DNA of 64,000 nucleotides from Ruminococcus bromii (GTDB lineage: Bacteria > Bacillota > Clostridia > Oscillospirales > Acutalibacteraceae). The notes beneath the pieces are model-generated. The model was given only the letters and a program-made list of their open reading frames with translations, was not told the DNA's origin and did no database searches. Shown here piece after piece: positions 1-64,000 of the stretch; the first letter of the stretch is position 1, and each line of letters opens with the position of its first letter. The DNA lies in assembly GCF_002834225.1 (NCBI RefSeq), contig NZ_NNSR01000056.1:1-64000 (forward strand). Reading direction: 5' to 3'. A program made the position numbers and the translations under genes.

Positions 1-1
1 T

Positions 2-1033
2 TGGATGTTAGATTACTTCTATAAATTTGCAACGGGAACATTTAAAAGCGGAATGAACTCAGAACAGGTTTCGGGAGTGTTTAACAACCTTATGGCATCG
101 CCTGTTGAGATGATTATATGGCTTGCGATAATCGTTGTATTCGGATTTTTTGTATGCAGTCGAGGACTTCAAAAAGGCATTGAAAAGGTCAGCAAGGTTA
201 TGATGGTTGCGTTGCTTGCACTGATTATTATTCTTGCAATCAACAGTATGATGCTTTCAAATGCGGGAGAAGGCTTGAGCTTTTATCTTGTTCCCGATTT
301 CGGAAAGGTTAAAGATGTAGGACTCGGCAAGGTAATCACCTCTGCAATGAGTCAGGCGTTTTTCACACTCGGACTCGGAATCGCATCAATGGAAATTTTC
401 GGCAGTTATATGAACAAAGACCGCACGCTTTACGGTGAGGCTGTTCAGATTTGTGCATTGGACACTTTTGTTGCAATTGTTGCCGGACTTATCATCTTCC
501 CTGCTTGCTTTTCATTTGGCGTTCAGCCCGACCAAGGACCTGCCCTTATTTTTGTGACGCTTCCGAATGTTTTCGTAAATATGACGGGCGGTCGGATTTG
601 GGGTACGCTTTTCTTTCTGTTTATGACATTCGCAAGCTTTTCAACGGTTATTGCCGTGTTTGAAAACCTTGTTGCTTTTCTTACCGACACATTCGGCATG
701 AGCAGAACAAAGGCGTCAATTATCAATGGAATTATTATGTTCTTTGCGTGTCTGCCGTGTATTTTTGGATTCAACATTTGGAGTGACTTCAACATTCTCG
801 GCAAAGGTGTGCTTGACCTTGAGGACTTCGTTGTCAGCAACCTTCTTCTTCCGATTGGCGCAATGGTTTATCTCCTGTTCTGCACAACAAAATTCGGCTG
901 GGGCTTTGACAATTACTTTGAAGAATGTAACACGGGTAAAGGTCTTAAACTTTCAAGAGTGCTGAAGCCGTACCTTAAATACGCACTCCCCGTGCTGATT
1001 GTTATTGTGTTCGTTCAAGGCTTTATAGGGTAG
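2..1033 (+). CDS. Sodium-dependent transporter, neurotransmitter:sodium symporter (SNF) family, 3' part
   Basis: The reading frame is open from the first bases of the window, so the start lies upstream. About 343 residues are visible, with at least seven hydrophobic segments. The segment near residue 115 (SQAFFTLGLGIASMEIFGSY) and the later ASFSTVIAVFEN stretch resemble the TM6 and TM8 regions of the SNF/NSS family, which couples inward sodium flow to uptake of amino acids or similar substrates. The substrate cannot be told from this fragment. The gene ends at a composite terminator and converges on the flavodoxin operon. The ATG at 5 is probably internal because family members are usually about 440-500 residues. 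Confidence 0.88.
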   Translation, partial: WMLDYFYKFATGTFKSGMNSEQVSGVFNNLMASPVEMIIWLAIIVVFGFFVCSRGLQKGIEKVSKVMMVALLALIIILAINSMMLSNAGEGLSFYLVPDFGKVKDVGLGKVITSAMSQAFFTLGLGIASMEIFGSYMNKDRTLYGEAVQICALDTFVAIVAGLIIFPACFSFGVQPDQGPALIFVTLPNVFVNMTGGRIWGTLFFLFMTFASFSTVIAVFENLVAFLTDTFGMSRTKASIINGIIMFFACLPCIFGFNIWSDFNILGKGVLDLEDFVVSNLLLPIGAMVYLLFCTTKFGWGFDNYFEECNTGKGLKLSRVLKPYLKYALPVLIVIVFVQGFIG

Positions 1034-1107
1034 GATTAACAATCCCCTACGGCTCAAATTGTGCAAATTCGAACAATGTTACATTCCGACAAAATAACAT
1101 ATAAAAC

Positions 1108-1204
1108 AAAAAACTGTACAACCCATAATGACCCGACCCCCAAAAGTTAGACCAAAAAAATCTAACTTTTGGGGGTCACCACATAATCGGCTGTACAGTT
1201 TTTT
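1108..1204. terminator. Bidirectional terminator with an enlarged loop
   Basis: The outer arms read ctgtacaacc (from 1113) and ggctgtacag (ending 1198). They are flanked by an A-run on the left and a T-run on the right, so the hairpin can end both the symporter (plus) and flavodoxin (minus) transcripts. A hairpin tgcggt-aga-accgca follows at 1211-1225. The same pair of elements occurs downstream of nrdR (3002-3036, minus) with only a 6-base loop. Here the loop holds the inverted repeat described in the next entry. Confidence 0.65.
1124..1187. mobile_element. IS3-like terminal inverted-repeat pair, possible minimal MITE or scar
   Basis: A perfect 17-base inverted repeat (gacccccaaaagttaga at 1135-1151 and its complement at 1161-1177) is separated by only 9 bases. 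It resembles the terminal repeats of IS3-family (IS150-type) elements as I remember them. The direct repeat cataat occurs at 1124-1129 and 1182-1187 on either side and could be a target-site duplication, though 6 bp is longer than the usual 3-4 bp. No transposase is present. Confidence 0.45.
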
Positions 1205-1237
1205 TATTTTTGCGGTAGAACCGCATTACAGAAAGGC

Positions 1238-1711
1238 TTATTTAATTGAATCAATCCATTTTTGAATTTCAGACTTTGGTGTACGCAGAACTGATTCGTC
1301 AAAACGGATATTCATTCCCTGCTTTACATCGGCTGTACCGCAGGCATTTGCAAAATCTTTGAATGTGTGACCAATCCAACCGCCGTTGGTTGCAAACGGA
1401 TAAACCGTCTTGCCCGAAAGGTCATTTCCCTTGAGAAATGTGTGCATTGCAGGGGCAAAAGTGTACCACCAAACAGGTGTTCCGAGAATTACCTCGTCAT
1501 ACTTGCTAAGGTCAATATTAAGCGATTTTATTTCGGGACAATATCCGCTGTTCACTTCATCCTGTCCTTGATTTACAACCGAGTTGTAGTCGCCGTCATA
1601 CGGAACAACAGTTTCGATTCTTGCAATGTCAGCACCCGTGCTTTTCTGAATCATCTCGGCAATGCTTTTTGTGTTGCCACGATAGGAATAATAAACGATA
1701 ACTTTTTTCAT
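1238..1711 (-). CDS. Flavodoxin
   Basis: A 157-residue protein with the N-terminal FMN phosphate-binding loop YSYRGNTKS at residues 8-16 after a first beta strand (KKVIVYY). A later GTPVWWYTFAPAM segment fits the second FMN-binding loop. Length and pattern fit short-chain flavodoxins, cytoplasmic one- or two-electron carriers. It is the third gene of a flavodoxin-cupin-flavodoxin operon, 20 bases after the cupin gene, with GGCGG about 8 bases before the ATG. The redox partner cannot be read from the sequence. Confidence 0.88.
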   Translation of the reverse strand: MKKVIVYYSYRGNTKSIAEMIQKSTGADIARIETVVPYDGDYNSVVNQGQDEVNSGYCPEIKSLNIDLSKYDEVILGTPVWWYTFAPAMHTFLKGNDLSGKTVYPFATNGGWIGHTFKDFANACGTADVKQGMNIRFDESVLRTPKSEIQKWIDSIK

Positions 1712-1731
1712 ATTCAGAAGCCGCCTTTCGA

Positions 1732-2166
1732 TTAACCGAGTTTATTATATTCTTCATCGGTTACGGGTTCACACCACTCGTTTGAACATTCTTCGCCCGG
1801 CATTTCGGTTGCGATGTGTGAGAACCAACTGTCCTTTTTAGCACCGTGCCAATGCTTAACCTCGGCTGGAATTACGATTACCTTACCCGGTGTAAGGCTT
1901 ACAGGCTCTTTGCCCTCTTCCTGATACCAACCCTCACCTGCTGTGCAGATGAGGAGCTGACCGCCGCCGCTCTTTGCGTGGTGAATGTGCCAGTTGTTAC
2001 GACAACCAGGTTCAAATGTTACATTTAAAAGGTGAAGTCCGTCCTCGGGCTTTGTGAGTGGATTTAGGTATGACTCTCCGATAAAATACTTTGCATAGGC
2101 TGTGTTTGGAGTGCCTGTGCCGAATACATTCTGCTTTTCAAATTCATCCTTGTCTGCAATTTTCAT
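1732..2166 (-). CDS. Cupin-domain protein
   Basis: 144 residues forming one conserved-barrel cupin domain. The first metal motif is visible as WHIHHAKSGGGQ followed by GEGWYQEEG, and the second as PGKVIVIPAEVKHWHGA. These His and Glu residues usually bind one divalent metal. Small cupins of this kind are often annotated as carboxymuconolactone-decarboxylase-associated or quercetin-dioxygenase-like, but no specific reaction is supported. It lies between two flavodoxin genes in one operon, which suggests a role in redox or stress metabolism (inference). Confidence 0.85.
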   Translation of the reverse strand: MKIADKDEFEKQNVFGTGTPNTAYAKYFIGESYLNPLTKPEDGLHLLNVTFEPGCRNNWHIHHAKSGGGQLLICTAGEGWYQEEGKEPVSLTPGKVIVIPAEVKHWHGAKKDSWFSHIATEMPGEECSNEWCEPVTDEEYNKLG

Positions 2167-2186
2167 AATATTATCTCCTTGTGTAA

Positions 2187-2693
2187 TTAAAATTTTTTAA
2201 TCCAATCATTAACAATGCCTTCTGCCTTATCGGCATCACTTCCGAACAAGGAAAGTCCGTTTGTTACGGTTGCACCTTTGGCAGTATTTTTAATATCATT
2301 GACTGTGTTTGAAAGTCCGCTTCCCTCGTGAGTGCAGAACGGATGAATTGTTTTGCCCGTAAAATCAAATGTTTCAAGGAAAGTATAAACCGCCATAGGC
2401 ATTGTTCCGCAGTAGTTTGGATAGCCGAGATAAATTTCATCGTAATCGTCAAGATTCGGCAATGAAACAAGTTCGGGTCTTGCCTTTGATTTAAGGTCTT
2501 TAACCGACTGAGCAACACATTCCTTGTAGTTTGCGGAATACGGAACTTTCTGCTCAATTTTAAACATATCGGCTCCTGTGAGGTCTGAAATCATTTTTGC
2601 AACCTTTTCGGTGTTGCCGACTTTTACATAGCGGTACTGACCGCCGAAATAATTTTCATCTGCTCGTGAATAAAATGCAATTAACTTTGCCAT
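2187..2693 (-). CDS. Flavodoxin, longer variant
   Basis: 168 residues. It begins MAKLIAFYSRADENYFGGQY and has an extended phosphate-binding region ending GNTEKVAKMISDLTGAD, so the FMN loop is about ten residues longer than in the flavodoxin at 1238. The DDYDEIYLGYPNYCGTMPMAVYTFL stretch corresponds to the second FMN loop, and a conserved THEGSG segment follows. It is the first gene of the operon, with AAAGGAG about 7 bases before the ATG. The two flavodoxins are clearly diverged paralogues rather than a recent duplication. Confidence 0.88.
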   Translation of the reverse strand: MAKLIAFYSRADENYFGGQYRYVKVGNTEKVAKMISDLTGADMFKIEQKVPYSANYKECVAQSVKDLKSKARPELVSLPNLDDYDEIYLGYPNYCGTMPMAVYTFLETFDFTGKTIHPFCTHEGSGLSNTVNDIKNTAKGATVTNGLSLFGSDADKAEGIVNDWIKKF

Positions 2694-2756
2694 TGTAAAT
2701 CTCCTTTGTTTCAGAATTTTTACTATTTTTCAGTTTGTTTTTTACTTTACAGGAAT

Positions 2757-2787
2757 ATATTACACCCTGAAGTTGACTTTAAGTCAA
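2757..2787 (-). promoter_or_regulatory. MerR-type promoter (19-bp spacer) of the flavodoxin operon
   Basis: On the minus strand TTGACT (2787-2782) and TAATAT (2762-2757) are separated by exactly 19 bases. The spacer carries an imperfect dyad around AAGTCAACTT. An overlong spacer with a dyad is the hallmark of promoters untwisted by MerR-family activators. The start of transcription would fall near 2750. No merR gene is in the window, so the regulator would act from elsewhere. Confidence 0.6.
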
Positions 2788-3001
2788 GAGGCATTTTTGA
2801 TTTTTTCGTATAATTTTTAATTAACTGCATAGGTTGCTTTCCGTACAACACTCTTAGCTTAAATATTCTGCTGTTACTTGTGGGCATCCGATGAACTCCT
2901 CTATTTAAAATTGCAAAAGCAATCGCTATACTTACGCTCGGGCATAGTATGTTTTTGATATTGCAAACTATCTGCACGAACGGAGAGTTGCGGTACACCG
3001 C
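2788..3001. other. Intergenic stretch without a supported gene
   Basis: About 210 bases between the MerR-type promoter and the nrdR terminator. A minus-strand open frame runs through it but would continue across the promoter, so I do not call it. A hairpin tgcggt-ac-accgca lies at about 2988-3001, next to the nrdR terminator. Confidence 0.4.
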
Positions 3002-3036
3002 AAAAAAATACTGTACAACCGAGAAAGGCTGTACAG
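3002..3036 (-). terminator. Intrinsic terminator of nrdR
   Basis: On the minus strand ctgtacagcc-tttctc-ggttgtacag forms a 10-base stem with one G-U pair, followed by TATTTTTTTG. It has the same arms as the terminator at 1108-1204. Confidence 0.8.
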
Positions 3037-3061
3037 CATCGGAATTATTCTTTATAAGAAA

Positions 3062-3520
3062 CTATTTCTTTTCAGTAAGAAGCTTATTGAGTTCGTCCAT
3101 AAAGGTGTTAATATCCTTGAACTGACGATAAACTGATGCAAAACGGACATATGAAACCTCGTCAATATTCTTGAGCTGATCCATTGCAAGCTCACCGATT
3201 TGCTTTGAAGTAATTTCACGTTCAAGGCTTGACTGAAGCTGAGCCTCAATATCATTGACCATATTTTCAATCTGTTCAATTGAAACGGGACGCTTCTCGC
3301 AGGCACGGAGAATTCCGCCTGTAAGCTTGTTGCGGTCAAAAACCTCACGGGATTTGTCACGCTTAACAACAATTATCGGAACAGTTTCAATCACCTCATG
3401 TGTGGTAAAGCGTTTGCCACATCTCAGGCACTCTCTTCTTCTGCGGATTCTTTCGCCGTCATCGGCAGAACGGGAGTCGATAACCTTGCTTTCTTCATAA
3501 CTGCAATATGGACACTTCAT
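3062..3520 (-). CDS. nrdR: Transcriptional repressor NrdR
   Basis: 152 residues, the usual NrdR length. The N-terminal zinc ribbon shows CPYC at residues 3-6 and CLRCGKRF near residue 32, with the family-typical [15 protein letters not shown] and FTTHE motifs between and after. An ATP-cone domain follows ([16 protein letters not shown] onward). NrdR senses ATP/dATP and represses ribonucleotide reductase genes. None of its target genes lies in the window. It has its own promoter and terminator. Confidence 0.97.
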
Positions 3521-3553
3521 ATGAAAACCTCCGAATAATTATTCCCTAAAATA

Positions 3554-3581
3554 ATTATAACATACCGTTTTCAAATTTCAA
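3554..3581 (-). promoter_or_regulatory. Promoter of nrdR
   Basis: TTGAAA (3581-3576) and TATAAT (3559-3554) on the minus strand are 16 bases apart, about 35 bases before the nrdR ATG. I did not find an NrdR box pair. Confidence 0.55.
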
Positions 3582-3619
3582 GTATAGAAAATTTACAATT
3601 TAATTACACTTTTATTTCA

Positions 3620-4972
3620 TCAGAGATTGCGGTAATGCTTGACATTTCTCTTCTTCTTTTTGCGTTTCGAACTGATTTTTGAAATAATAAGGTAAATAAT
3701 CAGGATAAGAACAATGAGTGCGATAACCACAATAAACCAGTATGATTGGAACACTGTGCCGATAACATTGAACACATAAAGGATTCCGCTGAGTTCTATT
3801 TTTTCGCCTGCAACAACATTAACCTCGGCAAGCTTTTGCTTTTTGCTGTTTTCGTCTGCCTTATAGTAAATTGTAGCCTTGCCGACTACCGTGCCTTTGT
3901 CGATTGGAGCGTCAATACTTTCGGGAACATCCTGTTCAATAATTATATTCTCATCAGTGCAGTCTTTAGGAACAATTGCGCTGAGGTCGGTTTCGGGATA
4001 AAGCAATGTACTGTTTTTGCCCCAAGCAAGGTTGACCTTTACTTCGCAAAGCGGCTTTGACGATGTTGCTACCGTGTTCATTTCAAGACTTGTCAATGCC
4101 CATCGAAAAAGGTCAGCGGCATCGGTCATTGTTGCGTAATCCTCGGTCACACCCTCTTCATAAGGAGCGTGAAGAAGAATTGCCATATATGAATAGCCGT
4201 CAGCCGACGCTGTTGTTACAAGGCATCTGCCTGCCTCGTTGGTTGTACCCGTTTTGATGCCCTTTGCATACATATAATAATACTCGCCGCCTCGGTTAGC
4301 GTCAATGAGGTAGTTAGTGGTAACAAGGGGTGTATCGTCACCGTCACAAGTGTATGTGCAGGTGTTTGTGATTTCTTCAAAACGAGGGAGCGTGAGCGCA
4401 TATGTAGTGATTTTGTACATATCACGGGCAGTTGTATAGTGGTTAGGATCGTGAAGTCCGTCAGGATTTGCAAAATGGGTATTTTTGCAGCCAAGCTCCT
4501 TTGCCTTTTCGTTCATCATCTCAACAAAATTATCAACATTTCCGTCGCCGATATAATCGGCAAGAACCATTGCGGCATCGTTACCCGAGGGAACCATCAT
4601 GCTGTAGAGCAGGTCGATTGCTGTCATACTCTTGCCGACATGATTTTCAACATTTGCAAGGGAACTGCCTGTGTTTTTGAGAACATCAAGAACCGACTGC
4701 TTAATCGGAATTTTTGTGTTGTCAAGGTCGGCAATGTTTTCAACCGCAATTATGTAGGTCATAATCTTTGTTGTGGATGCAGGATAACGCTTTGCATCTG
4801 CATCTTTTTCATACACGGTCTGACCTGAATCCATATTCACAAGCAATATTGAATCCGACTGTGTTTTTACATCATTGGGATAGGACGCAGCACCCGCTGT
4901 TGTAAAGGCGGAACAGATAATGATGCAAAGCATACAGAGAAGTGAAAGTGTTTTGATTGCTGTTTTTCTCAT
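3620..4972 (-). CDS. D-alanyl-D-alanine carboxypeptidase (DacF/PBP5-like)
   Basis: 450 residues with a signal peptide (residues 1-29, ending TTAGAA). The penicillin-binding active-site motifs of peptidase family S11 are all present: S66-TTK, S129-G-N and K240-T-G. The enzyme removes the terminal D-Ala from peptidoglycan pentapeptides outside the membrane. The C-terminal region has a domain like that of PBP5, then a single membrane helix (about 411-433) and a very basic tail. This differs from the amphipathic anchor of E. coli PBP5. It sits between nrdR and recG. Clostridia carry several paralogues, so I give no symbol. Confidence 0.93.
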   Translation of the reverse strand: MRKTAIKTLSLLCMLCIIICSAFTTAGAASYPNDVKTQSDSILLVNMDSGQTVYEKDADAKRYPASTTKIMTYIIAVENIADLDNTKIPIKQSVLDVLKNTGSSLANVENHVGKSMTAIDLLYSMMVPSGNDAAMVLADYIGDGNVDNFVEMMNEKAKELGCKNTHFANPDGLHDPNHYTTARDMYKITTYALTLPRFEEITNTCTYTCDGDDTPLVTTNYLIDANRGGEYYYMYAKGIKTGTTNEAGRCLVTTASADGYSYMAILLHAPYEEGVTEDYATMTDAADLFRWALTSLEMNTVATSSKPLCEVKVNLAWGKNSTLLYPETDLSAIVPKDCTDENIIIEQDVPESIDAPIDKGTVVGKATIYYKADENSKKQKLAEVNVVAGEKIELSGILYVFNVIGTVFQSYWFIVVIALIVLILIIYLIISKISSKRKKKKRNVKHYRNL

Positions 4973-4999
4973 TTACTTAATTCTCCCATTTATAGTTTG

Positions 5000-7045
5000 T
5001 CAGTTTAAAGCATTTTGTCCGCCGCGATCAAACAGGCGGTCAATCTCTGCTTTTAAAAGTCGTATTTCATCGTTTCGGATATCACCGTAACGGTTCATTA
5101 TATAATCTGCAATTTTTTGCGAAAGCTCAAGGCTTTTTGTGTCGGCAAAATCGGCAATTGACATCTGCGGCAGACCGTGCTGTCTGTGACCGAAAAAGTC
5201 GCCCGGACCTCTCATTTTCAAATCCTCATCGGCAATGACAAAGCCGTTGTTCGTTGAACACATAACCTCAAGCCGTTCTCTTGTTGTTCTGCTGCCTTTG
5301 TCACTGATGAGAATACAATAGGACTGCGAACTACCTCTGCCTACTCTTCCCCTCAGCTGATGAAGCTGTGAAAGTCCGAATCTTTCGGCGTTTTCAATCA
5401 CAATAACCGTAGCATTAGGAACATCAACGCCGACTTCTATTACCGTTGTGGCAACGAGAACGGAATATTCATTCTCGGCAAACTTACGCATAACCTCGTC
5501 TTTTTCGTCGGGCTTCATCTGTCCGTGAACAATGCCGACTGCTATGTCAGGAAATTCCCTCAGCATCAAATCTGCGGCATATTCTTCGGCTGACGCAACA
5601 TCGTCAAGCTCGCCTTCTTCAACAAGGGGACAGACTATGTACGCCTGTCTGCCGTGTTTTACCTCACTGCGGATAAAATCATACACTCCGCCGCGCATCG
5701 CAGAAGTTCGCAACACGGTTTTCACAGGTTTTCTTGACGGCGGAAGCTCATCAATTATTGAAATGTCGAGGTCGCCGAAAATAATAAGTCCGAGGGTTCT
5801 CGGAATCGGGGTGGCACTCATTACAAGCAGATGCGGATTGTTGCCCTTGCCGAGAAGCTTTGCTCTTTGTGCAACGCCGAATCTGTGCTGTTCGTCGGTT
5901 ACGGCAAGTGCAAGATTTTTAAACTCGGTTTTATCGGTAATGAGAGCGTGTGTTCCTATTACCATATCAATTGAACCGTCTGCAAGCGATTTTCTGATTT
6001 GTTTTTTTTCGGACTCCTTGAGTGCGCCTGTCAGCAGACCAACCTTGATATCCGTATTTTCAAAAAGCCTTTGAAATGTTTTGTAATGCTGTCGGGCAAG
6101 GATTTCCGTAGGTGCCATAAACGCGGTCTGAAATCCGTTTTTGGCAACCGTGTAGCAGACCGAGGCGGCAACCGCCGTTTTACCCGAACCTACATCGCCC
6201 TGAACAAGTCGGTTCATTGGAGATGATTTGTTGATTATATCGTTTATGCAGTCCGACACCGCCCGTTTTTGGGCATTTGTCATTGTGAACGGCAAAAGCG
6301 ATTCAAATTCTTCTGAATAATCCTTTGTAATTTTAAGCGAGGTTACTCCCCTGCTGTGGTCACGCAGATTTCTCATTCCGAGGTTCAGCACAACAAGCTC
6401 TTCGGTAACAAGCCTTTTTCGGGCTGTTTCAAGCTGTTGGCAATTTTTTGGAAAGTGAATATCAAACAATGCCTGTCTGAGCGGGCAAAGGTCAAATCTT
6501 TCTCTTACGGCATCCGGCAAAGGGTCATTGATTTTTGATGGCAGCATTGAAAGTGCCTGTCGCACGGCCGATTCAACCGATTTGCTCGGAAGTCCTGCTG
6601 TCTGCCTGTAAATCGGGCGGATTTGCGTTCCTTTAATTGCAGGCGCAAAGGTCGGAGACAGCATCTGCATTCCGTAGCTGTCGGATGAAGTTTTTCCGTA
6701 AAAGAAATATTCTCCGCCCTGTCTGAGCATTGAGCTTATGTATTTATTGTTAAAAAACACAAGCTGGATTGAACCCGTGTCATCATAGACTGCGGTTTTG
6801 GAAATAATTCTTCCGCCGCTTATGCGTGTGTCATTTACCGAGGTTGCAACAATCGCCTTTATGCAGGCGGTTTCACCGTATTCAAGTTCATTGATATGCT
6901 TGATATTGCTCCAGTCCTCGTATGTTCGAGGATAGAAATTTATCAAATCTCCAACGCTTTTTATTCCGAGTCTTGCAAAAAGTGCGGCACGCTTTTCACC
7001 TATTCCGTTCAGGCTTGAAACAGGAGTTTTATAAAGTGATGTCAT
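5000..7045 (-). CDS. recG: ATP-dependent DNA helicase RecG
   Basis: 681 residues, full family length. It has an N-terminal wedge/OB domain (GETACIKAIVATSV), Walker A GDVGSGKTAVAA near residue 285, the DEQH box (VTDEQHRFGVAQR), helicase motif III (SATPIPRTL) and motif VI (QLRGRVGRG). The C-terminal RecG signature (ADEDLKMRGPGDFFG) is intact. RecG remodels stalled forks and Holliday junctions. It follows the FakA-like gene, the usual Firmicutes order (yloV-recG), though a terminator lies between them. Confidence 0.98.
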   Translation of the reverse strand: MTSLYKTPVSSLNGIGEKRAALFARLGIKSVGDLINFYPRTYEDWSNIKHINELEYGETACIKAIVATSVNDTRISGGRIISKTAVYDDTGSIQLVFFNNKYISSMLRQGGEYFFYGKTSSDSYGMQMLSPTFAPAIKGTQIRPIYRQTAGLPSKSVESAVRQALSMLPSKINDPLPDAVRERFDLCPLRQALFDIHFPKNCQQLETARKRLVTEELVVLNLGMRNLRDHSRGVTSLKITKDYSEEFESLLPFTMTNAQKRAVSDCINDIINKSSPMNRLVQGDVGSGKTAVAASVCYTVAKNGFQTAFMAPTEILARQHYKTFQRLFENTDIKVGLLTGALKESEKKQIRKSLADGSIDMVIGTHALITDKTEFKNLALAVTDEQHRFGVAQRAKLLGKGNNPHLLVMSATPIPRTLGLIIFGDLDISIIDELPPSRKPVKTVLRTSAMRGGVYDFIRSEVKHGRQAYIVCPLVEEGELDDVASAEEYAADLMLREFPDIAVGIVHGQMKPDEKDEVMRKFAENEYSVLVATTVIEVGVDVPNATVIVIENAERFGLSQLHQLRGRVGRGSSQSYCILISDKGSRTTRERLEVMCSTNNGFVIADEDLKMRGPGDFFGHRQHGLPQMSIADFADTKSLELSQKIADYIMNRYGDIRNDEIRLLKAEIDRLFDRGGQNALN

Positions 7046-7118
7046 TACCGCACCTCCGTTTTTATTTATTTCAGAACAGCCTATCCATATTCGCAGGACA
7101 GCCTGTCATTACAAAATC

Positions 7119-7147
7119 GGGAGCATAACCGAAAAAATTATGCTCCC
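7119..7147 (-). terminator. Terminator after the FakA-like gene
   Basis: On the minus strand gggagcataa (7147-7138) pairs perfectly with ttatgctccc (7128-7119), followed by a short T-rich stretch (gattttg). It may only partly separate the FakA-like gene from recG, whose start is 74 bases further on. Confidence 0.6.
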
Positions 7148-7167
7148 TGAAAAAACTGATTTAATGC

Positions 7168-8814
7168 TTATTCTACGCTTAAAATGAAATAGTAAACAGG
7201 CTGGTCGCCCTTGACAAGTGTAATATCGGTTTTTGAACCGAATTTTTCACGAAGCTCTTCATAAGCCTTTTCCGCCTCTTCTTCGGTAACATCCTCGCCG
7301 TATATGAGAGTGATAAATGAAGTGTCGCGGCTGACCATATTCTTTGCAAGCTTAACAAGAGCCTTAACGGTGCTCTTTTCCGTAATTGTCAGCTTGCCGT
7401 TTTCAAGAGCGATAATGTCGCCCTCTTTGATTTTCTTACCGCCAAATTCACTACTTCTTGCGGCAAAGGTTACAAGACCTGTTCCCACCGATGCAAGTGC
7501 GTCAGTCATAAGCTGTGCGTTGCTTTCGGCAGAAATTTCGGAATCAAAATTGAGCATAGCCGTCATACCCTGCGGAATTGTTCTTGTCGGAACAATGATG
7601 ACATTTCTGTCTTTTACCATCGGGATTGTCTGCTCTGCGGCAAGAATGATGTTTTTATTGTTTGGAAGAACGAGAACATTCTTGGCAGGAGTTGCCATAA
7701 TTGCCTCATAGATATCGTCTGTACTGGGGTTCATACTTTGGCCGCCGGAAACAACATTGTCACAACCGAGGTCTTTAAAGAGGTCTTTAAGACCGTTACC
7801 TGCGGCAACTGCAACAAAGCCGAAATCGTTTTCTGGTTCTGCGGGAACAAACTTTTCCTTTTCAGCCTTTTTCTTTGTTGACTTGACATTCTTGTGCTGT
7901 TCCTTCATATTCTCAACCTTAACCGTGAGAAGCTGACCGAACTCAAGTCCTTTTGAAAGAGCATTGCCCGGCTGTTCAGTATGAACATGAACCTTGATAA
8001 TCTCATCATCATTTACAACAACTACGCAATCACCGATTGATTCAAGATAACTGCGAAGCTCGCCGATTTCGGTTTCAATCTCGGCATTTCTGCCAACGAT
8101 GAACTCTGTGCAATATGTGAATCTGATGTCATCGTCAAATTCAGCGGCGGCACTTTCAAATGTGCTGACGGTTGCAGGAGCTGTGTCATCGTCAGCTTCA
8201 ATCATAATGCCGTTCTTAATTACAGAGAGCATACCCTCAAAGATTACGCAAAGGCCCTTACCGCCTGCGTCAACAACGCCTGCCTTTTTAAGCACAGGCA
8301 AAAGCTGAGGAGTGATTGCAAGCGCCTCGTTAGCCTTGTCAACGATTGTCTGCCATACAGACACAACATCTCTGTCATACTTAGCGGCTTCGATACCTGC
8401 CTCGTAAGCCATTCTTGCAACCGTGAGAATTGTTCCCTCTGTCGGTTTCATAACAGCCTTGTAAGCGGCGTCAACACCGATTCCGAGTGCTGCGGCAAGA
8501 TTTTTGCCGTCAACTTCTTCAATGTCTTTAAGTCCCTGGGCAAAGCCACGGAATATCAGTGAAGTGATAACACCCGAGTTGCCTCTTGCTCCACGGAGCA
8601 TTGCAGACGCTGTGATACCTGCGGCATCACCTGCACAGGTACCGTCAAAATCTTCAAGTGCTGCGACAGCCGCATTGACTGTCATTGACATATTTGTACC
8701 CGTGTCTCCATCGGGTACAGGGAAAATATTAAGATCATTTATACTGTTTTTTTGGTTTGAAATATTATTCGCACCGGAAATAACAGCCTGTTTGAGAATT
8801 TGTCCGTTTATCAT
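7168..8814 (-). CDS. DAK2-domain protein, fatty acid kinase FakA-like (YloV)
   Basis: 548 residues, the usual YloV/FakA length. The N-terminal Dak2/DhaL-type nucleotide-binding domain shows NIFPVPDGDTGTNMS (near residue 31) with its magnesium-binding aspartates and RGARGNSGVI. The C-terminal domain contains GGQSMNPSTDD, VLPNNKN and VPTRTIPQGM, typical of the FakA family. FakA phosphorylates fatty acids delivered by FakB proteins so they can enter phospholipid synthesis. No fakB is in the window. The next gene is recG, as in many Firmicutes. Confidence 0.92.
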   Translation of the reverse strand: MINGQILKQAVISGANNISNQKNSINDLNIFPVPDGDTGTNMSMTVNAAVAALEDFDGTCAGDAAGITASAMLRGARGNSGVITSLIFRGFAQGLKDIEEVDGKNLAAALGIGVDAAYKAVMKPTEGTILTVARMAYEAGIEAAKYDRDVVSVWQTIVDKANEALAITPQLLPVLKKAGVVDAGGKGLCVIFEGMLSVIKNGIMIEADDDTAPATVSTFESAAAEFDDDIRFTYCTEFIVGRNAEIETEIGELRSYLESIGDCVVVVNDDEIIKVHVHTEQPGNALSKGLEFGQLLTVKVENMKEQHKNVKSTKKKAEKEKFVPAEPENDFGFVAVAAGNGLKDLFKDLGCDNVVSGGQSMNPSTDDIYEAIMATPAKNVLVLPNNKNIILAAEQTIPMVKDRNVIIVPTRTIPQGMTAMLNFDSEISAESNAQLMTDALASVGTGLVTFAARSSEFGGKKIKEGDIIALENGKLTITEKSTVKALVKLAKNMVSRDTSFITLIYGEDVTEEEAEKAYEELREKFGSKTDITLVKGDQPVYYFILSVE

Positions 8815-8907
8815 TTAGGCACATCCTTTTAATGTACATTTCTTAATCAACTGCATAAGCCGATTTTGCACCGACAAACGCAGTTTTACAATAATTCACA
8901 TTATAAC

Positions 8908-8936
8908 ATTATACATTATCAGCTTGTTTTTTGCAA
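8908..8936 (-). promoter_or_regulatory. Promoter of the FakA-like gene
   Basis: TTGCAA (8936-8931), a 17-base spacer and TATAAT (8913-8908) on the minus strand. The leader to the ATG at 8814 is about 85 bases. It has no obvious riboswitch. Confidence 0.55.
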
Positions 8937-8960
8937 TAGTATAATACACTAATTATCTGC

Positions 8961-8981
8961 AAAAAAAGCCGACTTAATCGG
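8961..8981 (-). terminator. Terminator of ymdB
   Basis: On the minus strand a short ccga/tcgg hairpin is followed by CTTTTTTTG. The stem is weak, but the T-run is good and it lies about 55 bases after the ymdB stop. Confidence 0.45.
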
Positions 8982-9035
8982 GATTGTTTCATATTTTTTA
9001 ACAATTGGAAACAATTTACTTTATGCTGATTTGTG

Positions 9036-9809
9036 TTATTCAATACGCATTGACTCGGCTGAAACGCACTTTCCGCTTTTGTCATCAACATCAAAAAGCG
9101 TACATTCCATTTTGCATTCTCCGCTTGCAAGGTCAAAACGCTGCGGAAGCTTATTTTTCAGCTTTGCAATTATAATTTCGCTCTTTACACCGAGAACGGA
9201 ATGGATTGTACCCGTCATTCCCGTGTCGGTTATGTAGCCGGTTCCCTTCGGAAGAACCTGTGCATCAGAGGTCTGAACATGGGTGTGTGTTCCGAACATT
9301 GCGGAAACTCTGCCGTCAAGGTAATAACCCATTGCCCTTTTTTCACCCGTTGCCTCTGCGTGAAAATCAACAATTATGATTTTGCTTTCAGCCTGTTTAA
9401 TCATTTTATCTACACATTCAAAAGCGCAATTCAGGTTGTTATCCATATAGGAATTACCCATAATATTTATAATCGACACAATTCTTCGCCCTGTGTCAAC
9501 ATTAATTATACCTTTGCCGGGTGTTGAATTTTCGGGAAAATTGGCGGGTCTGACAATGAAGGGATTTGAGTCAAGATAGTCGTAGATTTCTTTTCTGCGA
9601 AACGAATGGTTTCCAAGAGTAATTGCGTCAACTCCGCTGTCAAAAAGGTGTTTTGCAGACACGGGAGTCAGTCCGTTGCCGTCAGCGGAATTTTCACCGT
9701 TGCAGATTACAAAATCAACGCCTTTCACCTTTTTGAGCGTGGGAAGATTACTGCGAAGAAATTCACATCCGATACTGCCTACGACATCACCTATACATAA
9801 AATTCTCAT
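9036..9809 (-). CDS. ymdB: YmdB-family metallophosphoesterase
   Basis: 257 residues from the chosen ATG, which has GGAGGG seven bases upstream. The open frame extends ten codons further, but those lack a ribosome site. Metallophosphoesterase motifs are visible: GDVVGSIG (residues 6-13), GENSADGNG, TLGNHSF, VDFHAEATGEK and GTHTHVQTSD. YmdB hydrolyses 2',3'-cyclic nucleotides in B. subtilis and affects the choice between biofilm and motility. It precedes the spore genes yqfD/yqfC only in map order; those are transcribed ahead of it. Confidence 0.95.
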   Translation of the reverse strand: MRILCIGDVVGSIGCEFLRSNLPTLKKVKGVDFVICNGENSADGNGLTPVSAKHLFDSGVDAITLGNHSFRRKEIYDYLDSNPFIVRPANFPENSTPGKGIINVDTGRRIVSIINIMGNSYMDNNLNCAFECVDKMIKQAESKIIIVDFHAEATGEKRAMGYYLDGRVSAMFGTHTHVQTSDAQVLPKGTGYITDTGMTGTIHSVLGVKSEIIIAKLKNKLPQRFDLASGECKMECTLFDVDDKSGKCVSAESMRIE

Positions 9810-9890
9810 AGTTATCCCTCCGTTTGTGTCCGATTGCAAAATTTCAGTCGTTCAAAACAAAACATACAAATTGATTATAACACAACTTTT

Positions 9891-11069
9891 CTATTCTGTC
9901 ACATCAAAATCAACCTGATCTGCAATATTTTCGTTAAAAATATAATCTGTTATCACCCTGTAGCTGTCTTTATTTTCTTTAACGGAAATTTGTTTTGAAA
10001 TAACCTTGCTTTTATTCTTTGTAAAAATCTCATAGAGAATACAATCAGCCTTTGCAATATCTTCCGCCTTGTTTTTGCTTACAGAGTTTTCGGTTGTTAC
10101 AAGTTCACGGTCGGTTCTGATTTTAAGTCCTACCGGCAGAACAACATCATTGATAAACAGATTTTCTCCGTAAACTGTGCTTACAAAATTGTCGTAGTTT
10201 TCAAAGGCAAGGCTGCACGGAAAATCAAGCCATAAAAATCTGAAATTTTTCCTGTCAACATAATTATCGGTAACGGTACTGTAAGTTATTTTTTTAGGAA
10301 GTGAAAGCGTTCTCTGCTCTGAAACATCGGCAAAGACCTTTGCGCTTGCTCTCAAGTAACGCATATCGCCCTGCTTGGTTTCGTCAAGCCCACTGACAAG
10401 AATCTGACCGTTCACAACTCCGCTTCCCTTTGTAACAACAGGTCTGCCGTTATATGCCTGAATACGCGTTATGACGCCGTCCTTAACAGCTTTTACATTA
10501 CACGGATTTTTTGAGGTATCAAGCTTCGGCTTTTTGTAGGTTTCTTTAATTTCAACCGTAACAAGACTGCCCGTTATGTTTATGCTCATCCAACGGATAT
10601 CACCGCATTTTCTCTGAATATTGCGTTCTATCTGGTCAACATCGGAATTGTTTTTCCACATACCTACAGAAATTCCGTTATCTTCAAGCAACGATTCAAG
10701 ATATGTATTGCTGATTTCCTCTGTTCCTGAAATTTTGACCGACCAGATAAAATTTGAGAGAAAAATGCAGAGAATAATTCCACATACCGCACCTGCAAAA
10801 AGTCCTGTCCTTGCCTTATAGCGGTTAATAATAAACGGCAGTCCGTGTTTTGCGGTTACTCTTGTTTTAACCCTTGATTTGCGCGCAAGAATTCTGATTT
10901 TTTTGTAGTCGGAAAGATACATTGAGGCTGATATTGCGTTCTTTTTCGGTATGGGATTCCAGAGATTTACACCGTTTTTTGAGGTTATGTTCATAAACCT
11001 TTCGGGAAATTTTCCGCTTGCGGTAAAGTCCACACTTCCTCTGAGAAAGCGTATTATTTTAAGGAGCAT
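9891..11069 (-). CDS. yqfD: Sporulation protein YqfD
   Basis: 392 residues, the usual length. It starts MLLKIIRFLRGSVDF, has one membrane helix at about 91-111 (GLFAGAVCGIILCIFLSNFI), and then the long extracytoplasmic YqfD domain with NITGSLVTVEIKE and GVITRIQAYNGRPVVTKG. YqfD is a conserved sporulation-associated membrane protein whose mechanism is not settled. It lies 9 bases after yqfC, so the two are co-transcribed. This operon is good evidence that the organism belongs to an endospore-forming lineage. Confidence 0.93.
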   Translation of the reverse strand: MLLKIIRFLRGSVDFTASGKFPERFMNITSKNGVNLWNPIPKKNAISASMYLSDYKKIRILARKSRVKTRVTAKHGLPFIINRYKARTGLFAGAVCGIILCIFLSNFIWSVKISGTEEISNTYLESLLEDNGISVGMWKNNSDVDQIERNIQRKCGDIRWMSINITGSLVTVEIKETYKKPKLDTSKNPCNVKAVKDGVITRIQAYNGRPVVTKGSGVVNGQILVSGLDETKQGDMRYLRASAKVFADVSEQRTLSLPKKITYSTVTDNYVDRKNFRFLWLDFPCSLAFENYDNFVSTVYGENLFINDVVLPVGLKIRTDRELVTTENSVSKNKAEDIAKADCILYEIFTKNKSKVISKQISVKENKDSYRVITDYIFNENIADQVDFDVTE

Positions 11070-11078
11070 AGTTTCACC

Positions 11079-11351
11079 TCACGAGAGAAAGTTGATGTCG
11101 GTTACAAAGCCTTCAATTTCAACACAGGAGCTTGAAATGCACTTCAATTTCATTCCTCTCCCGCAAAATGAAATTACGGTTTTGCAGGTGTTTATTTTTA
11201 TATTTTCGCTGTCATAGAGCAGAACTCCGGTTGAACCCTCAACTGTTATCCTGCGGTTTCCGAGCATTTCTATGTACGGCATTGTTCCCATATCAAACAT
11301 CGGAGAAGGCAATCTTTCGTTTTTATCGGCAATTCGTTTCTTCTTTGGCAA
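11079..11351 (-). CDS. yqfC: Sporulation protein YqfC
   Basis: 90 residues, the usual YqfC length, with PYIEMLGNRRITVEGSTGVL and a C-terminal SSSCVEIEGFVTDINF strand region as in the family. GGGGAG precedes the ATG by about 8 bases. It is the first gene of the yqfC-yqfD pair and diverges from ylbJ across a gap of under 80 bases, so two spore-related transcription units share one control region. Confidence 0.9.
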   Translation of the reverse strand: MPKKKRIADKNERLPSPMFDMGTMPYIEMLGNRRITVEGSTGVLLYDSENIKINTCKTVISFCGRGMKLKCISSSCVEIEGFVTDINFLS

Positions 11352-11429
11352 AAAAATCTCCCCTGTTTTCGTTTCTTATTTATTTTTATGCAATACAGCT
11401 CATATATATAATTGGTGATTGTTTTGTTT
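11352..11429. promoter_or_regulatory. Shared divergent control region of yqfC and ylbJ
   Basis: About 78 AT-rich bases separate two divergent sporulation genes. No TTGACA/TATAAT pair is evident in either direction. Minus-strand CATAAAAAT and plus-strand CATATATA loosely resemble mother-cell sigma-E -10 elements. This is a weak visual match and should be read as inference. Confidence 0.3.
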
Positions 11430-12494
11430 ATGAGTAAAAATGCCGCAAGGACGGTGAATATTTTTAAGGCAACAGGGATTTTTCTGTTGTGCGTTGTCTC
11501 CTTGCGTTTTTCGGAGGAATGTTCAAAGGGAGCTGAAAACGGCATAGGCTTGTGTCTTTCAACGCTTGTACCGTCACTGTTTCCGTTTATGGTGCTTGCC
11601 TCATACATCACCGAAAGCGGTCTTGCAGAAAAAATCGGCAGACATCTTTCATGGCTGACAAAACCGATTTTCGGACTTGACGGTTGTTTTGCCTCGGCAA
11701 TAATTCTCTCCCTTGTCGGAGGTTATCCCGTTGGTGCAAAGACGGTAAATTCGCTTTATAAAAAAGGTGCGGCAAGTGAAAGTGAGTGTAAACGGGCAGG
11801 TCTGTTTTTGGTGTGTTCGGGACCGGGATTTCTTGTGAATTTTATCGGTGTACAGCTTTATTCAAGCATTGAAGTCGGGTTTATTATATTTGCCGCCCAA
11901 TGCATCTCGGTTTTAGCACTCGGATTTGCTTTAAAATTCGTTTGCAGAAATAAACTTGATGATAATTCCAATTCGGAAACATTAATAAGCACTCCGCAAA
12001 AAGGCGACGCACTTGTAAAGTCTGTTCTTGACGGTGCAAGGGGAATGTTTGCAATCTGCGCATTTGTGGTGCTGTTTTCGGCATTTACTGAGATTTTCTG
12101 CTCACACATTACGGATGAAAATATTCAAAAACCGTTTTTAATACTCACGGAAGTTTGCAATGCGGTTACTGCGGTATCGAAAGATTTTCCGATTGAGGTT
12201 GTTGCATTTTCGGCAGGATTCGGCGGACTTTGCGTACATTTTCAGATTTTCTCGGCACTTGGAAATATTAAGGTTAATAAAATGTTATTTTTCTTTTGCA
12301 GAATTTTGCAAGGATTTATCACCGCATTGCTTACGCATTTAGGTATAAAACTTTTCTCCGTCACAACCGATGTTTTTTCAACATCAACGGTTGAAAATTT
12401 CAGCTTTTTCGGAGGAACTTCCATTTCGGGAGCGGCTTTGCTTTTTACCGCTTTATGCTTTTTATATTCACTCAAAAATTACAAACAAAATTGA
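11430..12494 (+). CDS. ylbJ: Sporulation integral membrane protein YlbJ
   Basis: 354 residues from the ATG at 11430, which has GGTGAT about ten bases upstream. TTG and GTG codons at 11412 and 11415 are alternatives. It is a polytopic protein with about eight hydrophobic segments. The family signatures LVPSLFPFMVLASYI, LSLVGGYPVGAKTV and FLVCSGPGFLVNFIG are present, the last two resembling nucleoside-recognition (gate) domains. YlbJ is needed for spore formation in B. subtilis. The stop codon touches the asnB ribosome site, so asnB is probably co-transcribed. Confidence 0.92.
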   Translation: MSKNAARTVNIFKATGIFLLCVVSLRFSEECSKGAENGIGLCLSTLVPSLFPFMVLASYITESGLAEKIGRHLSWLTKPIFGLDGCFASAIILSLVGGYPVGAKTVNSLYKKGAASESECKRAGLFLVCSGPGFLVNFIGVQLYSSIEVGFIIFAAQCISVLALGFALKFVCRNKLDDNSNSETLISTPQKGDALVKSVLDGARGMFAICAFVVLFSAFTEIFCSHITDENIQKPFLILTEVCNAVTAVSKDFPIEVVAFSAGFGGLCVHFQIFSALGNIKVNKMLFFFCRILQGFITALLTHLGIKLFSVTTDVFSTSTVENFSFFGGTSISGAALLFTALCFLYSLKNYKQN

Positions 12495-12507
12495 CGGAGG
12501 TTACTTT

Positions 12508-14340
12508 ATGTGCGGAATAGCAGGATGGATTGACCACTCACAGGATATGAGCGAAAGAATCGATTTGCTCAACAGAATGTCGGAAACACTTGACAGGCGA
12601 GGTCCTGACGAAAACGGCTTGTACATTAACCGAGGTGCGGCGCTTATGCACAGGCGGCTTGTTGTAATTGACCGTGAAAACGGCAAACAACCGATGTCCG
12701 TTCGTCACAGGGACACGACCTATGTAATAGTCTATAACGGCGAACTCTATAACACAGCCGAGCTTCGTGAGGAACTGAAAGCATCGGGATTTCATTTCAG
12801 AGGTCACAGCGACACGGAGGTTGTGCTGAAATCATACATTAAATACGGTGCTGACTGCTGTAAAAAGCTGAACGGAATTTTCGCCTTTGCAGTCTACAAC
12901 ACAAGCGACAAATCGCTGTTTTTGTGCAGGGACAGAATCGGCGTTAAGCCTCTGTTTTACTATGAATACAACGGCGGATTGCTGTTTGCGTCAGAAATAA
13001 AAGCGTTGCTTGCAAGCAAGGTTGTGAAGCCTCAAATTGACGAACAGGGACTCAATGAAATTTTCTTTTTAGGACCTGCAAGAACGCCTTCGTTCGGAGT
13101 TTTCAAGGGAGTATTTGAGCTTAATCCGGGCGAATGTGCAATGTATAGGCACTCAAAGCTTCGCCGAAAAAAATACTACACCGTTGAGGCAAAAGAGCAT
13201 ACAGACAATGAAGTAACTACCATTGAAAAGACGAGATATCTGCTGACTGATGCAATTCAGCGACAGCTTGTGAGTGATGTTCCGCTGTGCTTTTTCCTTT
13301 CGGGAGGGCTTGACAGCAGTATAATTGTCAAGACCGCATCAATGTACAACAAGGAACACAAACTCGGCAAAATCAACACCTACTCGGTTGAATACCGTGA
13401 CAACGAAAAATATTTTCAGAAGAGCAATTTTCAGCCTACTCCCGACTACGAATTTATTTCGATGATGTCAAAAAATGCCGACACAAAGCACAGGGAAATT
13501 GTCCTTGACAACACGCTTGTGTGCGACGCACTTTATGAAAGTGTTCAGGCAAGGGATTTGCCGGGGTATGTTGATGTTGACTCGTCACTTTTGCTCTTCT
13601 GCAAAGAAATCAAGCAAAACTACACCGTTGCACTTTCGGGAGAATGTGCAGATGAACTTTTCGGCGGATATCCGTGGTATCACAACCATGAAATACTTTT
13701 TGAGGATTGTTTTCCGTGGTCAAAAAGTCAGGATATTCGCAGGAGCATTCTCAAGGACGGTGTACTGAAAAACGGCGAAGAGTATGTCAGACAAAGGTAT
13801 CTTGACACAATAAGCCTTGCCCCAAAGCTTAAAAGCGACACCGACCTTGACAGGCGAATGCGAGAGATGTTCTACCTGAATTTTTACTGGTTTATGCAAT
13901 GTCTGCTTGAGCGAAAAGACAGATGCTCAATGTTCAGCGGACTTGAGGTAAGAGTGCCGTTCTGCGATTACAGACTTGTTGAATATGCGTACAATATGCC
14001 ATGGGAATTAAAGGCATGGGGCAACCGTGAAAAGGGAATTGTGCGAAAGGCTTTTGAGGATATTCTGCCCGAAGAAATTTGCTGGCGAAAGAAAAGCCCG
14101 TACCCGAAAACGCACAATCCGATTTACTTCAACGAGTGTGTAAAAAGGGTTAGAAAAATTCTTAAAAAGCGTTCAATTCTAAACGAACTGCTTGACAGTA
14201 AAGGGATTGAAGATATCATTGAAAATCCCGATAAAATCACAAATCCGTGGTACGGTCAGCTGATGAAAGCACCGCAGATTCTTGCGTATATAATCGAACT
14301 TGACTACTGGTTTGATAAATATAATGTTGAAATAGTGTAA
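12508..14340 (+). CDS. asnB: Asparagine synthase (glutamine-hydrolysing)
   Basis: 610 residues. The start is fixed by MCGIAGW: processing exposes the nucleophilic Cys2, and ACGGAGG lies 7 bases upstream. The glutaminase domain has RRGPDENG, MHRRLVVID and VYNGELYN. The synthetase domain has the pyrophosphate loop FFLSGGLDSSII near residue 265 and SGECADELFGGYPWY. It converts aspartate, glutamine and ATP to asparagine. The longer open frame starting inside ylbJ is not coding. An in-frame insert between KYFQKSNFQPTPDYEF and the next helix is typical of clostridial AsnB. Confidence 0.96.
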   Translation: MCGIAGWIDHSQDMSERIDLLNRMSETLDRRGPDENGLYINRGAALMHRRLVVIDRENGKQPMSVRHRDTTYVIVYNGELYNTAELREELKASGFHFRGHSDTEVVLKSYIKYGADCCKKLNGIFAFAVYNTSDKSLFLCRDRIGVKPLFYYEYNGGLLFASEIKALLASKVVKPQIDEQGLNEIFFLGPARTPSFGVFKGVFELNPGECAMYRHSKLRRKKYYTVEAKEHTDNEVTTIEKTRYLLTDAIQRQLVSDVPLCFFLSGGLDSSIIVKTASMYNKEHKLGKINTYSVEYRDNEKYFQKSNFQPTPDYEFISMMSKNADTKHREIVLDNTLVCDALYESVQARDLPGYVDVDSSLLLFCKEIKQNYTVALSGECADELFGGYPWYHNHEILFEDCFPWSKSQDIRRSILKDGVLKNGEEYVRQRYLDTISLAPKLKSDTDLDRRMREMFYLNFYWFMQCLLERKDRCSMFSGLEVRVPFCDYRLVEYAYNMPWELKAWGNREKGIVRKAFEDILPEEICWRKKSPYPKTHNPIYFNECVKRVRKILKKRSILNELLDSKGIEDIIENPDKITNPWYGQLMKAPQILAYIIELDYWFDKYNVEIV

Positions 14341-14450
14341 CGGTTATGTTAAAATCTGAGTGTAAAAAGCTCCGGGAGATGTAGAAAATTAGCCGTAAAC
14401 AATATATTAAACTGATCGATTTCTTCAAGAATAACAAATCCGCAAAAAAT

Positions 14451-14885
14451 GTGTTGAAATTCGTATATAAAATTTTTCCGCTGTTTGTATTTGCAAGCTA
14501 TCCGATTTTGCTTGTATATACATTTTTATGGCAAAAAGATTTGTTTTTAAAGTCGCTGACTGTGCCTGCGGGGGTGTTTTTGGGAATAACACTTCTGCGA
14601 ATTATCATAAAAGAAGAACGCCCGTATGTGCGGTACGGAGTTGCGCCTGTTTTTGCAAAGAACAGCAAGCCCGACAGTATGCCGAGCCGCCACACCGCAA
14701 GTGCATTCATCATTGCAATGGCAATTTTGCGGTTCAATGTGTGGGCAGGGATTGCATACCTCTTCATTGCGGTTATGATTTCCGTGTCAAGAGTGTGTGC
14801 AGGAGTGCATTTTGTGCGTGATGTCATAGTCGGCGCAGCAATAGCAATCCTCTGCGGAATTGTATTTTTGTTTTTGTTATTGTAA
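14451..14885 (+). CDS. PAP2-family phosphatase, membrane
   Basis: 144 residues from a GTG start. The three acid-phosphatase motifs are K-EERPY (near 62), PSRHTAS (near 85) and SRVCAGVHFVRD (near 116), with four membrane helices. PAP2 enzymes of this size dephosphorylate lipid phosphates such as undecaprenyl or phosphatidyl phosphates. The substrate is unknown. The frame is open back to 14385 with coding-like sequence and a GGGAG at 14374, so the true start may be an ATT codon at 14388. It lies about 50-110 bases after asnB and ends at a strong terminator. Confidence 0.88.
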   Translation: MLKFVYKIFPLFVFASYPILLVYTFLWQKDLFLKSLTVPAGVFLGITLLRIIIKEERPYVRYGVAPVFAKNSKPDSMPSRHTASAFIIAMAILRFNVWAGIAYLFIAVMISVSRVCAGVHFVRDVIVGAAIAILCGIVFLFLLL

Positions 14886-14940
14886 TATAAAATTGTGCAG
14901 ACGGTAACAATGTTACGCTCAATCATAATTTTCAATTTAA

Positions 14941-14977
14941 AAAGCCACAGTAGATTTTAACTTTCTACTGTGGCTTT
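14941..14977. terminator. Bidirectional terminator between the PAP2 gene and mscL
   Basis: A perfect 14-base stem (aaagccacagtaga / tctactgtggcttt) with a 9-base loop and T-runs on both strands. Confidence 0.92.
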
Positions 14978-15024
14978 TTTGTTGGTTGTTAAGTTGTGTA
15001 ATATCTGTTTATGTAACAGCGATA

Positions 15025-15462
15025 TTATTTTTTGTCGTCTGTTTTTTCTGTAAGATCGATGATATCGCCTGTGCAATGGGGACATTTTGTGGCTTTGATA
15101 TCAATATCACTGAAACAGAACGGACACTTTTTTGTTGTGGGAGCTTCTTCGGGTTCAGTTTTTTTGCCGAGTGACATAACCTTGTTGACAAGCTTTACGA
15201 TAAGGAAGATTACGAAAGCCATAATCAGGAAGTTGATTACCGCTGTGATAAACTTACCGTACATAATTGTTGCGCCGTTGATTGTAACCTGAAACTGGTC
15301 AAAGTTGACACCGCCGAAGATACCGAGAATCGGCGAAATGATGTCGCTTGTGAGAGAAGTTACGATTGCCTGAAAAGCCGCACCGATGATAACGCCGACT
15401 GCGAGATCAAGCACATTTCCACGCATTATGAATTCCTTAAACTCCGAAAAAAACTTTTTCAT
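15025..15462 (-). CDS. mscL: Large-conductance mechanosensitive channel MscL with C-terminal zinc ribbon
   Basis: 145 residues. The N-terminus [23 protein letters not shown] is diagnostic for MscL, with two membrane helices at about 15-45 and 70-92. The channel opens under membrane tension to release solutes during hypo-osmotic shock. The cytoplasmic tail carries an added treble CPFC...CPHC motif (residues about 113-131), a probable zinc ribbon absent from E. coli MscL. It lies 33 bases after tyrS on the same strand. Confidence 0.95.
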
Positions 15463-15495
15463 TTTGCCCTAATCCCCTTTATTTAATTTTCAAAA

Positions 15496-16722
15496 TCAGC
15501 CAAGAATTGCCTTATGGTAAACCTTTTTACCCTTTTTGATTACAACATAGCCTTTTTCAAAATCAGACTTTGCAACCTTTGCGTAAACATCTGTTACCTT
15601 TTCATCATCAACAGAAACACCGCCCTGCTGAATAAGTCTTCTGCCCTCGCCGTTTGAAGGGATAAGTCCGCACTTCTTCATGAGGTCAAGAATTCCGATT
15701 TCACCGTCTGCAAAATCAGCCTCTGTAAGAGTTGTTGAAGGCATATTGTCAGTATTTGTCTTGTTGCTGAAGATTGCTCTTGCTGCCTCCTGAGCCTTGT
15801 CAGCCTCCTCTTTGCCGTGAACAAGCTCTGTAAGCTCATGAGCAAGAATTTCTTTTGCTTTGTTGATTTCACTGCCCTCAAGCTTTGCAAGCTCATCAAT
15901 TTCTTCAAGCGGAAGGAATGTGAGCATTTTAAGGCACTTGATTACATCGCCGTCATCAACATTTCTCCAATACTGGTAGAAATCGTAGGGGCTTGTCTTT
16001 TCGGCTGAAAGCCATACTGCACCCGACTGGGTTTTACCCATTTTCTTACCCTCTGAATTGAGGAGAAGGTTGATTGTCATTGCATATGCGTTTTTGCCGA
16101 GCTTTCTTCTGATAAGCTCTGTACCGCCGAGCATATTGCTCCACTGGTCATCGCCGCCGAACTGCATATTACAGCCGTACTTCTGATAGAGAGCATAGAA
16201 GTCGTATGACTGCATAATCATATAGTTAAATTCAAGGAAGCTGAGTCCCTTTTCCATTCTCTGCTTGTAGCACTCTGCACGAAGCATATTATTAACGCTG
16301 AAACAAGCACCTACATCACGGAGAAGTTCAACATAGTTAAGGTCAAGAAGCCAGTCTGCGTTATTTACAAGAAGAGCCTTGCCCTCTGAAAAGTCGATAA
16401 AACGGCTCATCTGCTTTTTAAAGCAATCAACATTGTGCTGAATTGTTTCCTTTGTCATCATCTGACGCATATCTGTTCTGCCTGACGGATCACCGATCAT
16501 ACCTGTGCCGCCGCCTACGAGTGCAATTGGCTTGTTGCCTGCCATCTGAAGTCTTTTCATAAGGCAAAGAGCCATAAAGTGACCTACATGGAGGCTGTCG
16601 GCTGTCGGGTCAAAGCCGATATAGAATGTGGCTTTACCGCTGTTTACAAGCTCTCTGATTTCTTCTTCGTCCGTAACCTGAGCGATAAGTCCTCTGGCTA
16701 CGAGTTCTTCATATACTCCCAT
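15496..16722 (-). CDS. tyrS: Tyrosine--tRNA ligase
   Basis: 408 residues, a class I synthetase of the TyrRS type. The ATP-binding HIGH motif appears as HVGH (near 46), the KMSKS motif as KMGKT (near 229), and [12 protein letters not shown] binds tyrosine. The C-terminal S4-like RNA-binding domain ([14 protein letters not shown]) is intact. Unlike many Firmicutes tyrS genes there is no room for a T-box leader: only 73 bases separate it from the upstream MBL gene. Confidence 0.97.
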
Positions 16723-16795
16723 ATTTAAAAATTCCTTTCGATTTTTGTCAGTTAAACAATAATATTATAACATTATTTAATTTATAGTCAACCTT

Positions 16796-17557
16796 TCAGG
16801 CATGAGTTTTGGTGCAAATCTCGCCGTTTTCGACTGTTATCATAACGGTTTTATCGCTGTCTGTCCGATAAACATTTTTGCACACGCTGTTAAGCAAGGC
16901 TGTTATATAGTAATCGGGAAGTGCCGTATCGTCAGCCGAAACGCTTATTACAGCGGTTTCGGGACTTGCCTTTGCAAGAAAATCTTCACTTGAAGAATAC
17001 TTACTGCCGTGGTGTGCAACCTTGAGAACATCGCATTTTAATTCTTTGTCGGAATTAACCATTGATTCTTCCCTTTTTGTCGAAATGTCGCCTGTAAAGA
17101 GAAATCGCTTTCCGTCATATTCAAGCATTGTTACAAGCGAATTATCGTTTGTGTTGCCGAAGTCCTTTTCGGGTTGATAAAATTTAAAGGTCATATTTCC
17201 GATTTCAACGGGTTTGTCTGAAACGGAAATTACGGTTTTTATATTATTTTCTTTTATAGAATTAACAAGCTTTTCGTATTCGGGGGTTTTGTGGCTGTCG
17301 GAATATTTTCCGAAATAAACAACATCCGTACCGAATTCATCTATGATATCGGGCAACGAACCGATGTGGTCGCTGTCGGGGTGTGACACTATTACGGCAT
17401 CAAGATGAGTTACCGAACTGCGTTTGAGATAGGCAGTAATTTTATCGATAACAAGATTTGTTCCGCCGTCAATCAACACATTTTTGTCGCCGCATTTAAT
17501 CAGCGTACAATCAGCCGAACCGACATTGATAAACGAAACAGAAAAGTCGGATTCCAT
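16796..17557 (-). CDS. ComEC/Rec2-like MBL-fold metallo-hydrolase
   Basis: 253 residues from the first ATG. The MBL fold is intact: SVSFINVGSADCTLI, LIDGG, the metal motif SHPDSDH (H59, D61, D63, H64), LFTGDIS and KVAHHGSKYSS. It resembles the C-terminal domain of ComEC and secreted ComEC-like hydrolases. About 50 in-frame codons upstream are open and encode a hydrophobic stretch (ILKISVCVLFIACVLLVSF), so the natural protein may be membrane-anchored with a non-canonical start. It follows the YgiQ-type gene by 130 bases, or overlaps it if extended. Confidence 0.88.
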   Translation of the reverse strand: MESDFSVSFINVGSADCTLIKCGDKNVLIDGGTNLVIDKITAYLKRSSVTHLDAVIVSHPDSDHIGSLPDIIDEFGTDVVYFGKYSDSHKTPEYEKLVNSIKENNIKTVISVSDKPVEIGNMTFKFYQPEKDFGNTNDNSLVTMLEYDGKRFLFTGDISTKREESMVNSDKELKCDVLKVAHHGSKYSSSEDFLAKASPETAVISVSADDTALPDYYITALLNSVCKNVYRTDSDKTVMITVENGEICTKTHA

Positions 17558-17687
17558 ATCGGCTGAAATTCCGAAAAATGTATAGACATCGTTCCAATCG
17601 GGGATTCCGAGAGGTTTTCCGAATGAAACAAGCAGTACACAGGCAATGAAAAGTACGCATACCGATATTTTCAGTATGAAAAAGATT

Positions 17688-19601
17688 TTATTTCTTTTTG
17701 TTTTTTCGTCTGTACTTTGCGAACTTATCTTTGCCGTTTTTGCCTCTTCCCTTCTGATTCTGCAAATTGCGGTTGTTGTTCTGTTTTGAATAACCGCCCT
17801 GTGTTTGTCCCGCCATCGGAGTTACAAGACATTTTTTATCGTTACCGATTAAATCCCGTCTGCCGGCTTTGATGAGTGCTTTGATTACAAGCGGTTTGTT
17901 TTCGGGAATGAAATACTGCAGCAACGCCCTTTGCATTGCCTTTTCATTTTCAGACTTCGGAACATAAACCTCTTTGAGAGTGTACGGATCAAGTTCCGTA
18001 TAGAACATACTCGTTGAAATTGTACCCGGAGTCGGATAGAAGTCCTGAACCTGTTTTGGGTGAATGTTTTCACGCTTGCAGAAAAGTGCAAGTTCTACGG
18101 CATCCGAAAGTGTTGAACCGGGGTGTGAGCTCATCAGATACGGTACGACATACTGGTCTTTATTTTCCTTGCCCGTAAAATCGTAGAACATCTTACAAAA
18201 ACGCTTGTAGCTTTCAATATGCGGCTTGCCCATTTTGTCAAGAACCGCCGCCGAACAATGCTCAGGGGCAACTCTCAGCTGACCGCTGATGTGGTACTTT
18301 ACAAGTTCACGGAAAAATTCGTCATTTTCATCTTCAATAAGATAATCAAAACGGATTCCGCTGCGGATAAACACCTTTTTAATTCCCTTGAGATTTCTCA
18401 GTTTTCGCAAAATATCAAGATATTCCGTGTGTGACACCTGCATATTCGGACAGGGTGTCGGTGCAAGACATCTTCTGTTTTTACAAAGTCCGAGCTTTTT
18501 CTGCTTTTCGCATGACGGAAGTCTGAAGTTTGCGGTAGGTCCTCCGACATCGCTTATGTAACCCTTGAATCGTGGATTATCAAGAAAACTTTCAGCCTCC
18601 TCAATAATACTCTTTTCACTTCTGACGGTTACCGCTCTGCCCTGATGAAAAGCAAGTGAGCAGAAATTACAAGCACCGAAACAGCCACGGTTGTGTGTGA
18701 TTGAAAACAGTACTTCGTTGATACCGGGTACGCCGCCGAGACTTTCATAGCACTTTGGATACCAACGCTCATACGGCAGAGAATAGACATAATCAAGCTG
18801 TTTTGTGTCAAGCGGCTGCATCGGAGGATTCTGCACAAGAATATACTTTCCGTGCCTTTGAATGAGGGTTTTGCCCCTTACTGCATCAGCCTCCTCAAGC
18901 TCCCTGCGTGATGCAATTGCATAGTCACGCTTGTCCTCTTTTACACGCTCGTAGCTTGGAAGTTCGACAACCGACTTTGGCACATAATCGTCTGTACGAA
19001 TTTTATAGCAAACACCTCTGATGTCGTAAAGCGATTCAACAGGATAGCCCTCGGAAAGTCTTTTTGCAATTTCAATTGTCTGCAGCTCGCCCATTCCGTA
19101 CACAAGCAAATCTGCCTTGCTGTCGAAAATAATTGAGGGCATTACCTCGTTTTTCCAATAATCATAATGAGCAAATCTTCTGAGTGATGCCTCAAGACCT
19201 CCGATTATAATGGGAGAATCGGGATATAGCTTTCTGATTATGTTGCAGTAAACGGTGACGGCTCTGTCGGGACGCCTGCCGTTTTTACCGCCTGCCGTAT
19301 AGGCATCATCATGTCTTTTACGCTTTGCAACCGTGTAGTGGGCAACCATACTGTCAATGTTGCCTGCCGACACCATAAAACCGAGCCTTGGTTTTCCGAA
19401 CTGTGTAAAATCATCATCGTTTTTCCAATTAGGCTGTGCAAGGAATGCTGTTTTGTAACCGCAATCCTCAAGAACTCTCGTGATTATTGCCGCACCAAAT
19501 GACGGATGGTCAACATAGCTGTCACCGCAAACATATACAAAATCGACTTCGTTCCAACCTCGATCACGCATTTCTTTTGCGTTCATCGGTAAAAAAGCCA
19601 T
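17688..19601 (-). CDS. YgiQ-family radical SAM protein
   Basis: 637 residues from the ATG that has AAAGGGGG just upstream; the open frame extends 11 codons further without a ribosome site. An N-terminal domain with DVDFVYVCGDSYVDHP-like sequence leads to a radical SAM core with the cluster motif RGCFGACNFCS (C-X3-C-X2-C) near residue 306. A second Cys-rich segment (KLGLCKNRRCLAPTPC) follows. The tail is basic and asparagine-rich. The family is widespread, and its reaction is not established. It starts 30 bases after the translocase gene. Confidence 0.9.
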   Translation of the reverse strand: MAFLPMNAKEMRDRGWNEVDFVYVCGDSYVDHPSFGAAIITRVLEDCGYKTAFLAQPNWKNDDDFTQFGKPRLGFMVSAGNIDSMVAHYTVAKRKRHDDAYTAGGKNGRRPDRAVTVYCNIIRKLYPDSPIIIGGLEASLRRFAHYDYWKNEVMPSIIFDSKADLLVYGMGELQTIEIAKRLSEGYPVESLYDIRGVCYKIRTDDYVPKSVVELPSYERVKEDKRDYAIASRRELEEADAVRGKTLIQRHGKYILVQNPPMQPLDTKQLDYVYSLPYERWYPKCYESLGGVPGINEVLFSITHNRGCFGACNFCSLAFHQGRAVTVRSEKSIIEEAESFLDNPRFKGYISDVGGPTANFRLPSCEKQKKLGLCKNRRCLAPTPCPNMQVSHTEYLDILRKLRNLKGIKKVFIRSGIRFDYLIEDENDEFFRELVKYHISGQLRVAPEHCSAAVLDKMGKPHIESYKRFCKMFYDFTGKENKDQYVVPYLMSSHPGSTLSDAVELALFCKRENIHPKQVQDFYPTPGTISTSMFYTELDPYTLKEVYVPKSENEKAMQRALLQYFIPENKPLVIKALIKAGRRDLIGNDKKCLVTPMAGQTQGGYSKQNNNRNLQNQKGRGKNGKDKFAKYRRKNKKK

Positions 19602-19630
19602 ATTAAACCCCCTTTTGTTTTCAATGTTTA

Positions 19631-22387
19631 TCAATCGGCTCTGTTTTCAAGTGCATTTCTGCGTTCGAGCCATTCGTTGTAGGTCATAAGAACATCTCTC
19701 GGTTTTGAACCCTGATGAGGGCCTACAACTCCCATTTGTTCCATATCGTCAATCATTCTGCCTGCTCTTGCGTAGCCGACCTTGAGTCTTCTCTGCAAGA
19801 GTGAGGTTGATGCCTGTCCTGCTTCAATTACGCACTTGATTGCCTCTTCCATTTTGCTGTCAACATCAAGACCTTCGTCAGATGCTGAATCGGAGTCACC
19901 CGATTTTTTGCCCTGAGCAATTTCTTCTGCGGCAATTCTCTTGATTTTTTCTTCGATTTCAGAATTATACTGAGCCGAATATGCTTTCTTTATGTAGTGA
20001 GTTACGCCCTCGATTTCTTCATCGGAAGCGTAGCAGCCCTGAACACGAATAGGCTTTGGAGCGCCTACAGGCAAAAACAGCATATCGCCTCGGCCGATAA
20101 GCTTTTCACCGCCGCCTGTATCAAGAATTGTACGGGAGTCTGTGTTTGAACTTACCTTGAGTGAAATACGGCTCGGTACATTCGCCTTGATAAGACCTGT
20201 GATTACATTAACGGTAGGTCTTTGGGTTGCAAGGATAAGGTGCATACCTGCGGCACGAGCCATCTGAGCAAGTCGGCAGATTGAGTCCTCAACCTCGCTC
20301 GGAGCCGCCATCATCAAATCGGCAAGCTCGTCAATTGCAATTACAACACGGCTCATTTTTTCTTTGGCAACGGGAAGTCCGTTTACTTCAAGAACAGGCT
20401 GAACCTCTTCTCCCTCTTCATTAACAACAGGTGGATTTTTCTCCATATAATTCATATTTTTTTCGATAAGAGAATTATATGAATCAATATCCTTACAATC
20501 GTATTCGGAGAAAATTTTATATCTCTGGAGCATTTCGTTTACCGCCCACGCAAGCGCACCAGCCGCCTTTTTTGCGTCGGATACTACGGGAATGAGCAAA
20601 TGCGGAATACCCTTGTATTTTGAAAATTCAACCATTTTCGGGTCAATAAGCAAAAGCTTTACTTCATCCGGAGTTGCCTTGTAGAGAATACTCATAAGAA
20701 TTGAGTTTACACATACGGATTTACCTGAACCCGTAGTACCTGCAATGAGCAAGTGCGGCATTTTGGCAAGGTCGGTAACTACGATTTCACCCGAAATATC
20801 TTTGCCGAGAACGGTTGTGAGTTTGCTCTTGCTGTTTTTGAACTTGTCCGAATCAATCAGTTCACGCATTGTTACCATACTTACAACCTTGTTCGGAACT
20901 TCGATTCCGACTGCGGCTTTGCCCGGGATAGGCGCTTCAATACGAACGCCGTTTGCGGCAAGGTTGAGTGCGATATCATCGGAAAGATTTGTAATTTTGC
21001 TGATTTTAACACCGGGGGCAGGCTGTAACTCATAGCGTGTTACCGACGGACCTCGGCAGATATTTACAATGCTTGCCTTTACACCGAAGCTTGTGAGGGT
21101 ATCAATAAGTTTTTTGGCATTATTCTGCATTTCTTCCATTGCGTCGCCGTCATCGGAATTTAGCTTCGGCTTGAGCAGCTGAATCGGTGGGAACTGATAC
21201 TTCTTTTCTTCTTTTTGAGAATTATCGGAACGAACAGCTCTGTCAAGCTGTTCCGCAATTTCATCGCCGGCCTCCTCGCTGTTGTCTTTTTTGCTTTTGA
21301 GAAGTGCTTTTTTAGCGATGCTTTCAGTTTTGGAATCAGACTCATTCTGTAGATATTCGGCATCGGAAGCTGACTTTTCATTTGAAATATCCTCTGCAAG
21401 TGCCGAAACGGTGTTATCGGCACTTTTGCCCATAGGCTTGCTTGCACGATTGATTATGTTGATGAGATCCTGTGACAGATCCTTGTCTGCGGCATTTTCT
21501 TCCTTTGAATCGGCAATATCCGTGTCAATTCCGTTTACTGCCGACTTTGCTTTCTTGACCTTTGTCTTTTTGTCATCAAGCGGAATGTCAATAAAACTTC
21601 CCGAGGACTTTCTGTTTTCGCCTTCAAGCGCAATGTCGATATTGCCTCTTTCGGCAAGCTTTCTCTCACGGTTTTCTTCTCTGCGCTCTCTGCGTGCTCT
21701 TGCCATCTCTTCACTCGCTTCACGGATATGTACGGCTGTTCTTGACGCCGCCGCTGTCATATCCTTAATTGAAATGTTCGCAACAATAAGAACAAGTGCG
21801 GCTGTTACAACAAAGCTTGTAAAAAGTGCGGCTGTACTGCCGAACAGGACAACGAGCGGATATCCGAGCAATCCGCCGATTATTCCGCAATCGAAAGTCA
21901 TATACCTTGAGGTGTCGGAGGCGTCCTTGAACAGATTGCCAAGACAAGCAAAAAAGTTCATATCCGAATATTTTGCGCCGCTGCCTGCATAAATCAACGC
22001 CCCGATAAACAGAATTATGACGACACAAAGAAAAAGCTTCAGCTTATAGTGTGCAACCTGCTTTTCCTTTTCGGTCATAACACATAAATAGAAAAGCGTT
22101 ACGGGAACAAGAAAAATTCCGAAGCCGAGGACTCCGAAAAAGAAACTGCGTATCATTGTCCAGACATTTGAGCCTTTAATGAAAATTATACAGACAAAAA
22201 CAGCCGCAACGGCGGCATAGAGAATTGCCCTTACACGCGGCGAAAGTCCGCTGCTCCTTTTCGGAACAGCGGATGCTTTGGTTCGGCTTGCATTTTTTGT
22301 GCCTTTTGACTGTTTTTTTGAAGAGGTCTTCTTTCTGCCTGCCGCAGTATTTTTAGTTTTGTCAGCTGTTTTTTTGTTAGCTGCCAA
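19631..22387 (-). CDS. DNA translocase FtsK/SpoIIIE
   Basis: About 918 residues. A TTG start with GGAG eight bases upstream is preferred over the GTG three codons earlier. Four membrane helices lie within the first 200 residues, then a charged, low-complexity linker, then the RecA-like motor with Walker A AGTTGSGKSVCVNS and Walker B VVIAIDELADLM, and the C-terminal gamma winged helix (LLQRRLKVGYARAGRMIDDM). It pumps chromosomal DNA through the division or sporulation septum. The nearby tepA supports the SpoIIIE-type neighbourhood known from Bacillus. Confidence 0.95.
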   Translation of the reverse strand: MAANKKTADKTKNTAAGRKKTSSKKQSKGTKNASRTKASAVPKRSSGLSPRVRAILYAAVAAVFVCIIFIKGSNVWTMIRSFFFGVLGFGIFLVPVTLFYLCVMTEKEKQVAHYKLKLFLCVVIILFIGALIYAGSGAKYSDMNFFACLGNLFKDASDTSRYMTFDCGIIGGLLGYPLVVLFGSTAALFTSFVVTAALVLIVANISIKDMTAAASRTAVHIREASEEMARARRERREENRERKLAERGNIDIALEGENRKSSGSFIDIPLDDKKTKVKKAKSAVNGIDTDIADSKEENAADKDLSQDLINIINRASKPMGKSADNTVSALAEDISNEKSASDAEYLQNESDSKTESIAKKALLKSKKDNSEEAGDEIAEQLDRAVRSDNSQKEEKKYQFPPIQLLKPKLNSDDGDAMEEMQNNAKKLIDTLTSFGVKASIVNICRGPSVTRYELQPAPGVKISKITNLSDDIALNLAANGVRIEAPIPGKAAVGIEVPNKVVSMVTMRELIDSDKFKNSKSKLTTVLGKDISGEIVVTDLAKMPHLLIAGTTGSGKSVCVNSILMSILYKATPDEVKLLLIDPKMVEFSKYKGIPHLLIPVVSDAKKAAGALAWAVNEMLQRYKIFSEYDCKDIDSYNSLIEKNMNYMEKNPPVVNEEGEEVQPVLEVNGLPVAKEKMSRVVIAIDELADLMMAAPSEVEDSICRLAQMARAAGMHLILATQRPTVNVITGLIKANVPSRISLKVSSNTDSRTILDTGGGEKLIGRGDMLFLPVGAPKPIRVQGCYASDEEIEGVTHYIKKAYSAQYNSEIEEKIKRIAAEEIAQGKKSGDSDSASDEGLDVDSKMEEAIKCVIEAGQASTSLLQRRLKVGYARAGRMIDDMEQMGVVGPHQGSKPRDVLMTYNEWLERRNALENRAD

Positions 22388-22408
22388 TAAAATCACTCCA
22401 TTTAAAAT

Positions 22409-23368
22409 TTATGCAATTGGCGCACCTGTGAAAAGGTTTACGCCCGTATTCATTTCGATGATTGAAATTACAATAAATGCAACACCGACAATCGCTGTGT
22501 AGATTACGAAAATTTCCATTTTGTCAGATTTCAGGAACCACTTAAAAATTACGATTGCAAGATAGCCTACAACTGCGGAAACTGCCATTCCGATAATCAG
22601 CGGAAGAAACTCAATATTGCTTAAACCTTCGGGTGACTTGATTGCATCCACACCCTCAAGAAGTGCCGCCGCAAGGATTGACGGGATACCGAGTACAAAT
22701 GTGTAGTCAAGTGCCTTCTGCTTTGAGATTCCTCTCATCTCACCGACCGAAAGTGTTGAGCCTGAACGGGAAAGTCCCGGAAGGAGTGCGGCACAAACCT
22801 GTGTTACACCGACAAGAATTGCGTCAACAACATTAAAATTATCTCTTGTTGCCTTTGCATTGCTCTTTGTTGCAAGATGTTTGTGAGTTGAGGCAACACT
22901 CTTGCGGTTACGGATAATACCGATTGTTAAAAGTACGCTTGTGAGAATGAGCGAACAGGCAGTTACTATAAGAACAGGACTTGCGGAAAGCCGGTCTGCA
23001 AGGTCTTTAAGCTTCATATCTGTTCCGGGGATTGGCAGAAAAAGCAAGAACAGCGGTATAAGACCGATGATGAGCATTACAACGAGATTACGGTTGTAAT
23101 TCATTTTGCTCCATTTAAACTTGCCTGTGAATATATCCTTAATCATAAGTATAAATTCCTTGATGAGATCCCACACAAGTTTGTGGTAGAATGCAACAAC
23201 GGCAACAAGTGTGCCGACATGGAGCATTACATTAAAGAAAAGATTGCTTTCGCCTGTGCCTGCACCGAGAATGTGCTGTGTGATTGCGAGGTGTCCGCTG
23301 CTTGATACGGGCAAAAATTCGGTAAGTCCCTGAACAATACCCTGAATAATAGCATCTAAAATTGACAT
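22409..23368 (-). CDS. uppP: Undecaprenyl-diphosphatase UppP (BacA)
   Basis: 319 residues with about eight membrane helices. The family motifs GLTEFLPVSSSGHL (residues 15-28) and PGLSRSGSTLSVG (near 200) are present. The enzyme dephosphorylates undecaprenyl pyrophosphate so the carrier lipid can be reused in peptidoglycan synthesis. It is about 45 residues longer than typical, mainly from a hydrophilic insert near residue 150-170 (RKSVASTHKHLATKSN). It sits between tepA and the translocase gene. Confidence 0.95.
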   Translation of the reverse strand: MSILDAIIQGIVQGLTEFLPVSSSGHLAITQHILGAGTGESNLFFNVMLHVGTLVAVVAFYHKLVWDLIKEFILMIKDIFTGKFKWSKMNYNRNLVVMLIIGLIPLFLLFLPIPGTDMKLKDLADRLSASPVLIVTACSLILTSVLLTIGIIRNRKSVASTHKHLATKSNAKATRDNFNVVDAILVGVTQVCAALLPGLSRSGSTLSVGEMRGISKQKALDYTFVLGIPSILAAALLEGVDAIKSPEGLSNIEFLPLIIGMAVSAVVGYLAIVIFKWFLKSDKMEIFVIYTAIVGVAFIVISIIEMNTGVNLFTGAPIA

Positions 23369-23510
23369 GGTTATGTATTCCCTCCAAAAAATAAGTTTTA
23401 AAAATCTTCTTTATTATTTGTACGCTGAAATGCCGTGTGGGTTGGCATTTCGGATTTCATAAAAATCATAAGCGTCACGGTATATATGTATTCGGGCAAA
23501 ATGCCCGAAA
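23369..23510. other. Intergenic region with two hairpins between tepA and uppP
   Basis: Contains ttcgggca-aaa-tgcccgaa and gaaatgcc-(9)-ggcatttc. Neither is followed by a clear T-run on the minus strand, so they may be attenuators or processing sites rather than terminators. Confidence 0.4.
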
Positions 23511-24317
23511 TTATTTTTCCTGCTTTTTTGAGCGGGATTTTTTAGGCTTTGACCTGCTCTTGTTTTCTTTTATCAAACCGTAGAGAGCGTCGATGGCGTC
23601 GGAAACTGTTCCGACCTCGTCAATCAAGCCTTCTTCAACAGCCTCTTCTCCCTCAAGAATAGTCCCGATATCCATTACAAGCTCGCCTGTGTTGAGTACA
23701 AGCCGGTTGTAACGGTCCTTTGTAATATTGGAATTTTCGGCAACAAATGTTGTGATTCTGTCCTGCATACGCTGAAAATATTCAAAGGTCTGCGGAACTC
23801 CGAGTGTAAGCCCTGTTGACCTGACCGGATGAACCGTCATTGACGCACTCTTTGCGATAAAGCTTTTCTTTGCCGCTACAGCAAGCGGAATACCTATTGA
23901 ATGACCTCCGCCGAGAACAATTGAAACAGTCGGCTTTTTCATTCCCGAAATCACCTCGGCAATTGCAAGTCCTGCCTCAACATCTCCCCCGACCGTGTTA
24001 ATCAGCACAAGAAGGCCGTCAATTCTTTCGTCCTCCTCAACCGAAACGAGCAGGGGGATAACATGCTCATATTTCGTTGTTTTGTTCTGCTGTGAAAGAA
24101 TGTAATGACCTTCAATTTGCCCTATAATTGTCAGACAATGAAAAACGCAGTCCTTGTGAGTTGTCAGAACAGAACCTGTTTCGTCAATTTGGTCAGTGTG
24201 TTCTTCACTTATTGGGCTGTCGTTTGCAAGCCTTTGCGGTTCATCTTCCAAAGCGGGATTTTTAACAAAGTTTCCTTTTTTTAAAGAGGTTTTAGAAGAT
24301 TTTGATTTTTGTGGCAT
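23511..24317 (-). CDS. ClpP-class serine protease, TepA-like
   Basis: 268 residues from the ATG with GGAGG eight bases upstream; a GTG three codons earlier overlaps that site. The ClpP/crotonase fold shows NTVGGDVEAGLAIAEVI, the catalytic serine in GGGHSIGIPLA and the histidine in MTVHPVRS, as in the TepA (YmfB) branch. There is no signal peptide. TepA is linked to protein export and sporulation in B. subtilis and is encoded next to spoIIIE there, as here. The lysine-rich tail (RSKPKKSRSKKQEK) is notable. Confidence 0.88.
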   Translation of the reverse strand: MPQKSKSSKTSLKKGNFVKNPALEDEPQRLANDSPISEEHTDQIDETGSVLTTHKDCVFHCLTIIGQIEGHYILSQQNKTTKYEHVIPLLVSVEEDERIDGLLVLINTVGGDVEAGLAIAEVISGMKKPTVSIVLGGGHSIGIPLAVAAKKSFIAKSASMTVHPVRSTGLTLGVPQTFEYFQRMQDRITTFVAENSNITKDRYNRLVLNTGELVMDIGTILEGEEAVEEGLIDEVGTVSDAIDALYGLIKENKSRSKPKKSRSKKQEK

Positions 24318-24408
24318 TGTATGCACCTCCGAGAATAGTTTCTCCGAAATTGCGCATAAAATGTATACCGCACATCAAATTAGGACATTCACGGCACATT
24401 ACCGTTTC

Positions 24409-24437
24409 ATTATATCATTTTAGCAAAGTTATTTCAA
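24409..24437 (-). promoter_or_regulatory. Promoter of the tepA-uppP-spoIIIE run
   Basis: TTGAAA (24437-24432), 17 bases, TATAAT (24414-24409) on the minus strand, about 90 bases before the tepA-like start. Confidence 0.6.
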
Positions 24438-24551
24438 TAATTTTATTTCTTTATTTCTAATAAGCAATAATTATTTTAAAGAATTATAGTAGTATAAAAG
24501 AAATATTATCCCGACAGAACCTGTCGGAAGTTGTTATGGAGTGATATTCAG

Positions 24552-25850
24552 TTGACATCTGACATAATTATGGGTGTTGTCATTTTAGTTCTTATTGCGT
24601 TTTCTGCATTTTTTTCTGCGATTGAAACGGCATTTTCCTTTGTAAACAAGGTGCGTGTTCAGCGTTACAAGGATGACGGCAATAAAAAAGCGGCAGCAGC
24701 GCTCTACATAATCGAACATTTCGACAATGCCCTTACAACAATTCTCATCTGCAACAATGTTGTAAACCTGAGTTGTTCTTCAATTGCGACTGTACTATGT
24801 ATGAATCTTTTCGGTGACGCAGGCTCGGCAATTGCAACCGGTGCAACAACCTTTCTTGTGCTGACCTTCGGTGAGATTGTACCGAAATGCCTTGCAAAGG
24901 AGCATTGCGACGCCTTTTCGCTCAAAACAGCCGGATTGCTCAGAGGACTTATGGCAATCCTTACACCGCTGGTGTGGATTTTCACACGGTTCAAAATGAT
25001 TGCCTTAAAGATTGCAGGCAGCAGCGGCGACGCTCCGTCAGTTACCGAAAACGAGCTTAAATACATTGTTGAGAGCATCGAGGAAGAAGGCGTTCTTGAA
25101 GAGAGCGAAAGCGAAATGGTTCGCTCCGCACTTGACTTTGACGAAACTACTGCTGAGGAAATTCTCACACCGAGAGTTGATATTACATTCATAAGCATTG
25201 ATGATTCACCTGAAAAAATCAAGGATATCATCATTGAAAACCGCTATTCGAGAATCCCCGTGTATGAAGGCACGGTTGACCATGTTGTCGGTATTCTTCA
25301 CACAAGAGATTATCTTGAACGACTTGCAGACGGCAAAGCTCCCGATGTTAAGGAGCTTATGCAGCCGCCTTACTTTGTGTTCAAAACACAACAGCTTTCA
25401 AAAATTCTGAGTGCATTCAAACGCACAAAAATTCATCTTGCGGTTGTTACGGATGAATACGGCGGCACACTCGGAATTGTTACAATGGAAGATTTGCTCG
25501 AGGAAATTGTCGGTGAAATATGGGACGAGGACGAGGAAATTGAGCATAACTACTACAAAATCGGCAAGGGCGAGTTCCTTGTAAACGGTGATATGGAGCT
25601 TGAAGATATGCTCGGTCTGTTTGATATGGACGAGGACAGTCTTGAATGTGACAGCGTAACGGTCGGAGGATATATTCTTGAACACGCAGGAACAATCCCC
25701 CACAAGCGTGACAACATTAAGGCCGACGGCTTTAAGTTTACCGTTATGGAGGTTAAGGATCAGCGTATTTTACGGGTTGTTGTCAAGAAAAACGATACCG
25801 CCGAAGAAAACAAATCCGATGAAAAAAAAGAGGACAAAAAGTCCGAATAA
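24552..25850 (+). CDS. CNNM/CorC-type transporter-associated protein (HlyC/CorC family)
   Basis: 432 residues from a TTG start with GGAGTG 8 bases upstream; the frame is open to 24531. Domains in order are a DUF21/CNNM membrane domain with four helices (residues about 1-180), a CBS pair (LTPRVDITFISIDD ... VVTDEYGGTLGIVTMEDLLEEIVGEI) and a C-terminal CorC-HlyC domain (FLVNGDMELEDMLGLF). Such proteins are implicated in magnesium or cobalt efflux. The annotation 'hemolysin' is historical. It is monocistronic and ends at a clear terminator. Confidence 0.92.
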   Translation: MTSDIIMGVVILVLIAFSAFFSAIETAFSFVNKVRVQRYKDDGNKKAAAALYIIEHFDNALTTILICNNVVNLSCSSIATVLCMNLFGDAGSAIATGATTFLVLTFGEIVPKCLAKEHCDAFSLKTAGLLRGLMAILTPLVWIFTRFKMIALKIAGSSGDAPSVTENELKYIVESIEEEGVLEESESEMVRSALDFDETTAEEILTPRVDITFISIDDSPEKIKDIIIENRYSRIPVYEGTVDHVVGILHTRDYLERLADGKAPDVKELMQPPYFVFKTQQLSKILSAFKRTKIHLAVVTDEYGGTLGIVTMEDLLEEIVGEIWDEDEEIEHNYYKIGKGEFLVNGDMELEDMLGLFDMDEDSLECDSVTVGGYILEHAGTIPHKRDNIKADGFKFTVMEVKDQRILRVVVKKNDTAEENKSDEKKEDKKSE

Positions 25851-25860
25851 GCAAAACATA

Positions 25861-25898
25861 ACAGGAGCAGTATTTTTACTTACCGCTCCTGTTTTTTT
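25861..25898 (+). terminator. Terminator of the CNNM gene
   Basis: acaggagc (25861-25868) pairs with gctcctgt (25885-25892), followed by seven T residues. Confidence 0.88.
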
Positions 25899-26289
25899 AC
25901 TGTATTTTTTTGCAGAGAGAAGTGCATAATGCGCTGACAGGAATACAAAGAAAAGCCCACAAGGTGCTGTAAAACGGACAAATCTGCCCTTTAAAATTAA
26001 GTCGGCAATTGGAATAATCCCACACATTAAGCTTGAATTTCAGATTGACAACACAGCCGCAGCAGTATTCAAGTGCGGTAATTATCGCACTGCCCAATAT
26101 GCATTTTTGCAGCATATTCATTTTTGAAAAATGCTTGTAAAATCTGAAAAGCGACACAAACGCAGTTCCGCCCGTGACCGCCATTGACCAGTGAGTTTTT
26201 CTCCGCCACAAAATTTCAAGCAGAGCGTAGCCTGCCCCGCCTATTGAAAAAAGAATGCAATCGTTACGCAGTCTTAAACTTTTTTTCAT
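25897..26289 (-). CDS. Small membrane protein, putative ABC-transporter type IV (PF06541-like)
   Basis: 130 residues with three or four hydrophobic segments. The WDYSNCRLNFKGQICPFYS segment with a following W is the signature of the PF06541 'CmpB' family, a group of small membrane proteins whose transporter role is only inferred. The Shine-Dalgarno AGGTGA lies inside the 3' arm of a hairpin at 26293-26330, so translation may be limited. It follows the RNase M5 gene. Confidence 0.75.
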   Translation of the reverse strand: MKKSLRLRNDCILFSIGGAGYALLEILWRRKTHWSMAVTGGTAFVSLFRFYKHFSKMNMLQKCILGSAIITALEYCCGCVVNLKFKLNVWDYSNCRLNFKGQICPFYSTLWAFLCIPVSALCTSLCKKIQ

Positions 26290-26292
26290 AAA

Positions 26293-26330
26293 AAATCACC
26301 TGTTTTAGTTTTCACGGAAACAGGTGATTT
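26293..26330 (-). terminator. Hairpin after RNase M5 that also contains the next gene's ribosome site
   Basis: On the minus strand aaatcacctgttt pairs with aaacaggtgattt (12-base loop), followed by TTTTT, then the ATG of the membrane protein. It can act as a terminator, but AGGTGA in its 3' arm is the only ribosome site for the next gene. Confidence 0.6.
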
Positions 26331-26356
26331 ATTTAGCTTATGTAATTTTTATTTTA

Positions 26357-26935
26357 TCACAGCATACTTTTTAGTTCTTCAAGAGAATAAAGACAGTTGA
26401 TTGCGGTCAAAAATGCGTTTGTTGAAAGATATGACGGCAGACCGAGTTTTTTAAGAATTTTTTTGCGGTTGATTTCTGAATTTTCAGTTCCCGTAAGTCC
26501 GAGGACAAAGAGGTCGGCTTTAGTAATTTTCCTTTCGGGAATATTATTTTCTTCGCCGATTATCTCGGCACCGCTTTTACGGATTGCGTTTATTATAACC
26601 TCATCGCTGACGCCCTCAACGCCTAAAAGCCCCTCTTTACCGCCTTTTATTTTGCGTTTTTCCTTGCCCTTGATTTGCGGAATATAGCAATTTTTAATTT
26701 TTGAATTATCGACCGAGCCTTTGAGAAAATTCCTTATTACAAAGCCTGCACCGTCGCTGTCTGTCATTATGAGTATTCCCCTTGTTTCGGCAATTTTGCG
26801 GATAAGCGACTGTTTTTCTTTGTCGGAAAAAACACGGAAGCCGTTGGTTTCAATTATGGGAGCGTCAACAATTGATGAAAGCTTTATTTTGTCATATCTG
26901 CCCTCAACTATGACTGCCTCGCGGATTTTGAGCAT
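26357..26935 (-). CDS. rnmV: Ribonuclease M5
   Basis: 192 residues. The N-terminal Toprim domain shows REAVIVEGRYD (conserved Glu) and MTDSDGAGFVIR (DxD), followed by IPQIKGKEKRKIKGGKEGLLGVE and a C-terminal RNase M5 domain. The enzyme matures 5S rRNA. The ATG at 26935 shares its A with the TGA of holA (TGATG), so translation is coupled. GGAGGG lies about 9 bases upstream. Confidence 0.9.
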   Translation of the reverse strand: MLKIREAVIVEGRYDKIKLSSIVDAPIIETNGFRVFSDKEKQSLIRKIAETRGILIMTDSDGAGFVIRNFLKGSVDNSKIKNCYIPQIKGKEKRKIKGGKEGLLGVEGVSDEVIINAIRKSGAEIIGEENNIPERKITKADLFVLGLTGTENSEINRKKILKKLGLPSYLSTNAFLTAINCLYSLEELKSML

Positions 26936-27978
26936 CAAACTCTGCCCTCCTTTGCAATCAGAAGCAAACGGGAAATAAGCTGTTCAATCAAAAACCTTTG
27001 GTTGACAGAAACGGATTTCAGCTTTTCATCGGTTTCAACAAGCACATCAAGGCTTTTCCGAAGTGCCTCGGTTGAAGTCCTTGAAACGGAGGTTCTCGCC
27101 CTGTTTAACACAAACGCACGGTTTTTGTAGGCAAAATCCTTTGCCACGGTTTCTTTTCTTATTCCGCACTCATCAGCAACACGCATACGATACGCGTCAA
27201 CATAGGCGGACGAAAGCGCATATAGAATGTTAATCGGCTCTTCACGCTGACAGAAAAGTATATCGAGCTTTTTAAAAGCTCTGTCACCTCTGCCGTTGAT
27301 AACATCGTCAGCCATATCATAGGTTCTCGTTTCAAGGTTTACGGTTGACAAAAGGTCGATGTCACGGTCGGTAATTTCCTCACCCTTTGCATATGCGGCA
27401 ATTTTGTTGACCTCGTTTTTCAGAAGATTTAAATCCTCGCCTACATTGGAAATTATCCTTGTGGCATTCAGGTGTGAAATCAGCTTGCCGTTTTCATTTG
27501 CCCATTTTGCAACATATTTCTCAACAATCTGCGAATTGATTTTTTCAAAGCAGCATACGCTTCCGATTTTTTCAATACGCTTTACAAGTGCATTAAACGA
27601 GTTTTTATTCTTTGAAGGAATATAAGTCGGCATTGAAACAATGAAAACAGTACCGTCCCAAGCCCTGCCTGCCAGCTCCCTAAATGTGTCAAGGTCATCC
27701 TTTAACATATTATCAAAGTATATGTCACTTGCAACAACGCAGTTTCTCTCTGCCATAAACGGTGTTTTTTGAAGTGCTGTTGCCAACTCCGAAAGGTTAA
27801 TGTCACCACTGAAGGTTTGACAGTTAAAATTATTGGGATTTTTGCCTGCAACAGCTTCCCTAAGCATTTGGGTATAGCTTTTTACAAACATCTGCTCAGT
27901 GCCGTAAATAAGATAAACAGGCGAAAAACTTTTGTTCTTGATTTGTTTTTTCAGGTCTGCTTCTGTAATGCGTGGCAT
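26935..27978 (-). CDS. holA: DNA polymerase III delta subunit
   Basis: 347 residues, the usual HolA length. FSPVYLIYGTEQMFVKSYTQML is the N-terminal family signature. The middle AAA-like domain has SMPTYIPSKNKN, and the C-terminal collar domain contains FCQREEPINILYALSSAY. The subunit opens the sliding clamp during loading onto DNA. It starts 2 bases after comEC, the usual Firmicutes order comEC-holA. Confidence 0.95.
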   Translation of the reverse strand: MPRITEADLKKQIKNKSFSPVYLIYGTEQMFVKSYTQMLREAVAGKNPNNFNCQTFSGDINLSELATALQKTPFMAERNCVVASDIYFDNMLKDDLDTFRELAGRAWDGTVFIVSMPTYIPSKNKNSFNALVKRIEKIGSVCCFEKINSQIVEKYVAKWANENGKLISHLNATRIISNVGEDLNLLKNEVNKIAAYAKGEEITDRDIDLLSTVNLETRTYDMADDVINGRGDRAFKKLDILFCQREEPINILYALSSAYVDAYRMRVADECGIRKETVAKDFAYKNRAFVLNRARTSVSRTSTEALRKSLDVLVETDEKLKSVSVNQRFLIEQLISRLLLIAKEGRV

Positions 27979-27979
27979 T

Positions 27980-30223
27980 TTATCCTCCGTTCAAATTTAC
28001 CGTTATACTGCCGTCAGCGGTTGAAATAACTGTCGGGCTGATTTCTTTTATAGAATCATAACGCTTTTGAAGCTGCTTTTCAGTTCCCGAAAATATCACG
28101 GCTTTGCATGATATCAATTCGGAATTTTCGGGTACGGAATCAATCAGCAAATAGTCGGGATTGCGATATTTTTCAGGCAGCTTTGAAACATCTCCGTGTG
28201 ACGGAACAAACAAAGCTGTCGCACTCTTCCCTTTTATATACTGGAACATTGTGTTATCTTCGCAGATTACCTCATCCGTCACCGTATCGGAAAGATTCAG
28301 CGTAAAACGCCGGTTTCCGCCGAAAGTCTGTCGGCTGTTGCCGTCAAAAGCGTTCAAAAGGTTTTGTTTTTCAATGTCACTATCATATACCAAAATATTA
28401 TTCAAGTCAAATTTTGTGACTGCAAAGCGTTCAAAAGAAGAGTATTTATTATTCTGATTTGGAATTATCATATATTCAATATCGGAATAGCTTTCGCTGA
28501 TATCGGCTGTCACATCATCTGCGCTTGCCCTGTTGCCTCCGCATGAAATCACGGAACAGCTGTCTGGACAATTTACGGTTGCAAAAACACCGTTGCCGAC
28601 ACTGTAAATTTTCATTTCACCGTTATCGGCTGTTAAAAGCACATTGAGTGAAGCACCGATTATAAGGACAGAAGCTGATAACAAAACGGAAATTTTAACA
28701 TAGAATTTTCGATTATTTATGGTAAACCATCCGCCGATTGCAAGAAAAATGCTGACGCCTATCCACACAAACCAATAGAGCGAATGGGTTTTGACTGTGC
28801 TGAACGGGAGTTGTGAAAAAGTTGACACCAACCACAAAATTGCTTTTGAACATAATCCCGAAACGAGCGCAAACGGGTATGCAAAAAATGATATAAACGG
28901 ACAGATAAAAATTACCGAAGACAGCAGAGAACATACAAGAAGTGCCGAAACAAACGGTTCACATAACAGAGAAACAAGTATGACTGTCGGGGAAATTCTG
29001 TTGAATGCAACAGCGGTTATCGGCAAAATCCACAGAAATGCAGATACTGAAACCGACAGCATATTTACGCAGATTTTAAACAGCCTTTTGATATAATAGA
29101 CAATCGTTCCGACAAAACCGTCCTTACGCTTGTTTTTGTAGTGAAAAAATCTAAGCACAGAGCGTTCAATCGGTCTTGACCACAGAATTATGCCCGTCGT
29201 TGCCGAAAATGAAAGCAGCATTCCGATATCTGCTACCGCATATGGATTGAAAGCTGTCAGGACAATTGCGGCAAAACCAAGGTTATTCAGCGAGTCGGCT
29301 ATTCTGAGATTTGACGATGCAAACGACACAATTATCATCATAATTCCGGCACGGACAACCGAATGTGCAAAGCCCGTTACAGCCATAAAAGCAATAACCG
29401 TGAATGTGGTAAAACCTGTTATTAAAAATCTGTTTTTTGTTAATTTTCTTACCAAGAACAATACAAACGAAGTGATTATAACAAGATGCATTCCCGAAAC
29501 CACTATTAAAAACGAAGTGCCTGTCAATGAAAAATCATCTTTAACGCTTGAATCAAGAGCTGTTTTCTCGCCCAAAAGAACGGCACGGCAGAGCGTTGAA
29601 TAATCCTCCGGCAACAGCATATCAAGGGAATTTTTCATTGCCCGTCTTATTGAAACCGCAAGTGAATAGAAGGTTGTTGTTTTCTCCCCTGTCGATTCGA
29701 TTTTGAAGCCGTCATAGGAATATGCTTTCAGAAAAATTCCGTGACTGATTTGAGAGTTTACATTATTCTTGTATGTATGAGCCGTGAAGTTGACCTTTTC
29801 AAAGGGCTCTGCATCAACATTTGTATATGAAATAATTTGAATTTTCGCATCTGACGGCTGACCGTTGATTTTGTCGGTTTTGATTACGAAGCTGCATGAT
29901 GAATCGGTGGTAATGATTTCATCACAGATATATCCGCTTGCTGTAATTTCTTTATCAGAATAATTATTTATGACCGTGTTGTTAATATATTCGGAATAGC
30001 CGATTATATTGCCCGCAGAATATATTACAGCAAAAGCAAATACGCACAGCGACTTGCCGAATGATTTATTTTTCTTTGAAATAATTAAGAATATACCTAC
30101 TGCAACGGATAACACTCCTAACGAGCCGATTATTGCAAAGACAATTTCGTTAAAATCGGAATAAAAAACGGCTGAAAGGACAAACAGGAAAGTAAATCCT
30201 ATAAGTCCAAACAGCCGTTTCAT
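27980..30223 (-). CDS. comEC: DNA-uptake channel ComEC/Rec2 with degenerate MBL domain
   Basis: 747 residues from the ATG with AAGGA upstream. It has an N-terminal DUF4131 region with two helices, then the competence domain (LLGEKTALDSSVKDDFSLTGTS, SGMHLVIITSF, GFAHSVVRAGIMMIIV) with about eight helices. The last 230 residues align in position with the metallo-beta-lactamase domain, but the HxDxDH motif is absent. IIPNQNNKYSS stands where SHxDxDH is expected, and SVGNGVF replaces DVGQGD. ComEC moves single-stranded DNA across the membrane. Whether this one is functional is uncertain. Confidence 0.9.
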   Translation of the reverse strand: MKRLFGLIGFTFLFVLSAVFYSDFNEIVFAIIGSLGVLSVAVGIFLIISKKNKSFGKSLCVFAFAVIYSAGNIIGYSEYINNTVINNYSDKEITASGYICDEIITTDSSCSFVIKTDKINGQPSDAKIQIISYTNVDAEPFEKVNFTAHTYKNNVNSQISHGIFLKAYSYDGFKIESTGEKTTTFYSLAVSIRRAMKNSLDMLLPEDYSTLCRAVLLGEKTALDSSVKDDFSLTGTSFLIVVSGMHLVIITSFVLFLVRKLTKNRFLITGFTTFTVIAFMAVTGFAHSVVRAGIMMIIVSFASSNLRIADSLNNLGFAAIVLTAFNPYAVADIGMLLSFSATTGIILWSRPIERSVLRFFHYKNKRKDGFVGTIVYYIKRLFKICVNMLSVSVSAFLWILPITAVAFNRISPTVILVSLLCEPFVSALLVCSLLSSVIFICPFISFFAYPFALVSGLCSKAILWLVSTFSQLPFSTVKTHSLYWFVWIGVSIFLAIGGWFTINNRKFYVKISVLLSASVLIIGASLNVLLTADNGEMKIYSVGNGVFATVNCPDSCSVISCGGNRASADDVTADISESYSDIEYMIIPNQNNKYSSFERFAVTKFDLNNILVYDSDIEKQNLLNAFDGNSRQTFGGNRRFTLNLSDTVTDEVICEDNTMFQYIKGKSATALFVPSHGDVSKLPEKYRNPDYLLIDSVPENSELISCKAVIFSGTEKQLQKRYDSIKEISPTVISTADGSITVNLNGG

Positions 30224-30235
30224 AAAAATCAATCC

Positions 30236-30763
30236 TTATTCAGTAATCATTTTTTTAATATAATTATACACTCGGTTACCATTCAATCCTTTTTTGCAAT
30301 AAAAAGAATATTTATAATTGTTATCATTATATTCTCCTACTACAATTTTACCTTTTTCATTTACAAAATTCGCACCCTTAATTTCAAAAGTCGCCATTGT
30401 GGGAGAAAGTCCGTTTGTATTGACTCCGCTGAGATTTTCACTGTTTTTTACAGCATAGCTGACAGCCTTGCGCAAGGTCACAGTATTGTCAGAGGCAGAT
30501 TTATCTAACGAACAAACCACTTCGATCGCCGTGTATGGAATAGCTCTTACACTTACAATATTTTTCAAACTTTCGCCAAACTTAATTCCGGAAATTTCTT
30601 CCGCTTTATCAATACTCGCTCCGCAATCTTCCCACTTTTTCAAAGTAACATCTACGGAAGGATTCACGGTTTCAGAGGTACTTGGTGCAGGTAAATCAGA
30701 GCAGGAACATAGAATACATACCGCTGTCAACACAAAAGCAAGGCATAAACATACTTTTTTCAT
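30236..30763 (-). CDS. Putative lipoprotein, unknown function
   Basis: 175 residues. The N-terminus has a lysine pair, a hydrophobic core and the lipobox-like ILCSC, so it is probably lipid-anchored. The mature part shows no family I recognise. It has its own strong promoter and lies 12 bases before comEC, so it could be the first gene of the comEC-holA-rnmV operon. Confidence 0.7.
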   Translation of the reverse strand: MKKVCLCLAFVLTAVCILCSCSDLPAPSTSETVNPSVDVTLKKWEDCGASIDKAEEISGIKFGESLKNIVSVRAIPYTAIEVVCSLDKSASDNTVTLRKAVSYAVKNSENLSGVNTNGLSPTMATFEIKGANFVNEKGKIVVGEYNDNNYKYSFYCKKGLNGNRVYNYIKKMITE

Positions 30764-30862
30764 AATGGCATCTCCTTTTATTATTTATTTGGTTATTTTT
30801 ATCTACAAAAAAACAATTAGTCCATTTTTATTACTTCAAGTATATCATTTTTTGGTATTTTT

Positions 30863-30891
30863 ATAATATCATATAGAATTTCATTTGTCAA
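30863..30891 (-). promoter_or_regulatory. Strong sigma-A promoter before the lipoprotein
   Basis: Perfect TTGACA (30891-30886), 17-base spacer and TATTAT (30868-30863) on the minus strand, about 100 bases before the ATG. Confidence 0.75.
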
Positions 30892-31045
30892 TATAAATAT
30901 TATTTTTTAAAAATATTTATATTTTTGTTTATTTTGCTGCTATCTCTTCTCATTAAATTATCTATTCACCACTGTTTCTATTCAATTATTTATAAGTTGA
31001 ACAATTTCTACACTTTAATTTTTACACTTTATATCTATGGTATAA
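30892..31045. other. AT-rich intergenic stretch
   Basis: Very AT-rich sequence between the lipoprotein promoter and the phosphoribosyltransferase terminator. I see no open frame, repeat or structured element that I can support. Confidence 0.5.
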
Positions 31046-31106
31046 AAAAGGAAAACAGCCGTCAAAATATGCGGACGGTATAATCTGCACACTTCAACAG
31101 CTGTTT
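31046..31106 (-). terminator. Terminator of the phosphoribosyltransferase gene
   Basis: On the minus strand an outer aaacagc/gctgttt stem encloses an inner ccgtc/gacgg hairpin, followed by TTTCCTTTTTT. Confidence 0.7.
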
Positions 31107-31132
31107 AAATTTGATTTTATAATTACTCAGTA

Positions 31133-31669
31133 TTACTTAAAGAAAAGCGGAAGTTCGCTGAGGAATATAATGTCATCTCTGTCCTTAGCGTCACCTTCGG
31201 CAAGGACTGATGCCCTGCCAACGATATTTGCGCCTGTTTTTTCAACGAGCGTTTCAAGAGCGTGAAGACTTTCGCCTGTTGAAATTACATCATCAACAAG
31301 AAGAACTCTCTTGCCGTTGAGAAGATTTACATCATCTTCGCCGAGGTAGAGTTTCTGTTCGTTTTTTGTTGTGATTGAATTAACGGTCACTCCGATAGGA
31401 TTGCCCATATAAACCTTAACGCTTTTTCTTGCGACAACATAGTTTCTGCAGCCCTGACGAGCCATTTCATAGCAAAGCGGAATACCCTTTGCTTCGGCAG
31501 TCACAACAACATCGTGTTCGGGAACACGCTTGAGGAGTTCTCTTGCGGCAACCTCTGTCATCTCAATGTCACCAAACATAATAAATGCGGCAATATCAAG
31601 CTTATCGTTTACAGGGAATTTTCTGAGTTCTCTGTCAAGTCCTTCAATGTTAATCTTATATGTATCCAT
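31133..31669 (-). CDS. Phosphoribosyltransferase (adenine phosphoribosyltransferase-like)
   Basis: 178 residues of the type I PRTase fold. The PRPP-binding loop is VLLVDDVISTGESLHAL (near 122), preceded by VVVTAEAKGIPLCYEMA and ARKSVKVYMG. The order of motifs resembles Apt/Xpt and the clostridial 'phosphoribosyltransferase family protein' rather than PyrE. The base used cannot be decided by eye. It starts 15 bases after the HIT gene. Confidence 0.85.
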   Translation of the reverse strand: MDTYKINIEGLDRELRKFPVNDKLDIAAFIMFGDIEMTEVAARELLKRVPEHDVVVTAEAKGIPLCYEMARQGCRNYVVARKSVKVYMGNPIGVTVNSITTKNEQKLYLGEDDVNLLNGKRVLLVDDVISTGESLHALETLVEKTGANIVGRASVLAEGDAKDRDDIIFLSELPLFFK

Positions 31670-31684
31670 TATTGCAGTCCCCTT

Positions 31685-32026
31685 TTACGCCATTGTGCCA
31701 TTGAGCTTTTTGCCGCCGAGGATGTGGAAATGCATATGCTTTACGCTCTGACAGCCGTCCTCGCCGCAGTTATTTACAATACGGTATCCGTTTGTAAGTC
31801 CGAGTGATTTTGTAATTTCGGGAATTTTAGTGAAAATGTGAGCAATATTGCCGACATTTCCTTCATTAACTGCGTCTGCACAGCAGATGTGTTCCTTTGG
31901 AATTACAAGCACATGAACGGGAGCCTGTGGTTCAAGATCATAGAAAGCGAGAATTTTTTCGTCTTCATAAACTTTTTTTGACGGAATTGAGCCGTCAACG
32001 ATTTTGCAGAAAATACAATCTGACAT
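31685..32026 (-). CDS. HIT-family nucleotide hydrolase (HinT-like)
   Basis: 113 residues with the full HIT motif HMHFHILGG near residue 97 and the N-terminal DCIFCKIVDGSIPS zinc-type Cys pair of HinT proteins. These enzymes hydrolyse adenosine phosphoramidates. It precedes the phosphoribosyltransferase gene in a two-gene unit, which fits nucleotide salvage. Confidence 0.93.
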   Translation of the reverse strand: MSDCIFCKIVDGSIPSKKVYEDEKILAFYDLEPQAPVHVLVIPKEHICCADAVNEGNVGNIAHIFTKIPEITKSLGLTNGYRIVNNCGEDGCQSVKHMHFHILGGKKLNGTMA

Positions 32027-32139
32027 TTTAATTCAACCTCTCAATATAATTTATTTTCCGTATCAGAAATATTTAAAATACAACAAATATCATACCAAAG
32101 TTATTGTACAACCAAATCACTTTTCGGTCAATACTGCCG

Positions 32140-32865
32140 TCATTTTTTGGCTGTAATTTTCTTTTCTTCACCTTTAAGAAGTCTTTTGATGTTTTCTTTG
32201 TGCTTTACAAGAACGAAAACGCCGATTAAAAGAGCCGCCGCAGTTGAGAAAATTACATATGTAAGAGAATAATCCTTGTAAATTATGAAGTCAAAGATAA
32301 ATGTCATTGCAAAGGTGTAAGGCGCATAGAGAATCGCACAGAGAACACTTGCAAGTGATATGATTTTTGAGCAGAGGAAGATAATTAGAAAAGTTACAAT
32401 AATTGCGATAAATACACGCCAATCCTCTGTCAGCATAAGAGCGGCGGCGGTTACAACACCCTTACCGCCCTTAAAGTGAAAATACACGGGGTATGAATGT
32501 CCGAGAATACAGAAAATACCTGCAACATATTTTCCGCAGTTGATAAGCTCGTTTATAAAAACAGGGCTTTCACCCTGAAATGCAACCGATGCAAACGAAA
32601 AGATGAAACCACCGATAAGCACGGCGATAATACACTTCAGTGCGTCACACACAATGGTGATAATTGCCGGAACTTTACCGACACTGCGCAGTACATTTGT
32701 AAAGCCTGCATTGCCGCTGCCCATTTGACGGATATCCTTTTTACCCTTTGTCACAATGCCTGTGACAAGAACAGCCGTGTTGATACTGCCGAGAAGATAC
32801 GCAATCAATGCCGAAAGCAGAATCATCCACCAACAGTTTGCTAAAATTGCCGAAATATGCTCCAT
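32140..32865 (-). CDS. plsY: Glycerol-3-phosphate acyltransferase PlsY
   Basis: 241 residues with five or six membrane helices. Family motifs are AYLLGSINTAVLV, DIRQMGSGNAGFTNVLRS and HSYPVYFHFKGGKGVVTA. PlsY transfers the acyl group from acyl-phosphate to glycerol-3-phosphate, the first step of phospholipid synthesis. Its ATG overlaps the TAA of der (TAATG), indicating translational coupling. The tail after the last helix is lysine-rich. Confidence 0.95.
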   Translation of the reverse strand: MEHISAILANCWWMILLSALIAYLLGSINTAVLVTGIVTKGKKDIRQMGSGNAGFTNVLRSVGKVPAIITIVCDALKCIIAVLIGGFIFSFASVAFQGESPVFINELINCGKYVAGIFCILGHSYPVYFHFKGGKGVVTAAALMLTEDWRVFIAIIVTFLIIFLCSKIISLASVLCAILYAPYTFAMTFIFDFIIYKDYSLTYVIFSTAAALLIGVFVLVKHKENIKRLLKGEEKKITAKK

Positions 32866-34187
32866 TACTTTTCTCCTCTCTCTCTTACCACAATTTTGAT
32901 CGGCGTACCCTCAAGAGCAAAAGCCTCACGGATTCTGTTTTCAAGATAACGCTGATATGAGAAGTGGAAAAGCTGTGCATTGTTGCAGAAGAAAACGAAT
33001 GTCGGCGGTTTTACGGAAGCCTGAGTCATATAGAAAATTTTAAGTCGCTTACCCTTGTCCGACGGCGGCTGAACTCTTGTTGTAGCCTGTGCAAGAAGTT
33101 CGTTGAGCATACCTGTTCTGATTCTGCGGTTTGCGCTGTCATTACAGCTTATGATATATTCAAACAGCCTGTCGATACGCATACCTGTTTTTGCGGAAAT
33201 AAATACCTTTGGCGCATATGACATAAAAGCAAAATCTGCGTCAAGCTTTTTGCGGAACTCCTGCATTGTCTTATCGTTCTTTTCGACAGCGTCCCACTTG
33301 TTTACGGCAATTACACACGCTCTGCCTGCCTCATGCGCAAGACCTGCAACCTTGGTATCCTGTTCTGTAACACCCTCTGTCGCATCGATCATAATAACGC
33401 ACACATCACTGCGTTCAATCGCCATTTTTGCACGAATAATACTGTATTTTTCGATATTATCATAGATTTTGCTCTGACGGCGGAGTCCTGCGGTATCGGT
33501 AAAGTTGAATTTTCCGTACTTGTTTTCAACAAGCGTGTCGATTGTGTCACGGGTTGTGCCTGCTATATCAGACACAATACAGCGTTCCTCGTTTGTAATT
33601 TTGTTTACAAGAGATGACTTGCCTGCGTTCGGCTTGCCGATTACCGCAACATTGATAATTGTGCCGTCATCTTCCGCATTTTCATCATAATCAAAGCTTG
33701 AAAAAGCCTTGTCTAAAAGGTCGCCCGTACCGTAACCGTGAACGGCTGAAACCTCGATAGGATCGCCTAAACCGAGATTGTAAAACTCATAGAATTCAGG
33801 TGACGGTTCGCCGAGTGTGTCACACTTGTTTACACAAAGCACAACAGGCTTGCCCGACTTCTGGAGCATCTGTGCAACATCCATATCCGTTGCCACCATG
33901 CCCGACTTGCAGTCTGTTACAAGAATAATAACATTAGCCGTGTCGATTGCAAGCTGAGCCTGACGGCGCATCTGCACAAGAATAATATCATCTGATTTCG
34001 GTTCAATACCGCCTGTGTCAACAATAAAGGCAGTTTTTCCGCACCATTCCACCTCACCGTATATTCTGTCACGGGTAACACCGGGAGTATCGTCAACAAT
34101 TGACAATCTCTGACCGATGAGTTTATTGAAAAGCGTTGACTTTCCCACATTTGGTCTGCCGACAACGGCAATTACGGGTTTGTTCAT
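32865..34187 (-). CDS. der: Ribosome biogenesis GTPase Der (EngA)
   Basis: 440 residues from the ATG seven codons into the open frame, where AGGA precedes it. There are two tandem GTPase domains: GRPNVGKST (G1), DTPGVTRD, DTGG and NKCD in the first; GKPNAGKSS, DTAG and NKWD in the second. A C-terminal KH-like domain follows. Der is needed for 50S subunit assembly. It lies 4 bases after the DUF512 gene and overlaps plsY. Confidence 0.97.
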   Translation of the reverse strand: MNKPVIAVVGRPNVGKSTLFNKLIGQRLSIVDDTPGVTRDRIYGEVEWCGKTAFIVDTGGIEPKSDDIILVQMRRQAQLAIDTANVIILVTDCKSGMVATDMDVAQMLQKSGKPVVLCVNKCDTLGEPSPEFYEFYNLGLGDPIEVSAVHGYGTGDLLDKAFSSFDYDENAEDDGTIINVAVIGKPNAGKSSLVNKITNEERCIVSDIAGTTRDTIDTLVENKYGKFNFTDTAGLRRQSKIYDNIEKYSIIRAKMAIERSDVCVIMIDATEGVTEQDTKVAGLAHEAGRACVIAVNKWDAVEKNDKTMQEFRKKLDADFAFMSYAPKVFISAKTGMRIDRLFEYIISCNDSANRRIRTGMLNELLAQATTRVQPPSDKGKRLKIFYMTQASVKPPTFVFFCNNAQLFHFSYQRYLENRIREAFALEGTPIKIVVRERGEK

Positions 34188-34191
34188 CTTA

Positions 34192-35499
34192 TCAGTCCTT
34201 TCCTGCAATTACAGCCTCTACAAGGTCGTTTCCGTTGTTATTGACGGGAACAAGAGTTACACCGAGTTCCCGTTCAACATCATCTGTTGAAACATCATCA
34301 AGAAACAAATCGTTTTCAAAACGGAGCATTGATGACGTGATAATAAGCCTGTCACCAAGGTCATCGTCACGGAGCTGATCAATAAGATCACCGCCCGTGA
34401 CAAGTCCCGACACATTTACTCCGCCGCCGAAAAAGTTGTTCTTAATCGCCCTTGTATTTATAGTTATATTCGGGAATTTTTCGTTAATCATCGACATAAT
34501 CCGCTTCATGTACGGAAACACACCCTCGCCGCAGGCAATTGTTACCTTATGGCAAAGGCTTTCGTCTGCATCAAGCTCTTCAAGCTTCCAGCCGACATCA
34601 TCGGTCAGATACGCAATCATACCGATTCCGTCCTCAAGAGCGGAAAAGTCCTCATAAAATTCAGGTGACGGGATTTCTCTTTCGGCAAGGAGGTAAAATT
34701 CATCACCCGGAAAGAAAATTCGTCTGCCGTGCTTTTTGACGCACTCATCACCCATTTTTTCAATTATATCAATTGTCTGCCCTGCCGTTTCCTTATTATA
34801 AGGAACAAGCGGATAAAGGTTTTCACGGTAGCGTGTAAGTCCTACAGGAACAATCGCAGTCATATTAACACCGAGGTTTTCAAGATCGGTCAATGTTCTG
34901 ACAAGCTCGTCACCGTCATTGATTCCCGGACAGGAAACAATTTGACAGTTAAGCGTTATTCCTGCGTCTGCAAAGCGTTTGAGATATTTTAGCGTATCGC
35001 CCGCAAAGCGGTTATTCATCATCTTGCAACGAAGCTCGGGGTTTGTTGTGTGAACCGACACATTTATCGGGCTTATGTGCATTTTTATAATTCGGTCAAT
35101 TTCGTGCTCTGTAATATTTGTCAGCGTGATATAGTTGCCGAACAAAAACGAAAGTCGGCTGTCATCGTCCTTGAAATAGAGCGACTCACGCATTCCCTTC
35201 GGAAGCTGGTCAATAAAGCAGAAAATGCACTTGTTGCGGCACGAATGCTGTTTGTCCATAAGATAGGTTTCAAACTCAAGACCGATTTCCTCATATTCGC
35301 CCTTGGTCATTTCTATGGTACGAACATTTTTGTCCTCATCCTCAACCTCAAGAGTAAGCTTGCGATTTACCTGATAAAATCGGTAATCGAGAACATCGAC
35401 AATCTCGTTTGAATTGATTGAAAGAAGGGTTTCTCCCTTTTTTATTCCTGCTTTGTCGGCATGACTGCCGATTGTGACATCATAAATTTTAACAGCCAC
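34192..35499 (-). CDS. DUF512-family protein with PDZ and radical SAM-like domains
   Basis: 435 residues from a GTG start with AGGTGA five bases upstream. The frame is open ten codons further. An N-terminal PDZ-like domain (GSHADKAGIKKGETLLSINS) leads to a cluster motif CRNKCIFCFIDQLPKGMRESLYFKDDD, then the DUF512 region with NFFGGGVNVSGLVTGGDL. This is the clostridial family usually encoded just before der, as here. Its reaction is unknown. Confidence 0.9.
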   Translation of the reverse strand: MAVKIYDVTIGSHADKAGIKKGETLLSINSNEIVDVLDYRFYQVNRKLTLEVEDEDKNVRTIEMTKGEYEEIGLEFETYLMDKQHSCRNKCIFCFIDQLPKGMRESLYFKDDDSRLSFLFGNYITLTNITEHEIDRIIKMHISPINVSVHTTNPELRCKMMNNRFAGDTLKYLKRFADAGITLNCQIVSCPGINDGDELVRTLTDLENLGVNMTAIVPVGLTRYRENLYPLVPYNKETAGQTIDIIEKMGDECVKKHGRRIFFPGDEFYLLAEREIPSPEFYEDFSALEDGIGMIAYLTDDVGWKLEELDADESLCHKVTIACGEGVFPYMKRIMSMINEKFPNITINTRAIKNNFFGGGVNVSGLVTGGDLIDQLRDDDLGDRLIITSSMLRFENDLFLDDVSTDDVERELGVTLVPVNNNGNDLVEAVIAGKD

Positions 35500-35608
35500 A
35501 CCTTCACCTCGCAAAAGATTTTTATACACACATTTATTTTACACAAAACAGCGTTTTTAATCAACAGATTTGCAGATTGTTTTGAATAATTCGTAAATTT
35601 TGCAAAAC

Positions 35609-35635
35609 AAAAGGGCGAACAGATAACTGCCGCCC
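35609..35635 (-). terminator. Terminator of the DUF177-rpmF unit
   Basis: On the minus strand gggcg-gCAG-ttat-CTG-ttcgccc forms a hairpin followed by TTTTGTTTTG, 20 bases after the rpmF stop. Confidence 0.8.
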
Positions 35636-35655
35636 GTAATGCTTGTAATAAAAAA

Positions 35656-35844
35656 TTACTGTTCATCTTTCTTTACAACAACCTGTCTGCCGTTGTACAT
35701 ACCACAGTTTGTGCAAGCCTTGTGAGCTGCTGTTAATTCACCGCAGTTAGGACAAGCAGTAAGTTCAGGAGCATTGATCTTCCATACTGTTGAACGTCTT
35801 GAGCTCTTTCTTGCGTGTGATGTTTTGTTCTTGGGTACTGCCAT
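35656..35844 (-). CDS. rpmF: 50S ribosomal protein L32
   Basis: 62 residues, starting MAVPKNKTSHARKSSRRS. The zinc-binding form is present, with CPNC and CTNC. GGAGG is 6-7 bases upstream. It follows the DUF177 gene, the near-universal arrangement in Firmicutes. Confidence 0.97.
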   Translation of the reverse strand: MAVPKNKTSHARKSSRRSTVWKINAPELTACPNCGELTAAHKACTNCGMYNGRQVVVKKDEQ

Positions 35845-35871
35845 TACAAAAACCTCCTTACAAAATTTATC

Positions 35872-36366
35872 TTAGTCAATCAACTGTTTAAGTATCTCAA
35901 GTCTTGGATCCGTTTGACGCTTATCACAGGAACATTCACCGTTGTTGAGGTTTTGTCCGCAAATCTGACACAGACCTTTGCAATCGTCCCTGCAAAGATT
36001 CTTTGACGGGAGCGAAAGAAAAATGTCAGAAATTACAACATCATCAAGCTCGAGTGTAAAATCAGGTGTTTCAATATAGTCGTCATTGTCCTCATCGGCA
36101 AGAGTCTGAATAAGCCTGTGTTCAAAGCTCATATTCATCTCTCTTGTATAAGGCTCACCGCAACGGTCACAGTCACGGCTGTAATCAAAGTGTGCGTTGA
36201 TTACAAGAGTAATCAAACTTGCTCTGTTTGTTGCTTTAGCAGTCACGACAACGGGAGTTTTGAATGGATAAACTCCGTCAACATCAAGACCTGACAAGTC
36301 AAGGTTATATTCAACTTGTTTTTCTTCACCGTCATTCTGAAAGACGGATTTAAGCTCAAAAAGCAT
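35872..36366 (-). CDS. DUF177 (YceD-like) protein
   Basis: 164 residues from the ATG with GAGGTG five bases upstream; nine more codons are open. The DUF177 region carries CDRCGEPY and a second Cys cluster (CRDDCKGLCQICGQNLNNGEC) typical of zinc-binding YceD proteins. The family is linked to 23S rRNA or ribosome metabolism and is encoded before rpmF, as here. Confidence 0.92.
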   Translation of the reverse strand: MLFELKSVFQNDGEEKQVEYNLDLSGLDVDGVYPFKTPVVVTAKATNRASLITLVINAHFDYSRDCDRCGEPYTREMNMSFEHRLIQTLADEDNDDYIETPDFTLELDDVVISDIFLSLPSKNLCRDDCKGLCQICGQNLNNGECSCDKRQTDPRLEILKQLID

Positions 36367-36413
36367 ATCTGCACCTCTTGACAGCATAGACACATATTAA
36401 AACGCTGTTTATT

Positions 36414-36442
36414 ATTATACAAAAGGATTGTCCCTTTGTCAA
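36414..36442 (-). promoter_or_regulatory. Promoter of the DUF177-rpmF unit
   Basis: TTGACA (36442-36437), 17 bases, TATAAT (36419-36414): a consensus promoter on the minus strand, about 48 bases before the DUF177 ATG. Confidence 0.85.
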
Positions 36443-36612
36443 CTAAAAAATACAAGAAAATAGGCTGTTTTTTTTGAGAATTTATGACAATGTTAGCTAA
36501 TTTTCCTATATAGAATTTTAAGCCTGCAAGGTTGTTCAAGAAGTTACTTTGCACTTGATTTTCGGTTTTCATTATACCCCTTAAACATATATAATGCAAT
36601 AATAAATTGCAG

Positions 36613-36641
36613 TTGACATAAAGCGGAATTTGTGATAGCAT
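36613..36641 (+). promoter_or_regulatory. Promoter of the queuosine salvage operon
   Basis: TTGACA (36613-36618), 17 bases, TAGCAT (36636-36641). Transcription would begin close to 36648, at the first bases of the riboswitch. Confidence 0.8.
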
Positions 36642-36645
36642 ACTG

Positions 36646-36735
36646 TGTGGCAGTTCGTAACCATCCTGCCGGAAGGACGCCGATAGGCTGCTCCTTCTAT
36701 CAAAACTAAGGAGAAAGGCACAGGACTTTTTACGC
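36646..36735 (+). promoter_or_regulatory. PreQ1-III-like riboswitch
   Basis: The leader begins right after the promoter. It can form ggcag(12)ctgcc (36649-36665) and a ctcctt...aaggag pairing (36691-36714), with AAAACTAAGGAGAAAGG in the 3' part. These features, the size and the downstream queuosine transporter match the preQ1-III class described from Faecalibacterium and relatives, where it controls queT. Assignment rests on remembered consensus and context, not on a covariance search. The ligand would be preQ1, and binding should lower expression of the two salvage genes. Confidence 0.72.
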
Positions 36736-36742
36736 CCTTTTT

Positions 36743-36771
36743 GCACCCTCTTTTGTGTGGGTGCTTTTTTT
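36743..36771 (+). terminator. Leader terminator between riboswitch and radical SAM gene
   Basis: gcaccc (36743-36748) pairs with gggtgc (36759-36764), followed by seven T residues, 17 bases before the ATG. Its place in the leader suggests termination-based control. Confidence 0.8.
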
Positions 36772-36787
36772 GTGCCGGAAAGAGAGT

Positions 36788-37483
36788 ATGGAGAGATACA
36801 GTATTATCAATGAAAAGAACAGTCGGGAGATTGTTCTTCTGCGCGGAAGCGGCTGCGTTTACAAAAAATGCATCTTCTGCGACTACTACGCCGACAGGTG
36901 CAGTGATGAGGACGAAAACTTTCGTCTTAACAAAGCCGTGCTTGAAAAAGTTACGGGAATTTTCGGTGACCTTGAGGTCATTAACTCAGGCTCGGTTTTT
37001 GAGCTTGACAAAAAAACACTTGATTTTATCAAACAGGTGTGCAAAGAAAAAAAGATAAGTACCATTCATTTTGAGGCACATTACCTTTATCGTAACAAAA
37101 TCAGTCAGCTCAGAAAAGATTTTGCGGATTTTGATTTGAAAATGAAGCTCGGTCTTGAAACCTTTGACTGCGATTTCAGAGAAAATGTCCTGAAAAAAGG
37201 AATCAAAGAGAGCAGTCCCGCTGTTATTGCAGAGAATTTCGACGAAGCTAATTTCCTTTTTGGAATTAAAGGACAGACAGCCGAAACAATGCAAAATGAC
37301 ATTGAACTGGGATTAAAGTATTTTGAACGAATCTGCGTCAACATTATGTGTGACAACACCACGGGAGTCAAACCCGATAAGGCTGTCATAAAAGAGTTTA
37401 TGCAGAAGGTCTATCCTATATATAAGGATAACAAGAGGACGGATATTTTAATTAACAACACGGATTTTGGGGTTGGTGACTGA
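36788..37483 (+). CDS. Radical SAM protein, candidate queuine lyase (QueL-like)
   Basis: 231 residues from the ATG after GGAAAGAGAG. The cluster motif is C23-X4-C28-X2-C31, followed by DYYADRC. In Clostridioides difficile a radical SAM enzyme (QueL) frees a preQ1 precursor base from salvaged queuine and is encoded beside a YhhQ-type transporter. The same pairing and a preQ1-type leader here support a QueL role by inference. No nucleoside hydrolase (QueK) gene is adjacent. The next gene starts 2 bases after the stop. The first part of the longer open frame falls in the terminator and is not coding. Confidence 0.75.
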   Translation: MERYSIINEKNSREIVLLRGSGCVYKKCIFCDYYADRCSDEDENFRLNKAVLEKVTGIFGDLEVINSGSVFELDKKTLDFIKQVCKEKKISTIHFEAHYLYRNKISQLRKDFADFDLKMKLGLETFDCDFRENVLKKGIKESSPAVIAENFDEANFLFGIKGQTAETMQNDIELGLKYFERICVNIMCDNTTGVKPDKAVIKEFMQKVYPIYKDNKRTDILINNTDFGVGD

Positions 37484-37484
37484 T

Positions 37485-38198
37485 ATGATAAATGAACTTT
37501 TACTTATATTCTCGGTGGTATTCATATACGGTATGGCAGTTTTAGGCTATGCTCTTTTCGGCAAAGCCGGGCTTTACTGCATTTCAGCCGTTGCGACAAT
37601 TCTTGCAAACATTGAGGCTTTAATCCTTGTAAACGCTTTTTCAATGGAACAGACTCTCGGAAATGTGCTTTTTGCGGTAACATTTTTGATTACGGACATT
37701 CTCTCGGAATGTGAGGGCAAAAAAGCCGCAAACAAGGCGGTTCTTACGGGAATACTCTCATCGGTATTTTTTCTTGTGCTTTCACAAAGCTGGATGCTTT
37801 ACAATCCGAGTCCGAACGACACAATTATGCCGTCAATCAAGGCGGTTTTCTCAAACACTCCCCGAATGATTTTTGCATCACTTATTGTATATGCGATAAG
37901 TCAGCTGTTTGATGTGTGGCTCTATCACAAGTGGTGGAAGTTCACGGAAAAGAAATTCGGTGACAAGAGAAGATTTTTATGGCTGAGAAACAACGGTTCA
38001 ACGCTTATCAGTCAAATTCTTAACACAGCCCTTTTCACCGCATTTGCATTCTGGGGAACTTATGATTTCGGAACACTCGTTTCAATCTTTTTGTCAAGCT
38101 ATGTAATTTACATTTTTACAAGCCTGCTCGACACGCCTGCGGTTTATCTTGCAAGACTTATTCACGATAAAAAGGAACAGAAAAAGATTTCGGAATAA
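37485..38198 (+). CDS. Queuosine precursor transporter (YhhQ/VUT family)
   Basis: 237 residues with about six membrane helices. The segments TFLITDILSECEGKKAANKAV and QLFDVWLYHKWW are typical of the VUT_1 family (PF02592), energy-independent importers of preQ0, preQ1 or queuine. The ATG follows the radical SAM stop by one base, so both genes form one riboswitch-controlled operon. The last residues are highly charged. Confidence 0.88.
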   Translation: MINELLLIFSVVFIYGMAVLGYALFGKAGLYCISAVATILANIEALILVNAFSMEQTLGNVLFAVTFLITDILSECEGKKAANKAVLTGILSSVFFLVLSQSWMLYNPSPNDTIMPSIKAVFSNTPRMIFASLIVYAISQLFDVWLYHKWWKFTEKKFGDKRRFLWLRNNGSTLISQILNTALFTAFAFWGTYDFGTLVSIFLSSYVIYIFTSLLDTPAVYLARLIHDKKEQKKISE

Positions 38199-38230
38199 AA
38201 ACAGCTTAATTGAATATTTTCAATAAAAAG

Positions 38231-38268
38231 ACAAGTCGTCGCAATATTTTTTGCGGTGACTTGTTGTG
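38231..38268 (+). terminator. Terminator of the queuosine operon
   Basis: acaagtcgtcgcaa and ttgcggtgacttgt form a 14-base stem (12 pairs plus mismatches), with a T-rich tail (gtgcttttt). Confidence 0.75.
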
Positions 38269-38409
38269 CTTTTTCAGGATTTTGTGAATAAACCATAATA
38301 TTATGCTTTTTATAATATGTAATATTCCGCTCTTTTATAGTCATTTTTTAACAATATGTGCAAAATTGGCTGATTTTGTCCTGAATCACATAATTTTTTA
38401 AGATTTTTA

Positions 38410-38438
38410 TTGACTTTTTCTGTACCAAATAGTATAAT
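38410..38438 (+). promoter_or_regulatory. Promoter of the BlaI-M56 operon
   Basis: TTGACT (38410-38415), 17 bases, TATAAT (38433-38438), 57 bases before the regulator ATG. I found no clear BlaI/MecI TACA-TGTA operator. Confidence 0.8.
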
Positions 38439-38495
38439 GAAGGCAAGTTGAATGCTTAATATTATTTATAAACTTAATTTTTGGAGGTAAATATC

Positions 38496-38876
38496 ATGCT
38501 TACTAAAAGTGAAGAAGAAATTATGTACTTATTGTGGGACCTCGATGAGCCGCTCACAAGCTCAGAAATTGTTAAGAAGGCTGTAAACAAAACATGGAAA
38601 AAGAGTTACATTAACCTTCTTATCAATTCTCTTCTCAAAAAGGACATGATTAAGGTTGTCGGCGTTAAGCAGATGACTAAGAACTATGCCCGTACTTTTG
38701 TTCCTACAATGACAAAGGACGCTTATGCAATCAAGCAGATTTCGGACAGACCGAATTTTGCCGACAGCGATATTCCGACTCTCTTCTCCGAGCTTATTGA
38801 AAAAACCGAAAGCTCAGAAATTTTCGATAAGCTTGAGGCTCTTCTTAAAAAGCGTCGCGAAGAACTCGGCAAATAA
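38496..38876 (+). CDS. BlaI/MecI/CopY-family transcriptional regulator
   Basis: 126 residues, the usual length, starting after GGAGG. The winged-helix part reads KSEEEIMYLLWDLDEPLTSSEIV, with KSYINLLINSLLKKDMI as recognition helix and wing, followed by the dimerisation tail. BlaI-type repressors are cut by M56 proteases when a signal is sensed. The partner protease gene starts 3 bases downstream. The classical cleavage site cannot be placed by eye. Confidence 0.88.
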   Translation: MLTKSEEEIMYLLWDLDEPLTSSEIVKKAVNKTWKKSYINLLINSLLKKDMIKVVGVKQMTKNYARTFVPTMTKDAYAIKQISDRPNFADSDIPTLFSELIEKTESSEIFDKLEALLKKRREELGK

Positions 38877-38879
38877 TCT

Positions 38880-40133
38880 ATGCAAATAAGTTTTTATTCA
38901 TTCTTGTTTTCTATTGTAATAAGCAGCATTTTTATAGTGCTGCTTTACTTTTTCAGAAAAAAGATTGCCTTTTCTAATTACTACGGTCTTTATACAATTT
39001 TGGGATTGTATGCTGTAACATTTGCAAGAATGGCTCTGCCGTTTGAATTCAAATTTACATATACATTTTCCGATCACAATGTATATGCCTCTATAATGAA
39101 TGTCCTGACCCCCGACAAGGGAGCTGTGTTTGTTCCTGAATTCACATTGCTCAATCTGCTTGTGTCAGTATGGATTGTCGGAAGTGTGATATACATTTTA
39201 TGGGTGATGATTAAGTATTACAAAGCAGTCAAAGCTCTGAAAGCAAATGTTATTGACGGCACACCCGAAATGCAGGCAAAGCTTGACCTCATTTCGCAAA
39301 AGTGCGGAATCAGAAGAAAAGTTAAGCTAAAAATTACCGATTGCGTTATCTCCCCTGTTACATACGGATTTTTCAATCTTGTTATTCTTATTCCGAATCG
39401 TGAATTTGACGACAGGGATTTTGGATATATCGCAATGCACGAATGCTGTCATATAAAGAACAAGGATATTTGGATTAAATTGCTGACGGAATTTTATTGC
39501 GGAATCTTTTGGTGGAATCCGTTTGTCCACCTTTTGAAAAAGGATTTAACCTACTGTCTTGAGCTCAGGTGTGACAAGCGTGTTACAAGCAAGCTTAGCG
39601 AGAACAGATGTACTGTGTATTACGAAGTTCTTGTAACGCAAATGAAAGCCTATAAAGAACAACAAGAAAGTGAAGAGAGCGACAGGGAAACTGCACTGAA
39701 AAGTGCGCTTGTCGGAATGAGTTTTGTAACCAACGAAAAGGGCAAAAAAATTGTAAGCAGAATGGAAATGATTCTGTACCCGAAGAAAAAGCAGACAATT
39801 ATAAACAATGTTATTACAGCTTTTATGGCATTGCTTATTGTCGGTATATTCTTTGCTTCATACTGCTTTTTGATTGTCCCCGGTTGGGACACGACATACG
39901 AGGATTGTGTAGCCGATCTCATTGAATCGGGTGAATACAACGATAGTGTCAAAGTGTATGACGAAACAAATATGTATGTGTATGTTGAAGACGACAACAC
40001 CACTCACCTTATTTTTGAGCCTTACGATGAAAAGAAAGGCATTGTCTATACAGACGACAATTCTATTATTATCCCCTATGAGCAAGTTGAGAACGGCGAA
40101 TATAGTTACTGTCTTGTATTAAGGGAGAAATGA
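38880..40133 (+). CDS. M56-family metalloprotease (BlaR1-like sensor)
   Basis: 417 residues. Three membrane helices lie in the first 120 residues, then a zinc protease site H187-E188-x-x-H191 (MHECCH) with a downstream ELRCDKRV segment. A fourth helix is at about 304-327. The outside C-terminal domain is only about 90 acidic residues and lacks a penicillin-binding SxxK domain, so it senses something other than beta-lactams. It is expected to cleave the neighbouring BlaI-like repressor. It ends 3 bases before the secreted-protein gene. Confidence 0.9.
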   Translation: MQISFYSFLFSIVISSIFIVLLYFFRKKIAFSNYYGLYTILGLYAVTFARMALPFEFKFTYTFSDHNVYASIMNVLTPDKGAVFVPEFTLLNLLVSVWIVGSVIYILWVMIKYYKAVKALKANVIDGTPEMQAKLDLISQKCGIRRKVKLKITDCVISPVTYGFFNLVILIPNREFDDRDFGYIAMHECCHIKNKDIWIKLLTEFYCGIFWWNPFVHLLKKDLTYCLELRCDKRVTSKLSENRCTVYYEVLVTQMKAYKEQQESEESDRETALKSALVGMSFVTNEKGKKIVSRMEMILYPKKKQTIINNVITAFMALLIVGIFFASYCFLIVPGWDTTYEDCVADLIESGEYNDSVKVYDETNMYVYVEDDNTTHLIFEPYDEKKGIVYTDDNSIIIPYEQVENGEYSYCLVLREK

Positions 40134-40136
40134 CAG

Positions 40137-40442
40137 ATGAAAAAGAAAGCCGCAAAAATTTTTACAGCATTTATTATGACAGCAATTATCGCACAGGGAA
40201 CCGTTATGGTTGCAAGTGCAGCAGAAACAGATTCAACCCCCGACAGCGTTATAGTTATTGAAACCGCAACTCCTGACAGTTCATCTTTGGAAAGCGGTGC
40301 TGATACAACTGCTATTCAGCCAAGAGCTGATGTTATAGTAAGAAAATGGCGTCGTGGAAGTCGTGGACAGCTCCAGTACAGAAGATGGAACGAAACAAGA
40401 CAAAAATGGGTTGATGACGAATGGATTGACTACAAAGGTTAA
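40137..40442 (+). CDS. Small secreted protein, unknown function
   Basis: 101 residues with a signal peptide (cleavage near ASA-28/A29), a Thr/Ser/Pro/Asp-rich linker (30-63) and a basic, Trp/Arg-rich end (VRKWRRGSRGQLQYRRWN...KWVDDEW). The tail pattern resembles small clostridial exported proteins I have seen before but cannot assign. It is the third gene of an operon with a BlaI regulator and M56 protease and ends at a strong terminator. It may be the protease's ligand or substrate, or an effector of the system (inference). Confidence 0.7.
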   Translation: MKKKAAKIFTAFIMTAIIAQGTVMVASAAETDSTPDSVIVIETATPDSSSLESGADTTAIQPRADVIVRKWRRGSRGQLQYRRWNETRQKWVDDEWIDYKG

Positions 40443-40457
40443 TCAACAGTAACAACA

Positions 40458-40489
40458 AAGGCGAAACAGATTTGTGTCTGTTTCGCCTT
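40458..40489. terminator. Bidirectional terminator between the secreted protein gene and rmuC
   Basis: Perfect 13-base stem aaggcgaaacaga / tctgtttcgcctt with a 6-base loop and a T-run on the plus strand. Confidence 0.92.
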
Positions 40490-40498
40490 AATTTTTGC

Positions 40499-41668
40499 TT
40501 ATTCAAAAAGATTCTGTTCCGACAGGCTGACCGATTCAACATCTTTAAGCTGACGCTGAATTTGACGGGTACGAACTCCGACAAGCTTGTCAAGTTCCTT
40601 GTTTGCCTGATCAAGTCTTTGCTGTGTCATTACAAGCACATCATTGAACTTGTCGAACTCGGTCTTTACACCGCCGAGTATTTTCCAAACCTCTGCACTT
40701 CTCTTTTGCACGGCAAGGGTTTTGAATCCCATTTGCAACGAATTGAGCAGAGCCGCCATTGTACTCGGACCTGCAATATTCACCTTGTACTCACGCTGAA
40801 GAACTTCAACAAGTCCCATATTGACAACCTCGCTGTAAAGTCCCTCAAACGGAAGAAACATAATCGCAAATTCCGTTGTGTTCGGAGGATCAATGTACTT
40901 ATCGTGAATATCCTTTGCCTCGCCCTTTATACGCTGAACAAGTGCTTTTTTTGCCGATTCAATGCTTTGCCTGTCACCGCTTTCAACAGCCTCACGGAGG
41001 GCAGAATATGTATCGCCCGGAAATTTTGAGTCAATCGGCAGATACACTGTGCCGGCACCGTCAGAGGGCAGTTTGACCGCAAACTCAACAACATTTTTTG
41101 AACCTTTTTTCGTTGCAATATTTTCCTCGTACTGTTCCTTTGAAAGAATTTCAGAGAGAATTGCGCCAAGCTGAATTTCGCCGAGTATGCCCCTTGTTTT
41201 GACATTTGAAAGAACCTTTTTCAAATCGCCCACGCCTACCGCAAGCGTTTGCATTTCGCCGAGTCCCTTATAAACCTGTTCAAGTCTTTCGTTGACAAGA
41301 GAAAATGACTTATTCATTTTTTCCTCAAGTGTTTTTTGAAGCTTTTCATCAACTGTCTGTCGCATTTCATCAAGCTGACGGAGATTTTCCCGTCTTATAC
41401 TTTCAAGCTTTTCATCAACCGAGCGTCTGATATTTTCAAGGCTCTGAGTGTTGCCTGACGAAAAGCTGTGAAGTCTTTGTTCAAGCTGAACCGCTCTGTC
41501 ATTTTGTGACTGTGCAAAGCTCTGCTGATTGAGCAATATTTTTTGAAGCTCATCTTCCGCCTTATTGTTACTGTTCTTTTTGAAAACTGTTATCAATGTA
41601 ATGATGCTGACTGTAAGCGTTATTAAACACAGTAAAAGCAAAATTATTTCAGCTGTTGTAAATTGCAT
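40499..41668 (-). CDS. rmuC: DNA recombination protein RmuC
   Basis: 389 residues from the ATG with GGGAGG about 7 bases upstream. The N-terminal helix (ILLLLCLITLTVSIITLI) is followed by a long coiled coil (residues about 40-150) and then the RmuC domain with GILGEIQLGAILSEIL, VEFAVKLPSDG, LPIDSKFPGD and FLPFEGLYSEV. RmuC limits inversion at short repeats in E. coli. It has no operon partner here. Confidence 0.95.
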   Translation of the reverse strand: MQFTTAEIILLLLCLITLTVSIITLITVFKKNSNNKAEDELQKILLNQQSFAQSQNDRAVQLEQRLHSFSSGNTQSLENIRRSVDEKLESIRRENLRQLDEMRQTVDEKLQKTLEEKMNKSFSLVNERLEQVYKGLGEMQTLAVGVGDLKKVLSNVKTRGILGEIQLGAILSEILSKEQYEENIATKKGSKNVVEFAVKLPSDGAGTVYLPIDSKFPGDTYSALREAVESGDRQSIESAKKALVQRIKGEAKDIHDKYIDPPNTTEFAIMFLPFEGLYSEVVNMGLVEVLQREYKVNIAGPSTMAALLNSLQMGFKTLAVQKRSAEVWKILGGVKTEFDKFNDVLVMTQQRLDQANKELDKLVGVRTRQIQRQLKDVESVSLSEQNLFE

Positions 41669-41735
41669 TTTTAACCTCCCGAACAATAATTCGATTTACA
41701 GTTAAATAATATCATTCGGGAGTTTTTCTGTCAAC

Positions 41736-42662
41736 TCACGGTTTAAATAATGTTTCAACACGCTTTTTACAGTTTTCGGGTGAGTAAACAAAGCGGTCAA
41801 TATGGTCACTGCTGCAGTAGTATTCAGGAGATGTGGGATTGTATTTATAATCAAAAACATCTATTATTATCAGTTTTATTTTCATCTTTTCGGGAATGAT
41901 GCTTTTTATGTAAACGCTTACCTGATCTCCCACACAAACGCCCTCTTTTGTTTCTGCAAGACCTGCAAGGTTTGGTGAAAGCTCAACAAAAGCACCGTAA
42001 TTTTCAACGCTGCGAACAATTCCGGACACGGTTTCTCCGGCACAAAACTTTTCGGCATTTTCCTCCCATGTTCCGAGAAGCTCTTTATGACTCAAGCTGA
42101 TTCTGCCGTTTTCAATTGATTTTATTACAGCCTTAATATCCATCCCAACAGTAAACCGCTCACGGGGATGCTCAATTCTTGAAACCGAAATTGTATCAAT
42201 CGGCATCAATGCAATAATTCCGCAGCCGATGTCGGCAAATGCGCCGAAACTTTCAAGATGAGTTATACGGGCAGGCACAATATCTCCGCAGCGCAAGCCT
42301 GAAATATACGCGTCAAGGCACTTGCGTTGAGCCTTTTCCCTTGAAAGCATAACAACAGGTTCTCCGTTCGGGGCTTCGGTTATGTCGGTAACCACAAAAC
42401 AAATGGGACGGTTTACTCTTGAAATTACGGCAATGTCACGAACCGAGCCGTCTTTTATTCCGATTACCCCCTCTTCCCTCGGAATTATGCCCTTGATGCC
42501 CCCAAGGTCAACAATAAGATTGTGACTGCTGTCACAAACAATTGCCTTTGCCTCAAGTATTTTTTCACTGTTTTTTGCCTCTTCAAGCAATTTCAGAGAA
42601 TGAATTATATTTATGTTTTCCTGTTCGGATATAAGTTTTCCTTCGGGTAAATATTCTGACAT
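41736..42662 (-). CDS. S1-domain RNA-binding protein
   Basis: 308 residues from the ATG with CGGAGG upstream. At least two clear S1 domains are visible (GDIVPARITHLESFGAFADIG and GETVSGIVRSVENYGAFVELS), with a degenerate one before (AKAIVCDSSHNLIVDLGG). The family is a short RpsA-like protein common in clostridia, probably acting in translation or RNA handling. It is not full-length ribosomal protein S1. Confidence 0.85.
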   Translation of the reverse strand: MSEYLPEGKLISEQENINIIHSLKLLEEAKNSEKILEAKAIVCDSSHNLIVDLGGIKGIIPREEGVIGIKDGSVRDIAVISRVNRPICFVVTDITEAPNGEPVVMLSREKAQRKCLDAYISGLRCGDIVPARITHLESFGAFADIGCGIIALMPIDTISVSRIEHPRERFTVGMDIKAVIKSIENGRISLSHKELLGTWEENAEKFCAGETVSGIVRSVENYGAFVELSPNLAGLAETKEGVCVGDQVSVYIKSIIPEKMKIKLIIIDVFDYKYNPTSPEYYCSSDHIDRFVYSPENCKKRVETLFKP

Positions 42663-42796
42663 TTTAAAGCCTCCGTTATATTTAGGTTTACAAAAAATCA
42701 TATGAAGTTTTTTTGCATCTTATTACACGGATAAAATTTTTCACCTGAGAATTTTATTTGCATTTGCAACGCTTTCCTTCATAAAATGCGGTAAAC

Positions 42797-42825
42797 TTGC
42801 ATTTTTATTTCATTTATGGTATAAT
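42797..42825 (+). promoter_or_regulatory. Promoter of the cyclophilin-HAD operon
   Basis: TTGCAT (42797-42802), 17 bases, TATAAT (42820-42825). It gives a leader of nearly 200 bases before the cyclophilin start. Confidence 0.75.
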
Positions 42826-42831
42826 AGGCAC

Positions 42832-43028
42832 GAAAAGTGTGATGAAATCTAAGCTTTTGTTGAGTGCTTTTATATCCCCTCAAATTTTGCTCCGCAAAAT
42901 TTTCGATGGGTAATTTTACCGTAATTCAAATTGTGACTGCGGTAAAATAATGTGTGTTTTAGATCCAGATTAGAAGAGCCGAGGTTATGTATCATAGCTA
43001 TATGGCTTGACAGGAAGGAAACAAACCT
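42832..43028 (+). ncRNA. Structured leader of unknown class
   Basis: The untranslated leader contains a strong hairpin aaattttgc-tcc-gcaaaattt (about 42888-42908), then a second pairing attttaccg/cggtaaaat, then agcc...ggct near 42977. No terminator follows, and GGAAGG precedes the ATG. I do not recognise a riboswitch or protein-binding leader class. Confidence 0.35.
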
Positions 43029-44045
43029 ATGAATACTTACAGTCTTAAAAAAATATGTGCCGTATCGGTTGCGTCAATTATGTGTGCTTCTGCGTTGGCA
43101 TTTTCGGGTTGCGGTGATAAAAAGATTGAAAACTCGCAGACACCGGATGAAACGGTTCCCGCAACTACTGCGGCTGTCAGCACTGCCGATGAGCCTACCG
43201 CACAGAATTATCTTGAAAGCATCGGCATAGATACCGCTACTCTCGGCATCAACCCGAACATTATTCACGATTCAAACCCTGTAGGCTTCCAGCTTGATAT
43301 GCCGAAGGACGGCGATACAATCGCAGTTGTTCACACCTCATACGGTGACATTACAATGCGGCTTTTTCCCGAGCAGGCTCCAAAAACTGTTACTAATTTT
43401 GTAAATCTTGCAAAGGCAGGAAAGTACAATAATTCACTTTTCAGCAAGGTAACAAAGGACTTTATGATTAACGGCGGTTACTGCGGCACAAGCTCATACG
43501 GCGATGTTTTTGAAGATGAATTTTGCGACAGGCTTTTCAATATCAGAGGTGCTGTTGCAATGTCAAACACAGGTGCGGATACAAACGAAAGCGCGTTTTT
43601 TATAAATCAGAAAACTGCCGAAGCATATAAGAATGAAGGCGGCTGGGAACATCTTGCAAGTCAATGGGATTCTATCAAAACCCAGCTTGCAAACTACAAG
43701 GATTCAAACCTTCTGACTGCATTTATTGACAAAAACGGCACAAACTGTTACGACACGGACAGCGTTCCCGACAGCGTTAAAAAGCTGTATGAAGAAAACG
43801 GCGGCAACGCCTACCTTGACGGTGCATACAATGCAGTTGACAGAGGCTACACGGTATTTGCACAGGTAATTGACGGAATGGATGTTGTTGACAAAATTGC
43901 GTCTGCAAAAGTTGACAAGGACGGTATTCCTGTCAAAAACATTGTTATAAAAAGCGTTAAGATTACACAGTACAAGGAGAAATCGACAACTCAGGCAGCT
44001 TCAACATCTGCCGAGGGCGTTACGCAGCCGACTACAGTCGGATAA
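43029..44045 (+). CDS. Peptidyl-prolyl cis-trans isomerase lipoprotein (cyclophilin type)
   Basis: 338 residues. A lipoprotein signal ends LAFSGC (Cys27), then a Thr/Pro-rich linker, then the cyclophilin domain from about residue 97 (TSYGDITMRLFPEQAPKTVTNFVNLAKAG, NGGYCGTSSYGDVFEDEF, GAVAMSNTGADTNESAFFIN). It would help fold exported proteins on the outer face of the membrane. It has a roughly 50-residue insertion compared with simple cyclophilins (EAYKNEGGWEHL...). The HAD gene follows 9 bases later. Confidence 0.93.
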   Translation: MNTYSLKKICAVSVASIMCASALAFSGCGDKKIENSQTPDETVPATTAAVSTADEPTAQNYLESIGIDTATLGINPNIIHDSNPVGFQLDMPKDGDTIAVVHTSYGDITMRLFPEQAPKTVTNFVNLAKAGKYNNSLFSKVTKDFMINGGYCGTSSYGDVFEDEFCDRLFNIRGAVAMSNTGADTNESAFFINQKTAEAYKNEGGWEHLASQWDSIKTQLANYKDSNLLTAFIDKNGTNCYDTDSVPDSVKKLYEENGGNAYLDGAYNAVDRGYTVFAQVIDGMDVVDKIASAKVDKDGIPVKNIVIKSVKITQYKEKSTTQAASTSAEGVTQPTTVG

Positions 44046-44054
44046 GGAGAAATT

Positions 44055-44903
44055 ATGGAGAAAATGCCTGTTGTAGCAATTATGTACGACTTTGACCGTA
44101 CCCTTTGCACAAAGGATATGCAGGATTACAGCTTTATTCCTCGTCTTCATATGACCGAGGATGAGTTCTGGAGGTTTTCAAACGAACTCGGTCAAAACGA
44201 GCATATGGACTCAATTCTTGCGTATATGTATGCCATGGTGAGAATGTCCCGAGAAAAGGATATTCCGCTTCTGCGAAATGACCTTGTTGAAATGGGTGCG
44301 AATGTTGAATTTTTTGAGGGCGTAAAGGATTGGTTCAAGAGGATTTCCGACTTCGGCAAAAATCTTGGAATGCAGGTTGAACATTATGTTATTTCATCCG
44401 GTATGAAAGAAATTATTGAGGGAACGGAAATCAGCAAAAACTTCAAAAGTATTTTTGCGTGTGAGTTTCTTTACGATGAGAGCGGCAACGCCGTGTGGCC
44501 TAAAACAGATGTAAATTACACCAATAAAACGCAGTTTGTTTACAGAATAAACAAGGGTGTTCTTGATGTTGCGAATGATATCGACCTCAACCGTTCAATG
44601 CCTGAGGACAGCAAACGGGTTCCATTCTGCAATATGATTTACATAGGCGACGGTCTTTCGGATGTTCCGTGTATGAAAATGATGAAGGCCTATGGCGGAT
44701 ATTCAATTGCAGTTTATCAGAAAAAAGACAGCAAGGTTGAAGATTTGCTGATGAAAGACAGGGTTGATTTTATCTATCCTGCCGACTACTCGGAAAACAC
44801 AGGTCTTGACCTCACCGTTAAAAATATCATCAGAAAAATGGCTGTCTGCGGTCTTTTGTACGATGAAAACCATGAGCAGAAAAAAGAAATTCTCGGAAGA
44901 TAA
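44055..44903 (+). CDS. HAD-family phosphatase
   Basis: 282 residues with the nucleophile motif MYDFDRTLC (DxDxT near residue 12), motif II VISSGMKEI and motif IV GDGLSDVPCMKMM. This resembles phosphoserine-phosphatase-like HAD hydrolases, but the substrate is unknown. It is the second gene after the cyclophilin, with AAGGAG 8 bases upstream, and ends at a hairpin (44917-44953) that is also the start of the toxin-antitoxin repeat. Confidence 0.88.
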   Translation: MEKMPVVAIMYDFDRTLCTKDMQDYSFIPRLHMTEDEFWRFSNELGQNEHMDSILAYMYAMVRMSREKDIPLLRNDLVEMGANVEFFEGVKDWFKRISDFGKNLGMQVEHYVISSGMKEIIEGTEISKNFKSIFACEFLYDESGNAVWPKTDVNYTNKTQFVYRINKGVLDVANDIDLNRSMPEDSKRVPFCNMIYIGDGLSDVPCMKMMKAYGGYSIAVYQKKDSKVEDLLMKDRVDFIYPADYSENTGLDLTVKNIIRKMAVCGLLYDENHEQKKEILGR

Positions 44904-44916
44904 TTTCGATTGAATA

Positions 44917-44971
44917 AAAAATGTCAAGTATCAAAACGATGCTTGACATTTTTCTTTATTTGGTTTAATAT
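44917..44971 (+). promoter_or_regulatory. Hairpin and promoter of small RNA 1
   Basis: aaaatgtcaag/cttgacatttt forms a hairpin (terminator of the HAD gene). The TTGACA in its 3' arm (44943-44948), a 17-base spacer and TAATAT (44966-44971) form the promoter of the RNA in toxin-antitoxin unit 1. Confidence 0.8.
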
Positions 44972-44977
44972 AATCGT

Positions 44978-45072
44978 AGAAGAGAGATACCTGCGATAAG
45001 CGGATTCTCACTCTTTATGGTTAGGAAACAACCGCCGGAGCTTCGAAATTCGGGCGGTTATTTTCTTTTTTA
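44978..45072 (+). ncRNA. Small RNA 1, antitoxin-like
   Basis: A predicted RNA of about 95 bases from the promoter to an intrinsic terminator (aaccgcc at 45030, ggcggtt at 45053, T-rich tail). It is homologous to small RNA 2 (shared gatacctgcgataagcgg and aaccgcc...gggcggtta). Its matching toxin in this unit is decayed, so it is an orphan antitoxin or could act on the intact toxin messenger. Confidence 0.65.
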
Positions 45073-45105
45073 TTTAAATGTACATATATGTACGAAGAAA
45101 CAAAA

Positions 45106-45138
45106 TTACTTTTTGTTGCCAAATATTTGGTAATAAAG
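45106..45138 (-). pseudogene. 3' remnant of a type I toxin gene
   Basis: On the minus strand the last ten codons and stop of a toxin (ending YQIFGNKK) are recognisable beside the intact copy (YQVFGNKK). The sequence upstream is replaced by the hairpin and promoter of unit 2, so no start, ribosome site or promoter remains. Confidence 0.7.
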
Positions 45139-45140
45139 GA

Positions 45141-45192
45141 AATGTCAGGTACCCGAAAGGTACTTGACATTTTTCTTTATTTGGTTTAATAT
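45141..45192 (+). promoter_or_regulatory. Hairpin and promoter of small RNA 2
   Basis: aatgtcaggtacc/ggtacttgacatt hairpin (45141-45171) with TTGACA (45164-45169) in its 3' arm, 17-base spacer, TAATAT (45187-45192). Confidence 0.8.
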
Positions 45193-45198
45193 AATTAT

Positions 45199-45292
45199 AG
45201 AAAAGGAGATACCTGCGATAAGCGGGTTCTCCACTGTATTGGTTAGAAACTAACCGCCGTTGGGAGAATTTTGGGCGGTTAGTTTCTTTTTT
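45199..45292 (+). ncRNA. Small RNA 2, candidate antisense antitoxin
   Basis: A predicted RNA of about 95 bases ending in a 13-base perfect stem (gaaactaaccgcc at 45246-45258, complement at 45274-45286) and a T-run. It runs opposite to, and overlaps, the 3' untranslated part of the toxin messenger. This is the convergent, 3'-overlapping geometry of TxpA/RatA and BsrG/SR4 in B. subtilis. Confidence 0.75.
45201..45232 (-). terminator. Terminator of the toxin messenger
   Basis: On the minus strand ggagaacccgc...gcaggtatctcc forms a hairpin followed by TTTTC. The toxin messenger would therefore cover the whole small RNA 2 region in antisense. Confidence 0.6.
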
Positions 45293-45328
45293 ATTTAAGT
45301 GTACATATTGCTATGTACTAAAAAGAAG

Positions 45329-45415
45329 TCATTTTTTGTTACCGAAAACTTGGTAACAAAGAGCGATAACGCTGACGATTAAAGTGCCGAGTAAACATAC
45401 ATCGGAAATTGTCAT
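45329..45415 (-). CDS. Small hydrophobic type I toxin (holin-like family)
   Basis: 28 residues, below the usual gene-calling limit. It starts MTISDVCLL, has one membrane helix (about residues 6-24, rich in Ile, Val, Leu) and ends in the charged tail YQVFGNKK, the layout of putative holin-like toxins. GAGGAGGTGA lies 7 bases upstream but is locked in a perfect hairpin (45425-45440). It has its own promoter and an antisense RNA at the 3' end. Toxins of this type depolarise or perforate the membrane. Confidence 0.78.
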   Translation of the reverse strand: MTISDVCLLGTLIVSVIALCYQVFGNKK

Positions 45416-45476
45416 GGTTATCACCTCCTCTTGTGAGGAGAAACCGCCTACCGTTTAATGCAGGTATCACGGTTTT

Positions 45477-45505
45477 ATTCTAACAGTTTAATTCTTATTT
45501 GTCAA
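45477..45505 (-). promoter_or_regulatory. Promoter of the toxin gene
   Basis: TTGACA (45505-45500), 17 bases, TAGAAT (45482-45477) on the minus strand. The messenger would start near 45470 and run about 265 bases to the terminator near 45205. Confidence 0.75.
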
Positions 45506-45517
45506 TTTAATTTTCAG

Positions 45518-45549
45518 ACGGCAGTTCTTTACGGACTGCCGTTTTTTTG
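45518..45549 (+). terminator. Plus-strand terminator beside the toxin promoter
   Basis: acggcagt and actgccgt form a perfect hairpin followed by seven T residues. It would stop plus-strand readthrough from the toxin-antitoxin locus before the MoxR operon. Confidence 0.85.
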
Positions 45550-45617
45550 CATATATTCTGCATAACCTAAAAACATATCTTCACATCTGAAGTTGGTCTG
45601 TATTTTACGAAAAAGAC

Positions 45618-45646
45618 TTGCAATAAAAAAGCAAATCAAATATAAT
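45618..45646 (+). promoter_or_regulatory. Promoter of the MoxR-DUF58-transglutaminase operon
   Basis: TTGCAA (45618-45623), 17 bases, TATAAT (45641-45646), 76 bases before the MoxR ATG. Confidence 0.75.
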
Positions 45647-45721
45647 TTAAAGAGAGCGTTGTTCAGGCTCAATTATTGTATAAAAAATATAACAACAACT
45701 TTTAACACAAAGGGACAAATA

Positions 45722-46648
45722 ATGAATAAATTTCAACTTATAACCAATGAGGTAAAAAAGGTAATAAACGGTAAAGACAGGGCTGTTGTCACCACTCTGC
45801 TTGCGTTGCTCACAGGAGGAAACATTCTTATTGAGGATATTCCGGGTGTGGGCAAAACAACAATGGCGGTTGCGTTTTCAAAGGCGCTCGGTCTTGAATA
45901 CGGCAGAATACAGTTCACTCCCGACACTTTGCCGTCTGATATCACGGGCTTTGCGGTCTATAACAAGGATACAGGAAAATTCACTTTCAACAAAGGCGCT
46001 GTATTCTGTAATCTTTTTCTTGCAGACGAGTTAAACAGAACTTCAAGCAGAACACAGGCGGCTTTGCTTGAAGCAATGGAAGAACGGCAGGTTACTGTTG
46101 AGGGCAGCACTTTTAAGCTTGAAAAGCCTTTTTCTGTTATTGCAACACAAAACCCGACAGGAGCGTCGGGAACACAGCTTTTGCCTGATTCACAGATTGA
46201 CCGATTCACGGTAAGGCTTTCAATGGGATATCCCGACAGCGATGCGGAATGTAAAATGCTGCTTAACAGAAGCGGTAAAAATCCCCTTGACTCCGTAAAC
46301 TGCATTGTGTCCAAGAATGAATTTCTTGAAATGCAGTCGGAGGTTCAGAATGTTTTTGTCAGCGACGATATGGCAGGATATATTGTGTCACTCATTTCGG
46401 CAACAAGAAAGCATCCGCTGATTTCGAGAGGTGCAAGCCCCAGAGCAACTCTGTCGCTCAGCGATATGGCAAAGGCTGTTGCATTTGCCGAGGGCAGAGA
46501 TTACATTGTGCCGAGAGATGTTCAAAATATTTTTGTCTGCACCGTAAATCACAGGATAATTCTAAATGCAAAAGCCTCTGCATCAAAAAAGAACGGCGAA
46601 GAAATTCTGCACGAAATTCTCAGAAAAACTCCAAAGCCGAGGACTTGA
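45722..46648 (+). CDS. MoxR-family AAA+ ATPase
   Basis: 308 residues from MNKFQLITNEV; the 43 codons before it in the open frame cross the promoter and are not coding. Walker A EDIPGVGKTTM, Walker B FLADELNRTSSRTQ and sensor region VIATQNPTG are typical of MoxR ATPases, which act as chaperones in maturation of membrane or enzyme complexes. The DUF58 gene starts 2 bases after the stop. Confidence 0.95.
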   Translation: MNKFQLITNEVKKVINGKDRAVVTTLLALLTGGNILIEDIPGVGKTTMAVAFSKALGLEYGRIQFTPDTLPSDITGFAVYNKDTGKFTFNKGAVFCNLFLADELNRTSSRTQAALLEAMEERQVTVEGSTFKLEKPFSVIATQNPTGASGTQLLPDSQIDRFTVRLSMGYPDSDAECKMLLNRSGKNPLDSVNCIVSKNEFLEMQSEVQNVFVSDDMAGYIVSLISATRKHPLISRGASPRATLSLSDMAKAVAFAEGRDYIVPRDVQNIFVCTVNHRIILNAKASASKKNGEEILHEILRKTPKPRT

Positions 46649-46650
46649 AA

Positions 46651-47613
46651 ATGATAAGGAACATAATAATTTATCTTTGTCTGCTGACGGGAACATTTTT
46701 GTTCAGCATTTTTTATTATGCTTGGTTTTCGTGGTTTTTGTTCCTGACGGTTGTTTCAATTCCGATAATCTCGCTTTTGCTGAGTCTGCCTTTTATGATA
46801 CGGAGTGCTTGTTCGGGCATTGAAATTTTTGCAAAAAACAATGTTTATGTGAAAGACGATTTTTACATTGCAATATCAGGCAAGAAGAAGAAACCGCTCT
46901 TCTGCCCTATGCTCACGCTGAACATAAAATCCACCAACCTTACAACTAATCTTTGTAAGAACATAAAAATCAGATTTTCGGGTACATTTACAAAGCCGTT
47001 AATCAGACAATGCAGAAGTCTTACACAGCATTGCGGACAGCTTGACATTGTATGCAAAAACGGTAAAATTTACGATATGCTCGGTATATTTTTTCTTCCG
47101 ATTAGAATAAAAAAGCACAGCTTTGTTCGTGTTCTTCCAAAGTCGCAAAAGCCGGAAATCATCCCCGACAGCAGTAATTTCACGGTTACGGGGTACAAGC
47201 CTAAGCCTGTCGGCAACAGCGAAATTTATGAGCTTCGTGAATACCGTCACGGTGACAGTCTGCGCAATGTTCATTGGAAGCTTTCGTCAAAAAGTGACGA
47301 TTTGATTGTGAAAGAACCGAATGTTCCGATAATCAAGAACTGTCTTATAATGCCTTTTTTCGGAGATAATGCAGACGAAAATGATGTTGTTTTTGCAAAG
47401 CTGATGTATGTCTGCCGATATATGATTAAGAGCATAGGCATTTGCTTTGCCTGCGACAGGAACGGCAATCCTTTCGAGATAAGATGCGAAAGCGATCTAT
47501 TAAACTATTTTTCCGCACTCTATCTAAACACGGAAAGCAGCTTTGTTGCCGACACAAATGATTTTCAGCATTATAGTATATTTGCCGATCGTGAGGAGGT
47601 TGACTTGTTGTGA
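46651..47613 (+). CDS. DUF58-domain membrane protein
   Basis: 320 residues with two N-terminal membrane helices and the DUF58 signature YELREYRHGDSLRNVHWKLSSKSDDLIVKE near residue 203. The protein partners MoxR-type ATPases, and its VWA-like fold may bind a client. It follows MoxR closely and overlaps the next gene by 4 bases, so the three genes act as a unit. Confidence 0.92.
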   Translation: MIRNIIIYLCLLTGTFLFSIFYYAWFSWFLFLTVVSIPIISLLLSLPFMIRSACSGIEIFAKNNVYVKDDFYIAISGKKKKPLFCPMLTLNIKSTNLTTNLCKNIKIRFSGTFTKPLIRQCRSLTQHCGQLDIVCKNGKIYDMLGIFFLPIRIKKHSFVRVLPKSQKPEIIPDSSNFTVTGYKPKPVGNSEIYELREYRHGDSLRNVHWKLSSKSDDLIVKEPNVPIIKNCLIMPFFGDNADENDVVFAKLMYVCRYMIKSIGICFACDRNGNPFEIRCESDLLNYFSALYLNTESSFVADTNDFQHYSIFADREEVDLL

Positions 47614-49754
47614 AAAACAAAACAAGCTTTACGATTGACATTCTTCTCTGCGTAACATTGATTTCAAGCCTGTTTTACTGTCTTGTCACCTCTTTTGATA
47701 TAAAAACAGAATGGTACATCATAGTAGTTCCTACGGCAATTTTCTGCACAATTTACGGATTGCTTGCCTCCCTTGTCAAAAAGTCGGGTGTGCTGTTTAT
47801 CAGCGTAGCAATCACTATGATTGTTTTTGTATTCACTCTGCTGTTTTCACTTGAAAGCATACTTGAACAATTGAGTTATGTTATTACTCAGGTTTTAAAA
47901 CCGCTTTCGCAGTATCTTCCCGTACAGAACAAAATTATTTTGGGAGATACCCTCGGTACAAGCGCAACAGGACTTTTTGTGTTTATTTCGGCAATACTAA
48001 GTGCTGTTTTTACAATCAGCCTGATACGATACAAGCGCATTTTGATTCCGTCATTGCTGTCAATGGTACTGCTCGTCCCCTGCTTCATTCTTGTAAACAC
48101 TCTGCCGTCACTTGTTTGTCTTTTTATTGCAATTGCAAGTCTTATTGCCTTGTACATTTCAAAGAACACACGAAAATTCAGACCGTCACAGGGCGGTGTG
48201 ATTGCGGCAATTTCATTCGGAATAATGCTTGTTGTGATGACAATTCTGCTTGCGTTCAATCCGATTGAAAAATATGAGCGATTTGACTGGCAGGAAAACC
48301 TTTTGCAGAGCATTGAAAACGGCTTTAATATTGATGACGGACGAAAAACTTCCACAGAAAAAAACCTTAATGAAATCAAAGGTTCACTTGAAGAAAAAGA
48401 AAATCTCAACGATATTTCTCCGCTGACGCAGACGCATACACCTGTTATGACGGTCACTTCGGCAGTTGGCGGTAATATTTATCTCAAAGGCACAGCATAT
48501 GCCGACTACAGGGACAATATATGGAGTATCATTTCCGACAATGATGCCGCAAGATATCCGCAGGATTTCGTACCGTTTACGGCAACAATCGGAAACAATG
48601 CTTTAACCGATACAAGGGTTCATATGCTGAATGAAAGTAAGATTGCCTATGTTCCCTACTTTTTGGAAAGTCTACCCGACAATCTCAATTCGGTTGCCGA
48701 TGTGTGCGTAAAAAACGATACGGATAAAAACGAATTTTATTATTCGCACTATCCGTTTTATGCCGAGAACACATACAGATACAATAATTCAACCGAAGCG
48801 GAAAATTACAAAGCATTTGTGTATGATACCTATCTTGAGATTCCGAGAAAAACACAAATTGAATTGCGTAGAATTGCAGACCAAGAGGGCTTTCTCGACT
48901 CAGAGCTTACCGTTTCCGAAAAGATTGAAATGGTAAAAAATTATATTTCAAGCAGTAAACCCTATTCACTCAAAACTCCGAAAATGCCTTCGGGCAAAGA
49001 TTTTGCAGCTTGGTTTCTCAACGAGAGCGACACGGGATATTGCGTTCATTTTGCCACGGCAGGCACGCTTATGCTGAGAGCGGTCGGAATCCCTGCAAGA
49101 TATGTTACAGGCTACTACGCAACCGCATACGCAAATCAGACCGTTACCGTAACAACCGACAACGCTCACGCATGGGTTGAGTATTACAGCGATACGGCGG
49201 GTTGGATTCCGCTTGAATGTACACCGTCATCGTTTCAGCCGGCAAGGTATGTCGGCTCTCAAAGAGCAAGCGGCGGCAGTACGGACACAACTCAGCCAAC
49301 AACCGTTGAACCGACAACAGCACCGACTGCTCCGACAAACGGCACGGTTTCTCACAGCACAAAACCGAAAAATGACATTAAATCTTCATTTGAATTTAAC
49401 GGATTTACTATCGCTATGATGTCATTGGGAATTGTTGCCCTTGCTTTAATCGCAATTTTCTCAAGAAGAATTATCATTATCAAAAAGAGAAAACAAAGAT
49501 TTGAAACAGGAAGAAACAATAAACGGGCAATCTGCATTTATAAAGAACTTAAAAATCTCACGAAAATTTCGCATCTTCTGATTACAGATGAAGTGAAATC
49601 CGTGTACGAAAAGGCGAGATTCAGCAATCACACGATAAGCGATGATGAACTGAAAATTATTGAAAACGCTTACTATAATTCCATTGAAGAAATTTACAAT
49701 AATCTCCCTCGCATCAAAAAGCCGTATTACAAGTTTATAAAAGCGATAAAATAA
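47610..49754 (+). CDS. Transglutaminase-like membrane protein
   Basis: 714 residues from a GTG with GAGGAGG ten bases upstream. About five N-terminal membrane helices lead to a large outside region with a transglutaminase-type site: the nucleophile in DTGYCVHFATAGTLMLRAVGIPARYV, histidine in NAHAWVEYY and aspartate-region GWIPLECTPSS. A Thr/Pro-rich linker, another helix (about 611-628) and a basic DUF4129-like tail follow. It is the usual third member of MoxR-DUF58 operons, and its substrate is unknown. Confidence 0.92.
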   Translation: MKNKTSFTIDILLCVTLISSLFYCLVTSFDIKTEWYIIVVPTAIFCTIYGLLASLVKKSGVLFISVAITMIVFVFTLLFSLESILEQLSYVITQVLKPLSQYLPVQNKIILGDTLGTSATGLFVFISAILSAVFTISLIRYKRILIPSLLSMVLLVPCFILVNTLPSLVCLFIAIASLIALYISKNTRKFRPSQGGVIAAISFGIMLVVMTILLAFNPIEKYERFDWQENLLQSIENGFNIDDGRKTSTEKNLNEIKGSLEEKENLNDISPLTQTHTPVMTVTSAVGGNIYLKGTAYADYRDNIWSIISDNDAARYPQDFVPFTATIGNNALTDTRVHMLNESKIAYVPYFLESLPDNLNSVADVCVKNDTDKNEFYYSHYPFYAENTYRYNNSTEAENYKAFVYDTYLEIPRKTQIELRRIADQEGFLDSELTVSEKIEMVKNYISSSKPYSLKTPKMPSGKDFAAWFLNESDTGYCVHFATAGTLMLRAVGIPARYVTGYYATAYANQTVTVTTDNAHAWVEYYSDTAGWIPLECTPSSFQPARYVGSQRASGGSTDTTQPTTVEPTTAPTAPTNGTVSHSTKPKNDIKSSFEFNGFTIAMMSLGIVALALIAIFSRRIIIIKKRKQRFETGRNNKRAICIYKELKNLTKISHLLITDEVKSVYEKARFSNHTISDDELKIIENAYYNSIEEIYNNLPRIKKPYYKFIKAIK

Positions 49755-49759
49755 GAAAT

Positions 49760-49786
49760 GCTCCCGTACAATACGGGAGCGTTTTT
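49760..49786 (+). terminator. Terminator of the MoxR operon
   Basis: gctcccgt-acaat-acgggagc with GTTTTT after it, 6 bases past the stop codon. Confidence 0.92.
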
Positions 49787-49801
49787 CGTTCTTAATATCA
49801 C

Positions 49802-49835
49802 AACAAAAGGCTCTTGAAAACAACTCAAGAGCCTT
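49802..49835 (-). terminator. Terminator of the small membrane protein gene
   Basis: On the minus strand aaggctcttga and tcaagagcctt form a perfect stem with a 7-base loop and a TTTTGTTG tail. Confidence 0.85.
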
Positions 49836-49850
49836 AGATTTTGCTTTATA

Positions 49851-50033
49851 TTATTTAAAAAGATTCTTTTTATCATAATAATCCTTATCGACAAACTCGT
49901 CCTTTTCGTCAAGATTGCTGTCACTGCTCTTGAAAAGTCCCGAGCCAAAACGATAATCGTGATTTGCCTTTCTGCGAATTCCGTAAGCAAGAATTGCAAC
50001 ACACACCAAAATCCAGAAAACTAACCAAAACAT
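49851..50033 (-). CDS. Small membrane protein, unknown function
   Basis: 60 residues from the ATG with GAGGTG about seven bases upstream. One membrane helix (residues about 2-20, FWLVFWILVCVAILAYGI), then a basic RRK and an acidic tail (DEKDEFVDKDYYDKK). It has its own promoter and terminator, so it is a real monocistronic gene. I recognise no family. Confidence 0.7.
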   Translation of the reverse strand: MFWLVFWILVCVAILAYGIRRKANHDYRFGSGLFKSSDSNLDEKDEFVDKDYYDKKNLFK

Positions 50034-50082
50034 AAACAACACCTCTCAAAAGCAATACAATGTTAATCTTTTTGTTTAGCTG

Positions 50083-50111
50083 ATTATATCATTGCAATAT
50101 TATATTGTCAA
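50083..50111 (-). promoter_or_regulatory. Consensus promoter of the small membrane protein gene
   Basis: TTGACA (50111-50106), 17 bases, TATAAT (50088-50083): a perfect sigma-A promoter just after the preceding HTH gene. Confidence 0.85.
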
Positions 50112-50121
50112 TATATTTTTA

Positions 50122-50640
50122 TTAATATTCATTAATAAATGTAAGAACTTTTCTTACTGTTTCAACACTCAATTTATCAGTGTTGCCGTATTTGAGAAAA
50201 GAATTGACATTACCTGCATTAAGGTTCAATTCTTTATAAATGCGGTAGTTTGTAATACACTTTTGCTGTTTAACTTCACAGATTTTTTTATACATCAAAT
50301 TTTTAATTTTTGTTTCATTATTGTGTTTGTTTAATCTGTAAAGGTAGTTATCATAGATTGTTTTGTACTCGCTTAATTCTTTTTTGGAAACATATTTTTC
50401 AACATTATTGTCCGTAATTCCCGAAAGTTTTTCGCAACCGTCATTAAGATAGTCGTACTTTTTAAGAAGTTTATTCTTTAAATTTTTATCGGTAAACATC
50501 ATAAGATAAAGACATAAAGCATCTTTAAGACGAAAATTATTTTCGGCAAGTTTTGAAAACGAGTACAACGATGTTCCGCCCACTCCCGACAATTCCTGTA
50601 GTTGTGAAAGAAGATATCCTTTAAATGTCAACGCTCTCAT
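50122..50640 (-). CDS. HTH-domain protein, putative antitoxin partner
   Basis: 172 residues. The C-terminal 45 residues look like a helix-turn-helix (ITNYRIYKELNLNAGNVNSFLKYGN...SVETVRKVLTFI). The N-terminal part is alpha-helical with no known family. The ATG overlaps the nucleotidyltransferase stop by four bases (ATGA), so translation is coupled. It may silence or regulate the upstream enzyme, but direct evidence is lacking. Confidence 0.65.
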   Translation of the reverse strand: MRALTFKGYLLSQLQELSGVGGTSLYSFSKLAENNFRLKDALCLYLMMFTDKNLKNKLLKKYDYLNDGCEKLSGITDNNVEKYVSKKELSEYKTIYDNYLYRLNKHNNETKIKNLMYKKICEVKQQKCITNYRIYKELNLNAGNVNSFLKYGNTDKLSVETVRKVLTFINEY

Positions 50641-51152
50641 TTAAACCTCTCCTTGTAATCTTTATAATGTTCTAAAAGAATATTTTTATCAAAATCAGTC
50701 AACATTCCATAACAAACATCATCAACAAGTCTATCGAGCAAATCCCAATCTAAGGAATTGTAAACTAACTCATTTTCGATATCCTCTATATCTTTTCCTC
50801 GCATTGCACACAATTTTGACACTACCAAATCTTCAAGTGACAGAGTGTAAAAATTAACTTTCTTTGTTGGTATATTAACCTTTACAATTCGTTCAAGATA
50901 GTTTTCAGGAAAATTTATTCTATAAGCATTTACATTCATATTTATATTGTACAGTTCTAAAAGCTGTTTTATTTCATCACTTGCATCAATTGAATCAATA
51001 TCGTGTGTTGATCTGTAAATTTTCTTCATTAATACAAGAGCACTTCCGCCTGCAATAACACAGGTGTAGACATCATCAGAGGTATCAATCAACGCCATAT
51101 CTCTATCAACCTGTAAAAGTCTTTCAATAATTTCTTTTTCGTATAAATTCAT
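50637..51152 (-). CDS. DUF6036-like nucleotidyltransferase, putative toxin
   Basis: 171 residues with a nucleotidyltransferase core: GGS at 35-37 and D51-x-D53 in STHDIDSID, with a later LEDLVVSKLCAMRGKD motif. This resembles the DUF6036/AbiEii branch of minimal nucleotidyltransferases, some of which inactivate tRNA or proteins. It forms a two-gene, AT-rich operon with an HTH protein. The ATG has GAGGTG 6-7 bases upstream. Confidence 0.8.
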   Translation of the reverse strand: MNLYEKEIIERLLQVDRDMALIDTSDDVYTCVIAGGSALVLMKKIYRSTHDIDSIDASDEIKQLLELYNINMNVNAYRINFPENYLERIVKVNIPTKKVNFYTLSLEDLVVSKLCAMRGKDIEDIENELVYNSLDWDLLDRLVDDVCYGMLTDFDKNILLEHYKDYKERFK

Positions 51153-51204
51153 TGCTACACCTCTTTATATATTTTGTTTTCAATAATAGTATTATTCAAT
51201 TTCT

Positions 51205-51232
51205 ATTATATTTAAAAAAAATTTTTTGTCAA
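51205..51232 (-). promoter_or_regulatory. Promoter of the nucleotidyltransferase-HTH pair
   Basis: TTGACA (51232-51227), 16-base A/T-tract spacer, TATAAT (51210-51205) on the minus strand. Confidence 0.75.
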
Positions 51233-51247
51233 CAAAAAATTGTAATT

Positions 51248-51280
51248 TACCGACATAATTTTGCAAGTTAGGGTTCGGTA
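51248..51280 (+). promoter_or_regulatory. Possible operator upstream of the LytTR gene
   Basis: Inverted taccga (51248-51253) and tcggta (51275-51280), with gcaagttaggg between, precede the gene. A similar word (gcaacttactcccc) precedes the ABC transporter gene, so this could be an autoregulation site. Weak evidence. Confidence 0.3.
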
Positions 51281-51333
51281 CTGTTAATTTTCTTTTTGAT
51301 ATGGTAAAATGGTTGATGAACGGAGGGAATGCG

Positions 51334-51774
51334 ATGTTTAATGTTACAATCCGTCAGGTTGGGATTGAGGAACGGGAAGAAATTATAATTTGCTGTCATG
51401 AAATCAGCGACGAGGTTATGTCGCTTGCAAACAGCATTAAGGGGCAGAAAAGTTTTCTTCTTGCATCAAAAGACGGCGAGATGTTCAAGCTTGACACAAA
51501 GGAAATTTTCTACATAGAATCGGTTGACAACAAAACCTTTATATACTGCAAAAACAATGTTTATGAAACCAAACAAAAGCTGTATGAGCTTGAAGAAATT
51601 TTAAAAGGAACAAAATTTTTCAGATGTTCAAAGTCGATGATACTGAATATCGGTAAAATCCGTTCCGTGTCACCGTCTGTCAACAGCCGTTTTGAGGCAA
51701 AGCTTGCGAACGGTGAAACGGCAATTATTTCAAGGCAGTATGTGCCGACCTTGAAGAAAAAGCTTGGAATGTGA
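51334..51774 (+). CDS. LytTR-domain transcriptional regulator
   Basis: 146 residues from the ATG with GGAGGG eight bases upstream. The C-terminal LytTR DNA-binding domain is clear (KEIFYIESVDNKTFIYCKN, FFRCSKSMILNIGKI, ANGETAIISRQYVP). There is no receiver domain, so it is a one-component regulator. DUF3021 and ABC exporter genes follow, the usual arrangement of these small regulators. Confidence 0.93.
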   Translation: MFNVTIRQVGIEEREEIIICCHEISDEVMSLANSIKGQKSFLLASKDGEMFKLDTKEIFYIESVDNKTFIYCKNNVYETKQKLYELEEILKGTKFFRCSKSMILNIGKIRSVSPSVNSRFEAKLANGETAIISRQYVPTLKKKLGM

Positions 51775-51783
51775 GGTATTGTT

Positions 51784-52230
51784 ATGAATGATTCTTTAAA
51801 AGAAATTATAAAAGAAATCATAAAGGACTTTTTCATAATCACGGTTGCAATGCTTTTTGTTGTAAGCCTTGCAAATTCAATTGCGTTAATCGAATACTAT
51901 CCCCCCTATTTTCCGTGGGTTGTAATGGGAACAGGTGCGGTAACTTCAATTCCGACTCTGCTTTTTTACTTTAAAGAAGAACCCACCAAACTGCAGGCAC
52001 GCATACGAATTGTCATTCATTTCTGCCTTATTCAGGCAATTGTTATGACCGAGGGATTTTTGCTTGGTTGGTACAAGAATTTTCCTATGGCGCTTTTGGT
52101 TTTTGCAATGGTTACCGCCGTGTATCTGCTGACATTTCTTTTCAGCTACATTACACGGACAAGCACGGCAAAATCAATTAATGAATCGCTCAAAAGATTT
52201 AACGCTGACGAGGATTATCAGGACGAATAA
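51784..52230 (+). CDS. DUF3021-family membrane protein
   Basis: 148 residues with four membrane helices and a cytoplasmic tail. DUF3021 proteins are encoded next to LytTR regulators and probably control them from the membrane. The gene starts 9 bases after LytTR, with GAGG upstream. The topology and the SLANSIALIEYYPPYFPWVV stretch fit the family. Confidence 0.88.
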   Translation: MNDSLKEIIKEIIKDFFIITVAMLFVVSLANSIALIEYYPPYFPWVVMGTGAVTSIPTLLFYFKEEPTKLQARIRIVIHFCLIQAIVMTEGFLLGWYKNFPMALLVFAMVTAVYLLTFLFSYITRTSTAKSINESLKRFNADEDYQDE

Positions 52231-52344
52231 CTGCATTTTGACATACAAAATCGCAACTTACTCCCCTCTTTTTGCAACACAGCTAAAATTGCTTTTCTTT
52301 TGAATTGCAAGGTGCTACTATGTTGAAGAAGGAGGGGATTTTTA

Positions 52345-53256
52345 ATGAGTAACATAATCGAAGTTAAAAATCTTGTAAAGAATTATAAAGATGTTCACGC
52401 AGTAAATGATATATCATTCACGGTTGAAGAAGGTTCGTTTTTCGCATTTCTCGGAATTAACGGTGCAGGCAAATCAACCACAATCAACATTCTTTGTACG
52501 GTGCTTGAAAAAACATCGGGCAATGTTAAAATCGGCGGATATGACCTTGACAAAGAAAAGAACAAAATCAAGGAGCTTATCGGAATTGTTTTTCAGGGTT
52601 CTGTACTTGACAAACAGCTTACCGTTAAAGAAAATCTTGAATCGAGAGCGTCATATTACGGACTCAACAAAAAAGAAATCGCCAAAAGAATTGAGAGCCT
52701 TACACAAACCTTTGACCTTTCGGAAATTCTCAAAAGAAAATACGGCACATTGAGCGGCGGTCAGCGCAGACGGGTTGACATTGCAAGGGCGCTTATTAAC
52801 CGACCGAAGCTCCTGTTCCTTGACGAACCGACAACGGGACTTGACCCGAAAACAAGGCTGCAGGTGTGGGAAATCATCCACAATCTTCGCAAAGAAACAG
52901 GACTTACGGTATTCCTCACAACCCACTATATGGAAGAAACAGTTGACTGCGACAATGTGGTGATTATTGATTCGGGCAAAATTGTTGCCAACGATTCTCC
53001 TCACAATCTCAAAAAAGATTATTCGTCAAACAGCCTTGTTTGGTACACGGAAGAAAATTCTGAAAACGATAATCTTCTCAAGGCCGATAATCTCGACTTT
53101 GAAAGAGTCGGAGATGCGTATAAAATCAAAATTAAGGACAGCAGACAGGCTCTTGAAATCACGAACAAACATACTGAAATTGTCGATTTTGAGATTATCA
53201 AAGGCAATATGGACGATGTGTTTCTGACCGTAACGGGTAAAAGGCTGGGTGACTGA
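52345..53256 (+). CDS. ABC transporter ATP-binding protein
   Basis: 303 residues. Walker A is GINGAGKST (near 37), signature LSGGQRRRVDIA, Walker B LLFLDEPTTGLD and the switch His in LTTHYMEE. The C-terminal extension is typical of drug/antibiotic (DrrA-type) exporters. GGAGGGG precedes the ATG. The LytTR regulator upstream probably controls it. The substrate is unknown. Confidence 0.95.
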   Translation: MSNIIEVKNLVKNYKDVHAVNDISFTVEEGSFFAFLGINGAGKSTTINILCTVLEKTSGNVKIGGYDLDKEKNKIKELIGIVFQGSVLDKQLTVKENLESRASYYGLNKKEIAKRIESLTQTFDLSEILKRKYGTLSGGQRRRVDIARALINRPKLLFLDEPTTGLDPKTRLQVWEIIHNLRKETGLTVFLTTHYMEETVDCDNVVIIDSGKIVANDSPHNLKKDYSSNSLVWYTEENSENDNLLKADNLDFERVGDAYKIKIKDSRQALEITNKHTEIVDFEIIKGNMDDVFLTVTGKRLGD

Positions 53257-53257
53257 T

Positions 53258-54190
53258 ATGAAATTTCAAAGAACACTTTGCTCATACAAGGGTATGACAA
53301 AACGAAATATAAAGGTATATTTAAAGGACAAAACCGCAATTATCTTCTCAATGATGACGCAGATTATCATACTCGGATTGTATCTTTTGTTTCTCAAGCA
53401 AAATTATGTTGATTCAATGACTTCAATGCTTGACGGCTTCAACATCAAAACAGAGGACAATCTGATTAACGCACTTGTAAATTCATGGCTTGTATCGGGC
53501 GTTATCGGAACATCTGTTGTAACGGTTGCAATGAACTCGCTTTCGGTAATGATTTCCGACAAGCAGAACAAGATTGACTACGACTACAACGCTTCTTCCG
53601 TAAAGGGCAGTACGGTTGTTCTCTCCTACTTTTCGGGTGCGGTTATAAACACAATTGTAATCAGCGCAATTTTGCTGACGGCAGGCATCGCATTTTCGTG
53701 CATATCGGGTTCAAGCTTTCCCGAATTTACAGAGCTTTTAAAATTATACGGACTTGTGATTTTAGGCTCTGTTTCGGCTGTACTTATTCTTATGTTTGTT
53801 GCGTCATTCTTCAAAAAGAATTCAACCTATGCCGCATTCAACACACTTATTTCGGTTGCAATCGGTTTTGTAATCGGCGCATACATTCCCGTCAGCCAGT
53901 TTTCGGACGGAGTTCAGACATTTGTAAATCTTATCCCCGGCTCACACATTGCGGCTATGATAAGAAATGTGCTTGTCAGCCCGTGCATTAACGATATTTC
54001 GACCTCACTCGCAGGAGCAGACCACGGAATGTTTGCCGCAGAGGCAGAAAAAGCGTTTGCAACCAACCTCAACCTTTTCGGAAACGAAGTGGATTTCACA
54101 TTTATGATGATGTACTCAATCGGTGCAATCTTAATTTTCCTTGTCCTCAACCTTGTATCATTCAGATTCAGTTCAAAACGCAAGGACTGA
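53258..54190 (+). CDS. ABC transporter permease (ABC-2 type)
   Basis: 310 residues with six membrane helices and an ABC-2 layout: a short N-terminal MKFQRTLCSYKGMTKRNIKVYLKD and the later IPVSQFSDGVQTFVNLIPGSHI loop. The ATG follows the ATPase stop by one base, so both are made together as one exporter. Confidence 0.92.
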   Translation: MKFQRTLCSYKGMTKRNIKVYLKDKTAIIFSMMTQIIILGLYLLFLKQNYVDSMTSMLDGFNIKTEDNLINALVNSWLVSGVIGTSVVTVAMNSLSVMISDKQNKIDYDYNASSVKGSTVVLSYFSGAVINTIVISAILLTAGIAFSCISGSSFPEFTELLKLYGLVILGSVSAVLILMFVASFFKKNSTYAAFNTLISVAIGFVIGAYIPVSQFSDGVQTFVNLIPGSHIAAMIRNVLVSPCINDISTSLAGADHGMFAAEAEKAFATNLNLFGNEVDFTFMMMYSIGAILIFLVLNLVSFRFSSKRKD

Positions 54191-54205
54191 TTTATGGCAG
54201 ATAAA

Positions 54206-54235
54206 AAAGCCGACACTCCGAAAAGTGTCGGCTTT
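54206..54235. terminator. Bidirectional terminator after the ABC exporter
   Basis: aaagccgacact and agtgtcggcttt with a 6-base loop and T-runs on both sides. Confidence 0.88.
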
Positions 54236-54245
54236 TTATATATAA

Positions 54246-55358
54246 TCACTTCCAAACTTCTTCTGCAATTTCTTTTACAAGAGCAAGCTTTGCCCACTGC
54301 TCTTCCTCGGTAAGCTTATTACCGATTTCGCATGATGCAAAACCGCACTGCGGACTGAGATACAATCTGTCAAGCGGAATATACTTTGCCGCCTCATGAA
54401 TACGATTGATTACAGTCTGCTTATCCTCAAGAACAGGTGACTTTGTTGTGATAAGACCGAGAACAACCTTTTTGTCACCGCTCACATATTTTAACGGTTC
54501 AAAACCGCCTGAACGCTCATCGTCAAACTCAAGATAATAAGCGTTGACATTTTCTTCACCGAAAAGTTTCTCTGCAACAGGATCATATGCACCGCTGCTG
54601 AAGTATGCAGAATGATAGTTACCTCTGCAAACATGAGTATTGATTACGAGGTCATCGGGCTTACCCTCAATTGCAAGGTTGTTTACCTTGAGAAGTTTCT
54701 CACTGATACTCTTAAAATCTGCATCCTCGCCATAGCGGTTTACGCTACCCTCCGCAACAAGAACGCCCCATGTGCAGTCGTCAAACTGGATATTTCTGCA
54801 ACCTGCATCGTAAAGATCTTTGATTACCTTTTTGTATCCGTTTGCAATATCGTTGATAAGTTCTTCATCTGTCGAATAGAACTTCCTTGTCGTTTCAATA
54901 TTTGCAGGAATGATGAACTGCTGGAAAAACTGTGCGGGAGCAGGAATTGTCTGCTTTGCTACTGTGTTTTCATCCTCAAGAGCCTTTACAAATTTGTAAT
55001 GTTCAACAAACGGATGACTGTCAACCGAGATTTCGCCGGAAAGCCATGTATCGTCAATCAAAGCCTGTTCGCCGTGGAATGCAACACCGTTTTCGGTTTT
55101 TTTGTGTTCAACTCCGTTAAATCCCCACATGAAGTCAAGATGCCATGTTGCTCTGCGGAATTCACCGTCGGTAATCGCTTTTATACCGGCTTTTTTCTGT
55201 TTTGCAACAAGGTCAAGAATAGCCTTGTCCTCAACTGCGGTAAGCTCTTCTTTTGTGATTTTACCGTTTTCAAAATCAAGTCTTGCTTTTTTAAGATAAT
55301 CGGGTCTTAAAAAGCTGCCTACTGTTTCAAATCTAAATGGTGTGTGCTGTTTACTCAT
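54246..55358 (-). CDS. MetE C-terminal-like methyltransferase (YxjG/YxjH family)
   Basis: 370 residues corresponding to the catalytic half of cobalamin-independent methionine synthase: TVGSFLRPDYL, DGEFRRATWHLDF, FDDCTWG, NTHVCRGNY (zinc His and Cys) and SPQCGFAS (last zinc Cys). Short MetE homologues of the YxjG type lack the folate-binding half. The methyl donor here is unknown. No SAM riboswitch or T-box is visible upstream. It follows the LysR gene by 100 bases. Confidence 0.9.
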   Translation of the reverse strand: MSKQHTPFRFETVGSFLRPDYLKKARLDFENGKITKEELTAVEDKAILDLVAKQKKAGIKAITDGEFRRATWHLDFMWGFNGVEHKKTENGVAFHGEQALIDDTWLSGEISVDSHPFVEHYKFVKALEDENTVAKQTIPAPAQFFQQFIIPANIETTRKFYSTDEELINDIANGYKKVIKDLYDAGCRNIQFDDCTWGVLVAEGSVNRYGEDADFKSISEKLLKVNNLAIEGKPDDLVINTHVCRGNYHSAYFSSGAYDPVAEKLFGEENVNAYYLEFDDERSGGFEPLKYVSGDKKVVLGLITTKSPVLEDKQTVINRIHEAAKYIPLDRLYLSPQCGFASCEIGNKLTEEEQWAKLALVKEIAEEVWK

Positions 55359-55458
55359 CTTAAATACCTCCGTGGAAATTTGATGAGTTAATTATATTAT
55401 GAATTCACAGACTTGTAAAATACTTGTTATCAGCCGTTTGCTATTAGTTTTTCTTATA

Positions 55459-56355
55459 TCAAATATGTTTCTTTAAAGCCTCAATATATGCCTCGGCAAG
55501 GTTACTGTGTAAAATCTTTTTATTTTCGATATAACCGATTTTCATATTGCCCTCTTCATCAAGGGGGATTGCGGTTATATTATCACCGTTAAGCTCATTG
55601 TCGATTACACCGCTGCAAACTGTGTAGCCATTGAGTCCGATTAAAAGGTTGAACAGGGTTGCTCTGTCTGTCACTCTGATATTTTTTGTACGCCCGACCA
55701 TGCTGAAAATTTCTTCCGAATAATAAAAAGAATTATGCTCCCCCTGTTCAAACGAGAGATACGGATAATCGGCAAGCTCCTCCATTGTAACGGATTTTTT
55801 GTCTGCAAGCGGATGGTCGGTTGATACAAACACATGAGGCTTTGCCGTAAAAAGCTCGGTGAATGTCAGCGACTTTGATTTTATAATTTTCATCAGCGCA
55901 TCTTTGTTAAAGCTGTTGAGATAAAGAATTCCGATTTCGCTTTTCATCTTTGCAACATCGTCAATAATTTCGTAGGTTTCGGTTTCACGAAGTGAAAAAT
56001 CGTACTCCTCGCCTGCAAACCGTCGGATAAGATCAACAAATGCATTGACTGCAAACGAGTAGTGCTGGGTTGAAACGCAGAACTGTTGCTTTATCTTTGT
56101 TCCCGACTTATACACTCCCTCAAGCAGGCTTGCCTGTTCAAGAACCTGTCGTGCATAGCCGAGAAATCTTTCACCCTCGTTTGAAGTTACAACGCCCTTG
56201 TTTGTGCGTGTAAAAATCTTTATGCCCATTTCCGTTTCCAACTCACGGATTGACGTTGTAAGTCCCGGCTGAGAAATAAAAAGTTCTTTTGACGCTTCAC
56301 TCATTGAGCCTGTGCGGGCAACGGTGACAACATATTTCAACTGTTGCAAAGTCAA
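55459..56355 (-). CDS. LysR-family transcriptional regulator
   Basis: 298 residues. The winged HTH is MTLQQLKYVVTVARTGSMSEASKELFISQPGLTTSIRELE, and the rest is a LysR substrate-binding domain. The regulated genes cannot be told, but the neighbours (MetE-like methyltransferase, two nitroreductases) are candidates. It lies on the same strand as its neighbours rather than divergent. Confidence 0.95.
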   Translation of the reverse strand: MTLQQLKYVVTVARTGSMSEASKELFISQPGLTTSIRELETEMGIKIFTRTNKGVVTSNEGERFLGYARQVLEQASLLEGVYKSGTKIKQQFCVSTQHYSFAVNAFVDLIRRFAGEEYDFSLRETETYEIIDDVAKMKSEIGILYLNSFNKDALMKIIKSKSLTFTELFTAKPHVFVSTDHPLADKKSVTMEELADYPYLSFEQGEHNSFYYSEEIFSMVGRTKNIRVTDRATLFNLLIGLNGYTVCSGVIDNELNGDNITAIPLDEEGNMKIGYIENKKILHSNLAEAYIEALKKHI

Positions 56356-56386
56356 CCTTGTTCAATCCTTTCAAAAACAAATTCCC

Positions 56387-56908
56387 TCATTCAACATAAA
56401 AAACACGGTTTTCTCTTCTCGGTGAAGTTTTGGGATATTCACCGTTCACATAACCGATAACGCAGTGACCGATACCCTCATAGTCACCCTCAATACCGAG
56501 TGATTTGAGAATTTCTTTGCCCTCTTTGCTTTCAAATTCTTCCTTTGCACGGTGAATCCAACAGCTTCCGAGTCCCTCATCATGGGCGGCAAGCATAAGA
56601 TTTTCCATTACAAGAGTACCGTCATACAAATATGTAGGAGCAGCTTTGTCGGCAAGCACAATCAGCACAACGGGAGCGTTATAGAACGGATCAACATCTT
56701 TTCCCATAATTTCGGCATTCATTCTTGAAAGCCTGTCACGCATTTCTTTGTTTGTAACGGCAACGATAATAACCGGCTGTCTGTTCATTCCTGACGGTGC
56801 ATACAGACCTGCGGAAATGATTTCGTCAATAACTTCCTTTGGCGGCATTTCAGACTTAAAGCTGCGAACGCTTCTTCTTGATTTCATTTTTTCGATAAAT
56901 TCACTCAT
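56387..56908 (-). CDS. Nitroreductase family protein
   Basis: 173 residues from the ATG with AGAGGG upstream; 15 codons upstream are open. FMN-binding residues of the family appear as KSRRSVRSF and GLYAPSGMNRQPVIIV, with GSCWIHRAKEEF later. These enzymes reduce nitro or quinone compounds with NAD(P)H. It lies 13 bases after the second nitroreductase gene and is diverged from it. Confidence 0.92.
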   Translation of the reverse strand: MSEFIEKMKSRRSVRSFKSEMPPKEVIDEIISAGLYAPSGMNRQPVIIVAVTNKEMRDRLSRMNAEIMGKDVDPFYNAPVVLIVLADKAAPTYLYDGTLVMENLMLAAHDEGLGSCWIHRAKEEFESKEGKEILKSLGIEGDYEGIGHCVIGYVNGEYPKTSPRRENRVFYVE

Positions 56909-56921
56909 TATGTAAACCCTC

Positions 56922-57461
56922 TCATTCCTCGTAAAATTTTGCAAAATCCTCAAGAGATTTTCTCTTCGGTCTTACGATTTCGGAATCAGTGTAACCAACT
57001 GCGATAACGCTGACAACAGCCTCTGTTTCGGGAATGTCAAATTCTTTTCTGAGCTTTTCACCGTCACGGATACCCATAACAAGGGTTGAAATGCCAAGTT
57101 CGGTTGCCTTTAGCAAAAGTGCCATATTGTTAAGGCCGAGATCGTAATATCCCCAGCCGTTGCCGATTTCAGTCACGGCAGTACCGTCTTTGTCAAAACC
57201 CGAACGGTTGAGAACAACGGTTGTCACGATATATGCGGACGCATTTTCTGAATTTTTTCTGTTAAATTCAGGGAGTGCCTCTCTTACGGCATTCTTACTT
57301 TTCTCGCCTGTTGCAACATAAAAGCGCGGCGTCTGCGAGTTCTTCCACGAAGGAGCAAGATTTGCCGCCGACAGCATTTCATCAAGCAAGCTTTTGTCAA
57401 CTTTTTTATCTATATAATGTCTTGTGCTTTTTCTGTTATTTAAAGCCTCGGATAATTCCAT
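56922..57461 (-). CDS. Nitroreductase family protein
   Basis: 179 residues from the ATG with GGAGG upstream; 13 more codons are open. NNRKSTRHYIDKKVDK and NLAPSWKNSQTPRFYV are the FMN-binding motifs, and GISTLVMGIRDGEKL is in the usual place. It is followed closely by a second nitroreductase. The two are diverged paralogues in one operon. Confidence 0.92.
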   Translation of the reverse strand: MELSEALNNRKSTRHYIDKKVDKSLLDEMLSAANLAPSWKNSQTPRFYVATGEKSKNAVREALPEFNRKNSENASAYIVTTVVLNRSGFDKDGTAVTEIGNGWGYYDLGLNNMALLLKATELGISTLVMGIRDGEKLRKEFDIPETEAVVSVIAVGYTDSEIVRPKRKSLEDFAKFYEE

Positions 57462-57522
57462 AATCAAACCTCCAAAATTTTTATACCTATATTGTACCAA
57501 TGGAGTGGGAATTAATCAAGGG

Positions 57523-58449
57523 TTAAAGCAGAATATAGAACAAAATCGGTATAGTAAAAACTGCCGTAAGCTGTGACACAAGCGCCATACTTGCACCATC
57601 ATCGGGACTTTTTCCGTAGGCCGATGGAATGATTACCGTGTTAAGCCCGAGCGGCATTGCGTTTGCGCAAAGCGTTGCAACAACTGCCTCCTGAGGTGCG
57701 TTAAAAAGCTTTAACACAAGCACCGAAACCGTTGGCAGAAACACAAGGCGGATTCCTGCAACAACATAGGTCTGCCATTTGCCGAAAAGATTTGCAAGAC
57801 TGTAGCCGCCTATTACAAAACCTGTCAGAATCATTGCAATGGGCGACATACAGGCGGCGGTTGAATTGATTATTGTTGTAACAAGTCTGAATTTCGGAAT
57901 CGGCAATAAACCGAGAATTGCTCCGATAAAAATTGAAACAAAAATCGGATTGACAAAATTTTTCATTGAAAATTTGCCGTGTCCGTTCGGCACAAGCCAC
58001 GCAATTCCTATTGAATAAGTAAACAAATTGAGCGGTAAAGTGAACATAAGATAGTCGAAAAGCTCCATACTTTCGGTGCCGTATATTCCCGACACCATTG
58101 CAGTTCCGACAAATCCGAAATTTGAAACGGAAATTGAATAGCGGTACACCTTTTTCAGATATTCCGTTTTGCCGAGATACCTTGAAACGGCAAATCCCGT
58201 TGCAATGCAAAACAGCAGAACACCCGTGCTGTAGGCAATGAACACCCATTTTTCGCTTATGTTTTTTACCGTACAATTGGTGCGGAAGGTGTTGATTACA
58301 ACGGCAGGCATAAGGATTCTGTTCTCAAGCTTTGAAAAAATTTCGGCTGAATTTTCCGGCAGAAATCCGCCCTGTCGGATTATAAAACCGATAAATATAA
58401 ACGAAAACAAAACCGCAATTTGAAAAATCACCGATGAAAAAATCCCCAC
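57523..58449 (-). CDS. AEC-family transporter (auxin efflux carrier type)
   Basis: 308 residues from a GTG after AAGGGGGCGG; the frame is open 21 codons further, but that part overlaps the DUF1540 terminator. About ten membrane helices are visible, with motif SNFGFVGTAMVSG in helix 4 and CANAMPLGLNTVIIPSAYG near the end. AEC carriers export organic anions or malate-like compounds, and the substrate is unknown. It precedes the nitroreductase genes by about 60 bases. Confidence 0.88.
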   Translation of the reverse strand: MGIFSSVIFQIAVLFSFIFIGFIIRQGGFLPENSAEIFSKLENRILMPAVVINTFRTNCTVKNISEKWVFIAYSTGVLLFCIATGFAVSRYLGKTEYLKKVYRYSISVSNFGFVGTAMVSGIYGTESMELFDYLMFTLPLNLFTYSIGIAWLVPNGHGKFSMKNFVNPIFVSIFIGAILGLLPIPKFRLVTTIINSTAACMSPIAMILTGFVIGGYSLANLFGKWQTYVVAGIRLVFLPTVSVLVLKLFNAPQEAVVATLCANAMPLGLNTVIIPSAYGKSPDDGASMALVSQLTAVFTIPILFYILL

Positions 58450-58474
58450 AAATCCGCCCCCTTTTAAAGTCAAA

Positions 58475-58503
58475 ACACCCCCAGTCCGAGCGGCTGAGGG
58501 TGT
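58475..58503 (-). terminator. Terminator of the DUF1540 gene
   Basis: On the minus strand acaccc and gggtgt close a hairpin with inner CAG/CTG pairs, followed by TTTTG. Confidence 0.75.
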
Positions 58504-58518
58504 AAGCTTCAAATCAAA

Positions 58519-58701
58519 TTACTTGCAGCTGCACTTTGCTTCAAAGCTCTGGCAGTCCGTACACTGACAAACAGTCGGATTTGCCTCATGAGTGCCGACC
58601 TTGATTGCCTCAAGCGAACAGTAGTCCTTTGTGCTGTTGTGATGCTTACAGTTTGTTACCGAGCACATAATGCTCTGATTACAATATGCATTGTTTTCCA
58701 T
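58519..58701 (-). CDS. DUF1540-domain protein
   Basis: 60 residues with a cysteine-rich pattern (CSVTNCKHH, YCSLEAIKVG, CQCTDCQSF, CSC) typical of DUF1540, a small metal-binding family of spore-forming Firmicutes. The ATG after AGGAG is chosen; two more in-frame ATG codons lie upstream. Function is unknown. Confidence 0.88.
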   Translation of the reverse strand: MENNAYCNQSIMCSVTNCKHHNSTKDYCSLEAIKVGTHEANPTVCQCTDCQSFEAKCSCK

Positions 58702-58821
58702 AGTATTCATTCTCCTCATTCATTTTTGCGGATTAGCCGCTTTTTATATTGTTTCTGCATTTTGCGGATTTATACCGCACACTTTGAAACATCTGCAATA
58801 AAATGTACTGAGGTGAATTAC

Positions 58822-59154
58822 ATGAATGTTGTATCGGCTGTTTTTCTTATTGTTTTTGCCGTAATCGGAATTTGTGCATTTGTCCGTGAATTTACAATTT
58901 TTCTCTTTCGCAGCAGAAAAAATAATACCGTTATGTTTGTTGCTCCCATCAGCGGAAAATGTGAAAATGCCGAATATATTTTGCGAAGTGCTGCCGCAAG
59001 GGTAAAATGGATAAGCAGAGGAAGAAACGACTGTGTAATTTGCCTTGACTGCGGTATGGACGGTGAAACAAAAAGGATTTGCCAAAAAATATGCAGTGAC
59101 TACGGCTTTGCAAAGCTTTTGACAAAACAGGAATTTTTTGAAATGATAAAGTGA
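58822..59154 (+). CDS. Small membrane protein, unknown function
   Basis: 110 residues from an ATG with GAGGTG 7 bases upstream. One N-terminal membrane helix (VVSAVFLIVFAVIGICAFV), then a soluble domain with VMFVAPISGKCENAEYILRSAAARVKW and VICLDCGMDGETKRIC. I recognise no family. It may be a clostridial orphan. It ends at a clear terminator. Confidence 0.68.
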   Translation: MNVVSAVFLIVFAVIGICAFVREFTIFLFRSRKNNTVMFVAPISGKCENAEYILRSAAARVKWISRGRNDCVICLDCGMDGETKRICQKICSDYGFAKLLTKQEFFEMIK

Positions 59155-59178
59155 AAATTCAAACGAAATTCAAACAAA

Positions 59179-59210
59179 AAAGCTGCCGCGGAAAACTCTG
59201 TGGCAGCTTT
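59179..59210 (+). terminator. Terminator of the small membrane protein gene
   Basis: aaagctgccgcg and tgtggcagcttt form a 12-base stem with a G-U pair and a mismatch. The tail (gatttgtt) is only moderately T-rich. Confidence 0.6.
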
Positions 59211-59226
59211 GATTTGTTATAATATT

Positions 59227-59339
59227 TCAGAAAAATTTCGTTGTCTGCAGGCTCTCCTCGGTAATTTCAGCGGGCTTACAGTCGCCGTTATAATTTTCAA
59301 AAAGTTCAACAGTGGTTTTGCATAAATTTGCACTGCATC
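59227..59339 (-). pseudogene. 3' remnant of an unidentified gene
   Basis: On the minus strand a protein-like frame runs from the stop of the neighbouring gene to TGA at 59227, ending CKTTVELFENYNGD...ITEESLQTTKFF. It has no start codon or ribosome site. The amino-acid composition looks like a real protein end. The gene was probably cut when the three AT-rich genes arrived (inference). Confidence 0.4.
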
Positions 59340-60065
59340 TTAGTTAGGTTTTAAAACATCCGAGTCATCTCTCACCCATTTTATCCATTTTACAAGGTAA
59401 AAAACAAATCTAAATAAATATGCACCAAACAACAAACTGCTGAAAATTATATCAAATTTGTAATCATGCCTTGCATACACAAAACTGACAGATTCAGGAT
59501 CTATTATATACTGTACATCCAAGCACATCTCCGAAACAGCAAAATAGATATTTATAGCATACTTTGTCAGCAACAAAAGCAACTGAACAAGGCAATATCT
59601 TATCTTCTGTTTTCTGCTTACAAAATCATAACTTTCAACCGCAACACTTTTCACATGAGCATTTTTAGTAATATGAATATCTTTCACAACTTCTTTAGCA
59701 TCAAAGAAGTTGTATCTGATATAATTTCCTACAGAAAAACTTATTTTACTATTTGACCTTATATCAATTTCAATTTTCTTAATAAAAAAGTTTGTTTTAT
59801 TATTCCAACTGAGTATATGATTTAGAATGCCTCTGTTTTTATACCCTTGAAACAATGTAGGTCTAAAACTGAATGACATTGATTTTAAAGTGCTTTCAAG
59901 ATTATAATCTTTCATTTTAGTTCCGATTACAATCATTGTATGCTTACCCTGCGGCAGTTCAATATTAAAGCTCGGATTATCTTTACTAAGGCAATACGAC
60001 TTATTATTTATATAAATATGTAAATACCAACGAAGATTTTCTCCGACTACTTCTAAATTCACCAT
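59340..60065 (-). CDS. Membrane protein, unknown function
   Basis: 241 residues. The first 150 form a soluble beta-rich region (WYLHIYINNKSYCLS, PQGKHTMIVIG). Two hydrophobic stretches follow (about 155-175 and 208-226). No family recognised. The only ribosome site (AGGTGA) serves a four-codon open frame (ATG at 60077) whose TAA directly abuts this start, so reinitiation may be used. It is the last of three co-oriented genes. Confidence 0.6.
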   Translation of the reverse strand: MVNLEVVGENLRWYLHIYINNKSYCLSKDNPSFNIELPQGKHTMIVIGTKMKDYNLESTLKSMSFSFRPTLFQGYKNRGILNHILSWNNKTNFFIKKIEIDIRSNSKISFSVGNYIRYNFFDAKEVVKDIHITKNAHVKSVAVESYDFVSRKQKIRYCLVQLLLLLTKYAINIYFAVSEMCLDVQYIIDPESVSFVYARHDYKFDIIFSSLLFGAYLFRFVFYLVKWIKWVRDDSDVLKPN

Positions 60066-60100
60066 TTAGTCATCCATAAAAATTCACCTGCGATTATAAA

Positions 60101-60637
60101 TCAATCGTCTTCACTAATCTGATACAAAAACACAAATTCTGTCTTGTTGCCGTTTTGGTCGGTATATGACAATTCTTTGCTGAGACAATCAGGTTTATTT
60201 TCAAGCTTGTCATAGTTATCCTTCATAACCACTTCATAATTAACCTTAGCGTCAGAAAATTCGATATAATTATCAAGTTCAATCTTGCTTTGCGGATTTT
60301 TTCTGCTCTGACAGTTGAGTAATGCAGTATCTCCAAGGTCGTAGTATTTGTTATCTTCAACTGACATTCCCTCAACAACAATTGTATCTTCATTGCTATC
60401 ATCAGTATATACAAGCCAAATTGCAGATTTTTCTGTTATGTCAACCGTAGCAATTTCTTCTTTTACATCAAAGCTTGCATCTGCGTGATTATACGCTTCG
60501 AGGGGCGTATCATAATAATTTCCGTTGATAACAGTGTTTCCAATCTGCTGTGTGCCGAACGGTGCAAACAAAAACACACCAATTGCAGCAGCTGCTGTTA
60601 CCGCTATTAAAATAATCTTTTTATTTTTCGGCTGCAT
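60101..60637 (-). CDS. Secreted or membrane-anchored protein, unknown function
   Basis: 178 residues. A basic start and one hydrophobic segment (IILIAVTAAAAIGVFLFAPF, residues 8-27) suggest a membrane anchor with the rest outside. The outer part is acidic and has no family I know. AAAGGT precedes the ATG by about 10 bases. It is the middle of three AT-rich genes. Confidence 0.62.
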   Translation of the reverse strand: MQPKNKKIILIAVTAAAAIGVFLFAPFGTQQIGNTVINGNYYDTPLEAYNHADASFDVKEEIATVDITEKSAIWLVYTDDSNEDTIVVEGMSVEDNKYYDLGDTALLNCQSRKNPQSKIELDNYIEFSDAKVNYEVVMKDNYDKLENKPDCLSKELSYTDQNGNKTEFVFLYQISEDD

Positions 60638-60655
60638 ATAAATCTACCTTTACAT

Positions 60656-61477
60656 TTAAAATAAAAATACAAACAGACCTGACAAAAGGTATGCAATTAA
60701 CGATATTCCTTCACATTTTACATATTTTGAAATTTTTTCGACTTTTTCTGTTCTTTCATCAAAGAAATCGTATTTTGACAAAAGTTTTCTGTAATCCGAA
60801 AAAGAAGTGACAAAATATGAAACTGCAATTATCAAGCCGATTGCGTAGAGAATTACTACCCACATCAAGCCCACTATGTCGTAATACTTTGTGAACAGGC
60901 TGATATAAAAGAAACCTGCCTGAAAAACTAAGGCTATTTTTACATTTTTCAAAACACGGTTGCACTCGTACCCGTGATTTTTAAAGTCTTTATCAGATTG
61001 ATAGTAGCTGTCGGGAATCAACTTTGTGTTCACATAAACCCTTCTGCCAAAAACTTTTGCAGTTCCCGACCAAATAACCAACAACAGCATAAGAAAGATT
61101 ATAATAAAATTAAAAAAGAAAAATTTCGGCATCAACATTATCATATCGGTTTCAATAAACAAATCTGACAAATAAACGACTCCGTTTAAAACAAAAATCC
61201 ATTCTGTCATTGTACTTTCATCTTTTAAAAGCGCATATGCCGTAATCGTTGTTAATGCAATCAAAAAAATCAGCAAAATCAAAAACACGACAAGGTCATA
61301 TTGATTTCCTGTTTTAAAATAGTTTGCAAATGAGCCGAATACCGAATTGTATATTGTGGTAAAAAACATTTTCATCTGCAAAGTACACAGGCAATAACCT
61401 ATATTAACAAGCATAAGCACAATAAAAATGCTCTGCAAGGCTACGGTTATAATCCCCACTGTGTTTTTTGACTTCAT
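60656..61477 (-). CDS. Polytopic membrane protein, unknown function
   Basis: 273 residues from the ATG with AGGAG 8 bases upstream. Six or seven hydrophobic segments are visible. It is the first gene of the three-gene unit and has a consensus-like promoter. I recognise no family. The proteins after it may be partners, since the three genes lie within 36 bases of each other. Confidence 0.65.
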   Translation of the reverse strand: MKSKNTVGIITVALQSIFIVLMLVNIGYCLCTLQMKMFFTTIYNSVFGSFANYFKTGNQYDLVVFLILLIFLIALTTITAYALLKDESTMTEWIFVLNGVVYLSDLFIETDMIMLMPKFFFFNFIIIFLMLLLVIWSGTAKVFGRRVYVNTKLIPDSYYQSDKDFKNHGYECNRVLKNVKIALVFQAGFFYISLFTKYYDIVGLMWVVILYAIGLIIAVSYFVTSFSDYRKLLSKYDFFDERTEKVEKISKYVKCEGISLIAYLLSGLFVFLF

Positions 61478-61510
61478 TTTGTTCACTCCTACACAAAATT
61501 GTCTGCCCTT

Positions 61511-61539
61511 ATTGTATTAAACAATTATACGGCTGTCAA
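61511..61539 (-). promoter_or_regulatory. Promoter of the three-gene unknown operon
   Basis: TTGACA (61539-61534), 17 bases, TACAAT (61516-61511) on the minus strand. Confidence 0.78.
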
Positions 61540-61606
61540 GATTTTACCGTTACCGAGATCATAAAAATAATTTTAAGAATATATATTCAAAGAAATAAAA
61601 TTGTGG

Positions 61607-61612
61607 TATAAT
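61607..61612 (+). promoter_or_regulatory. -10 region of the murT-gatD promoter
   Basis: TATAAT preceded by TGG (extended -10). The best -35 in phase is only TATTCA, 17 bases upstream. Leader about 60 bases. Confidence 0.55.
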
Positions 61613-61677
61613 GATGAAGAGTATATACAAGGTATGTACAGGCAACACAGGTTGTCTTTGATTAAGGAAGTGGCAAA

Positions 61678-63003
61678 ATGAAAAAACTATTTACTATTAT
61701 TGTGTGCAAGGTTCTGAAATTTGTCGGAGGATTGCTCGGCAAGGGCAGCAGTCTGCCGGGACAGATTGCGCTTAAACTCTGCCCCGATATTCTCGGACGA
61801 ATTGAACTGCCGAAATATATTGTTGCCGTAACAGGCAGTAACGGCAAGACATCTACCGTTGAGATGATTGCACATATTCTTTGTGAAAGCGGCAAAAAAG
61901 TTGCCTGGAACAAAGAGGGTTCTAACCAGATTGAGGGCGTTACAACTCTTATTCTCGGCAGTTGTACTCTTTCGGGCAAGGTTAAGTCTGACATTCTTCT
62001 CATTGAAAGTGACGAACGCTTTGCAAAATATACCTTCAAATACATCACACCTACTCACTATGTTATCACAAACCTTTACCGTGACCAGCTCACACGAAAC
62101 GGTCACCCCGAATGGGTTTACAATGCCGTAAAGGAGAGTATTCATCCCGAAACTCAGCTTATTCTTAATGCCGACGATCCGCTTGTTTCGTGCTTTGGCT
62201 ACGGCAGGGATAATGTTGTGTGGTTCGGCGCAGGCAATCTTCCTACCGATACAAAGGACTTTGTCGGCGTTTACAATGACGGTGCATACTGTCCTCACTG
62301 CAAATCTCCGATGACATATTCAAGCTATCACTACGACCACATAGGCAACTATGAATGCCCTAACTGCGGTCTTAAAAGACAGGATACAAGCTACACAGTT
62401 ACATCTGCCGATCTTGAAAAAGGTGAAATTACAATCAACAATAAGTACAAGATTGAACTTACACTCAAATCGCTTTATAATGTTTACAATTTGCTTGCGG
62501 CATTTACCGTTGCTTCAATCACAGGTGTTGACGGCAACACAATTGCAAAGAGCCTGAGCAATTATGTTCTCAAAAACTTCCGTGTTGTAACATTCACGCT
62601 CGGAAACAGAAAGGGTACGCTTGTTACATCAAAACATGAAAACAGCATTTCGTACAATCAGTCACTCAAGCTTGCCGCATCCGACAAGGATAAGTGCGAT
62701 GTTTTGATTATTGTTGACGCAGTCAGCAGAAAGTATTTTACAAGCGATGTTTCATGGCTTTGGGACATCAACTTTGACCTTCTCAAAAGCGACAATGTAA
62801 AGAACATTGTGCTTGCAGGAACATATTGCAACGACCTTGCAACAAGATTTTCTTTCTCAAAAGTTGACAGGAACAAAATCAAGGTTATCAAAGACATTGA
62901 AGAAGCCGTTGATTATCTTGACAATGACCGCAAAGAAAAGATTTATGTAATTACCTGTTTCTCGGACAAGGGTAAATTTCTTGAAAAGGTAAAGGTGGAC
63001 TGA
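61678..63003 (+). CDS. murT: Lipid II isoglutaminyl synthase, MurT subunit
   Basis: 441 residues of the Mur ligase fold: ATP-binding VAVTGSNGKTSTVEMIAHIL (from about 49), NKEGSNQIEGVTTLI and ADDP, with a zinc ribbon insert (CPHC...CPNC) and a C-terminal DUF1727 domain, all as in MurT. MurT amidates D-glutamate of lipid II using ammonia delivered by GatD. gatD starts 2 bases after the stop. All MurT motifs appear intact here. Confidence 0.95.
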   Translation: MKKLFTIIVCKVLKFVGGLLGKGSSLPGQIALKLCPDILGRIELPKYIVAVTGSNGKTSTVEMIAHILCESGKKVAWNKEGSNQIEGVTTLILGSCTLSGKVKSDILLIESDERFAKYTFKYITPTHYVITNLYRDQLTRNGHPEWVYNAVKESIHPETQLILNADDPLVSCFGYGRDNVVWFGAGNLPTDTKDFVGVYNDGAYCPHCKSPMTYSSYHYDHIGNYECPNCGLKRQDTSYTVTSADLEKGEITINNKYKIELTLKSLYNVYNLLAAFTVASITGVDGNTIAKSLSNYVLKNFRVVTFTLGNRKGTLVTSKHENSISYNQSLKLAASDKDKCDVLIIVDAVSRKYFTSDVSWLWDINFDLLKSDNVKNIVLAGTYCNDLATRFSFSKVDRNKIKVIKDIEEAVDYLDNDRKEKIYVITCFSDKGKFLEKVKVD

Positions 63004-63005
63004 TT

Positions 63006-63728
63006 ATGAAAATTCTTCATTTGTATCACGATATAATGAACCTGTACGGAGAATATGCCAATGTTTCCGCACTTGAAAGAATGCTTGAAAAGAGCGGTGT
63101 AAAATTTACAACCGACAGGCTTACCCTGTTTGACAATGCCGACCTCGGCGATTACGATTTTATCTACATCGGTTCGGGTACAGAAAAAAATCAGAAGCTT
63201 GTTTTGCAGGATTTTAAAAAGTACAAGGATTTTCTTGTTGAATATATCAACAGCGGCAAGGTAATTCTTATGACGGGCAACTCGTTTGAAATGCTCGGAA
63301 AAACAATTACAGACTCTGACGGCAAGGTTTATGACGGACTCGGAATTTATGATTTTACAGTTACCGAGCAGAACAAACGCAGAATTACAGGCGATATTGT
63401 TTATACATCTGACATTCTCACAAAACCGATTGTCGGCTTTGTAAACAAATGCAGTGAAATTAAAGGTATTGAAAATCATCTTTTCACTGTTAAACACGGA
63501 CTCGGTGACTACGAAAATGCAAAAGCAGAGGGCTTGAAGGTCAAGAACCTTTTCGCTACTCATGTTACAGGGCCTATTATGATTAAAAATCCGCATTTTC
63601 TTGAATACATTGCTTTGCAAATTTCAAAAAATACGGATGGCTTCAAGCCGTGTACGAATTACCTTGACTACGAAAGAGCGGGCTACGAAATTACTCTCGG
63701 CGAACTCACAAAAAGATTTGAGGAGTAA
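63006..63728 (+). CDS. gatD: GatD-like subunit lacking the glutaminase catalytic residues
   Basis: 240 residues clearly homologous to GatD along its length (LHLYHDIMNLYGEYANV, IYIGSGTEKNQ, GLGIYDF, IVGFVNKC). Where active GatD has CGGYQLLG, this protein has GNSFEMLGK, so Gly91 replaces the nucleophilic Cys. In the later YLHGPLLPKNP motif this has THVTGPIMIKNP, so Thr188 replaces the catalytic His. It probably cannot hydrolyse glutamine. It might be structural, or MurT may use free ammonia. Follows murT closely. Confidence 0.88.
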   Translation: MKILHLYHDIMNLYGEYANVSALERMLEKSGVKFTTDRLTLFDNADLGDYDFIYIGSGTEKNQKLVLQDFKKYKDFLVEYINSGKVILMTGNSFEMLGKTITDSDGKVYDGLGIYDFTVTEQNKRRITGDIVYTSDILTKPIVGFVNKCSEIKGIENHLFTVKHGLGDYENAKAEGLKVKNLFATHVTGPIMIKNPHFLEYIALQISKNTDGFKPCTNYLDYERAGYEITLGELTKRFEE

Positions 63729-63734
63729 GTTTTA

Positions 63735-64000
63735 ATGAACAACGACAATCTTCTTCAGCTTGAGGGAGCAATTGAAAGCGTGGTTTTCCGAAATGATGAA
63801 AACGGCTACACGGTAATTGAGCTTGCTGACGGTGACGATTATCTGACCGCTGTCGGAATTATGCCGCAGGTGTCGTCGGGTGATGTTGTTAAGCTCACAG
63901 GCAAATATACAAATCATCCCAGCTACGGCAGACAGTTTGCCGTGCAGATTTGCGAAATCAGCAGACCTACCGAGGCGGCTGATATTCTGCGTTATCTGTC
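63735..64000 (+). CDS. recD2: ATP-dependent RecD-like DNA helicase, 5' part
   Basis: The first 88 residues are present, and the window end cuts the rest. LEGAIESVVFRNDENGYTVIEL and VGIMPQVSSGDVVKLTGKYTNHPSYGRQF match the N-terminal OB-like domain of RecD2, a 5'-3' helicase not bound to RecBC. AGGAG precedes the ATG by about 9 bases. It starts 6 bases after gatD. Confidence 0.88.
   Translation, partial: MNNDNLLQLEGAIESVVFRNDENGYTVIELADGDDYLTAVGIMPQVSSGDVVKLTGKYTNHPSYGRQFAVQICEISRPTEAADILRYL

Follow-up and report, generated by a model that had tools for sequence, protein, structure and literature searches.

Loss of the GatD glutaminase site and remodeling of MurT in a clostridial clade: a possible switch of nitrogen donor

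The murT-gatD unit that closes the window (the whole 64,000-nucleotide stretch of DNA that was analyzed) encodes a GatD without either of the catalytic residues of a class I glutaminase and a MurT whose donor side has been rebuilt. Such pairs make up a large clostridial clade, to which it belongs, and the explanation that we favor, while placing it slightly short of an even chance, is that this clade has switched its nitrogen donor. The walls of Clostridia with pairs of this kind probably carry a decoration other than one made with glutamine-derived ammonia.

MurT-GatD is regarded as a single enzyme that carries out a single reaction, and the presence of the pair in a genome is read as a sign of amidated D-Glu. 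That reading is unsafe in a family of gut and rumen Clostridia if most of its pairs cannot use glutamine. Wall charge, cross-linking and the muropeptides that reach host NOD sensors from abundant gut bacteria, R. bromii for example, could all be affected by the change, and the pairs described here are a concrete candidate for an enzyme that attaches an amino acid to D-Glu. The MurT-GatD pair as such is known; its glutaminase-dead, MurT-remodeled form is a new variation, and a literature search that covered few subscription papers found no description of glutaminase-dead GatDs.

The murT-gatD unit

The source genome is a member of the Ruminococcus bromii group, and the closest isolate match to its GatD is that of R. 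bromii 5AMG (98% identical). Like the lipid II isoglutaminyl synthases of S. aureus, S. pneumoniae, S. pyogenes and M. tuberculosis, the window pair is a two-gene unit with the residues for ATP and acceptor in place; it also shares their architecture of a Mur ligase middle domain and MurT_C with a zinc ribbon, together with a GATase_3 partner that has a C-terminal helix. It differs from them in a GatD that lacks the catalytic Cys and His and in a MurT whose donor-side loops, KNP motif and DNAAD motif are replaced (Table 1). The Pfam matches are GATase_3 only for GatD (63 bits) and Mur_ligase_M plus MurT_C for MurT (MurT_C at 89 bits against a cut-off of 25). Both proteins fall far below the NCBIfam equivalogs (GatD, 111 and 107 bits against cut-offs of 400 and 450; MurT, 212 and 214 bits against 800), cut-offs so tight that falling short of them says little by itself.

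The coupling of gatD to murT, which had been pointed out in the preliminary description, extends well past this genome: the two genes lie 2 nt apart on the same strand here, and are adjacent and co-directional in 254 of 254 pairs examined. The window genome was searched for a further MurT or GatD, and none was found. A recD2-like gene lies downstream; recD2 and two other genes recur near murT-gatD in near relatives only. No widely conserved partner beyond murT-gatD was found in 20 regions of 12-13 kb and the R. bromii-group loci, so that the neighborhood gives no clue to the donor.

Table 1. Features of the murT-gatD unit, in window coordinates
Feature	Position	Strand	Remark
murT, MurT-type ligase, 441 aa	61678..63003	+	donor side remodeled
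MurT P-loop TGSNGKT	61831..61851	+	kept; Lys57 = S. pneumoniae MurT Lys59
MurT Asn83	61924..61926	+	kept; = Asn85, acceptor carboxylate
MurT Asp112-Glu113 (Mg/acceptor)	62011..62016	+	kept; clade-specific Arg114 next
MurT channel/acceptor loop RDQLTRNGH	62080..62106	+	canonical RDQLD-R-[YF]-G-E; D139T, Y/F141N, E143H
MurT four-Cys zinc ribbon	62290..62367	+	kept
MurT KHENS	62632..62646	+	for canonical KNP loop; two-residue insertion
MurT DAVSRKYFT	62716..62742	+	for canonical NDxxADG (DNAAD region between GatD site and ATP)
MurT TCFSDK	62953..62970	+	for canonical (N/T)YTA
gatD, pseudo-glutaminase partner, 240 aa	63006..63728	+	GATase_3 fold, with the C-terminal helix retained (model residues 221-239)
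gatD codon 91 GGC (Gly)	63276..63278	+	replaces nucleophilic Cys (S. aureus Cys94); elbow TGNSFE vs ICGG[FY]Q
gatD codon 126 (Arg)	63381..63383	+	kept; matches S. aureus GatD Arg128, which captures glutamine; Arg in 94% of dead family
gatD codon 188 ACA (Thr)	63567..63569	+	replaces catalytic His (S. aureus His189); THVTGP vs TYLHGP

Loss of the catalytic residues of GatD

Alignment of the window GatD with the GatD structures solved for S. aureus and streptococci covers almost its full length (E 1e-25 to 6e-29) and confirms what had been proposed at the outset, the replacement of the nucleophilic Cys by Gly91 and of the catalytic His by Thr188. The elbow, AICGGFQ or TICGGYQ in the solved proteins, has become MTGNSFE, and the stretch around the catalytic His, TYLHGP or SYFHGP, has become THVTGP. 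Both hallmarks of a class I glutamine amidotransferase, the elbow Cys nucleophile and the catalytic His, are missing, and the protein, as judged from its sequence, cannot act as a Cys-dependent glutaminase. Gly91 is present in all 75 readable members of the window's GatD group, in which residue 188 is Thr in 71, Ile in three and Ser in one; across dead GatDs generally (that is, glutaminase-dead ones) position 188 varies among Thr, Ile, Leu, Ser and Val. The gatD frame of the window genome is open and intact, and its dN/dS relative to a 95%-identical homolog (L005) is about 0.06. The same Gly in 75 of 75 sequences, taken with this ratio, argues that the loss is neither a sequencing error nor a sign of a decaying gene.

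The AlphaFold2 model of GatD (pLDDT 95.9) matches S. aureus GatD as it is found in the complex (6h5e_A) with Z 31.0 and rmsd 2.0 over 238 residues, the C-terminal MurT-contacting helix included. Residue loss, dN/dS and fold match together mark the window GatD as a pseudo-glutaminase that folds and is under selection. Conservation in dead GatDs (n = 170) is highest at the former active site (mean entropy 1.37 versus 2.47 elsewhere, p 6e-13), by a margin about equal to that in active GatDs. Dead GatDs retain the plug Tyr14 and the acidic Asp/Glu16; Glu-Asn-His 146-148, invariant in active GatDs, is replaced in them. This constraint on the old pocket would fit either a new ligand or a tight structural role.

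MurT retains its ATP and acceptor residues and has a rebuilt donor side

The preliminary description had called murT intact, which is right for the residues that serve ATP and the acceptor and wrong for the donor side, where loops have been rebuilt and new motifs are invariant. In S. pneumoniae MurT, replacing Lys59, Asn85, Asp112, Glu113, Asp136 or Arg140 kills or lowers activity (PMC6085368), and these residues are near 100% kept in dead pairs. Nearly all dead pairs keep the aromatic residue at the GatD interface, and members of the window's group keep the zinc ribbon. The Asp at the GatD site of MurT (D349/D355) is retained as Asp357 in the window and its group, and is Asp, Glu or Asn in 59, 23 and 13 percent, respectively, of the wider clade.

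On the donor side, residue 139 is Asp in 100% of active pairs; in the main dead clade it is without exception another residue (Thr in 74%), Y/F141 is changed to Asn (96%) and E143 to His (94%). KNP has given way to K-H-E-N-S and NDxxADG to DAxSRKYFT, and Arg114 is new beside the acceptor site. The NDxxADG region corresponds to the DNAAD motif, which is situated between ATP and the GatD site and is proposed to contact the stem peptide of the substrate (PMC6113224). The rebuilt motifs are near-invariant and are confined to pairs with a dead GatD; a further GatD loss, in family f69, has left the canonical loop standing. The sum of these changes is a loss of acidic groups (D139, E143 and D352) and a gain of basic ones (Arg/Lys), the opposite of what the binding of ammonium would need. 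The model of MurT (pLDDT 85.7) is least confident in precisely the changed loops and hence holds no information on the donor pocket. Cys427 (in TCFSDK; murT codon 427, window 62956-62958), His143 and His320 are newly invariant in the dead-pair MurT of the window's group.

Distribution and phylogeny

In a survey that used MurT_C as marker and then read the adjoining gatD, the genomes with MurT numbered 34 of 60 (genus), 52 of 150 (family), 42 of 197 (order) and 158 of 291 (class). GatD and MurT searches each match 34 of the 60 genus genomes; the pair is absent from the remaining 26. The 242 distinct GatDs, a set biased to the window's group and therefore yielding counts and not frequencies, include 72 with Cys and His and 162 with Gly and a residue other than His (Thr 85, Ile 41, Leu 25, others 11). 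Gly occupies the nucleophile site in about 170 distinct GatDs across the Clostridia, and roughly three in four MurT-bearing genomes of the family sample have the dead kind. The suggestion that the loss is conserved across the lineage thus holds over a far wider range than R. bromii, but Gly/Thr is not fixed in the order: within the clade only Gly is fixed, Thr being variable, and the window's own genus (7 genomes), family and order include canonical Cys/His pairs.

No genome of the genus, family, order and class samples was seen to contain an active together with a dead pair, as would be expected if both kinds act on the same carboxyl. For the 60 genus genomes, of which 7 have a canonical and 27 a dead pair, zero overlap has a probability of P = 0.011, with the species not independent of each other. 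A few genomes have two dead pairs, from different branches (G026, G633) or the same branch (G569).

Two changes are required to explain the dead and active states on a 151-row MurT tree, one at a main split and the other an extra loss in f69; the branch that holds the active pairs has an SH-aLRT of 98. In the five f69 genomes read, all of which show the loss, Gly or Ala replaces the Cys and Ser or Thr replaces the His, and MurT retains the canonical loop DRYGE; glutaminase loss by itself therefore does not remodel MurT. The MurT changes and the main GatD loss, for their part, trace to one event in the tree, so that the link between them is unreplicated. In one f69 genome the elbow reads AVGNSYP, so that Gly-Asn has arisen again; at this position it may be a structural preference that merely relaxes a strained turn.

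A switch of donor and its alternatives

With a switched donor, MurT and GatD would still form a complex, in which MurT would activate the carboxylate of a lipid-linked wall precursor, most likely the D-Glu α-carboxyl as in canonical pairs. The amine would be taken up directly via the remodeled MurT loop and joined to the activated carboxylate, with a non-catalytic GatD shaping or holding the donor pocket. An amino acid or another small amine would be likelier in this role than ammonia, and would leave a substituted and not an amidated D-Glu. The argument for the switch is made by a Cys/His loss that is fixed in the clade while the fold and the C-terminal helix are kept and the old pocket is still conserved, by new MurT motifs confined to pairs with dead GatD (with f69 as the control), and by the mutual exclusion of the two kinds of pair. 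The preliminary description had left a choice between free ammonia, with GatD as a scaffold, and a different reaction; the remodeling of MurT and the case of Acetobacterium, on both of which our preference for a donor switch also rests, tilt the evidence to the latter.

In type B peptidoglycan, the 2-4 cross-link is made via a bridge amino acid, and not an amide, on the D-Glu α-carboxyl, the same group that canonical MurT-GatD uses. We know of no ligase assigned to that bridge, nor of a demonstrated link between type B walls and MurT-GatD. One of the surveyed genomes (G344) is taken to be Acetobacterium woodii, because its HydA1 shows complete identity over 583 aa with the 7q4v and 8a5e chain, which we assume to be the A. 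woodii protein (HydA2 was of no use here, its nearest solved chain being a relative only); the wall of this organism is presumably of type B, the D-Glu α-carboxyl bearing an amino acid. G344 has a dead pair only (L301), which lies on a distant branch and is without Arg126. The MurE motif is DNPA in A. woodii and DNSR in R. bromii and its sisters. The latter motif suggests diaminopimelate, which makes a full type B wall unlikely in R. bromii; a capping amino acid would be compatible with it. The wall type of Ruminococcus is a blank entry in the table of a 2024 review (PMC11382707), and nothing linking MurT-GatD with Ruminococcus or type B walls turned up in the literature search, in which few subscription papers were covered. 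The more specific proposal, that dead pairs constitute a family of peptidoglycan amino acid ligases acting on the D-Glu α-carboxyl, comprising the enzyme that is missing for the first step of type B cross-bridges (Acetobacterium) and accounting for a so far unseen substitution of D-Glu in R. bromii and many gut Clostridia, is speculative and on balance unlikely. The distant branch of the A. woodii pair and the DNSR of R. bromii count against a donor switch in general, as do the ammonia-dependent activity of a GatD mutant considered below and the recurrence of Gly-Asn in f69.

An archaeal pMurC-type ligase (6vr7), an amino acid ligase by its NCBIfam naming, is the next nearest solved relative of the window MurT, with which it has the zinc-ribbon region in common (E 3.7e-28). 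It keeps the Mur-type DH motif and, to our knowledge, does not need a GatD. As a guide to an amino acid loop it was dropped, because its RDHLKNI does not match RDQLTRNGH.

The free-ammonia explanation, which we consider quite possible though doubtful, is that MurT makes D-isoglutamine from cytoplasmic ammonia with GatD as a scaffold, the new His143 of the loop helping to bind or deprotonate ammonium. Mammalian carbamoyl phosphate synthetase I has kept a class I glutaminase domain as a scaffold that has lost its Cys, and uses free ammonia; it differs in that its synthase is unrelated and its donor is known to be ammonia. Closer to hand is the C94G mutant of S. aureus GatD, in which the nucleophile substitution is identical to that in the window: glutamine use is abolished, ammonia-dependent MurT activity at pH 8.5 is unaffected, and MurT still requires GatD for it (PMC3266927). 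The window MurT retains the interface residues and the counterpart of D355, and an absolute need for ammonia is reported for R. bromii (PMC4446752, citing Herbeck and Bryant 1974). On the other hand, S. aureus MurT-GatD does not use ammonia at neutral pH (PMC3266927), and the point mutant retains His189 and a canonical MurT, whereas here both residues are gone and MurT has changed with them. The altered charge of the donor side would be ill-suited to ammonium; the f69 pairs, which are the cleaner candidate for true ammonia-driven amidation, kept the canonical loop; and the occurrence of canonical pairs in the same genus means that an ammonia-rich habitat alone is no explanation of the switch.

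That the carboxylate itself is a different one, not peptidoglycan D-Glu but, for instance, another lipid-linked or cytoplasmic compound, is improbable. The location of Arg114 by the Mg/acceptor site and the changes in the DNAAD region speak for it, as do the genomes with two dead pairs and the 26 of 60 genus genomes with none; the retention of Asn85, Asp112 and Glu113, the mutual exclusion of active and dead pairs among the sampled genomes, and the lack of conserved neighbors pointing to another pathway speak against it. It is far less probable still that the pair is a relic that is being lost and does little: its patchy occurrence within the genus and a gatD that is split in a few loci are what decay would produce, but the frames are open under a dN/dS of about 0.06, the new motifs are invariant over very wide divergence, and the two genes are always paired. 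Finally, a glutaminase retained through a shifted Cys-His pair, the finding named beforehand as fatal to the claimed loss, can hardly be entertained in spite of a His186 that is common in the R. bromii group two residues ahead of the old His, since Gly is the elbow residue in nearly all main-clade members and the columns of the window group and of the dead family hold no conserved Cys able to stand in for the nucleophile (the best, Cys149, is Cys in 83% and 54%, respectively).

Variant pairs and related genes

The window genome also encodes one short FemAB-family protein (334 aa; G000:C74:56174-57112, L356) that is without the middle of the profile and is a possible candidate for a tRNA-dependent wall peptide transferase. 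The f69 loci with independent loss of the GatD Cys and His next to a canonical MurT loop are L275, L279 and L359-L361; in both f69 genomes checked (L362/L363), murT-gatD is immediately followed by a FemAB-family gene.

Several other pairs depart from the canonical form. An 863-aa open reading frame (L259, in G257) is a natural fusion of a canonical-type MurT and a GatD that lacks the Cys and keeps the His; its canonical-type loop and retained His led to its being set aside as a guide for a model of the complex. In G270, a second MurT-GatD pair (L310/L364) with Gly for Cys and the His kept accompanies an intact pair, and in family f39 (L276, L288) the nucleophilic Cys has become Ser, with the His again kept. 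Three rabbit-gut genomes (L068, at about 3960-4700, L069 and L070) have in common a change of frame close to codon 90 of gatD. In the second frame TGNSFE is directly preceded by a separate ATG, both halves are conserved, and GatD may be made in these organisms as two pieces.
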